Assembly: GCA_023485505.1 (NCBI GenBank)
Contig: JAMCZN010000024.1
Coordinates: 1 to 35,269 of the forward strand
From: Candidatus Martarchaeota archaeon
GTDB lineage: Archaea > Micrarchaeota > Micrarchaeia > Micrarchaeales > Micrarchaeaceae
Length of the DNA stretch: 35,269 nt
Direction: 5' to 3'
Shown here: positions 1-35,269 of the stretch, piece by piece
Layout: every line of letters begins with the position of its first letter
Numbering within the stretch: the first letter of the stretch is position 1
Notes under the pieces: generated by a model
What the model saw: only the letters and a program-made list of their open reading frames with translations
What the model was told of the DNA's origin: nothing
Database searches by the model: none
Translations under genes and position numbers: made by a program

Positions 1-1030
1 CAAGACCGGTGGCAGCCGCCACGGTAATACCGGCAGCACAAGTGGTGTCCACGATTATTGGGCTTAAAGCGCTCGTAGCTGGCTTAGACCGTCTCGTGTG
101 AAATATTGGCGCTCAACGTCAATGCGCGCATGAGATACCTCTAGGCTAGGGAGCGGGTGAGGTAAGGGGTACTCATGGGGGAGGGGTAGAATCCTATAAT
201 CCTATGAGGACCAACAGTGGCGAAGGCGCCTTACCAGAACGCATCCGACAGTGAGGGGCGAAGGCTAGGAGAACGAATCGGATTAGATACCCGAGTAGCC
301 CTAGCAGTAAATTATGCAGACTCTGGTGTTGCAAATGTCTTGAACGTTTGCAGTACCGTAGCGAAAGTGTTAAGTCTGCCGCCTGGGGAGTACGGTCGCA
401 AGATTGAAACTTAAAGCAATTGGCGGGGGAGCACACAAGGGGTGGATGCTGCGGTTTAATTGAATTCAACGTCGGGAACATTACCGGGAGCGACGGCAGG
501 ATGAAGGCCAGACTAAAGATCTTGCCTGACGAGCCGAGAGGTAGTGCATGGCGATCGTCAGCTCGTGGTGTGAACTGTCCGGTTAAGTCCGGTAACGAGC
601 GAGACCAACGCTGACAGTTGCGACCCATTTAGAGATAAATGGAGCACTCTGTTGGGACCGCCTCTGTTTAAAGAGGAGGAAGGAGTTGGCGACGGTACGT
701 CAGTATGCTCTGAATCTCCCGGGCTACACGCGGCATACAAAGGTCGGCACAATGAGACGCAACTCCGAAAGGAGGAGCAAATCCCCTAAAACCGACCTAG
801 GTTCGGATTGAGGGTTGAAACTCACCCTCATGAAGCTGGAATCCCTAGTAATCGCTTGTCACCATCGAGCGGTGAATCTGTCCCTGCTCCTTGCACACAC
901 CGCCTGCCAAGCCACCCAAGTGAGGCCTTAATGAGGCAGTACTTTAGGGTATTTTCGAATTAAGGTTTCGCGAGGAGGGCTAAGGCATAACAAGGTATCC
1001 GTAGGGGAACCTGCGGATAGATCACCTCGA
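1..1030 (+). rRNA. rrs: 16S ribosomal RNA, 3' part (5' end outside window)
   Basis: The window opens just before the universal 515 region (GTGGCAGC at 9-16, then GCCACGGTAA) and runs to a recognisable 3' end (CGTAGGGGAACCTGCGG, then GATCACCTCG). The distance from the 515 site to the end, about 1020 bases, matches the E. coli numbering, so no intron lies in this part. Other universal blocks are present, such as ATTAGATACCC near 284 and the AACGAGCGAGACC region near 594. The tail reads ATCACCTCG and not the usual ATCACCTCCT. No tRNA-Ala or 23S gene follows, so the gene seems unlinked from 23S on this side. Reading frames inside it are shadows. Confidence 0.98.
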
Positions 1031-1156
1031 AAAGATTAGTGTGTAAAGAGTTCTTTCCTCGCATTATAGCTCGAGACTACGTTTTTCTCGAAACTCAGCG
1101 TGAGCCATGCATGATGCATGTTATTATAGATTCTGAAATCAATCAATAGTGATTGC

Positions 1157-1639
1157 ATGACAAGGAAGCTCAAGCTCAATCCGGACATCGCATACATGCT
1201 CGGCGCATATTCCTACAGCAAGGGCGCCGGGGCAGTGATAGGCATAGTCACAAGGAAAAACGACGCGATAGAAAGGTTCACAAAGACGGCAGTAACAGAA
1301 CTCGGCATTGCTCCAAACAAGATACTGATAGAAGACGCAGAGGGCGAGATAAAGGCCTATTTCTACGATTCAAAGCTGAAAAAGCTATTTGACAGCGCCC
1401 TTGAAAAGAAGGAGCGCCTCTTCAAGTACAAGAACGCCTATTCGGCCAGCTACCTTGCTGGTATATTCGATACGAGGGGAGAGAAAGACGGGAGTGCGAT
1501 TTACATCAGGAAGCTTTCGATGAGCGACGAGATGTTGATGGAAAGGCTTGGTTTTCATACAAAGGCAAAAGGAGTGAAGATTTACATAGTAGATGCCAAG
1601 CTTTTCATATCTTTCATAAACAGGAAGGACGCAAAATAA
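1157..1639 (+). CDS. LAGLIDADG-fold protein, probably catalytically inactive
   Basis: A 160-residue protein with two copies of a LAGLIDADG-type helix: IAYMLGAYSYSKG near residues 11-23 and SYLAGIFDTRGEKDG near residues 95-109, each followed by strands and helices as in the two-repeat LAGLIDADG fold. In active homing endonucleases the eighth residue of the motif is Asp or Glu; here the first copy has Ser/Lys at that place and the second has Arg. I infer loss of cleavage and possibly a nucleic-acid-binding role. It starts 127 bases after the 16S end on the same strand, with ATG at 1157, so it could be cotranscribed with the rRNA. It is free-standing and does not sit in an intron or intein. The fold assignment rests on motif reading only. 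Confidence 0.6.
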   Translation: MTRKLKLNPDIAYMLGAYSYSKGAGAVIGIVTRKNDAIERFTKTAVTELGIAPNKILIEDAEGEIKAYFYDSKLKKLFDSALEKKERLFKYKNAYSASYLAGIFDTRGEKDGSAIYIRKLSMSDEMLMERLGFHTKAKGVKIYIVDAKLFISFINRKDAK

Positions 1640-1641
1640 TG

Positions 1642-2265
1642 CTACTTTTTCTTAGCATAGTAGCAGTACCACTCGTATGGAGCATCGTCCTTGGTCTTGT
1701 GTTTCAGATGATACTCCAAAACACCAAATCCATTTGATTCAAGTATATCTTTGAACTCCTTTTCATCATTATAATAGGAAAAGAAACGAGTGCTGCCATC
1801 AGGATATTTCCTCCATTCTTCCTTATCCTCCCTTTTCCTTACAGAGATAAAAATTGTGCCAGACTCATTCATTACCCTTTTTAATTCGGAGAGGACAGGT
1901 GAAAGCTCCTCTCTTTTGAAATGTAGAAGACTTGAACAGCACCATAGACCGTCGAATGTTTTCGACCCAAAGGACATGGTTCTCATGTCCATCAAAACGA
2001 ATTTACCTTTAGGTACCCTCTTCTTCGCTTCCTCAAGTTGACCAGATGAAAAATCAATCCCAGTTATATCATAGCCATGGCCCATAAAATATTTTACATC
2101 TCTCCCAGACCCACACCCTACATCAAGAATCTTTGCTCCTTTGCCAAGATATGCCTCGAATTTAGTTTCTTCTTCAGCCCAGAATGTTTCGCTCCAATGA
2201 GTATCTGCATGCAGTGTTGCCTTCTGGTCATAGGTCTTCCTTGTAATCTCTACATTATCCTCCAT
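1642..2265 (-). CDS. class I SAM-dependent methyltransferase
   Basis: A 207-residue protein with the Rossmann-type methyltransferase signature: motif I ILDVGCGSGRD near residues 45-55 binds S-adenosylmethionine, followed by an acidic residue after the second strand (GIDFSSGQ) and a motif with FDGLWCCSSLLHF and LKRVMNESGTIFISV typical of methyltransferase type 11/25 proteins. The substrate cannot be read from the sequence. It lies 29 bases downstream of rps11 on the same strand, so it may be read through from the ribosomal protein genes. Its 3' end meets that of the LAGLIDADG-fold gene with a 2-base gap (convergent). Confidence 0.85.
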   Translation of the reverse strand: MEDNVEITRKTYDQKATLHADTHWSETFWAEEETKFEAYLGKGAKILDVGCGSGRDVKYFMGHGYDITGIDFSSGQLEEAKKRVPKGKFVLMDMRTMSFGSKTFDGLWCCSSLLHFKREELSPVLSELKRVMNESGTIFISVRKREDKEEWRKYPDGSTRFFSYYNDEKEFKDILESNGFGVLEYHLKHKTKDDAPYEWYCYYAKKK

Positions 2266-2294
2266 GAGTGCAATTGGCAGATTACTATTAATAA

Positions 2295-2813
2295 TCAGAC
2301 CCTTCTTCCTCTCCTTCCGCCACGCCTCTTTGTCGTGTCTGTCGGGATTGGAGTCACATCATCTATCCTGTTGACCCTGAGGCCGCTCCTTGCAAGGACC
2401 CTTACCACAGCCTGGGCGCCCGGTCCTGGAGTCTTTGAATTGTGGCCACCTGGTGCCCTTATAGATATGTTGATGTTCGTTATTCCCTTCTCTTTCGCTA
2501 TTGCAGCTACCTTATATGCAGCCTGCATGGCCGCGTAAGGGCTTCCTTCCTGAGAATCAGCGCTTACCATCATTCCACCGCTTCCAACCGCGATCGTCTC
2601 CGCGCCCGTCATGTCCGTCAGTGTTATGATGGTATCGTTCTTTGATGAATATACATGAGCTACGGCCCATCTTTCGGGACGTGGCTTGACCTTTGCCTCT
2701 TCCATTGCCTTTGCTTCAAGGACAGCGCCGACCTCTTTCTTCTTAAGCTCGCCCTCTGACACTGTCTTTGTCTTCACTTTTCCCTGTTTTTTGCCGCCGC
2801 CTCCCATAATCAT
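2295..2813 (-). CDS. rps11: 30S ribosomal protein uS11
   Basis: The core from about residue 47 ([26 protein letters not shown]) to the C-terminal [22 protein letters not shown] is uS11, which sits on the platform of the small subunit and contacts the 3' region of 16S rRNA. The family is usually about 130 residues; this one has 172 because of a lysine/glutamate-rich N-terminal extension of about 45 residues. The ATG at 2813 overlaps the stop of rps4 by four bases (ATGA); a second ATG at 2807 would give MGGGG. In most archaea rpoD follows rps11; here a methyltransferase does. Confidence 0.97.
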
Positions 2814-3367
2814 TCACTCTTTGCTCTTACCTCACTTACCTCTTTTCCCTTTACCGCAACCTCCGCCTCCTTTGGTTTGCCAAGGTTGAGGTCTATTGGC
2901 TTGTAATATCCTATCGTAGATTCCTCGTCCACAGGAACGAGGTAGCCGGGCTTTGTCACTCTTTTGCCGTTTACCGCTATGTAGCCATGCACTATTATCT
3001 GCCTTGCCTGCTTTGACGTCCTTGCCATGCCCTTTTTGAATACAACAGACTGGAGCCTCCTTGACAAGAAGACTTTTTCGTCAATATCAAGCAGATTGTC
3101 AAGGGTTGAATCCTTGTTCGCTATCCCGTATTTTGCAAGCCTTGCTATCATGCGTTCCTGGATTACCGTGTTCTGCTGTGACGAACCAGACAGAAGATAT
3201 CTGACATTCTTCCTGAGCCTGCTCAGCTCTGTCTGCACCTTCCACAGTTCCCTCCTATTCTTGAGGCCAAACTCTTCCACGAGGGCATTGTCGGCATTGA
3301 TCCTCTGCAAGTCCCACATTTCCTTTGGCTTGTTATATTTTTTCCTGTTTCTTCTAGGCGCTCCCAA
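2810..3367 (-). CDS. rps4: 30S ribosomal protein uS4
   Basis: A 185-residue uS4, a primary 16S-binding protein that nucleates small-subunit assembly. The N-terminal [20 protein letters not shown] and the S4 RNA-binding domain near residues 105-165 ([14 protein letters not shown], then [14 protein letters not shown]) are diagnostic. The start is TTG at 3367: an in-frame stop lies just upstream, and GGTGA, complementary to the 16S tail, lies six bases before the TTG. The C-terminal 20 residues are a charged tail ([19 protein letters not shown]). It overlaps rps11 by four bases and follows rps13 by 12 bases, so the three are translated from one message. Confidence 0.97.
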
Positions 3368-3379
3368 GAATATTCACCA

Positions 3380-4120
3380 TCATTTCTTCTCTTCTGCCGG
3401 TGCAGCCGCTTTCTTCTCCGCTTTCGGAGCCGCTGCCCCTGCTGCCGGCGCTGCTGCCGCAGCCATTACCTTTGCAGCCTCTGACTTCTTCATAACTCCT
3501 ATTGTGGCGCCACTCCTTCCGGTTGAACGAGTATGCTGCCCGCGGACCTTTTGGCCGTACTGATGCCTAAAGCCGCGCCACGTCCTGTTCGAAACGTCTC
3601 TTGTCACATCCTGCCTTCCGGCAAAAAGCAAGTCGTTGCTTACAACGTGGACATTTCTTCCTGTTTCAAAGTCCTTGTTTCTGTTAAGCATGAATTCCGG
3701 AATCCCGTACTTAGCCGGGTTCTTTATCACTTCTTCTATCTTCTCTATCTGATCCTCGTTAAGCGTGCTCAGTTGAGTAGACCTTTGTATCCCAAGATTT
3801 GTCTCTATTGAATGAGACAGCGCATGAGCCATGCTCTGGCCTATCCCCTTTACCTGGTCGAGGGCTCTCTGAAGGCTCAACTCACCGTTGACATCCTTTC
3901 CTGCAAGCCTTATGATTGATGATGTTCTTTCCGGTTCCTTCCTTTTGCCCCCCTCCTTCTTCTCAGGCTTTTTCTCGGACTTTGCCTCCGCAGATGCCGA
4001 CGGCTTCTCTGCCTTTGCCTCTTGCTGTTTTTCTATCCTTTCCTTTTCTGGTTTTTCAGCCAATATATGCACCTTAACATTAACTTCATTAACATAATAC
4101 GCCAAGGCTGGGATTTTCAT
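3380..4120 (-). CDS. rps13: 30S ribosomal protein uS13 with long N- and C-terminal extensions
   Basis: The uS13 core runs from about residue 66 (SIIRLAGKDVNGELSLQRALDQVKGIG) through VRGQHTRSTGRSGATIGV. It binds the head of the 30S subunit and contacts the P-site tRNA. Archaeal uS13 is usually about 150 residues; here it is about 246, with a Lys/Glu/Ala-rich N-terminal extension (about residues 20-65) and an Ala/Pro/Lys/Glu tail of about 35. I chose ATG at 4120, preceded by GAGG, because the longer TTG start at 4135 would overlap the 3' end of the tRNA gene at 4131. It heads the rps13-rps4-rps11 cluster and may share the tRNA promoter. Confidence 0.95.
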   Translation of the reverse strand: MKIPALAYYVNEVNVKVHILAEKPEKERIEKQQEAKAEKPSASAEAKSEKKPEKKEGGKRKEPERTSSIIRLAGKDVNGELSLQRALDQVKGIGQSMAHALSHSIETNLGIQRSTQLSTLNEDQIEKIEEVIKNPAKYGIPEFMLNRNKDFETGRNVHVVSNDLLFAGRQDVTRDVSNRTWRGFRHQYGQKVRGQHTRSTGRSGATIGVMKKSEAAKVMAAAAAPAAGAAAPKAEKKAAAPAEEKK

Positions 4121-4130
4121 AAACCTCTTG

Positions 4131-4232
4131 GCCAAAACTAAGAAGTTTACTTTGAACCCAGAAGGCTCAAAGAGCCATGCGCTTCCTGGATGCTTTCCAG
4201 GCGCACGCGTTACCGGTTTCCGCCACCTTGGC
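4131..4232 (-). tRNA. tRNA-Ser(GGA), 11-nt intron, expanded T-loop
   Basis: Folding the minus strand gives acceptor GCCAAGG paired with TTTTGGC (two G-U pairs), a GCG/CGC D-stem with GG in the loop, anticodon stem TGCGC/GCGCA, a long variable arm GGCTC-TTT-GAGCC, and T-stem CTGGG/CTTAG. The anticodon loop is 18 nt; removing 11 nt (4184-4194) leaves CTGGAAA, anticodon GGA. Cut sites fall after the second base of AAA and GAA, flanking a 4-bp CTGG/CCAG helix, as in a bulge-helix-bulge with a small loop. The long variable arm fits serine. Two oddities: the T-loop is 14 nt (4143-4156) and not 7, and base 73 would be C where serine tRNAs normally have G. Confidence 0.8.
4184..4194 (-). other. tRNA-Ser(GGA) intron, 11 nt
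   Basis: Intron at canonical position 37/38. The sequence AGCATCCAGGA separates the two halves of an otherwise standard 7-base anticodon loop. Its CCAG pairs with CTGG of the exon (this includes part of the anticodon), giving a 4-bp central helix with 3-base AAA and GAA elements to be cut by the splicing endonuclease after their second base. Confidence 0.7.
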
Positions 4233-4254
4233 TTGTTTGTATATTTAAAAATGC

Positions 4255-4264
4255 TATTTAAAAA
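4255..4264 (-). promoter_or_regulatory. TATA box for tRNA-Ser(GGA) and probably rps13-rps4-rps11
   Basis: TTTTTAAATA on the minus strand is centred about 27 bases upstream of the tRNA start at 4232, the normal spacing for an archaeal box A. No other TATA-like element lies between the tRNA and rps13, so the ribosomal protein genes may be transcribed through the tRNA. Confidence 0.55.
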
Positions 4265-4328
4265 TCCATCAGATGGAGCACTATATATTCATATAAAAAG
4301 GTATTTAAACGCTCTTGAATGGGTTTAA

Positions 4329-5399
4329 TTAGGGAGCATTAGCGGTAGTGGTGGTTGTCGTGTTGGCAGACGCATGCATTAGCTCTTCAAGCACCGATAT
4401 GGCCTGCAGTTTGCATACGGGCGCGGTGTTGTTTATTGCCGGGCACATCTTCGCTATGTATATGTCGGCGCCGGCATATTCTGTCCATGCGAATTGGTCA
4501 TTGAAATTATGGAACTGTGAAAGTATCTGGTAATGCGTCTCATGCGCTATTGGCAGGTTCGATGCGCCGGATGGCGTCGTATTTCCAAAGTCTATTGCAT
4601 CTGCACCGGTAACGAGGGACGTTCCCCAGTAAGTGAATGGCGTGCCGCCGAACTTTCCGGTGGAGTTCATGAAGTCCAGCACTCTCGTATATGTGGCGTT
4701 TGGAGCTTTGCTAAGGAAATATGATATTGGCTGTACTTCAAAACCGCCGGTTATCGGAGATTCATATTCTGAAGAGAAGAAATTGATATACTTGCTTGAA
4801 TAATAGTTGCCGAATGCCACGCCTTCATTAACGGTAGTGTTGACCTGCCTCCAATATAATGTAGGGACATCTCCATCGCCCAGGGCGCTATAGCCGTTAT
4901 AGAGAGCGGAGAAGTTTCCGAATTTTGCCAATGCCAGCGCCATGGCCCACCTGTTCTCCCCGCAGAATATGCAGGATACCGCACCCACATAGATAACGCT
5001 GGGCTTTCCGCCTATCACTATCGCATTGTACATCGGGGAGTTTGCCAGCACGACCTCGTTCGTAAGTGTCCCGTTAAGAAGCTTTTCTCCCGCAATTTCA
5101 TAATAGCTTAACGGTTCGTTGTTGATGTAAGAAAGCTCAGTGGCGTTGAGCGGAGCGTTTATACCGGCAAGCGTGCCAGTGGACGCGTTGGCGTTGTTTA
5201 ACCCAGATATAGTATTCGGGGTCGCAGATAAAAGCACGCTGACCTGCGCTTCCAATGCAGTTATTGTCGAACCCTGATATGACACCATAGCCACAAGAAC
5301 AACAACAAGGAATATCGCAGCCAGTGAAGTAGCAGTATTCAGATATGTCATCTTCCTGTACGTTGCGAGTTGCTTGTCCCTTCTTGCCATGTAAAACAT
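4329..5399 (-). CDS. DUF929-like membrane-anchored thiol protein
   Basis: 356 residues. A short basic cytoplasmic start is followed by one membrane helix (about residues 24-40), a Ser/Thr/Asn-rich stretch with many N-glycosylation-type sequons, and a domain with KPSVIYVGAVSCIFCGENRW near residues 132-151. A strand followed by Cys-x-x-Cys and then E-x-RW-x-x-A-x-AL-x-x-FGNF is the pattern of the archaeal DUF929 family, first known from Sulfolobales, and recalls a thioredoxin-like active site (Cys143, Cys146). I infer a surface redox or sensing role outside the membrane. The extreme C-terminus is a threonine run. ATG at 5399; MARRDK (three codons later) is another possible start. Confidence 0.7.
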   Translation of the reverse strand: MFYMARRDKQLATYRKMTYLNTATSLAAIFLVVVLVAMVSYQGSTITALEAQVSVLLSATPNTISGLNNANASTGTLAGINAPLNATELSYINNEPLSYYEIAGEKLLNGTLTNEVVLANSPMYNAIVIGGKPSVIYVGAVSCIFCGENRWAMALALAKFGNFSALYNGYSALGDGDVPTLYWRQVNTTVNEGVAFGNYYSSKYINFFSSEYESPITGGFEVQPISYFLSKAPNATYTRVLDFMNSTGKFGGTPFTYWGTSLVTGADAIDFGNTTPSGASNLPIAHETHYQILSQFHNFNDQFAWTEYAGADIYIAKMCPAINNTAPVCKLQAISVLEELMHASANTTTTTTANAP

Positions 5400-5470
5400 C
5401 GAGATATATAGATTCGTAATGGAATGTCCATTACTGCTTATTACCGGATAACTTATGATGCTGTAGATGC

Positions 5471-5478
5471 TTATAAAT
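5471..5478 (+). promoter_or_regulatory. TATA box of tatD-like gene
   Basis: TTATAAAT ends 24 bases before the ATG at 5502. The spacing places the transcription start at or next to this ATG, which favours a leaderless message starting at 5502 over the longer reading frame that begins at 5424, upstream of the box. Confidence 0.55.
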
Positions 5479-5501
5479 ACATTCCCATAATAGCTGTTTA
5501 T

Positions 5502-6314
5502 ATGCCGGAAAAATTAGCAGTAAAGGAGATGCAGAAGATGGAACTGCAGAGCCAGAAGCTGGAGATGGCGGATTCGCATTGCCATCTTGACATGCTTGAC
5601 ACGGCATCCATAATGGACTCGATAAGCTATGGCGTATTGACAATGATAACCAATGGCATCAACTATTACACGAACAAAAAGGCGCTTGAAATATCCGATC
5701 ACAAACATGTTTTCCCCGCCATCGGGATCGATCCCGACACAGCAATACAGATCAGCGATGAAGACCTTGATGATGAGATAAACAGGAACATTGAGCTAAT
5801 AAAGGCAAACTCAAGCAGGATAGTCAGTATTGGAGAGATAGGGCTCGATTTTAAGAAGGCGTCGACATTCGAGCTGGTCGCAAAACAGAGAACAGTATTT
5901 GAAAGGTTTGTAGATGTCGCAATTGAGCTTGGGCTACCGGTAAGCGTGCATTCCAGGGACGCGATGGACACCGTGCTTGAGATTCTCAAAGAAAAGAAAA
6001 CAGAGCTAGTGCACCTGCATTTCTTTGAGGGGAACGTGCAGCAGGCGAAGGAGGCCGAAAGGCTCGGCTATATGATATCAATACCGCCATTAGAGTCAAG
6101 CAAGAGGATGCACGTGATGAAAGACGTAGCGATAGATCATCTCCTCGTGGAAAGCGACGCCCCGGCTGCGGGAAAGACGCCAAAGGACGTGGAGAAAAGC
6201 ATAAGGATGATAGCTGCCGCAAAGCGCATGGGCATCGACAAAGTAGCCGAAACCATAACGCAGAACACGAAGAGCTTCTTCAAAATCCACGGACGAGGCC
6301 TTATGAGGTCCTGA
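5502..6314 (+). CDS. tatD: TatD-family metal-dependent hydrolase (DNase)
   Basis: TIM-barrel metal hydrolase. Metal ligands can be seen: DSHCHLD (H-x-H) near residue 25, GEIGLD with the bridging Glu, VHSRDA, LHFFEG in place of the usual HCFSG, and LVESDAP near the end. Family members are 3'-5' exonucleases/DNases. The start is ATG at 5502 (270 residues), set by the TATA box at 5471-5478; the family is usually 250-265 residues, so a longer start is not needed. It diverges from the DUF929-like gene and is followed by tRNA-Arg. Confidence 0.88.
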   Translation: MPEKLAVKEMQKMELQSQKLEMADSHCHLDMLDTASIMDSISYGVLTMITNGINYYTNKKALEISDHKHVFPAIGIDPDTAIQISDEDLDDEINRNIELIKANSSRIVSIGEIGLDFKKASTFELVAKQRTVFERFVDVAIELGLPVSVHSRDAMDTVLEILKEKKTELVHLHFFEGNVQQAKEAERLGYMISIPPLESSKRMHVMKDVAIDHLLVESDAPAAGKTPKDVEKSIRMIAAAKRMGIDKVAETITQNTKSFFKIHGRGLMRS

Positions 6315-6345
6315 CCTGCGATTATCAACAAAGTTCCGCATTTTC

Positions 6346-6357
6346 CATATAATTAAA
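6346..6357 (+). promoter_or_regulatory. probable TATA box of tRNA-Arg
   Basis: An AT-rich element (TATAATTAAAAA) lies about 30-40 bases before the tRNA at 6386, in the gap after tatD. Confidence 0.4.
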
Positions 6358-6385
6358 AACCTTTGACATGAAAGATAACTGTCAT

Positions 6386-6500
6386 GGGCTCGTAGCTCAG
6401 CTTGGATAGAGCGACAGCCTTCTAATAAACTTTTGAGAAAGATCTGATCAAAAGTTAAGAGGGAAGCTGAAGGTCGCGGGTTCAAATCCCGCCGAGCCCG
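6386..6500 (+). tRNA. tRNA-Arg(TCT) with a 40-nt intron
   Basis: Acceptor GGGCTCG/CGAGCCC, D-stem GCTC/GAGC with TTGGAT in the loop, T-arm GCGGG-TTCAAAT-CCCGC and base 73 G are all clear. The anticodon stem is CAGC/GCTG with an A-A mismatch at 27-43. After removal of 6425-6464 the anticodon loop reads CTTCTAA, anticodon TCT, for the arginine codon AGA. No CCA is encoded. The gene separates the conserved tatD region from an accessory-looking block. Confidence 0.93.
6425..6464 (+). other. tRNA-Arg intron, 40 nt, bulge-helix-bulge
   Basis: Position 37/38. The exon-intron junction folds into a good bulge-helix-bulge: 4-bp central helix CTTC/GAGG, 3-base bulges TAA and GAA cut after the second base, and an internal intron helix TAAACTTTTGA against TCAAAAGTTAA with 10 of 11 pairs. 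This is the substrate shape of the archaeal tRNA splicing endonuclease. Confidence 0.88.
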
Positions 6501-6538
6501 TTACCATTTCCTTAAAACATTTCCCAAAACGATAGTTA

Positions 6539-6569
6539 TTTATATATTTTATACACTAATTATATAGTG
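6539..6569 (+). promoter_or_regulatory. promoter and candidate operator of the RelB/RelE-type pair
   Basis: A TATA-like TTTATATATTTTAT is followed at once by CACTA-N6-TAGTG (6554-6569), an inverted repeat that ends 7 bases before the antitoxin ATG. A repeat between TATA and start is where an autorepressing antitoxin would act; this role is inferred. Confidence 0.5.
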
Positions 6570-6576
6570 ATTATAT

Positions 6577-6819
6577 ATGTCTTATACAACAATCCAAGTA
6601 GAGAAATCGACTAGACTCAGGCTCCAAAGATTCAGGGTCGGCAAGCGAGAGACCTACGATGAATTGCTTAACGTATTGATGGATCTGGTGCCAAGCGGCG
6701 ATGATGAAGGGGAATATTCTGCTGAATTTAGAGGCTCTATAATCAGAGGGCTGCTAGACATAAAGCACGGCAGGGCATCGACTCTTGAGCAGGTTGAAAA
6801 GAGGTTGGGGTTTGCATAA
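6577..6819 (+). CDS. RelB-like/ribbon-helix-helix type antitoxin
   Basis: 80 residues. The N-terminus TTIQVEKSTRLRLQRFRVGKRETYDELLNVLMDL is a short strand followed by two helices, the pattern of archaeal ribbon-helix-helix antitoxins, with an acidic C-terminal part that would wrap the toxin. Its stop overlaps the start of the next gene (TAATG), the usual arrangement of type II toxin-antitoxin operons. It would neutralise the toxin and repress its own promoter at the CACTA-N6-TAGTG repeat. The antitoxin family is judged from context and N-terminal pattern and not from a strong motif. Confidence 0.75.
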   Translation: MSYTTIQVEKSTRLRLQRFRVGKRETYDELLNVLMDLVPSGDDEGEYSAEFRGSIIRGLLDIKHGRASTLEQVEKRLGFA

Positions 6820-7076
6820 TGCCATACAAAATAATCCTTTCAGAGGAAGCAGCCGCGCAACTTGAAAAACTCGATAGAGAACATGCGATGCGCATATTCA
6901 ACAAATTGAAGGCTGCTAGGGATAATCCTCGGAGAACATTTGAGGGGCTTTCTGGAAGAAAGGAATTAAAACTGAGGGTTGGCGATTATAGGGTTCTTGC
7001 TATGGTCATGCACAAGGAGAATACAATTTTCATCATTACGATAGGCCATAGGCGAGACGTCTATAAAAAGCATTGA
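6819..7076 (+). CDS. RelE/ParE-superfamily toxin
   Basis: 85 residues with the RelE fold pattern: MPYKIILSEEAAAQLEKLD, a helix pair with LKAARDNPRRTFEGLSGRKELKLRVGDYRVLAMV and a C-terminal IFIITIGHRRDVYKKH. The conserved LRVGDYR and GHRRDVY segments hold the basic and tyrosine residues used by RelE enzymes to cut mRNA on the ribosome. It overlaps its antitoxin by one base. Whether it acts on mRNA or, as ParE, on gyrase cannot be decided from sequence, though RelE is closer. Confidence 0.87.
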   Translation: MPYKIILSEEAAAQLEKLDREHAMRIFNKLKAARDNPRRTFEGLSGRKELKLRVGDYRVLAMVMHKENTIFIITIGHRRDVYKKH

Positions 7077-7128
7077 TATCCGAATGCCACCGAGCCAGTT
7101 TACTTACCGAAAATCTATTCGCTATCTT

Positions 7129-7136
7129 TAAATATC
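7129..7136 (+). promoter_or_regulatory. TATA box for the membrane protein gene at 7157
   Basis: TTTAAATA centred 25 bases before the ATG at 7157. It shows that the gene is transcribed separately from the toxin-antitoxin pair and supports the 7157 start, not the one at 7073, which lies upstream of the box. Confidence 0.5.
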
Positions 7137-7156
7137 AGGAAAATATGATTTTGATT

Positions 7157-7804
7157 ATGGGAAATGTCAGGTTGGTGGAAACTCCAGACATAACAACTTC
7201 AGTGGATTCGCTCAGAACCTTGATTAGGGACATAGATAGAAGGATCGATTCCTCTGGCGATCCGTCAATAGGCAATAGGATAGATAACCTGGCAAGGGCG
7301 TTTGGCATTCTTTCGGATAACATCACGATGCTCAGGCAGGACAGCGGCAGATCCGTGCCGCACGGGGCAAAGGTCGGGGCGCTCATTAGAAAAGCCAGGG
7401 CAATAGAAACGCATCTGCAAGCCAAAGGCCAATCCAACGCTTATGAAACAGAGATAGACGAACTTGAAAAGACGCTGGAAAGGTTTGATGACGATTACCT
7501 GTACCAGGCGCCCGTATTTGTGAAATTGGGATTGGCATTCCTGGCATCGGACATAGCAATCAATTTGGCTTTTGATTATATAGCGCCGCGCATACTCGGA
7601 TATAGCAACAGGTTCTTCTTTTACTCATCATTCGTATGGCAACTGGGAATGGCGCTATCTTCGGTTGGCGCCGTCGTTTTCGTAATTGGGGCAATCCCTG
7701 AAGGATTTTATACCGCATTTAGGTGGATAGACGTAATATACCAATTCTTCAAGAAACGAGATGTTGATTTAGATGGACAAGAATCTCCCATTACGAATAG
7801 TTGA
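7157..7804 (+). CDS. unrecognised protein with helical domain and two membrane helices
   Basis: I do not recognise this family. From the ATG at 7157 (215 residues), about 115 mostly helical, charged residues precede two hydrophobic segments: one near residues 120-145 (FVKLGLAFLASDIAINLAF) and one near 155-185 (SSFVWQLGMALSSVGAVVFVIGAI). The C-terminus FKKRDVDLDGQESPITNS is cytoplasmic-like. The gene overlaps the next one by 32 bases in another frame, which suggests coupled translation and a shared function. It stands in the accessory-looking block after tRNA-Arg. Confidence 0.7.
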   Translation: MGNVRLVETPDITTSVDSLRTLIRDIDRRIDSSGDPSIGNRIDNLARAFGILSDNITMLRQDSGRSVPHGAKVGALIRKARAIETHLQAKGQSNAYETEIDELEKTLERFDDDYLYQAPVFVKLGLAFLASDIAINLAFDYIAPRILGYSNRFFFYSSFVWQLGMALSSVGAVVFVIGAIPEGFYTAFRWIDVIYQFFKKRDVDLDGQESPITNS

Positions 7805-8672
7805 ATACCTCCCGGAAATCAAGGGCACGCGGGAGGGAGTCACACTTGAAGCCGATTTGCCAAAAAGTTATAGGGAGGATATAGTGGGACTACTGCGCAA
7901 TGATGCGTTCAAAAAAATCGTAGAAGAGGACGTGAATGCAGTTGCATTAAATGGTGTCACTATCACCTGGGGTGATACTGGCGCAATACTCTTGGCAAAA
8001 GGCATTGGGCAATGCCCATGCATAGGACCACAGGCTGGTTTCGAAAGATATGCGCCACACAATATAGACACATATCAGCAAGCATCAGTGTTGTTTCTGG
8101 CGTTGTCCATATATCTAAGACACGTCGCTCTTTTCACAAATCAGTACAAGCTTGGATTTGCGATGCTCTCAGACTACATACCCCAGATAATACATCGCGA
8201 TAGTAGGGGTTATGGTGGATGGGGAGTAAGCGTAAACATACCGCCAATATACAAAAAGCATATAGGAAAATTAGCGGGGAGTGAAACTTTCAGGAACCTA
8301 GTAGAATCTAGGATAGAAGCCGTTATACCTGGTAAGATTGGAATAACATGGAGCAAGCGTGGAGCCAGCTTTGAACACGGATCTGTAGGGTCAAGGACTT
8401 CGGTTTCCCCATTCGCAGATGATTACGAATCAGGGACTCCAAAATACACAGAGCATAATGTAGGCGCAATGAATGCACCAGAGCTTTTCATAGCGTTGTC
8501 CATATACTGGAGAAATGTCAACTTGGCAATAGCCGCTTTGGGTTCTAAATCAAATAGATTCAGGGATAGTGTCAGCCTGGGAGACAACACACTCCAGACA
8601 GAGTTCAACCATTCGTGTTGTGAAAAGGCGTTAAAGAAATGGGCGAGGAGGGAAGGCATCACTTATTTCTGA
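7773..8672 (+). CDS. unrecognised protein with an internal duplication
   Basis: 299 residues that I cannot assign. The protein consists of two diverged copies of one domain, about residues 9-118 and 127-256. Shared blocks in order: YLPEI/YIPQI, LPKSYREDIVGLL/IPPIYKKHIGKLA with FKKIVEEDVNAV/FRNLVESRIEAV, ITWGDTGA/ITWSKRGA, and APHNIDT with LFLALSIYLRHVAL/TEHNVGA with LFIALSIYWRNVNL. No signal peptide or clear membrane helix is seen. The ATG lies inside the 3' end of the membrane-protein gene. The 3' end overlaps the convergent methyltransferase by 14 bases. Confidence 0.75.
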   Translation: MDKNLPLRIVEYLPEIKGTREGVTLEADLPKSYREDIVGLLRNDAFKKIVEEDVNAVALNGVTITWGDTGAILLAKGIGQCPCIGPQAGFERYAPHNIDTYQQASVLFLALSIYLRHVALFTNQYKLGFAMLSDYIPQIIHRDSRGYGGWGVSVNIPPIYKKHIGKLAGSETFRNLVESRIEAVIPGKIGITWSKRGASFEHGSVGSRTSVSPFADDYESGTPKYTEHNVGAMNAPELFIALSIYWRNVNLAIAALGSKSNRFRDSVSLGDNTLQTEFNHSCCEKALKKWARREGITYF

Positions 8673-9183
8673 TGATTTTTCTTTTTAGGACGATGCCAAA
8701 GTGGTATTTGCCAGGATAAAACCTTTTGGATATCTTGAACCGCTTGAAATATTTTAGGTAATCCGCTTCGTCCATCCTTATCTGCGGTGGCGGCCCAAAC
8801 CCAAAGAAACCATTTTTCTTCCAATCTATCACTATAACCATACCATTGCGCTTCAAGATGCGGAGTATTTCCGTATATGCTTTCCTCTTATCTTCGATAT
8901 CATGGAATGAGTTCGCCAAAAAGGCCACGTCCACCGAATCCGCACGTATTTTGCGGGTAGATGTTAACAACTTATAATGCTTTTCCGTCTTTTCCAGAAG
9001 TTCTCCGGTGGATTTAAGCGACTCCTTGTCTATGTCTACGCAATAAAGCATTGACGAATATTTTATCAAATACTGCGCATAGAAGCCACGGCCGCAGCCT
9101 ATGTCGGCTATGACTAATCCTTTCTTGAGAAGCTTTTGCAGAAACGAGTTCGGCTTTTCGGTCCTTTTCTTGAATGGAATCAT
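8659..9183 (-). CDS. class I SAM-dependent methyltransferase
   Basis: 174 residues. Motif I is VIADIGCGRGFYAQYL near residues 25-40, the acidic tip of the second strand is YCVDIDKESL, and DVAFLANSFHDIEDKRKAYTEILRILKRNGMVIVIDWKK corresponds to motifs II and III of methyltransferase type 11 proteins. The GPPPQIRM segment is shared with UbiE/ArsM-like archaeal proteins, but the substrate cannot be named. It is divergent from xthA, with 58 bases between the starts. Confidence 0.85.
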   Translation of the reverse strand: MIPFKKRTEKPNSFLQKLLKKGLVIADIGCGRGFYAQYLIKYSSMLYCVDIDKESLKSTGELLEKTEKHYKLLTSTRKIRADSVDVAFLANSFHDIEDKRKAYTEILRILKRNGMVIVIDWKKNGFFGFGPPPQIRMDEADYLKYFKRFKISKRFYPGKYHFGIVLKRKIIRNK

Positions 9184-9241
9184 AAAGTTATTATAGTGAA
9201 CACAGCATATAAATCATGCTTTTTGTTGAGCAGGTAATCTC

Positions 9242-9994
9242 ATGCTGCACATGATGTCATGGAACGTGAATGGTATAAGGAGCGCCCTAAACAAGGGTCT
9301 TTCCGACATAATCACCAAAAACGAGTACGATGCGATACTCCTTCAAGAGGTGAAGATAGATGCCCCTCCAACGTTGTTGGGATCAAAATATTACAGCTAT
9401 ATCTTTCCAGCTGAGAAAAAGGGCTACAGCGGCGTGCTGTCCATGGTAAAGAGGAAGCCGCTCAAAGTCACCAAAGGCATTGGCAATGAGGAATTTGACA
9501 AGGAAGGAAGGGTTCTGACTCTGGAGTACGATGATTACTTCCTAATCAATACATATTTCCCGAACTCAAGAAGGGACTTATCGAGACTTGATTTCAAGCT
9601 TCGTTTCGACCAGGCCATACTAAAATATTTCAAGAAGCTTAACACATCGAAACCATTAGTCATAACCGGAGACTTCAACGTCGCGCATACGGAACTGGAC
9701 ATAGCAAGGGCAAAGGAGAACGACGGGAATGCCGGATTTACAAAGGAAGAGCGCGGCTGGTTCAGCAAGCTTCTGGAAGACGGATATGTTGACACGTTCC
9801 GCATTTTCAAGAAAGAAAGCGGCCATTATAGCTGGTGGTTATTCGCATTCAACGCAAGAGAGCACAACATAGGTTGGCGCATAGACTACTTCATCGTATC
9901 AAAGGCGCTTGAGGATAAAGTAAAGAATGCATGCATATTGAGCGATGTGCATGGATCCGACCATGCACCGGTAGAGTTGGACCTTGATTTATGA
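9242..9994 (+). CDS. xthA: exodeoxyribonuclease III / AP endonuclease
   Basis: 250 residues of the exonuclease III (EEP) family, which cut DNA at abasic sites in base excision repair. Seen are SWNVNGIRSAL at the start, LQEVK with the metal-binding Glu, YFPNSRRDLSRLDFK, ITGDFNVAH with the catalytic Asp/Asn pair, WRIDYFIVS and the terminal SDHAPV with the catalytic His. A TATA-like CATATAAATC 27-34 bases before the ATG suggests a near-leaderless message. The 3' end overlaps the next, convergent gene by six bases. Confidence 0.95.
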   Translation: MLHMMSWNVNGIRSALNKGLSDIITKNEYDAILLQEVKIDAPPTLLGSKYYSYIFPAEKKGYSGVLSMVKRKPLKVTKGIGNEEFDKEGRVLTLEYDDYFLINTYFPNSRRDLSRLDFKLRFDQAILKYFKKLNTSKPLVITGDFNVAHTELDIARAKENDGNAGFTKEERGWFSKLLEDGYVDTFRIFKKESGHYSWWLFAFNAREHNIGWRIDYFIVSKALEDKVKNACILSDVHGSDHAPVELDLDL

Positions 9995-10456
9995 TTGTGG
10001 CCGTTGATCTGCATCCGAAGCAGTGGCGACATCATGTTTATCTACTTCCGGTTGTGTCCGTCCCCCTCTCTTTCCCTGCTTGTCCATCCTTGCATTTGCA
10101 AACAGTATTGAGAGGTCCTCTTCCGTGTTCGCATCCATCCATGCTTTTATGTATGTCGCTATGTTCTTCATTGGCTTTGAGAACCTGTCCGTAAGGGAAT
10201 ACTCCTTATTTTCATGCTTCAGCAACCCGACCTGAACCGCAAAATCGAGATACCTTTTTGCAGTGGCAATCGGCACAGATTCAGGCACGTCCTTGAGCTT
10301 CAACGAACCCTGTTTCTTTATCTTTAGCAAAAGCAGTGAGAACCTGTATGCTTCGGTCTCGTTGTCAAAAAAGACCCTGGCTATGTCTTTTATGTTTGGG
10401 CTCTTTAGCTTCTCCTTAAGAGGGGCATCCTCATACTCCCAGTACCTTATTGACAC
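9989..10456 (-). CDS. winged-helix domain protein, function unknown
   Basis: 155 residues. Residues about 30-100 (ARVFFDNETEAYRFSLLLLKIKKQGSLKLKDVPESVPIATAKRYLDFAVQVGLLKHENKEYSLTDRF, read in parts) look like a winged helix: three helices, with the last followed by a two-strand wing ending in EYSLT. The C-terminal 40 residues are polar and probably disordered. It starts with GTG at 10456 after GGTGT. A transcriptional regulator is likely, but no target can be named. Confidence 0.65.
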   Translation of the reverse strand: MSIRYWEYEDAPLKEKLKSPNIKDIARVFFDNETEAYRFSLLLLKIKKQGSLKLKDVPESVPIATAKRYLDFAVQVGLLKHENKEYSLTDRFSKPMKNIATYIKAWMDANTEEDLSILFANARMDKQGKRGGRTQPEVDKHDVATASDADQRPQS

Positions 10457-10570
10457 GTTTACACCGATCGCATGATAGGCTCTCTGAGAGGTTATTTAAC
10501 ACTATCTTCCATTTTTTCGGTTTTTTGCTAAACAGCAGGTATTTCGGTCAAGCACACATGCACAGCTAAT

Positions 10571-10579
10571 TTTTATATT
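10571..10579 (+). promoter_or_regulatory. TATA box of the M20 peptidase gene
   Basis: TTTTATATT is centred 24 bases before GTG at 10599. This favours a leaderless message starting with that GTG over the GTG at 10581, which would lie upstream of the expected transcription start. Confidence 0.5.
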
Positions 10580-10598
10580 AGTGCGATTAATACCTTAC

Positions 10599-11795
10599 GT
10601 GCCTGGCTTAAACGAACTGGTCGTAAGTTATGAGAAGGACATGATAGACACGATGTCCAAGATGATAGCAATAAAGGCCATCTCTCCGGCAAATGGCGGC
10701 GAGGGGGAATCCAAAAGGGCCGACTTTCTCCAGAGTCTTCTCGAATCCTGGGGATTCAAAGTAGATAGATATGAATACAAAGATGATAATGGAATCATCA
10801 GGCCAAATCTTGTAACGAAATACGGAACCGGAAAAAGGACATTATGGTCCATAGCGCACATAGATACCGTTTCTGAAGGAGACATAGGATTATGGAAGAC
10901 CGATCCATTCAAGGCAACCATCAAGGATGGCAGGATATATGGAAGAGGCACAATGGACGATGGGCAGCCGCTCGTATCAAGCATGTATGCGCTAAAAGCG
11001 CTCAAAGAATCGAAACAAAAACTAAAATACAACTTCGGGCTTGCGCTGGTCGCAGATGAAGAACTTGGAAGCAAGTATGGAATACAAAAAGTCCTGAATG
11101 AGAACATCTTCGGCAAAGAGGACATGTTCTTTGTGCCGGACTGGTGGACGCCCGATGGCAAATCAATAGAGGTTGCGGAGAAAAGCGCGCTGTGGCTCAA
11201 GATGACGTTCAAGGGAAAACAGGTACATGCGAGCACTCCCGACGACGGAGTCAATGCATACAGGTATTCCATAAGATTCCTGAATACCGTAGACGAGCTT
11301 CTGCACAAGAAATATTCGAACTCAAATGAGGTGTTCAATCCGCCAAAGTCAACATTCGAAATGACAAAACACGAGAAAAATGTTGACAGCACCAACATAA
11401 TCCCGGGAAGCGAGATATCGTATCTTGACTGCAGAATACTTCCCGAATACAAAATAAGCGAAGTGATGAATGACATACAGTCAGTGGCAAAAAGCCCGGC
11501 TTTCAAGCCAGTGCAGATAGCGCTAGAACCGGTACAAGAAGAGGAGGCGGCGCCTCCGACAAAGGACAACGCGGAGATAGTGCAGTTGCTGAAAAAGGTG
11601 ATAAAGGACCAACGCGGAATTGACGTGAAGGCGGTCGGGATAGGTGGCGGCACATGTGCTGCGTTCTTCAGGAGAAAAGGATTCGATTCGATTGTATGGG
11701 CCACAGGGGACAATACGGAGCACCAGCCAAACGAGTACTTGATAATAAAGAATATGGTTGATGATGCTAAGGTGTTTGCGAACCTATTTGTATGA
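10599..11795 (+). CDS. M20-family metallopeptidase/deacylase
   Basis: About 398 residues of the ArgE/DapE/CPG2-type M20 family, two-zinc enzymes that cleave amide bonds. Zinc and catalytic residues are visible: SIAHIDTV (His and Asp), GRGTMDDGQ (bridging Asp), VADEELGS (Glu-Glu) and the C-terminal GDNTEHQPNEY (His). The dimerisation or lid domain carries KGKQVHASTPDDGVNAYR. The substrate could be acyl-ornithine, succinyl-diaminopimelate or a dipeptide; the sequence does not decide. It stands alone with its own TATA box. Confidence 0.9.
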   Translation: MPGLNELVVSYEKDMIDTMSKMIAIKAISPANGGEGESKRADFLQSLLESWGFKVDRYEYKDDNGIIRPNLVTKYGTGKRTLWSIAHIDTVSEGDIGLWKTDPFKATIKDGRIYGRGTMDDGQPLVSSMYALKALKESKQKLKYNFGLALVADEELGSKYGIQKVLNENIFGKEDMFFVPDWWTPDGKSIEVAEKSALWLKMTFKGKQVHASTPDDGVNAYRYSIRFLNTVDELLHKKYSNSNEVFNPPKSTFEMTKHEKNVDSTNIIPGSEISYLDCRILPEYKISEVMNDIQSVAKSPAFKPVQIALEPVQEEEAAPPTKDNAEIVQLLKKVIKDQRGIDVKAVGIGGGTCAAFFRRKGFDSIVWATGDNTEHQPNEYLIIKNMVDDAKVFANLFV

Positions 11796-11804
11796 CGACA
11801 ATTG

Positions 11805-12908
11805 TCACTTGTTCTTTATGAAGGTTATAACGTCGCCTTCCGCAAGAGTGTGCGCTATTCCCACTTTTTGGTGTGGGAATTTCGCACTTGGACCGGTGAT
11901 AGTCGCACAGCTGAGCTCGTCCACTATGTTCGTATGAAACTTCTTTGCTGCATCTCCAACAGTGGCGCCTTTTCCAAGAACCATTGGCATCTTCTCTTCC
12001 TCGAGCCTGTGCTTCAGATACACCGTTATTATCCCAAGATTTTCGTATATCTTGTCCTTGAGCAAATCGGTGTTTGTCTCATTGGTGGCGCTTATCGGTA
12101 TCACCTCTATGCTATATTTTTTTGATATCTCTTCGGCTATCTTTCTGTAGTCCTTGTTGGTGTCTATCTTGTTCAATGCCATTATGGCCCTCATGTAAAT
12201 CGCCCTTCCGGATATTATGGATATGAGCTCATCTATGGACACCAGGCCCCAGATGGACACTATCGCATTGTGCATTCCCAAACCGATAAGTATCTCCTTT
12301 ATGTCATCTTCCGGAAGGCCCGACTTGTTCACCTCTATTTTTATGCCTCCGATGTTCTGCTCATTGATCTGTATGTATGGCCTCTTCTTGTTGATGTGTA
12401 TCTCCAGGGAGTTCAGCTCCTTCATCAGTTTTTCAAATTGCTGGAGCTGGTTTATGTCTATGACGAACACTATGAGGTCTGCGACCTTTGCTGCGCTTAT
12501 CACCATCTTTCCGCCACCCTTGCCCAGATGCGCATCCTCTATAAGTCCAGGCATATCGAACACCTGAATATGTGAATCCTTGTGCAACATAGTCCCTGGG
12601 ATTATCTTTGTTGTGGTGAACGCATATGCTGCTGTCTTTGACTTTGTGTTGGCTATTACGTTAATTAAGGAGGATTTTCCCGCACTTGGAAATCCAACCA
12701 GTGCCACAGTTGCGTCTCCCGTCTTCTTTATGAAGAAGCCCTCCTTGTGGGTCCTTTTGCTTGCCACTACGAGGTCTCTTTTCGCCTGCGCTATCTTCAT
12801 CCTTATTAAGCCGACATGGTAATTGGTCTTCTTGTTGTCCTTTGTCTTAGAGTACTCTTCCTGCAGCTCCTTGATTTTTTGCTCAAGGGTTTCTTTGTCC
12901 TGTACCAT
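11805..12908 (-). CDS. drg: DRG-family GTPase (OBG-HflX superfamily, TGS domain)
   Basis: 367 residues, the normal length of archaeal DRG proteins. The N-terminal helix-turn-helix region (EQKIKELQEEYSKT) precedes the G domain: G1 GFPSAGKSS near residue 72, TTT of switch I in AFTTTKIIPG, G3 DMPGLIE, G4 NKID. The C-terminal TGS domain (IITVYLKHR through GDVITFIKNK) is typical. DRG GTPases associate with translating ribosomes. The gene is 9 bases downstream of the RelE-like gene on the same strand. Confidence 0.95.
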   Translation of the reverse strand: MVQDKETLEQKIKELQEEYSKTKDNKKTNYHVGLIRMKIAQAKRDLVVASKRTHKEGFFIKKTGDATVALVGFPSAGKSSLINVIANTKSKTAAYAFTTTKIIPGTMLHKDSHIQVFDMPGLIEDAHLGKGGGKMVISAAKVADLIVFVIDINQLQQFEKLMKELNSLEIHINKKRPYIQINEQNIGGIKIEVNKSGLPEDDIKEILIGLGMHNAIVSIWGLVSIDELISIISGRAIYMRAIMALNKIDTNKDYRKIAEEISKKYSIEVIPISATNETNTDLLKDKIYENLGIITVYLKHRLEEEKMPMVLGKGATVGDAAKKFHTNIVDELSCATITGPSAKFPHQKVGIAHTLAEGDVITFIKNK

Positions 12909-12917
12909 GAAAATCAG

Positions 12918-13316
12918 TCATAAACCTTTGTAACCAAATATCCTGTTGTATTCTTTGTGATTGACAATATCAAGGATGTCAAGCCATATAGATATTACTT
13001 CTATTTCGGGATCTTCGCGTTGAGGCTGTTTTAACGCGTATATCATGCGCCAGTATCCGGAAAGATCAACTTTCCATAGGTTTGTGACTCCATAGTCTAT
13101 GACATACTTTCTAGCTACGTATTTCTTTAGTATCTGGGTCCAATAATCATATTGAATTTTGAGCAATGAAATCTTGTCGTTAATCGATTTTAACAGGGTT
13201 TGATGAAATGAGCTATTGATGCCCTTGGTCTTCTCTTCTTTGGCTATTCGCTCTAAGGATAGATAAGCCTCTTTTGCGTCTCCTAACAATTTTATCACTA
13301 CGTGTTTCCCCGCCAA
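12918..13316 (-). CDS. RelE-like toxin of a second toxin-antitoxin-type pair
   Basis: 132 residues. The second half, YGVTNLWKVDLSGYWRMIYAL, EIEVISIWLDILDIVNHKEYNRIFGYKGL in order, has the RelE-type pattern LW-K-x-DLSG-x-WR-x-IY followed by a strand with His-Lys-Glu-Tyr near the end. The N-terminal half is helical. It starts with TTG at 13316, with GGTGA four bases upstream, and follows the winged-helix gene by 8 bases. An mRNA-cutting toxin is inferred from pattern and pairing. Confidence 0.65.
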   Translation of the reverse strand: MAGKHVVIKLLGDAKEAYLSLERIAKEEKTKGINSSFHQTLLKSINDKISLLKIQYDYWTQILKKYVARKYVIDYGVTNLWKVDLSGYWRMIYALKQPQREDPEIEVISIWLDILDIVNHKEYNRIFGYKGL

Positions 13317-13324
13317 TCGCTCAC

Positions 13325-13594
13325 CTATAGTTCTAATCCCTCCCTTTCCGCCTTTTCTAACTTCTTGCTTGGATTAAACGTCCAGATGAAACCTTTCTTT
13401 GTTTCTAGGATTAGACCTCGTCTTTCCATGTATCGAAGCGCAAGATTCAGAGTAGAACGCATTACCTTTGTAGGGAGCCTTGCAAGTATCTGGTTTCTGC
13501 TGAGCGCCATCTGTGAGGATTTTATTACCTCTTCTATCGCAAGTATCGTCTTGAGATTTGGATAATGGACGACCTTTTGCACCTGTTCCTGCAT
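13325..13594 (-). CDS. winged-helix antitoxin/regulator
   Basis: 89 residues. A helix-turn-helix (IEEVIKSSQMALSRNQILARL, then TLNLALRYMERRGLILETKKGFIWTFNP) forms a compact winged helix with the wing at GFIWTF. A small DNA-binding protein directly before a RelE-like gene fits an antitoxin that represses its own operon. The upstream region carries two adjacent 16-base direct repeats covering the TATA box, the probable operator. Confidence 0.7.
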   Translation of the reverse strand: MQEQVQKVVHYPNLKTILAIEEVIKSSQMALSRNQILARLPTKVMRSTLNLALRYMERRGLILETKKGFIWTFNPSKKLEKAEREGLEL

Positions 13595-13602
13595 GTTTAC
13601 AA

Positions 13603-13634
13603 CTAATAAGTATATAACCTAATAAATATATAAC
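13603..13634 (-). promoter_or_regulatory. tandem 16-base repeats over the TATA box of the second toxin-antitoxin pair
   Basis: On the minus strand GTTATATATTTATTAG (13619-13634) is followed at once by GTTATATACTTATTAG (13603-13618): two copies, one mismatch. They begin 9 bases from the antitoxin ATG and contain the only TATA-like elements of the gap. Binding there would block TBP. Confidence 0.65.
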
Positions 13635-13647
13635 TCTTTCTGGTATG

Positions 13648-14943
13648 TTACATGAACTTTGCGAACTTCTTCTTGAAGTTCCTGTCATTCTTCAGGGAGT
13701 TGAACATCTTTTTCATCTTGTTGAAATCAGATATCAGAGACCTGACATCCTGCTCGGTAGTGCCGCTTCCCTTTGCTATCCTTTCTATCCTTCCGCTTTC
13801 GTGGATGAGCTTGTCGTTCTTGCGCTCATCTTTTGTCATGGAACCTATTATCACCTTGTATTTGTTTAGCTTGTCCTCGCTTTTCTCCATAACATCCTTT
13901 GGCATGTCTGGCATTCCCATCATGCCGAACATCCCTTTTAGCGGGCCCATCTTGTTCATAGCCCTCAGTTGGGTGTAGAAAGTGTCGAAGTTTAGCTCTT
14001 CCAGCTCCATTTCCTCCGGTTTTATGTTCGCTTCCTTTATGGCCTGCTGAACGTTTGACACAAGGGATGCGATATCTGGCATGCCAAGCAGCCCGCCTAT
14101 GAACTTCTCGGAGTCATAAGGCTCTATATTGGCCATCTTTTCCCCGGTGCCTATGAATGAGACGTGGGCGCTTGCCGCATTCGCTGCGCTTAGCGCACCC
14201 CCGCCCTTTCCGGAGCCATCCATCTTTGTGACAATGACCCCAGATACTTTCACAGCATCGTCAAACTCCTTTGCCTGCTTCCCGGACACCTGGCCTATGT
14301 CTGCGCTTACCACCAGCAGCTTCTCATCAGGCTTGAATGCACCGTATACGCTTTTCAGTTCGCTTATCAATGCGTCATCAAGTGCGTTCCTTCCGCTAGT
14401 ATCGCATATCACTACGTGTTTGTCCTTCAGGGCTTCAAGACCTTTCCTGACTACGTCTACAGGATCCTTCGAACCCTTTATCCCGAAGAACCCTACGTTC
14501 GCGTTCTTTGCAAGAGTCTCAAGCTGTTCGAACGCCGCCGGTCTTGTTATGTCGCAACATATCACGCCCGAACTAAGTCCCCTGTCCTGATAGAACTTTG
14601 CCAGTTTCGCGGCAGTAGTGGTCTTTCCAGAACCATAAAGGCCCATCAATAGTATGCGCTGCCTTTTGAGCTGAGGGGTATACGTGCTGCCCATCATCTC
14701 GACAAGCCCATCATAGACTATGTTCGTTATGTATTCGGTTGGAGCGACACCTGGCGGCGGCTTGCTCTTTAGGGCCTTTTCCTCTATCTCATTTGTAAAC
14801 TTAAGGACCAGATGTACGTCTACGTCTGCGCTTATCAGCGTCTTCTGCAAATCCTTGTTGAACTCCTTTATGGTCTTGGCATCTATTATCGTAGATCTAG
14901 TAAGTTTTGCCAAAGCCTTTCTAAGTCCTTCACCTAAGTCCAT
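13648..14943 (-). CDS. srp54: signal recognition particle protein SRP54
   Basis: 431 residues. The N domain (residues 1-85) is followed by the G domain with GLYGSGKTTTAAKLA near residue 100, DITRPAAFEQLE, DTSGRNALDDAL (Ser where DTAGR is common) and TKMDGSGKGGGALSA. The methionine-rich M domain (MGPLKGMFGMMGMPDMP, then SGRIERIAKGSGTTEQDV) binds SRP RNA and signal peptides. It targets ribosomes making membrane and secreted proteins to the translocon. The matching SRP RNA gene lies at about 34254-34470 in the same window. Confidence 0.97.
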   Translation of the reverse strand: MDLGEGLRKALAKLTRSTIIDAKTIKEFNKDLQKTLISADVDVHLVLKFTNEIEEKALKSKPPPGVAPTEYITNIVYDGLVEMMGSTYTPQLKRQRILLMGLYGSGKTTTAAKLAKFYQDRGLSSGVICCDITRPAAFEQLETLAKNANVGFFGIKGSKDPVDVVRKGLEALKDKHVVICDTSGRNALDDALISELKSVYGAFKPDEKLLVVSADIGQVSGKQAKEFDDAVKVSGVIVTKMDGSGKGGGALSAANAASAHVSFIGTGEKMANIEPYDSEKFIGGLLGMPDIASLVSNVQQAIKEANIKPEEMELEELNFDTFYTQLRAMNKMGPLKGMFGMMGMPDMPKDVMEKSEDKLNKYKVIIGSMTKDERKNDKLIHESGRIERIAKGSGTTEQDVRSLISDFNKMKKMFNSLKNDRNFKKKFAKFM

Positions 14944-15054
14944 ATTACTACCGATAGAAAATGTGTTATTAAGTTACCTTTATACATATTTATTATTAAC
15001 CTTTTACAATATTGTATCTATTGGTTTATAGTGCATTATCGCAAGGTGGATATA

Positions 15055-16206
15055 TTGAAACTCGTTATGACACAGTCGAACCTTACGCTCATGGGCGGAG
15101 CCGAACGCATAGTATTGAAAATAGCCCAGCATTATGATGCCCCTATCTATACTGCAGAATTCAACAAGGAGACGACTTTCCCCGAATTCAAGGATATGAA
15201 CATAAATGTGATAAGCAAGAACAAGTTTTCCAAGCTGCTCCCTTACGGAAGGGCCAGTCAGGGCCTCGATTACGGGCTGTCCTTTTACGGGTTTAAGATG
15301 ATGGAAGACTATGACGTTATAAACGCTCACATTGCCCCAAGCCACTGGATAAGGAACAAGAACCCAGGAGTGCTATGGTACTGCCACACGCCATTGAGAG
15401 AGGTATGGGACATGTACAAATACCGTATGTCATTAAGGAAAATTCATCACCGGCCAATCTATATGGCGGGGGCGAGGGCGATAAGGGTCATGGACAGAAG
15501 CGTCGTGAAAAAAATAGAGGTAATCCTTACAAACAGCGCAAACACAAGGTCGAGGGTAGTAAAGTATTTTGGACGAGAGGATGCCGAAGTCCTGAATGGA
15601 GGGGTTGAATACGAAAGATATCGCGACAACGGAGACGACAGATACTTCTTTTATCCATCGAGATTCTCCCCGAACAAGAGGCAGCTTTACGTGATTGACG
15701 CATTCAAGATGTTCAAGAGGAAGAAGAAGGGTTACAAGCTCATCCTTGGAGGCGCCGTATCAAACGACAAATATTACCGTGAGTATTACGAAAAGACAAT
15801 AGAGGAGGCAAAGAAAGTCGGAGATATACAGATAGTGGCAAATCCCACAGACAAAAAACAGCTCGACCTCATCTCAAGGGCAACGGCCATAATGTATGCG
15901 CCGGTAAATGAGGATTACGGCCTTATCCCAGTAGAGTCAATGGCAAGCAGAAAACCGATAATATCCGTAAACGAAGGAGGACCTAAGGACACAATAGACA
16001 ACGGCAAAACTGGCTTCCTCGTAAACAACGAAAGCGAAATGGCAGATAGGATGCTGTATGTGGCGGAACACCCCGCCATTTCGAAACAAATGGGAAGACG
16101 CGGAATTGCGACCGTGAAGAAAAAATATACATGGGACAGGTTTTTTGAGGTATTCGACAAGAAACTTGCAAAAACGGTTAAGATAAGGGATGAATACGAG
16201 TCATGA
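15055..16206 (+). CDS. GT4-type glycosyltransferase
   Basis: About 383 residues of the GT-B fold, GT4 family, which move a sugar from a nucleotide sugar with retention of configuration. The N-terminal GGAERIVLKIAQHYDAPIYTAEF and the C-terminal domain with FYPSRFSPNKRQ, LGGAVSNDKYY and the E-x7-E motif in NEDYGLIPVESMASRKP near residue 285 are typical. I chose TTG at 15055, preceded by AAGGTGG at six bases and giving MKLVMTQ, over the upstream GTG at 15031. The next gene makes or handles nucleotide sugars, so the pair probably builds surface glycans or glycolipids. Confidence 0.92.
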   Translation: MKLVMTQSNLTLMGGAERIVLKIAQHYDAPIYTAEFNKETTFPEFKDMNINVISKNKFSKLLPYGRASQGLDYGLSFYGFKMMEDYDVINAHIAPSHWIRNKNPGVLWYCHTPLREVWDMYKYRMSLRKIHHRPIYMAGARAIRVMDRSVVKKIEVILTNSANTRSRVVKYFGREDAEVLNGGVEYERYRDNGDDRYFFYPSRFSPNKRQLYVIDAFKMFKRKKKGYKLILGGAVSNDKYYREYYEKTIEEAKKVGDIQIVANPTDKKQLDLISRATAIMYAPVNEDYGLIPVESMASRKPIISVNEGGPKDTIDNGKTGFLVNNESEMADRMLYVAEHPAISKQMGRRGIATVKKKYTWDRFFEVFDKKLAKTVKIRDEYES

Positions 16207-16218
16207 TGGTTCGATTAC

Positions 16219-16968
16219 ATGGATGTTTTGGTTCTTTGTGGAGGTTACGGCAAAAGGTTAGAGCCGGTCTCTGAATTTGTGCCAAAGTCCCTTCTCCCCG
16301 TACAAGGAAAACCAATAGTCGAACATATTCTGGAAAAGGTCGCAGATCTTTCTGATGAAGCCATGATAAACAGGGTGATAATAAACTCTAACGGGAAGTT
16401 TGCCGAACATTTCAGGTACTGGGTTAACCTGAGAAAATCCACTTACAAGTACGGGCTTGTCGAAATGGCAGACCCCACAACAAATAACGAAACTAAGCTT
16501 GGGGCTGTTGGAGGCATTAATTACTGCATCACAGAACTGGACATAAATGACGATTTACTTATCATAGCCGGCGATAATTACTTTGACTTTGAATTGACGG
16601 ACATCGACAGGCAATTCAGGGAGACCAACAAACCGGTAATAGCCCTGTTTGACATAGGCTCAAAGAAGGAAGCCGCACGCTTTGGAGTCATTGAGATGAA
16701 GGGCAATAAAGTAAACGGGTTTGAAGAAAAACCGGGCAACCCAAAATCAACACTCATAAGCACCGGGATTTACTTCTTTCCAAAAAGAGTATTGCCAATG
16801 ATAGGAGGTTACCTAGGGGATGGCAATCCAAAGGACAATATAGGGAGCTTCGTTTCATGGCTCATAAAGAGTACAGAAGTCCATGGCGTCATACAAAAAG
16901 GCATATGGGCGGATATAGGTACCCTTGATGCATACAGGAAACTTCTTCTGGAGCTGGAAAATAAATGA
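16219..16968 (+). CDS. sugar-1-phosphate nucleotidyltransferase
   Basis: 249 residues of the NTP_transferase family (RmlA/GlmU-like), which join NTP and a sugar 1-phosphate. The nucleotide-binding VLCGGYGKRLEPVSEFVPKSLLPVQGKPIVEHILE at the start is diagnostic, followed by LIIAGDNYFDFELTD with the metal-binding Asp, RFGVIEMKGNKVNGFEEKP and ADIGTLDAYRKL. No C-terminal left-handed helix repeat is present. The exact sugar is unknown. It follows the glycosyltransferase by 12 bases and is probably in the same operon. Confidence 0.92.
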   Translation: MDVLVLCGGYGKRLEPVSEFVPKSLLPVQGKPIVEHILEKVADLSDEAMINRVIINSNGKFAEHFRYWVNLRKSTYKYGLVEMADPTTNNETKLGAVGGINYCITELDINDDLLIIAGDNYFDFELTDIDRQFRETNKPVIALFDIGSKKEAARFGVIEMKGNKVNGFEEKPGNPKSTLISTGIYFFPKRVLPMIGGYLGDGNPKDNIGSFVSWLIKSTEVHGVIQKGIWADIGTLDAYRKLLLELENK

Positions 16969-16973
16969 TCTGC

Positions 16974-17347
16974 TTATTTCTTTTGTTGCGCAGCCTGCGG
17001 AGGAGTTAGCTCAATCACATACTTCGATATCACTTTTGCAGCATAGTCAAGCACTCTTTTTATGTTAGCTTCGGTATTTGTGCCGGTGCATATCATCTTC
17101 CCATTCTTGAAAAGTATTATTACCGCCTTTGGCTCTGCAATCTTGAATATCGCGCCGGGGAACTGTTCTGGCTCATAGTCTACTGCCTTCACCTCTTTTG
17201 AGAGCGCATAAAGGTCTATCACCGCGTGAAGGTCTGCGCTCACCACTATGTTCTGTATTTTTATTGCTGGAGTCGGTATGTTCTCGCTATTTGGTCTTGT
17301 TTTCTTGTTCGCCTTGCCACCTTTTTTAGAAGCCGTTGAATCACCAT
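16974..17347 (-). CDS. tbp: TATA-binding protein with one repeat only; 5' frame disrupted
   Basis: The frame ending at 16974 encodes one TBP repeat: KIQNIVVSADLHAVIDL, AVDYEPEQFPGAIF and AVIILFKNGKMICTGT, with the Phe and the LLF-GK-CTG strand that contact the DNA minor groove. Normal TBP has two such repeats in about 180 residues; here there is one (about 90) plus a Lys-rich leader. The frame has no ATG, GTG or TTG before the GTG at 17246, which would remove the first strand (KIQNI). An ATG at 17347, correctly spaced from a TATA box at 17373-17385, is in the -1-related frame and joins the TBP frame at an A6 run (17322-17327). With that shift the product is about 124 residues. Upstream the reductase gene leaves no room for a first repeat. 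Confidence 0.8.
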
Positions 17348-17372
17348 TGTTACAGTACTTTTAAAATAGAAA

Positions 17373-17385
17373 GATATATATACTA
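17373..17385 (-). promoter_or_regulatory. TATA box of the tbp gene
   Basis: An uninterrupted TA-rich element (TATATATA core) lies about 30 bases upstream of ATG 17347 on the minus strand, giving a transcription start near 17352. It supports 17347 as the real initiation site even though this ATG is out of frame with the TBP repeat. Confidence 0.5.
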
Positions 17386-17432
17386 GTTATAGCGCACAAG
17401 CTTTATTCGTTCTTAGCCAATATGATGCAACT

Positions 17433-18548
17433 ATGAGAGTGATAATCGTTGGTGCCGGCGTAATAGGTCTTTTCCTAGCCAAGAGGCTTGCAGAACAGCG
17501 CATTGATACCATTGTCTATGAATCAAAAAGCAGGATATCACAGGATACCGCAAAGGCATCCGGAATATTTTCAATAGATGGATTTGCAAAGCTAGGAGTA
17601 AATCCAAGGGAAGCCATGGTCAACATGCTAAACGGGGCGCACATATATGCTGGAGGGGAAAGGTTGGATATCATTTCAAAAAAGGACAAGGCATATGTGC
17701 TCGACAGGGGAAAGTTGGCCGAGATATGCATGCGCGAAGCCGAAAGGGCAGGGGCGAAGATAATCCTCGGAAAAAGGCTGAAGAAGGAGGACATAATCGA
17801 GCTCAGCAAAGACAGTGAGAATATCATGGTTGGTGCGGACGGCGCCGTATCTACGGTCGCAAGCGCGCTTGGATTCCCGGCCATAAAGGAGCATATACTG
17901 ACTTACAAGGCGGAATACGAAATGGCAACAGGAAATAATGGCATGGAAATAGACAAGGTGAACCTGTTCTTCTCAAACAAGATAGCAAAAAGGTTCTTCG
18001 GATGGACAGTGCCGTACTCAAATGGCAAACTGGAGATAGGGATTGGAATAAGCAGCAGGTCGAAGGAGACAAGCACGATGGCATTCGACAAGTTCCTTGA
18101 AATCGAATATATGAGGTCCATGATAACAGGAGCAAAGAAGACCGCAGGATATGCGAGCATCATTCCACTCGAAGCAAGAGCCAAAACAGTATCGAGAAAT
18201 GCAATATTGGTTGGCGACGCAGCGGGGCAGGTAAAAGCAACAACGGGGGGCGGCATAATATTTGGAGTGGCATGCGCGGAGGTGGCAGCATCATCGATTA
18301 AAAAATATGTTGAAGGAAAGGCGCCATTGGAACACTATGAAAAGGCATGGAGGAGGATGTACGGGGCGGACCTAAGGCTCCACAGGATGTTCCACGAATA
18401 CTATTCACATACGAACGAGGCGACGCTGGGGCTCATGATAAGGACGGCAAAGGTGCTCGGGCTTGACAGGTTCCTCGGAGAATACGGCGACATGGACAGC
18501 CCAAAGCTCATAATAAAGCGGTTCGTGCTCAGGGGGTTTGCCAAATAA
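17433..18548 (+). CDS. geranylgeranyl reductase family flavoprotein
   Basis: 371 residues. The FAD-binding GxGxxG is in VIIVGAGVIGLFLAKRLAE at the start; the second FAD motif is ILVGDAAGQVKATTGGGIIFGV near residue 265, which in this exact form marks the geranylgeranyl reductase family. In archaea these enzymes saturate the isoprenoid chains of membrane lipids; other members act on menaquinone. The PWTVPYSNGK-type motif is seen as FFGWTVPYSNGKLEIGIG. It diverges from tbp and has a TATA-like GCTTTATT about 30 bases before the ATG. Confidence 0.88.
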   Translation: MRVIIVGAGVIGLFLAKRLAEQRIDTIVYESKSRISQDTAKASGIFSIDGFAKLGVNPREAMVNMLNGAHIYAGGERLDIISKKDKAYVLDRGKLAEICMREAERAGAKIILGKRLKKEDIIELSKDSENIMVGADGAVSTVASALGFPAIKEHILTYKAEYEMATGNNGMEIDKVNLFFSNKIAKRFFGWTVPYSNGKLEIGIGISSRSKETSTMAFDKFLEIEYMRSMITGAKKTAGYASIIPLEARAKTVSRNAILVGDAAGQVKATTGGGIIFGVACAEVAASSIKKYVEGKAPLEHYEKAWRRMYGADLRLHRMFHEYYSHTNEATLGLMIRTAKVLGLDRFLGEYGDMDSPKLIIKRFVLRGFAK

Positions 18549-18558
18549 TCGGATATCG

Positions 18559-19944
18559 TCATAGCGACATGCTAACCGTCGATGCGATGCTTATGAACGG
18601 CTGCGGATACAAGCCAAACAATATTACCACTATCAGAGATATCAGGGAAACGGTTGCGATGCTCCAGTCCATGCTTACCTTCTCGTGCGGACGCTTTGAA
18701 TAAATGGACATCATGACCCTCGCATAATAGTATATCGATATGAAGCTGTTTATTATCGCTATCAGGGTGAGATAGAGGAGGCCCTGGTTTATCGCACTCG
18801 TAAACAGCAGGAACTTGCCCACGAAGCCCATCAATGGCGGCACGCCTATCATCGAAAGCATGAATATAGTAAGCGCAAATGCGGCGAACCTGTTCCTTGA
18901 ACTAAGGCCAAGATAATCCTGCACCGTCTTGATGTTCTTTGTTTCCAGCCACAATATGATTGCAAAAGTGCCGATTATCATGAACAAATGCGCGGCGATC
19001 TGGAATATGCTAGACTCCACGCCATATGCAGTGGCGGCGGCGATCCCTATTGCGATGTAACCGGCCTGTGAGATAGACGAATATGCAAACAGCCTCTTGA
19101 CATTATCCTGCACCAGCGCGACTATGTTTCCAAAAAACATAGTAAATACGGCAAGAACCTGGAACATCGATGAGAACGCGGCGCTGAACGGTATCATGGT
19201 TATGAAAAGTATCTCGAACAGCGCAACAAAAGCGACCTTCTTGTTTATTCCGGCAAGCATCGCGGTTATGTTGGCCGGCGCACCGCTATATACATCGGGA
19301 ACCCATAGGTTGAAAGGAAATATAGAGGCTTCAAAAGCAAGCCCGGCTATCACAAGCAGCAATGCAAGCACAGGCAGATATCCGGTCATGCTCGATATAC
19401 TGGTAAGGGAAAGCTGCGGATCAAATGGAAACAGCAGGACAAGGGCAAACGCAAGTACGGTTATGCCTATTGCAGAAAGTATGAACAGCTTTACGGCAGC
19501 CTCTATGTTCTCTTTGCCATTGACCATTATCATGAAAGCGGTTGGAAGGGACACCAGCTCTATGCCAAGCACTATCTCTATAAGCGAATAAGCCATCGCC
19601 ACGCTGTACATGCCGAAAGCGACGAACCCAAGAAGGAGCGAAAATGCAAAATAATCCTTTGAGTACCTGTATGAAATTATATTTACCATGATGAGGCCAA
19701 CGGAGAAAAGGGCCACGAAAAACATTGAAAACGGATAGATGTTAAGCAGATTGGCGGCGAATATATCATAAGTATTTGATTCCAATAGCACTATTGCAAG
19801 CACCGTTATTACGGCAAGGAAGGTTGTGCTTATTATGAGCTGGGCCTTCTTCCGTTTGTGGAATATGGAGAGCGCATTCACGAAAATGAATAACAATATC
19901 ATTATGCAAAGCGCGTATTCGTCCATTGAGATATATTGTTGCAT
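18559..19944 (-). CDS. nuoN: complex I subunit NuoN
   Basis: 461 residues, about 14 membrane helices, an antiporter-like subunit of the proton-pumping arm. Diagnostic are SLIEIVLGIELVSLPTAFMI (helix with the conserved Glu), LWVPDVYSGAPANITAMLAGINKKVAF and KRLFAYSSISQAGYIAIG. Subunit N has fewer insertions than L and ends without a lateral helix, as here. It is the last gene of the cluster, four bases after nuoM. Confidence 0.93.
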   Translation of the reverse strand: MQQYISMDEYALCIMILLFIFVNALSIFHKRKKAQLIISTTFLAVITVLAIVLLESNTYDIFAANLLNIYPFSMFFVALFSVGLIMVNIISYRYSKDYFAFSLLLGFVAFGMYSVAMAYSLIEIVLGIELVSLPTAFMIMVNGKENIEAAVKLFILSAIGITVLAFALVLLFPFDPQLSLTSISSMTGYLPVLALLLVIAGLAFEASIFPFNLWVPDVYSGAPANITAMLAGINKKVAFVALFEILFITMIPFSAAFSSMFQVLAVFTMFFGNIVALVQDNVKRLFAYSSISQAGYIAIGIAAATAYGVESSIFQIAAHLFMIIGTFAIILWLETKNIKTVQDYLGLSSRNRFAAFALTIFMLSMIGVPPLMGFVGKFLLFTSAINQGLLYLTLIAIINSFISIYYYARVMMSIYSKRPHEKVSMDWSIATVSLISLIVVILFGLYPQPFISIASTVSMSL

Positions 19945-19948
19945 ATAA

Positions 19949-21382
19949 TCATATAGAGAAATTTGAGAATATACTTAAAGCTATGAACGGAAGCACACCG
20001 AATAGGAATATGAAGAACAAAAGTATAGAAAACCCGACCCTTTGCGAAGTCCCTACGTATTCGACAGGCTTTGACGCATCTTTAGTGGACAGTATGGATT
20101 TATTGACCACATAATAAAGAAATGCGCCCATCAGCATTATGGAAAATAGCGGAATGGCCCCGTATAATGAAAACTTCTGTATGGCTGCGATGAATATGAG
20201 CACGTCACCGACAAATGCGGCGGTGAGCGGCACGCCGGTGGTTGCAAACACCCCGGTAAGGAACGTGTATGCCGTTGAAATCGAGTTTCTCACCACCCCC
20301 TTGACCGACCTTATGTCGCGATCCGAGAACATGTATCCTATCGTTCCAGACACCAAGAATAACATCGATATGGCAAACCCGTGAGCCAGCATTGCGTATG
20401 TGGCGCCCATTATCCCAAGCGTGCTGAATGCGGATATGCCAACAAGCACTATGCTCATCTCGACTATGGTCGTATATGCGATTATCCTCTTTATGTCGTG
20501 CTGTGTCATCAGCACAAACGCGGCGTAAAACGCCGAAAACCCGGCAAGTATCGCTATTACTGGGGTAAACTCGTTGGCTATTGGCAACATGATGAACGCA
20601 AGTATCATGCCATAACCCCCGAATTTGGTAAGCACGCCGGAAAGCAGCATTGATCCCTGTGTGGATGCTTCGGTATGCGCATCCGGAAGCCATAGGTGCA
20701 CCGGGAATACGGGCATGTTTATAAGGAACGCAAAGAAGAACAACGAGAATATCAGGGCCTGGGTGCCGACAGGTATGGAAGAGTAGTTTGCGGTTATGTA
20801 TGATATGTCAAAGGAGTGCAGCGGAGTGTTGAAATATATCAGCATTATGGCAAAAAGCAGCAATAGGCTGGCAAGAAGCTCGTACATTATGAACTTTATG
20901 GCAGCCATGCGCCTGTTTGCGGATCCCAATAAGTATATCATGAAGAACAACGCCACAACCCCCACATCCCAGAATATGAAGAATATGAATAGGTTTCCTG
21001 ATGCGAAAAGCCCTATAGCGGCGAGCTCGAACAACAGCACCAATATGCTTGAAACCTTCAGGTTCTCGTTTTCCACATTCCCGGAAAGCATAGTCACGAA
21101 TGACACGACAGACGCCATCAGTATTAGCGCAAGGGACACAGGATTTACTACGAAGTTCAGGCTTATGCCAAAGTTTGATATGTAGTACATGTAGTTTTCA
21201 GATATGGATCCGGGCGAACCGGCGGCTCCTGCCAAAAACACGTAAAGCAGCAGTATTGCCAGTTCCATCACGATAAGCGACACTACGGTGCTTATCACTT
21301 TGCTGTATTTTTCATTGAACACAATGGTCACGGCTAACCCAATCGAGAGCAGGAGCAACATAATTCCTATTATTGGTATCAT
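19949..21382 (-). CDS. nuoM: complex I subunit NuoM
   Basis: 477 residues, about 14 membrane helices. VFPVHLWLPDAHTEASTQGSMLLSGVLTKFGGYG with the channel Lys and HDIKRIIAYTTIVEMSIVLVGI are typical of NuoM among the three antiporter-like subunits. A conserved Glu lies in the helix FELAAIGLFASGN. It takes part in proton translocation next to NuoL and NuoN. The start overlaps the nuoL stop by four bases. Confidence 0.95.
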   Translation of the reverse strand: MIPIIGIMLLLLSIGLAVTIVFNEKYSKVISTVVSLIVMELAILLLYVFLAGAAGSPGSISENYMYYISNFGISLNFVVNPVSLALILMASVVSFVTMLSGNVENENLKVSSILVLLFELAAIGLFASGNLFIFFIFWDVGVVALFFMIYLLGSANRRMAAIKFIMYELLASLLLLFAIMLIYFNTPLHSFDISYITANYSSIPVGTQALIFSLFFFAFLINMPVFPVHLWLPDAHTEASTQGSMLLSGVLTKFGGYGMILAFIMLPIANEFTPVIAILAGFSAFYAAFVLMTQHDIKRIIAYTTIVEMSIVLVGISAFSTLGIMGATYAMLAHGFAISMLFLVSGTIGYMFSDRDIRSVKGVVRNSISTAYTFLTGVFATTGVPLTAAFVGDVLIFIAAIQKFSLYGAIPLFSIMLMGAFLYYVVNKSILSTKDASKPVEYVGTSQRVGFSILLFFIFLFGVLPFIALSIFSNFSI

Positions 21383-23145
21383 GCTAACACGTACAAAACA
21401 ATCAAGAACATAATTCCTAGCACAAAGGCGAATACGTATGAATTTGTCTGGCCATTTACGATCTTCCTTAGGCCGTTTCCGCTGGTTATCACAGACCTTG
21501 CAAGGCCATAGATGGATTTGTCAAAAGAGAAGTCAAATGCAGATACGGCGCGCGCAAACGCCATAGTAACCCCAACGATGTACAGATAAACTGCATTGAC
21601 GGCCCTGCTGCTGTAAAGCACATTGAACAGCATTTTGTTGGTGGACGAGAGCTTGGCCCTGAAGCCTTTCATATATACCCTATAGGCTACAATAATTCCG
21701 ATGACCGCTATCACGTTTCCGACTACAGCCGACAATAACGCAATGCTGTAGCTTCCGTTCAAGAACCCAGGAAGCTTCAGGTATGCGTAATCGGCCACGA
21801 ATACCAGGGCAGCAAGGATGAACATAGGTATAAGCATGCTCCTAGGGGTTGATTTGTAATTTATGTTTATTTCGGTGCCGGACTCGTACGACTTCCTTAA
21901 CGGTATGAAAAGCCACCTGAATATGTAGATGCTTGACGCAAACCCTATCAGCAGCAGCATGCTGTATACCACCATATTGCTTGCAACCGAATTCACGGCA
22001 TCCTTTCCGAAGAATCCGCTCATAGGGAACAGGCCGGCCAGTGATACGGCGGCTATCACTATAGAGAGGAACACAAGCTTTCTCGTGGACGAGCCATATG
22101 TGGAATAGATGTCCTCCTTCTCGTCATTAGCCTTCATTATGTATCCGGCGCCCATGAACAACAATGCCTTGTAGAAGGCCTGCACGAAGAAGAGCATCAT
22201 TGCAGCCATCACGGAACCAAGCCCGAGCGCAACGAACATCAACCCAAGGTCTTCTATTGTCGAATATGCAAGTATCTTCTTTATGTGCCTTTCAGTAAGC
22301 GCATTGGTGGCGCCCAATATCGCGCTTACAAGCCCTATGACGAGGATTATGCCAAGCATGTCGGCTTTCACGTAAAGGGGGAACAGCACCGCTATCAGGA
22401 AAACACCAGCCTTGACCATAGTGGAAGAATGCAGGAATGCGGACACTGGCGTGGGGCCTTCCATTGCATCTGAAAGCCATTCGTGGAACGGGAACTGCGC
22501 AGATTTTGTAAACGCTGCAATAAGTATGAATGATAGCGCGACATAAAGCGCAGGTGATGATGGAGAGCCCATTATCGCGCTAAATCCAAATGTGCCGTAG
22601 GTTGTCCCGATTATCAATATCGCGGCAAGCATGAATATGTCGCCGATAAGTATCGTCGTTATCGCCTTCCTGGCAGCGGTGGGCGCATGCTCCTTGTGGT
22701 ACCAGAAACCTATCAAAAGATAGCTGGTTATCCCAAGCATCTCCCATGCTATGAACATGGTTATGAAGTTCGCGCTTATCGCAAACAGCATCATGGATGC
22801 CGCAAATATGCTCATCTCGAAAAAGAATCTTGGCTGTTCGCTCGGAACTTCCATGAAGCCTAGAGAATAAAGGAAGACCAACGGGGTTATCAGGGATACC
22901 ACCATCAGGAGCAGCATGTTCAGCGGAAGAGTCGCGATGGATATGTTGAAGCTTATTCCGTTAGCGGAGAACCAATTGAAGCTCTGGGTGGTAAATGGCC
23001 CGTATGAAAACACAAGATACGCGAGCAGAAGCGAAACCAGGCTTGCCGCGAATGCGATATATTTCACAATATTTGGGAATCTTTTCAGCGGCAACGCAAG
23101 CAAGGCCGCCGCGAGCAATGGCACAATCACTAATAATGCAAACAT
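21379..23145 (-). CDS. nuoL: complex I subunit NuoL
   Basis: 588 residues, the distal antiporter-like subunit. FPFHEWLSDAMEGPTPVSAFLHSSTMVKAGVFLIAVLFPLY, in order, and LAYSTIEDLGLMFVALGLG are NuoL signatures; the C-terminal part after residue 450 corresponds to the extra helices and lateral arm that run along the membrane arm. It starts directly at the nuoK stop (TGAATG), so translation is likely coupled. Confidence 0.95.
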   Translation of the reverse strand: MFALLVIVPLLAAALLALPLKRFPNIVKYIAFAASLVSLLLAYLVFSYGPFTTQSFNWFSANGISFNISIATLPLNMLLLMVVSLITPLVFLYSLGFMEVPSEQPRFFFEMSIFAASMMLFAISANFITMFIAWEMLGITSYLLIGFWYHKEHAPTAARKAITTILIGDIFMLAAILIIGTTYGTFGFSAIMGSPSSPALYVALSFILIAAFTKSAQFPFHEWLSDAMEGPTPVSAFLHSSTMVKAGVFLIAVLFPLYVKADMLGIILVIGLVSAILGATNALTERHIKKILAYSTIEDLGLMFVALGLGSVMAAMMLFFVQAFYKALLFMGAGYIMKANDEKEDIYSTYGSSTRKLVFLSIVIAAVSLAGLFPMSGFFGKDAVNSVASNMVVYSMLLLIGFASSIYIFRWLFIPLRKSYESGTEININYKSTPRSMLIPMFILAALVFVADYAYLKLPGFLNGSYSIALLSAVVGNVIAVIGIIVAYRVYMKGFRAKLSSTNKMLFNVLYSSRAVNAVYLYIVGVTMAFARAVSAFDFSFDKSIYGLARSVITSGNGLRKIVNGQTNSYVFAFVLGIMFLIVLYVLA

Positions 23146-23454
23146 TCAATCCCTCAATCTTGAAAGCTTAGTCACATCCATGCTGGTTTCGTACCGGCTT
23201 AGGTACCTGTAGAACGACACAAGGGCGATTGCCTCCGTGGCGGCTATGGTCCATATCATGAATAGCAACACCAGTATATTGCCGTTGGAGTCGAAATAGA
23301 AGAATACAGTGGCAAGAAGCGTTGCGGCGGCAAGCGCTATCTCTATCGACAAAAGCATCAGTATGAAATGCCTTGATGCGACCACGCCGACTATGCCTAT
23401 GGCAAATACCGCAAAGCTAAATGCCACGAAATACTCAATCGGTACTGTTATCAT
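23146..23454 (-). CDS. nuoK: complex I subunit NuoK
   Basis: 102 residues and three membrane helices, the usual size. The second helix ILMLLSIEIALAAATLLATVFF carries the conserved Glu of the proton path, and VLLFMIWTIAATEAIALVSFYRYLSR gives the third helix with its own conserved Glu. It overlaps the nuoJ stop by four bases. Confidence 0.95.
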   Translation of the reverse strand: MITVPIEYFVAFSFAVFAIGIVGVVASRHFILMLLSIEIALAAATLLATVFFYFDSNGNILVLLFMIWTIAATEAIALVSFYRYLSRYETSMDVTKLSRLRD

Positions 23455-23951
23455 TTTTTAGCACCCATCCTTTTCATCAGGACTATGGAGCCCAGGGACA
23501 CGCCGAACAGCAATATCAGCATTATGTAGAACAGCCCTATGCCGGAGCTTATTGATTCGTTTATGGAAGAACCGTTGAATATGTTGCCTTCAGAGCCGCT
23601 TACCCCGAGGCTATTGCCAAGGAACAGCGGCAGCACTATTGCAAGGAAAAACACTATCCAGAATACTATGAGAAGCCTTAATCTGGTGTGCTTGAACTTT
23701 GAGTACGGGATGCTAGCCACACCTGCAAAGATGAAAGTGGTGACCCCTCCGACCATTATGAAAAGCTGGACTACGGCCAGTATCGGCTGCCCTATAAGAA
23801 GGAACAGCAGGGAGTTTGCGAAAAATACCCCGCTCAGCATCAGAGTTGCCCTTAGTATGTCCTTGAAAGTAAAAACTAGAATTGAAAATATGATTCCTAA
23901 CGCTGCGAAGATCGCGAATATAACTATGCCCAGCATCGCAGAAATATGCAA
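23451..23951 (-). CDS. nuoJ: complex I subunit NuoJ
   Basis: 166 residues, five membrane helices. The segment DILRATLMLSGVFFANSLLFLLIGQPILAVVQLFIMVGGVTTFIFAGV, in order, matches the helices TM2-TM3 of NuoJ, including the flexible region near the glycine-rich VGG. It forms part of the E-channel next to NuoH and NuoK. The start is TTG at 23951 or ATG at 23936; the second gives MLGIVIFAIFAAL and is equally good. Confidence 0.9.
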   Translation of the reverse strand: MHISAMLGIVIFAIFAALGIIFSILVFTFKDILRATLMLSGVFFANSLLFLLIGQPILAVVQLFIMVGGVTTFIFAGVASIPYSKFKHTRLRLLIVFWIVFFLAIVLPLFLGNSLGVSGSEGNIFNGSSINESISSGIGLFYIMLILLFGVSLGSIVLMKRMGAKK

Positions 23952-23975
23952 ACAAAGGAATAAATTGGCTTTGGT

Positions 23976-24362
23976 TTACTCGAGGTCTTCGGGTCTTTTT
24001 ATTAAATCCCTCCTATCATATACCTCATATTCGGTTATCTTTGTAAGAATCAGGCAGTCCGTCGGGCAAACCTCTTCGCACAGCGCGCAGAAAAGGCACC
24101 TTTCCAGGTCTATCTCGGGAAACAGCTTGGGGTTTGTGTCCTTGTGGAATGCGGTCGGAATATCGGCTTCGACCATCTTTATCGTCTGATTTGGGCAAAT
24201 GCGCGCGCATGCCTGGCAGTTTATACACGTGTTCATGTCCAGCTTGTGCATGCCCCTATAAGTGTCGTCAAGCGTCTCCTTGTTTTCGGGAAACTCTACA
24301 GTGGAGGGCTTCTTCACCACACCCTTGGCGACTTCCACAAGCGAATTTATGATCATTTTCAC
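23976..24362 (-). CDS. nuoI: complex I subunit NuoI (two 4Fe-4S clusters)
   Basis: 128 residues with two cluster-binding motifs, CINCQACARICP near residue 45 and CLFCALCEEVCP near residue 88, each Cys-x2-Cys-x2-Cys-x3-Cys-Pro. These carry electrons through the peripheral arm toward quinone. It is the only peripheral-arm subunit in this cluster. Spacing is 13 bases after nuoH and 24 before nuoJ. Confidence 0.95.
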   Translation of the reverse strand: MKMIINSLVEVAKGVVKKPSTVEFPENKETLDDTYRGMHKLDMNTCINCQACARICPNQTIKMVEADIPTAFHKDTNPKLFPEIDLERCLFCALCEEVCPTDCLILTKITEYEVYDRRDLIKRPEDLE

Positions 24363-24375
24363 ACCGATTCATGCA

Positions 24376-25431
24376 CTATATGAATAATACTGCAAATGTA
24401 ATTAATAGGTTAACTACGGACAACGGCATAAGGTAATCCCAGCCTAGCTTTAGCAACCTGTCCATGCGCATCCTTACGGTGGTCGCCCTTATTATTATCA
24501 CCACGAGCGCTATTATCACGGCCTTTATCAGGAGCCAGCCAAACTGCGGTATGAAAGACGGGCCAAGCCACCCTCCAAAGAACAATATCGCCACAAGCAG
24601 CGATCCGACAAACATCCTGGTATAATCAAGCAGCAGCACAAGGCCGTAGTACGGTGCGCTTACGTCAGTAAGCCATCCCGCAATCAGCTCGCTGTCCGCT
24701 TCCCTAAGGTCGAATGGCGGCCTTTCAAGCTCGCCCAAGAGCGCCACGAAGAACACAACGAAACCTATTGGCATCAACGCCACGAACCATAAGTTCGACT
24801 GCGCATTCACTATGTCGAAAAAGCTGTATCCATTCGCCGCCAGAGCCACAGCGGCAACAACAAGCACTATCGGAACCTCGTAGCTTAGCATCATTACAAC
24901 GGAACGCTGCGCGGCTATGGAGCCGAATTTATTCCCGCTGGCCCATCCGACGACGAACAGAAGCAAAGGCGTCAACGACAACAGCATGAAGACCAGTATG
25001 AGCGATACCGTAGTGTTTAGCCCGACAAACCCCTGCGTAAGCGGTATGAATGCAAGTATGAAAATGAATATCGCCACCACTATCGGAATCGATATCTGCA
25101 GCAACGGCCTGTCGGCCCCAGATGGCAGTATGTTTTCCTTTGCCACCAACTTTATGAAATCTGCGAGGTTCTGCAGTATGCCCCACTTCCCGACATAGGT
25201 TGGCCCGTGCCTTGATTGCACTCTTGCCATTACTTTCCTTTCGATCCAACCGAATATATAGGAAAATGCCATGAAAATTATCGACAAAATTATTAGGAAT
25301 GCCACAATGGCAATCAGCAATGAAAGAGGGGCTATGAACTGGGAATATCCGAACATTCCGGTAAGTATGCTCTGCACTGTATTGTAATAAGCACCTATGT
25401 CGCTGGAGGTTATGCCCAATATATCGCCCAA
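24376..25431 (-). CDS. nuoH: complex I subunit NuoH
   Basis: 351 residues, eight to nine membrane helices, forming the quinone chamber. WIERKVMARVQSRHGP near residue 62 and LLGELERPPFDLREADSELIAGW near residue 230 are the conserved acidic and basic loops of the family. The start is TTG at 25431; an in-frame ATG is not available upstream and no clear ribosome-binding site is present. It is the first gene of the cluster, with a divergent gene on the other side, so nuoABCD are not upstream. Confidence 0.93.
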   Translation of the reverse strand: MGDILGITSSDIGAYYNTVQSILTGMFGYSQFIAPLSLLIAIVAFLIILSIIFMAFSYIFGWIERKVMARVQSRHGPTYVGKWGILQNLADFIKLVAKENILPSGADRPLLQISIPIVVAIFIFILAFIPLTQGFVGLNTTVSLILVFMLLSLTPLLLFVVGWASGNKFGSIAAQRSVVMMLSYEVPIVLVVAAVALAANGYSFFDIVNAQSNLWFVALMPIGFVVFFVALLGELERPPFDLREADSELIAGWLTDVSAPYYGLVLLLDYTRMFVGSLLVAILFFGGWLGPSFIPQFGWLLIKAVIIALVVIIIRATTVRMRMDRLLKLGWDYLMPLSVVNLLITFAVLFI

Positions 25432-25462
25432 TTTGTATGGTAATGAACTTTTTTATTCTTTG

Positions 25463-25474
25463 GCTTATATCTTA
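25463..25474. promoter_or_regulatory. shared TATA region between nuoH and the divergent small gene
   Basis: GCTTATATCTTA is centred about 29 bases before ATG 25497 on the plus strand; read on the other strand it gives GATATAAGC about 36 bases before the nuoH TTG. The gap between the two genes is only 65 bases, so both promoters must share this stretch. Confidence 0.45.
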
Positions 25475-25496
25475 TTTTGTAATCGTTTGTGTTGAT

Positions 25497-25766
25497 ATGA
25501 TGGAATTGAGCGAAAAGGCGAAGGGCATAATAAGGGACGGGAGCGTCAAGGTCAGGCTTAAAAGATCTGGAATGTACCAGTTCCAGACATTTACTGTTAA
25601 GAGGCTGCCGTTGGGAAAGGACATGTTTGTAGAGCTGTTCCTGAACAAGGTCGTGGGCATGGAAGAGCTCAAAAGGCTTGCAAATGAGCTTGGCCTGCCA
25701 GTAGAGGTGGAGAACGGAAAGGCGTTCCCCGAAGGCACATCCGCAAACGACTTCATAGGCTTCTGA
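25497..25766 (+). CDS. small conserved-looking protein, function unknown
   Basis: 89 residues from MMELSEKAKG. I do not recognise it. It is soluble, mixed alpha/beta: a strand pair VKVRLKRSGMYQFQTFTVKRL, then FVELFLNKVVGMEELKRLANELGLPVEV and a short C-terminal GTSANDFIGF. I chose ATG 25497 (or 25500), because the TATA element lies 25-30 bases upstream; the longer frame from 25437 adds a hydrophobic stretch that would overlap the promoter. Confidence 0.65.
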   Translation: MMELSEKAKGIIRDGSVKVRLKRSGMYQFQTFTVKRLPLGKDMFVELFLNKVVGMEELKRLANELGLPVEVENGKAFPEGTSANDFIGF

Positions 25767-25790
25767 AGGCCAAAATCGATTTTACTGAAA

Positions 25791-27503
25791 TTAACCCACG
25801 TTGGCTATAGTCGCATTTCCTATTGTGTTTGATGTCGCGCCGTTGATCAGGGTGTTTGCCCTGAGGTAGTAGCTATATGACGGTGCGCCGCCCATTACCG
25901 GGAGAGAACCGAAGCACACAGTAGATACGTTTGCGCTGCTGCGCGGCATTATGGACACGGCTGCCACAGACGTATGCACCAAATCAGGCCTCGTCAGACA
26001 CGTCACATTGCTGAGCTGCACCTGGGATGAAAGATCGTTTGTAAACCGTAGAGACATCTCATCTGTAGAAAAGTTGTATCCTACCACATTGCAGCCCAGT
26101 CCGGTGACATCGAATCCGCATGTATTCTTTATGTGGCTGTTCCACAAAACGTTTGGACCCGAAACATTCAATCCAGCAAAGAACAGGTCCGCTGCGCCGG
26201 CATACTGGAACGTATCTGTAGAGTTGATTATAGAGTATAGATGCAGTGTATAGTTCTCGTTAAATTGGGTGGTGTTCAGCAACACATACGTGACATTCTT
26301 CATTGTGCCGCGCGTCTGCACTATGGCCATTGTGCATACGCTTCCGTTGCTTAATGGATAAACGGGCCCGTCGCATATTGCATTCACCGCGCTTACGTTT
26401 ATCGGATTCGAGTTGGCTTTTATATAACCCACAAACGAGCTCGTGTGATTGTAGAACATGTCGAATGACGCTATAGTGTTATTGGTCGCTATCAAAGCGG
26501 AAGCTGATATGTTAGTGCCAGGATAGATGAGCTTTGACTGGTATGAGCCCACATCAGGGTACTTCTTGAGCAGTGATACTATGGTGTTGCTTTCCGTTGA
26601 GGAGTAGCCTCCTTGCACCATTGATGCGCATGTGCCGTTTAGCGAATTGTTGTAATATTCCAGAAGCTTGACCCATCCCCTATCATAGAACGTGCATTCG
26701 CTTGTAGTCGCATTGATCTTTGCAAACGTGACAGCCATGCCGTCTACGCTCTTGTTCACGGCGTGTATATTCGAGAAGCTTGATAAGATAGTGTAGGTAT
26801 CAAGCGGCGTGACGCTACCCTGCATCCACATGGAATACACCTTTGTGCCATTCTGGTAGTTGGCAAATCCTCCATTCGCATTTGCCACAGTCCCTGCATA
26901 AGTCACATCAGCCAACACGTATTTGGTGACGTTGTCACCCAACCCGAGCATATGGTCAAACTCGGAAAAATTATATCTTGTGTTTATGAATATGGATTCA
27001 AGAAGGCCGAACTGCCCTGTCGTGAAGCTCTCCGTCGAGTTTATGCCGTTGTTTGGAATCCCCGAATATATGTCGGGGGTCTGTGCCGGTTTGACAGTGA
27101 CTTGAACTGCGCTTGAACCATGGTTTCTGTTTACGACATTCAATACATTGCCAGGATCTGCAACAACCTGGAACGAGTAGTTACCGCTCAACATAAACGG
27201 ATACGTAAAGTTCATGACTACAGATTTTCCCGACGGTACTGAGACCTGATAATCGTGCAATGGCGCAGAATTAAGGTACACTGCAACTATCATCCCGTCT
27301 ATGTTGGTGGAGCCAGTGTTGTTTACAAAGATAAGGAACGAGCCTTGCTGGTAAGGGTATGCTATTGACGGGCTGAGCGTCTGCATAGAGACATTTACCC
27401 CATATGTCGGGCTAATGAAAAGTCCCGCCACTATTATCACACCGACAACGACGACAACCGCTATTATCGCATATATCAAAAGTTCCTTCTTTGTTACGTT
27501 CAT
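25791..27503 (-). CDS. large surface protein with N-terminal membrane anchor
   Basis: 570 residues. A lysine-rich start and one hydrophobic helix (about residues 8-30, LLIYAIIAVVVVVGVIIVAGLF) act as signal anchor. Residues about 35-135 look like a CARDB-type beta-sandwich (GSFLIFVNNTGSTNIDGMIVAVYLN, then GKSVVMNFTYPFMLSGNYSFQVVADPGN). The rest is Ser/Thr/Asn-rich with many N-glycosylation-type sequons and several cysteines, and has no second membrane helix. It is probably exposed at the cell surface. The function is unknown. Composition resembles that of the DUF929-like protein at 4329. Confidence 0.7.
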   Translation of the reverse strand: MNVTKKELLIYAIIAVVVVVGVIIVAGLFISPTYGVNVSMQTLSPSIAYPYQQGSFLIFVNNTGSTNIDGMIVAVYLNSAPLHDYQVSVPSGKSVVMNFTYPFMLSGNYSFQVVADPGNVLNVVNRNHGSSAVQVTVKPAQTPDIYSGIPNNGINSTESFTTGQFGLLESIFINTRYNFSEFDHMLGLGDNVTKYVLADVTYAGTVANANGGFANYQNGTKVYSMWMQGSVTPLDTYTILSSFSNIHAVNKSVDGMAVTFAKINATTSECTFYDRGWVKLLEYYNNSLNGTCASMVQGGYSSTESNTIVSLLKKYPDVGSYQSKLIYPGTNISASALIATNNTIASFDMFYNHTSSFVGYIKANSNPINVSAVNAICDGPVYPLSNGSVCTMAIVQTRGTMKNVTYVLLNTTQFNENYTLHLYSIINSTDTFQYAGAADLFFAGLNVSGPNVLWNSHIKNTCGFDVTGLGCNVVGYNFSTDEMSLRFTNDLSSQVQLSNVTCLTRPDLVHTSVAAVSIMPRSSANVSTVCFGSLPVMGGAPSYSYYLRANTLINGATSNTIGNATIANVG

Positions 27504-27581
27504 CTATGCACCCGTATTCATAAGTATTTGATCAGCATCAGCATCTGCATCTGCAAAATAGAGTAATAAAGTATTAAAGGT

Positions 27582-28043
27582 TTATCTCCTATTTTTCAGC
27601 TCCCTCATTGCCGTGATTATCTTGTCCTTTATCGGGTTTATTTCTGTATTGAAGTAGTGGTTTACCCACGCGCTTTCATCGTATTTCTCCCCGTTTTCCG
27701 GCTGCGACAAGGAATACTGGCCTCTTGCATGCTTTACTATGTTTGATTTTGTCAACTGAAGCAAATGGTACCTAAGGGTTTTCTCGTTTATCGGTTCCCA
27801 TGCGGTGTTTATGTATTCCATAAGGTCCACCACTGACGGATCCCTCTTTTGGTCGAACTGGAAGTATAGGAGCGAATCGAGCACAGATATGGCGCCAAGC
27901 CTTGATTCCCCCGGATTTATTATCCCAAGAGACAGAGCGAGCCACCTTATTAGCGATCTTCTTGTCTCGACCACTTCCCTGGTCATTGCAAGGTTCCTGA
28001 TCGTTATCTCTCTTTCTATAAGCTTTGATTCGTTCAACTCCAT
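27582..28043 (-). CDS. winged-helix protein, function unknown
   Basis: 153 residues. An N-terminal helix pair is followed by a segment (about residues 45-120) with SVLDSLLYFQFDQKRDPSVVDLMEYINTAWEPINEKTLRYHLLQLTKSNIVKHARGQYSL, in order, that fits a winged helix: recognition helix EKTLRYHLLQLT and wing ARGQYSLS. The C-terminus is helical. I infer a transcriptional regulator. It lies between the surface protein (same strand) and the divergent microprotein cluster, either of which it could control. Confidence 0.65.
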   Translation of the reverse strand: MELNESKLIEREITIRNLAMTREVVETRRSLIRWLALSLGIINPGESRLGAISVLDSLLYFQFDQKRDPSVVDLMEYINTAWEPINEKTLRYHLLQLTKSNIVKHARGQYSLSQPENGEKYDESAWVNHYFNTEINPIKDKIITAMRELKNRR

Positions 28044-28115
28044 CAGATCAACAAAAATAGTTATGGTTTAAAGATTTATATTATCAATACGTTATTAGGG
28101 ATTAGGGCTTAAGAG

Positions 28116-28123
28116 CTTAAATA
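28116..28123 (+). promoter_or_regulatory. TATA box for the gene at 28142
   Basis: CTTAAATA ends 19 bases before ATG 28142. Spacing favours that ATG over the GTG at 28133. Confidence 0.4.
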
Positions 28124-28141
28124 TGTTGCTGTGTGGTTCAG

Positions 28142-28516
28142 ATGGCAAAAGTCGAAATAAACGTTGAATTCGTTCCAGGTAAACTGAAAGCATTCACGAA
28201 AAACGAGACACAGATGACTATCGTCTTCAAGAGCGCGGACAAGGATCAGACATACTGGGTGGAGTGTGATGTCGTTGTAACTCCGCCGTTATCATTGGCT
28301 TATGATTCAGAAATGAATATGGGGCGCACAAGAATAGGTCTTCTTAAGCCGGACAGCACGCTGAGCAAGCTGGTAAGGCTTTATACAAGGCCGAACAACT
28401 ATCCGGATGACTACAAGCTCAACGTGGTAGCGTACGTGTATGACGAGGATGGAGCCATAGCAGAAAGGCTTGAAAGGCCGGTCAGCATAGTGTGCGTTGA
28501 AAAAGAAACCGCCTAA
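28142..28516 (+). CDS. small beta-rich protein, function unknown
   Basis: 124 residues from MAKVEINVEFVPG. Alternating hydrophobic strands (VEINVEFV, QMTIVFKS, YWVECDVVVTPPLSLAY, RIGLLKP, KLVRLYTRP, KLNVVAYVYDEDG, RPVSIVCVEK) suggest an immunoglobulin-like beta sandwich without signal peptide or membrane helix. I do not recognise a named family. It is the first of four plus-strand genes, followed by the three membrane microproteins, and may be their soluble partner. Confidence 0.65.
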   Translation: MAKVEINVEFVPGKLKAFTKNETQMTIVFKSADKDQTYWVECDVVVTPPLSLAYDSEMNMGRTRIGLLKPDSTLSKLVRLYTRPNNYPDDYKLNVVAYVYDEDGAIAERLERPVSIVCVEKETA

Positions 28517-28568
28517 CGGCATAGCAATGTATAAATATCACAATATGTTCAATGAAACTGGTGTTTGA

Positions 28569-28787
28569 ATGAAAGAGTCCAAAAAGAAAAAGAACAATAT
28601 GCCATCATACAGATTGCTTGGCTTTGTCACGTCTTTTGTGTTCATCTATAATGCAGTATTGGGTTTCGTGACAGTCAATACGATACCGTTCATAGCTTAC
28701 AGGAGCCTGTTCGTTGGAATGGTTTCCGTGGACTTCATACTAATATTCTCATTGTGGGGGACCGCAAAGCTGCAAAGATTCGCTTAA
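28569..28787 (+). CDS. two-helix membrane microprotein, paralogue 1
   Basis: 72 residues. After a basic start (KESKKKKNN) come two membrane helices, about residues 14-36 and 42-64. The first ends in FIYNAVLGFV and the second contains VSVDFILIF followed by TAKLQ. These motifs recur at the same distance in the next two genes, which shows that they are paralogues. The lysine cluster suggests that the N-terminus is cytoplasmic. A TATA-like TATAAATAT lies 30 bases before the ATG and GGTG lies close to it. Function unknown. Confidence 0.7.
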   Translation: MKESKKKKNNMPSYRLLGFVTSFVFIYNAVLGFVTVNTIPFIAYRSLFVGMVSVDFILIFSLWGTAKLQRFA

Positions 28788-28843
28788 TGCAGTCCGTTGC
28801 GAAATCTTTTTAAATTAGCCATCCAATTAGCTATGGCGATGCC

Positions 28844-29080
28844 ATGGCAGGAACCACAAACACGATAACTTTCGCGATAACGATTTTATTGTTTATATAC
28901 AATACCATACTTGGATTTGTTATAACAAGCCTAATTGCGGGCACTGCAAGATATCTCTTCTTGATATTGATATCTGCAGACTACATAATAATATTTTACT
29001 TCCTGTTGGGAGTGACAAAGGTGCAGGAATCGTTCGTTGCATCGAAGACGGGCAAGAAAAAGAGGTTCGGCAGAAAGTAA
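28844..29080 (+). CDS. two-helix membrane microprotein, paralogue 2
   Basis: 78 residues with two membrane helices and a basic C-terminal tail (KTGKKKRFGRK). The shared elements are FIYNTILGFV in helix 1 and ISADYIIIF followed by VTKVQ after helix 2. The hairpin lies between them, with both tails on the same (probably cytoplasmic) side. Its own TATA-like element (TTTTTAAATTAG, 28807-28818) lies about 30 bases upstream. Function unknown. Confidence 0.7.
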   Translation: MAGTTNTITFAITILLFIYNTILGFVITSLIAGTARYLFLILISADYIIIFYFLLGVTKVQESFVASKTGKKKRFGRK

Positions 29081-29101
29081 ATTTTGAAAGGGTGAACATG
29101 G

Positions 29102-29380
29102 ATGATTGAGACAAAACTTAAGTTATTGCTTATAATTGCTATGATTTACAATGCGTTCTTGGGAGTGTTCGCAATATCCGTATCGATGCATCCGTTCATA
29201 GTCCTTCTGTTTATAGGAGTCGACCTATTCCTGATATTCTATTACATGCGGTTTCTGCTCACACAGAAGCTCCAGCTGCTCAAGTTCATAAAGAGCGAAA
29301 GGAGGCTTATAAAGGGAGCACAGGCGGAGATAGCGGGTTACGAATACACAAAGCTGACCAAGAAAGACAAGGAGGAATAA
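29102..29380 (+). CDS. two-helix membrane microprotein, paralogue 3
   Basis: 92 residues. Two membrane helices carry MIYNAFLGVF and IGVDLFLIF with QKLQ soon after helix 2; the charged C-terminal tail of about 40 residues is helical and longer than in the other two. GGGTGA lies six bases before the ATG, so it is probably translated from a message shared with paralogue 2, whose stop is 21 bases upstream. Function unknown. Confidence 0.7.
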   Translation: MIETKLKLLLIIAMIYNAFLGVFAISVSMHPFIVLLFIGVDLFLIFYYMRFLLTQKLQLLKFIKSERRLIKGAQAEIAGYEYTKLTKKDKEE

Positions 29381-29434
29381 GGATAAAATATAAAAAGAAA
29401 AGAAAAAGGATTGATGTAAACTCTATTTCTTCAG

Positions 29435-31453
29435 TCACATCAATTTCAGGTTCATCAACAATGGCAGAGAGTACACTATGATTATCGGAGCTATGAGCAA
29501 CGATACCATGTTTATGACCTTTATCAGTGGGTTTAGCCCGGGTCCTGCAGTGTCCTTGAATGGATCTCCAACAGTGTCCCCGACAACGGCAGCCTTGTGC
29601 GTGTCCGAACCCTTGCCTCCGAATCTGCCTTCCTCTATGTACTTCTTTGCATTGTCCCATGCGGCTCCGCCGGTCGTCATCATCAACGCGAGCACGAGGC
29701 CCGAGATTATCACACCTGCAAGCATGCCACCAAGCGCATCGGCGCCAAGGAGCAATCCGACAGCTATTGGAGAGCCTATTCCAAGCAGCGCAGGAGCGGC
29801 AAGAGAGGATATGGCGGCCTTTGTCGTTATGTCCACGGCCTTTGCATAGTCGGGATCCGTTGTGCCGTTCATGAGCCCCTTTATGGTCTTGAACTGCCTC
29901 CTTACTTCTTCAACTATCTTCGATGCAGCAGAACCGACCGCTCTCATCGTTATGGATGAGAACAGGTATGGGATCATAGCACCTATGAACAATCCAGCCA
30001 TAACCAATGGATTCAATATGTCTATTGTAGTCAGCTTTGTCGCGCTTGCGAATGCGGCAAACAGGGAGAGCGCCGCAAGTGCAGCCGCGCCTATCGCGAA
30101 CCCCTTTGTTATCGCCTTTGTTGTGTTTCCGACAGCGTCAAGCGGGTCTGTTATCTCGCGGACCCTCTTTGGCATTCCGGCCATCTCAGCAATGCCGCCT
30201 GCATTGTCAGTTATTGGACCATAGCTGTCTATCGAGACTATTATGCCCGTAAGCGAAAGCATTGACATTGAAGCCATTGCAATGCCGAACAGGCCGTTTA
30301 CCGCGTATGAGAACAGTATCGCGGCCACTATCACTATTATCGGGAATAATGTAGCGCGCATTCCGTTTGCGACACCATATATGATGTTGGTGCCAGCACC
30401 AGATTTGGAAGCTATCGCAATCTCCCTTACCGCAGTGGTGTTCTTGTTCGTGTAATGCCCGGTTATCTCGGCAAGCAGTACTGCAACCATTATTCCGGTA
30501 ATCAATGAAGCGAAGTAAGAGAATGCATTCAGATACCATGTGGTTATTCCAAAGCCTATTATGGCGACCGCAGCAGACAGGTACATCGAACCTTTGAGCG
30601 ATGACCATATGCGCTCCTTCTTGTCAGTGCCTACGACAAGAGAACCGATAATTGATGCGACTATTGCCACGCCTCCCACTATAAGCGGCAATATCATTAT
30701 CGTTTGCGACAATCCGCTATAGAATGCCAGAAGCATCGAAGCAAGCACAGTAATTACATATGATTCGTAAAGGTCTGCCGCCATTCCGGCGCAGTCTCCA
30801 ACATTGTCTCCAACATTGTCAGCTATGACTGCAGGGTTCCTTGGATCGTCTTCTGGAAGTCCTATCTCGCTCTTTCCGACAAGGTCAGCGCCGACATCAG
30901 CGCCCTTCGTATATATTCCTCCACCGACCCTTGCGAACAGGCTCACAAGGCTAGCGCCGAATCCAAAGCCAACAAGCACTATAGGATTTGGGAACACCAT
31001 AAACATGAGCGTAAATCCAAGAAGCGCAAGGCCAACAACGCTCATCCCTGTCACTGTTCCTCCCATGAATGCCACATGAAGCGCATGTCTTAGTCCCTTC
31101 TCCGCCGCCTTCGATGTCCTTAGGTTTGCCCTAACGGATATCTGCATGCCTATATAACCGGCAAGAGCAGAAAGCGCAGCCCCAACAGTAAATGCTATAG
31201 GCGTTGGTGGTGGCACAAGTTTCGGGAACAGCAATGCAAGGGCAGTGAATACTATCAACAGTATAACCCAAAATATGAACACGGTTCTGTATTGTCTCTT
31301 CAGGAATGCATTAGCTCCCTTCTGTATCGCCGCCGCTACCTTTTGCATCTTCTCGTTACCCTTAGGTTCCCTAAGGACATATACAACATTTACTGCTGCG
31401 AATAGCAGGGCCAAGATTGAACCCACTAAAGGCACCAAAAATATATAGGACAT
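29435..31453 (-). CDS. hppA: membrane-bound ion-pumping pyrophosphatase
   Basis: 672 residues, about 16 membrane helices. It couples hydrolysis of pyrophosphate to ion pumping. The active site is clear: GADVGADLVGKSEIGLPEDDPRNP (binding of Mg-pyrophosphate) near residue 185, DNVGDNVGDCAGMAADLYESY, and near the C-terminus GSDTHKAAVVGDTVGDPFKDTAGP. The GNTTKA segment has Lys at the position which, in characterised members, marks potassium-independent enzymes (Ala in potassium-dependent ones). Proton pumping is the likely mode. GGTG precedes the ATG by about five bases. Confidence 0.96.
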   Translation of the reverse strand: MSYIFLVPLVGSILALLFAAVNVVYVLREPKGNEKMQKVAAAIQKGANAFLKRQYRTVFIFWVILLIVFTALALLFPKLVPPPTPIAFTVGAALSALAGYIGMQISVRANLRTSKAAEKGLRHALHVAFMGGTVTGMSVVGLALLGFTLMFMVFPNPIVLVGFGFGASLVSLFARVGGGIYTKGADVGADLVGKSEIGLPEDDPRNPAVIADNVGDNVGDCAGMAADLYESYVITVLASMLLAFYSGLSQTIMILPLIVGGVAIVASIIGSLVVGTDKKERIWSSLKGSMYLSAAVAIIGFGITTWYLNAFSYFASLITGIMVAVLLAEITGHYTNKNTTAVREIAIASKSGAGTNIIYGVANGMRATLFPIIVIVAAILFSYAVNGLFGIAMASMSMLSLTGIIVSIDSYGPITDNAGGIAEMAGMPKRVREITDPLDAVGNTTKAITKGFAIGAAALAALSLFAAFASATKLTTIDILNPLVMAGLFIGAMIPYLFSSITMRAVGSAASKIVEEVRRQFKTIKGLMNGTTDPDYAKAVDITTKAAISSLAAPALLGIGSPIAVGLLLGADALGGMLAGVIISGLVLALMMTTGGAAWDNAKKYIEEGRFGGKGSDTHKAAVVGDTVGDPFKDTAGPGLNPLIKVINMVSLLIAPIIIVYSLPLLMNLKLM

Positions 31454-31543
31454 TTTTACACCTTACAGTACAACTGAAATTGAAATTTAATAGAAAACAA
31501 GGTATAAAAAGATATGTGAATGCACGGACATATTTGAATCGTT

Positions 31544-31831
31544 TCAATCGTTCTTTACGGTGAAACTTGAAAAATATTCCCCTTTGTGTTTCTCCAGTTT
31601 CTTCTCGTCAACATCTATGCCAAAAACCTGTATGTTTCCGTTGTCCACTTTTATCTCTTCGATAAACCTCCTTACCTTTGATGAATCTTCCGATTCTGCA
31701 AGGACCTCCACGCTCCCGTCCGGTGCATTCCTTACAAATCCTTTTATCAGAAGCTGGTTTGCCTTATATCTTACGAAAGCCCTGTAGCCTACGCCCTGCA
31801 CTATCCCATGAACCACAAGAAATGTTCGCAT
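31544..31831 (-). CDS. acyP: acylphosphatase
   Basis: 95 residues, the normal size. It hydrolyses acyl phosphates. The anion-binding loop VQGVGYRAFV with catalytic Arg near residue 18, and FVRNAPDGSVEV with the catalytic Asn near residue 36, are both intact. GGTGG lies three to four bases before the ATG. It is 31 bases downstream of the initiation factor gene and probably cotranscribed. Confidence 0.95.
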   Translation of the reverse strand: MRTFLVVHGIVQGVGYRAFVRYKANQLLIKGFVRNAPDGSVEVLAESEDSSKVRRFIEEIKVDNGNIQVFGIDVDEKKLEKHKGEYFSSFTVKND

Positions 31832-31862
31832 AAAACCACCAGGGACGGATCATTGAAGGGGC

Positions 31863-32189
31863 TCATTCCACATTGGCCATCATGCCCCTTTCCTTGAGCT
31901 TTGATATGTCAAGCATGCTGTATCTCCACACTATGTCTCCCCTCTCATCAGTTTGTACGACCCATGGCCTTACAATGACGACATCGTTCTCCTTTATCCA
32001 GAACGCTCTCCTAAGCCTTCCAGGTATTATGCACAGCCTTTCCTTCCCATCACTGCACTTTACCACGAATCGGGTAGCGCCTGCAAGCTTCATCACCTTG
32101 CCCAGAACTTCTCCGTTGTTTGGAAGCTTGAGTTTGTATTCAATTGGCTGACCGCGCCTCATGTCTACGTTTTTGTTTGGTCTCGGCAT
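31863..32189 (-). CDS. translation initiation factor aIF1A
   Basis: 108 residues of the S1-like OB fold: GEVLGKVMKLAGATRFVVKCSDGKERLCIIPGRLRRAFWIKENDVVIVRPW, in order, is the archaeal/eukaryotic IF1A core. The family binds the A site of the small subunit and assists start-codon selection. The C-terminus (ISKLKERGMMANVE) is short, as in archaea. It follows the aIF2-beta gene by 29 bases. Confidence 0.96.
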   Translation of the reverse strand: MPRPNKNVDMRRGQPIEYKLKLPNNGEVLGKVMKLAGATRFVVKCSDGKERLCIIPGRLRRAFWIKENDVVIVRPWVVQTDERGDIVWRYSMLDISKLKERGMMANVE

Positions 32190-32218
32190 AATGGATCATT
32201 TAGATTAGTATAATTTCA

Positions 32219-32641
32219 TCAATAACTCTTTATTCCATACCTTGCCCCGCATGCTTCGCATACGAAGTAGAACATGCCCCTGCCTGCAGCTTCAAGATGC
32301 GAATCGGGCTTCCTGCACTCCTTGCAGATCACGTATACCTCGAAATACTTACGAATCCTTTTGTTAAGGTCGTCGTTTGTGAACTTTCCGCTTATCACGA
32401 GCCTTTGCTCTTCTATGTTTACGGGAACTGCGAGCTCTTTGCTCATGTACCTGGCGATGTTCTGCGGATCGCCCCTTGCCTTGTCCGCAATGACGGAAAG
32501 GTTCCTTATTATCGTCTTGCTTCCCTGCACCATCGCGTCCACTACCGGAATCTTGAAATCAGACACATCAGCGGCAAGCTTCGGCATCTTTTCAAACGCC
32601 CTGTCAAGAAGCTTCATGTACTCTTCATCGCTCATTTGCAT
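32219..32641 (-). CDS. translation initiation factor aIF2 subunit beta
   Basis: 140 residues. The N-terminal helix (YMKLLDRAFEKMPKL) binds the gamma subunit; the core has RNLSVIADKARGDPQNIARYMSKEL; the C-terminal zinc ribbon has CKEC near residue 110 and CEAC near residue 130. Together with the alpha and gamma subunits, which are not in this window, it brings initiator tRNA to the ribosome. Confidence 0.96.
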   Translation of the reverse strand: MQMSDEEYMKLLDRAFEKMPKLAADVSDFKIPVVDAMVQGSKTIIRNLSVIADKARGDPQNIARYMSKELAVPVNIEEQRLVISGKFTNDDLNKRIRKYFEVYVICKECRKPDSHLEAAGRGMFYFVCEACGARYGIKSY

Positions 32642-32716
32642 TACCGTTCTATTATCAGATTACTTTCATAACATAATATATAAATTGATGCTTTTTTAGA
32701 ATGCAGAGAGAAAGGG

Positions 32717-32746
32717 ATATAATATATTGGTGGTACAAACCAATAT
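32717..32746 (+). promoter_or_regulatory. TATA box and inverted repeat before the GNAT gene
   Basis: GATATAATAT (32716-32725) is followed by ATATTGGT-N7-ACCAATAT (32724-32746), an 8-bp perfect inverted repeat running into the ATG at 32745. TATA spacing (about 25 bases) gives a leaderless start. The repeat could be an operator or a stem at the 5' end of the message. Confidence 0.45.
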
Positions 32747-33539
32747 GATGCTAGATATAGAGATGGCACATTACAGGTTTATGAAGGGCATCTTCTTTGC
32801 AGGTGCGAAACAGACCAAAGATGCGCTTTTCCTTTACAGCGACAAGATTGACGATGAGTTTTGGAACTATGCTGCAAAGATTTCATTGAAAGGAAAGAGC
32901 CTTAGTGAATTCCTTAAAACGGTGGTAGATTTTTATTCGAAACTCGATAGAGCACCCGCAATATATCTGACCTCCAATGCCATACGACAAAACACATCTT
33001 TGCTTTCCAAGAATGGTTTTGTATTAAAATACGCAGACGCATGGATGGTACACAATGGAAATGTAAAAGTACAGAAGATAACGGGCCTTCAAATAAAGAA
33101 AGTATCCTCAAAAAAGGATTTTGATTCATTTATCAGAGTATTTGGAGAGGTATATGGGGATAATGGTACTGGACCATATGCGGGTTTGCCAAAAAGCTAT
33201 ATCGATGTGCTAAGGGAATCGTTTTCAAAAGGCAAAGGCAATAATGGAACAAAAGTAAAATATTATATCGCATTGATGAACGGGAAGCCAGTTGGCTGCG
33301 GAACGCTTGTGCATGATAAAAAAGCAGCATGTCTTTACAGTCTTGGTGTATTGCCAAAGTATAGAGGAAAGGGGATTGCAAGGACCATAACAATGACAAG
33401 GATTCACGAGGCAAAATCCAATAGGATAAACACAGTATTTCTTCAGACCGAAAAGGGAAGCTATAATGAAAAGTTATTCAGGAAATTCGGCTTCAAGACT
33501 GTTTTTGTCGGAAAGTGTTATTCGCTTAGAGAAAAATAA
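32745..33539 (+). CDS. GNAT-family N-acetyltransferase
   Basis: 264 residues. The N-terminal half is poorly conserved; the C-terminal half is a GNAT domain with LYSLGVLPKYRGKGIARTITMTRIHEA, in order, near residue 200, whose RGKG-IA loop binds the pyrophosphate of acetyl-CoA, followed by VFLQTEKGSYNEKLFRKFGFK. The two halves could be tandem GNAT folds. The acceptor substrate is unknown. ATG 32745 (or 32748) was chosen by TATA spacing over the upstream TTG at 32727. Confidence 0.87.
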   Translation: MMLDIEMAHYRFMKGIFFAGAKQTKDALFLYSDKIDDEFWNYAAKISLKGKSLSEFLKTVVDFYSKLDRAPAIYLTSNAIRQNTSLLSKNGFVLKYADAWMVHNGNVKVQKITGLQIKKVSSKKDFDSFIRVFGEVYGDNGTGPYAGLPKSYIDVLRESFSKGKGNNGTKVKYYIALMNGKPVGCGTLVHDKKAACLYSLGVLPKYRGKGIARTITMTRIHEAKSNRINTVFLQTEKGSYNEKLFRKFGFKTVFVGKCYSLREK

Positions 33540-33556
33540 TTGTTTGATAAGATTAT

Positions 33557-34261
33557 ATGGATGACCGTTCCGTTATTTCGTGGATCAAATCCCAGGGAGA
33601 CAAAAGATATGTAGAGGATATGGCAAGGGTCGGCATTCCGTCAAAAAACATATACGGGGTCTCCATGGCCAAATTAAGAGGCAAGGCCAAAGAGCTAGGA
33701 GTAGACCACGACCTTGCACAAAAACTTTGGAAGACCCGGATTTATGAAGCAATGATACTTGCCAGCCTCATCGATGACCCGAAATTCGTAACAGAAAAAC
33801 AGATGGATGACTGGGTCAAACGATTTGATTCGTGGGGCGTATGCGACTGCTGCTGCGGCAACCTATTTGACAAAACCCCTTTTGCCTTCAAGAAAGCAAA
33901 AGAATGGTGTGCATCAGACAAGGAGTTCGTAAAAAGAGCGGGCTATGTACTGATAGCTGCCATTTCCGTGCACGACAAAATGGCTTCGGATGATAAATTT
34001 CTTGCGTTTTTGCCCATAATCGAAATGGGCTCTACAGATGAAAGAAATTTTGTAAAAAAGGGAGTAAACTGGGCATTGCGCGAGATTGGAAAAAGGAACA
34101 GGAACCTGAATAAAGCCGCAATAGGGAGTGCTGAGAGGATAAGGCTGATTGACTCAAGAAGTGCAAAGTGGATAGCCGCAGATGCGCTCAGAGAACTAAA
34201 ATCCGAAGCGGCGCAGAGAAGGTTTTATAAATCAGAACGACGCATTAACTCTGGCAGATAG
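33557..34261 (+). CDS. AlkD-like DNA alkylation repair enzyme
   Basis: 234 residues of helical HEAT-like repeats. The family removes alkylated bases from DNA. The signature FDSWGVCDCCCGNLFDKTPFAFKKAKEW near residues 93-120 carries the conserved Trp and the catalytic-position Asp in WGVCD; later FVKKGVNWALREIGKRN is also typical. Cysteines near the Asp are usual for this subgroup. The gene follows the acetyltransferase by 17 bases. The last 40 bases contain the promoter of the SRP RNA gene. Confidence 0.88.
   Translation: MDDRSVISWIKSQGDKRYVEDMARVGIPSKNIYGVSMAKLRGKAKELGVDHDLAQKLWKTRIYEAMILASLIDDPKFVTEKQMDDWVKRFDSWGVCDCCCGNLFDKTPFAFKKAKEWCASDKEFVKRAGYVLIAAISVHDKMASDDKFLAFLPIIEMGSTDERNFVKKGVNWALREIGKRNRNLNKAAIGSAERIRLIDSRSAKWIAADALRELKSEAAQRRFYKSERRINSGR
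34223..34232 (+). promoter_or_regulatory. TATA box of the SRP RNA gene, inside the alkD-like gene
   Basis: TTTTATAAAT lies in the coding region of the preceding gene, 26 bases before the expected 5' end near 34254. It is the only good box A within 60 bases of the RNA. Confidence 0.5.
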
Positions 34262-34470
34262 GCGGGAAGCTAAGGGTTTCCCATCCCACAAATCCCTTTT
34301 GGTGGACCAATGCCGTTCGAGTGTTATATGCATATATGAAGCCCGCGTGGAAGCGTAGACGCTTTGCCCCAGACGGTAGCTTTATATGCGAATCAGGCCA
34401 GGCCGGAAGGAGCAACCTTAAACATATATTAACTATGCTTCTGGGATACAGAGCCGAGCAGAAGCGCGAC
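34254..34470 (+). ncRNA. signal recognition particle RNA (7S RNA); ends approximate
   Basis: The S-domain helix 8 signature is plain at about 34392-34418: CAGG-CC-GGAA-GG-AGCA, with GGAA tetraloop and the symmetric CAGG/AGCA loop that SRP54 recognises. Upstream, AAGCG-TAGA-CGCTT gives helix 6, and an AT-rich helix 5 (ATATATG/CATATAT) joins to an Alu-like 5' domain with two hairpins, GGGAA...TTTCCC and CCAC...GTGG, whose loops carry complementary AAGGG and CCCTT. The RNA overlaps the end of the alkD-like gene by a few bases. 3' end uncertain. Partner protein SRP54 is encoded at 13648-14943. Confidence 0.75.
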
Positions 34471-34508
34471 AAACTTCATGCATGTTTATAATGCAAGGCG
34501 GCTTCTGC
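34437..34508 (+). repeat. GCTTCTG / CAGAAGC / GCTTCTGC alternating inverted segments
   Basis: GCTTCTG (34437-34443) can pair with CAGAAGC (34459-34465), and GCAGAAGC (34458-34465) can pair equally with GCTTCTGC (34501-34508). The two hairpins exclude each other. They lie at and beyond the 3' end of the SRP RNA and could act in processing or termination. Beyond them, 34509-34584 holds only an ATTAAATTTAAT palindrome (34511-34522) and the TATA box of the next tRNA. Confidence 0.5.
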
Positions 34509-34547
34509 CATTAAATTTAATGAGCGGCAATAAATCTTATGAGATTG

Positions 34548-34558
34548 TATTAAATAAA
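34548..34558 (+). promoter_or_regulatory. probable TATA box of tRNA-Ser(GCT)
   Basis: ATTAAATAAAT lies about 27-37 bases before the tRNA start at 34585. Confidence 0.4.
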
Positions 34559-34584
34559 TGGAGCAATAGATGTATTTCATATAT

Positions 34585-34668
34585 GCCGGGTTCGCCTAGT
34601 GGTAGGGCGGCAGCCTGCTAAGCTGTTTGGCTTTATGGCCTTCGCGAGTTCGATTCTCGCACCCGGCG
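34585..34668 (+). tRNA. tRNA-Ser(GCT)
   Basis: Acceptor GCCGGGT/ACCCGGC, D-arm GCC-TAGTGGTAGG-GC, anticodon stem GCAGC/GCTGT with loop CTGCTAA (anticodon GCT, codons AGC/AGT), a long variable arm (GGC-TTTATG-GCC) and T-arm GCGAG-TTCGATT-CTCGC. Base 73 is G, as serine tRNAs require. No intron and no encoded CCA. It is a useful internal comparison for the unusual tRNA-Ser(GGA) at 4131-4232. Confidence 0.95.
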
Positions 34669-34692
34669 TTTTATAGATAAAGATGTGAGCAA

Positions 34693-35097
34693 ATGACAGA
34701 TGGAATAAAGAAATTGTCATTGGGCGAGCTTGTATCAAGGCTCTACAATTCGATAAAATCGCTTAGTGGTGACATCGGAAAGCTTGTCGGAAGGAACCGT
34801 GAAATGAGCCTTGTCGAACTCGCGGAACTCAGGAAGCAGATAAAGGAAAGGCTTGACAAGGGCATAGAGAGGACGGAGAACGAGAGGCTGATAAAGCTGA
34901 TAGACCTGTTTAGGGAGGACAAGAACGCCATAGAGCTCATAAAGATAGAGATGGATGAATGGCTGTCTTTCCTTGATGCCATGAAGGACCATCTTGATGA
35001 TGTAAGGAAAGGCGCCACTGATGAAGAGCTAAAAGAGATAGGTAAAATGAAGTCCGACATAACCAGACTTCAAAACATCCTAAGAGAGAGCAAATGA
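34693..35097 (+). CDS. helical coiled-coil protein, function unknown
   Basis: 134 residues, almost entirely charged and helical (LVELAELRKQIKERLDKGIERTENERLIKLIDLF and similar), with no cysteine, signal peptide or membrane helix. I do not recognise it. It begins 25 bases after tRNA-Ser(GCT), and its stop is directly beside the stop of the convergent glutamate dehydrogenase gene. Confidence 0.65.
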   Translation: MTDGIKKLSLGELVSRLYNSIKSLSGDIGKLVGRNREMSLVELAELRKQIKERLDKGIERTENERLIKLIDLFREDKNAIELIKIEMDEWLSFLDAMKDHLDDVRKGATDEELKEIGKMKSDITRLQNILRESK

Positions 35098-35269
35098 TCA
35101 GTACCAGCCGCGCGCCTTCATCGCCTTTGCTACCCTGTCTACCGCTATGATATACGCTGCCATCCTTGGCGGTATCTTCTGCTTGTTTTCCTTGTAGCTC
35201 TTTATAGTAGATATGGTGTCGCCGAATGACTTCGTTATTATCTTGTCCAGCTTGTCGTAGAACTCCAAG
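35098..35269 (-). CDS. gdhA: glutamate dehydrogenase family, C-terminal part (cut by window end)
   Basis: Only the last 56 codons are in the window. The reading KIITKSFGDTISTI, then PPRMAAYIIAVDRVAKAMKARGWY and stop, matches the C-terminus of Glu/Leu/Phe/Val dehydrogenases, whose end commonly reads AAYI-A--RV--A---RGW. These enzymes interconvert glutamate and 2-oxoglutarate. The substrate-binding residues are outside the window, so glutamate is only the most likely substrate. Confidence 0.8.
   Translation of the reverse strand, partial: LEFYDKLDKIITKSFGDTISTIKSYKENKQKIPPRMAAYIIAVDRVAKAMKARGWY

Follow-up and report, generated by a model that had tools for sequence, protein, structure and literature searches.

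The window, that is, the whole stretch of DNA that was analysed (35,269 nucleotides), is one contig (C25) of a Micrarchaeota MAG of 751 kb that is 73% complete. It encodes on its minus strand a TATA-binding protein (TBP) with a single lobe, here called A, and the following features were assigned at and around this locus:

16974..17336, minus strand: TBP-A, single-lobe TATA-binding protein, 120 codons plus stop counted from ACG, with a Lys-rich leader and then one lobe
17019..17264, minus strand: TBP lobe proper of the A gene, PF00352 positions 2-85
17334..17336, minus strand: proposed ACG start codon of the A gene, conserved in the A-type genes of the family
17340..17345, minus strand: Shine-Dalgarno sequence GGTGAT, 3 nt before the ACG of the A gene
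17374..17382, minus strand: TATA-like box TATATATAT, inferred promoter upstream of A, positioned by analogy with relatives
17359-17368: second AT box upstream of the A gene, inferred promoter region
17433..18548, plus strand: FAD-dependent oxidoreductase, geranylgeranyl-reductase-like (GGR-like), divergent neighbour, context only
16219..16968, plus strand: nucleotidyl (NTP) transferase, convergent neighbour, context only

The stop-to-stop frame of the A gene spans positions 16974-17360 of the minus strand (128 aa) and gives exactly one PF00352 match, which covers profile positions 2-85 of 85 and, with 84.7 bits (cut-off 22.9), lies far above chance level. The EQFPG and ILFKNGK...CTG motifs and the Lys-rich leader are all found in the protein. 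Between the end of the NTP-transferase gene at 16968 and the beginning of the oxidoreductase gene at 17433, there is no space for a second lobe beside A. The original prediction, made from the sequence alone, had claimed a TBP of a single repeat with intact DNA-contact features and no room for a first repeat beside the reductase gene; both claims held, and the gene extent it gave, 16974-17363, was corrected to 16974-17336 with an ACG start. Elsewhere in the window (18559-23145, minus strand), three adjoining Proton_antipo_M proteins of the complex I or Mrp antiporter type are encoded, in what is a reduced symbiont genome.

The A frame contains no ATG, GTG, or TTG codon before the GTG at 17246, a position already within the first beta strand. 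The start was placed at the ACG at 17336-17334 on the basis of a comparison with relatives. In 30 A-type loci of the window's family, including that of A_DKE, the sequence GGTG(A/G/T)T is followed, usually after 3 bases and in a few cases after 4, by ACG; loci sharing ACG after GGTGNT include window positions 17334-17345 (minus strand), L232, L096, and L105. In six A-type loci, a stop codon immediately precedes the ACG, so that no upstream start is possible there. The codon at this position is ATG in Mia14 (L085) and L104, GTG in L101, and ATA in L115. Among 11 window genes, ACG accounts for 63 of the 269 Thr codons. The missing ATG of the A gene is explained by this conserved ACG, the proposed start. 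A frameshift by which the ATG at 17346, itself out of frame, would open the lobe frame was considered and rejected, since several relatives carry a stop codon directly before the shared ACG that follows GGTGNT. Such a conserved near-cognate start suggests, by inference only, that the A protein is scarce.

A second, separate single-lobe TBP gene, B, is located on contig C15 of the same MAG (L001 1447-1788), where it starts with ATG and adjoins a gene resembling ribosomal protein L21e. Over the matched part, the A and B proteins share 51% identity, and their contact residues are the same. Neither a two-lobe TBP, in a profile search, nor TFB was found in this 73% complete MAG, and the absence of TFB is probably due to incompleteness. 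The TBP set of the MAG itself cannot be called complete, and the case therefore rests on its relatives.

The AlphaFold model of the A protein predicts one TBP lobe (pLDDT 87.5); all significant matches to PDB structures are TBPs, and the model superimposes on a human TBP lobe with 0.8 A rmsd over 82 columns. The minor-groove Asn and Val, the two DNA-kinking Phe residues, and the YEPE stirrup do not vary among the 173 single lobes compared. In established TBP structures, YEPE is the C-lobe form of the stirrup, the one that binds TFB; its first Glu is missing in seven of nine classical N lobes. With one lobe per open frame, A does not meet the criterion of two lobes in one polypeptide and therefore counts as a variant rather than a standard TBP. 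The curated NCBIfam TBP models that were matched are all 181-194 positions long; single lobes span half of such a model and remain below cut-off, as does the two-lobe relative L130. For a two-lobe relative with lobes 79% identical to each other, the predicted structure is a normal saddle (pLDDT 95.3; TM of 0.85-0.90 against archaeal TBPs), and near-identical lobes can therefore plausibly form a saddle.

Within the window's family, TBP-lobe matches were obtained in 67 of the 70 genomes searched, almost all of them as separate A and B frames. The lone two-lobe frame in the family (G022:C43, L003) is probably a contaminant, likely from the host, because its lobes group with classical TBPs and it lies on an 8.4 kb contig. 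A few genomes lack any lobe, for example G197 (92% complete), which we infer to reflect missing contigs. The closed genomes of Ca. Mancarchaeum acidiphilum Mia14 (G021; 952,257 bp; PMC5498576) and Ca. Micrarchaeum harzensis A_DKE (G206/G236; 989,838 bp; PMC8975820) contain A and B only, hundreds of kilobases apart in both chromosomes, and no two-lobe TBP was found in either.

The survey of the phylum comprised 224 genomes, almost all of them with a completeness of 80% or more; 215 had a TBP match, 145 in single-lobe families and 70 in two-lobe families. These counts assign whole families from the members that were read, and not every match was listed. Genomes of the sister family f2 have either a single B-like gene or both B and an orthologue of A; the lone lobe gene of many f2 genomes is of the B type, and A was not seen alone in well-covered genomes. 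Families f3-f13 have a two-lobe TBP, with frames of 185-264 aa where both lobes were listed, and families f14-f20 and f22-f26 have mostly one single-lobe gene. Outside the window's family, single-lobe genes occur in about 90 more genomes of the phylum, often with one as the sole TBP, and single lobes are also present in some genomes labelled Diapherotrites or unclassified. Single-lobe homologues are conserved across the phylum. A scan of viral contigs turned up only classical two-lobe TBPs.

One genome (G121:C62, locus L127) carries two tandem single-lobe TBP genes (3995-4327 and 5273-5602), about 950 bp apart, an arrangement that might be an intermediate on the way to a fused two-lobe gene. 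In G117, which belongs to the same genus, there are three single-lobe TBP genes.

TFB matches were present in 93 of 96 high-quality genomes, and the copies read were intact with both cyclin repeats. TFBs of families f1 and f2 (L236-L239) are extended at the N terminus by roughly 50-100 aa of basic, low-complexity sequence, which is missing from most other Micrarchaeota TFBs read. The genome G027 (one contig, 771,545 bp) has a single lobe only; no further lobe was found there in an unfiltered search with Micrarchaeota and classical lobe profiles, the next-best match having an E value of 2.5. Its 42 tRNA genes show an AT peak at -36 to -24, with the motif TATTTAA near -31. TATA promoters thus persist where the sole TBP found is one lobe. 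This promoter evidence comes from tRNA genes, an earlier k-mer scan with crude gene starts having been uninformative, and tRNAs were too few to compare box symmetry (14 in G021 and 10 in the two-lobe control G043).

The N and C lobes are 50-79% identical in the two-lobe TBPs of Micrarchaeota (L069-L081, L129-L167) and 41-52% identical in Pyrococcus, Sulfolobus, and Methanocaldococcus. In lobe trees, Micrarchaeota and Diapherotrites lobes, whether single or fused, fall on one side of a branch (support 99/96 and 100/97) with the classical N and C lobes on the opposite side, and FastTree on the full lobe set reproduces this main split. A split of a classical TBP into an N-half gene and a C-half gene is not supported by these trees, in which A, B, and the other single lobes all lie apart from the classical N and C lobes. 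Holding all archaeal C lobes together as one clade, as expected from a single ancient duplication, made the log-likelihood 34.9 worse (AU p 0.09) on the lobe alignment of 81 columns and is disfavoured, not rejected; the classical N lobes may also be held together (p 0.60). The trees leave the source of the single lobes unresolved, with no clear preference among an N lobe, a C lobe, and a pre-duplication gene.

Both the grouping of the lobes and the similarity of the halves would be explained if single lobes had re-fused or if gene conversion had been strong. A bolder reading, which we regard as no more than a possibility, is that the Micrarchaeota/Diapherotrites branch has the single lobe as its basic state, either retained from before the duplication or regained early, and that the symmetric two-lobe TBPs were remade by tandem duplication and fusion. 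If this were true, the textbook origin of TBP would have occurred more than once and would be traceable in living lineages. The near-symmetric two-lobe TBPs of Micrarchaeota are useful in their own right as natural comparison material.

Our results demonstrate the existence of single-lobe TBP genes, their conservation, their intact contact residues, and the absence of a two-lobe TBP from closed genomes; the lobe fold of A is a model prediction. We consider it likely that A is a functional one-lobe TBP and that the only TBPs of its clade are single lobes that pair into a saddle, although both dimerisation and DNA binding are inferred. In this view, the window's family and many related Micrarchaeota families would have lost, or never had, the two-lobe chain, and two single-lobe chains would pair non-covalently into a TBP saddle on the TATA box, which would then recruit TFB and RNA polymerase. 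An A-B heterodimer would probably form beside a B-B homodimer in the window's family, and in one-gene families the saddle would be a homodimer. The orientation of the complex would be set by TFB and the promoter, not by asymmetry of TBP. Because the lone f2 gene is B-like, B is read as a self-sufficient homodimer and A as its partner or regulator, and between these two roles of A the data favour neither. Which pairs form cannot be told from the sequence alone, as A and B share their contact residues, and dimers have been shown neither by experiment nor by a model of the complex.

The strongest alternative is that B, or the lone lobe gene elsewhere, is the general homodimeric TBP, and that A is a specialised or regulatory paralogue that serves a subset of promoters or modulates B. 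A is not found alone in well-covered genomes, and B-type genes are alone in many f2 genomes; A forms a tight, diverged clade (100/99), and its weak ACG start, found in most members of the family, would suit a low-abundance regulator. Against this, A occurs in essentially every good genome of the family and retains all DNA- and TFB-contact residues, which would suit a core subunit equally well. We judge this alternative a serious one, though less likely than not.

It is unlikely that a lone lobe acts as a monomer that binds one half of the TATA site while TFB covers the other. In favour of this, TFB is present and, in f1 and f2, extended at its N terminus, and each lobe carries a full contact set. 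However, the edge of the sheet at which two lobes are usually joined would lie exposed in a lone lobe, the TATA boxes have kept their normal length, and two-lobe relatives build one saddle from two near-identical lobes.

Even less support exists for an overlooked, divergent two-lobe TBP, either chromosomal or borrowed from the host, that does the real work. These archaea live on hosts, and the MAG G022 has a contig with a classical two-lobe TBP, but the grouping of its lobes with classical TBPs and the 8.4 kb length of that contig point to contamination, and the unfiltered search of G027 yielded one lobe only; we consider this explanation very unlikely. That A is the remnant of a two-lobe tbp, or the product of an assembly error that dropped the first lobe, is practically ruled out: the lack of a standard start codon in its frame upstream of 17246 would fit such an origin, but the conserved ACG explains the absent ATG, dozens of independent assemblies, as well as closed genomes, show separate lobes with intact flanks and invariant functional residues, and no sign of a second joined lobe was seen at the window locus.

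The preferred reading, paired single-lobe TBPs, bears on the remaining claims of the original prediction. Its suggestion of a possible remnant beside a normal tbp failed, as the genome yielded no two-lobe TBP and single lobes are found phylum-wide, closed genomes included. Its claim that a functional protein would have to act as a homodimer held in part: the second gene, B, makes an A-B heterodimer possible, and a homodimer remains natural for the one-gene families, dimerisation being inferred in both cases. Its comparison with the postulated half-TBP ancestor held as a likeness, and whether the single-lobe state is primitive or derived is not settled.

Archaea and eukaryotes need TBP for transcription, and the literature describes the protein as one chain of two lobes (PMC7221094), with a single lobe treated as its prototype (PMC7221094, PMC4910066). 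The archaeal TBPs of Pyrococcus, Methanocaldococcus, and Sulfolobus (PDB 1ais, 2z8u, 1mp9) share the lobe fold and sequence family of A, have, as the single lobes do, two kinking Phe residues, a minor-groove Asn, and an EPEQFPG stirrup per lobe, and occur with TATA boxes and TFB within the same genomes, as in the single-lobe relatives; they differ in having two asymmetric lobes in one chain, whereas the Micrarchaeota single-lobe TBP has one lobe per chain. The hypothetical half-TBP ancestor of the duplication and fusion model (PMC7221094, PMC4910066) would likewise have had one lobe per gene and needed pairing, but these papers regard it as a prototype that has vanished, whereas the Micrarchaeota genes exist in living cells. 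Bacterial RNase HIII (PMC7221094) also has one TBP-like domain per chain, but there it is a domain of a nuclease and the similarity is remote, whereas A is closely related to true archaeal TBP. The lobes of the two-lobe TBPs of other Micrarchaeota and Diapherotrites (for example L078, L130, L180) group with the single lobes (99/96 to 100/97); these lobes are fused and 50-79% mutually identical, and A is unfused. DPANN surveys record TBP as present without comment on its form. No report of single-lobe TBPs was found in the open-access literature searched; subscription papers and preprints were outside its scope, and priority is uncertain.

With TBP halves present as separate genes across a phylum, the half-TBP ancestor that has been postulated can be tested on living proteins, and the question arises of how a symmetric TBP gives direction to transcription. 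Natural pairs of symmetric and asymmetric TBPs are available for comparison, and the two co-cultured species, Mia14 and A_DKE, make experiments feasible.
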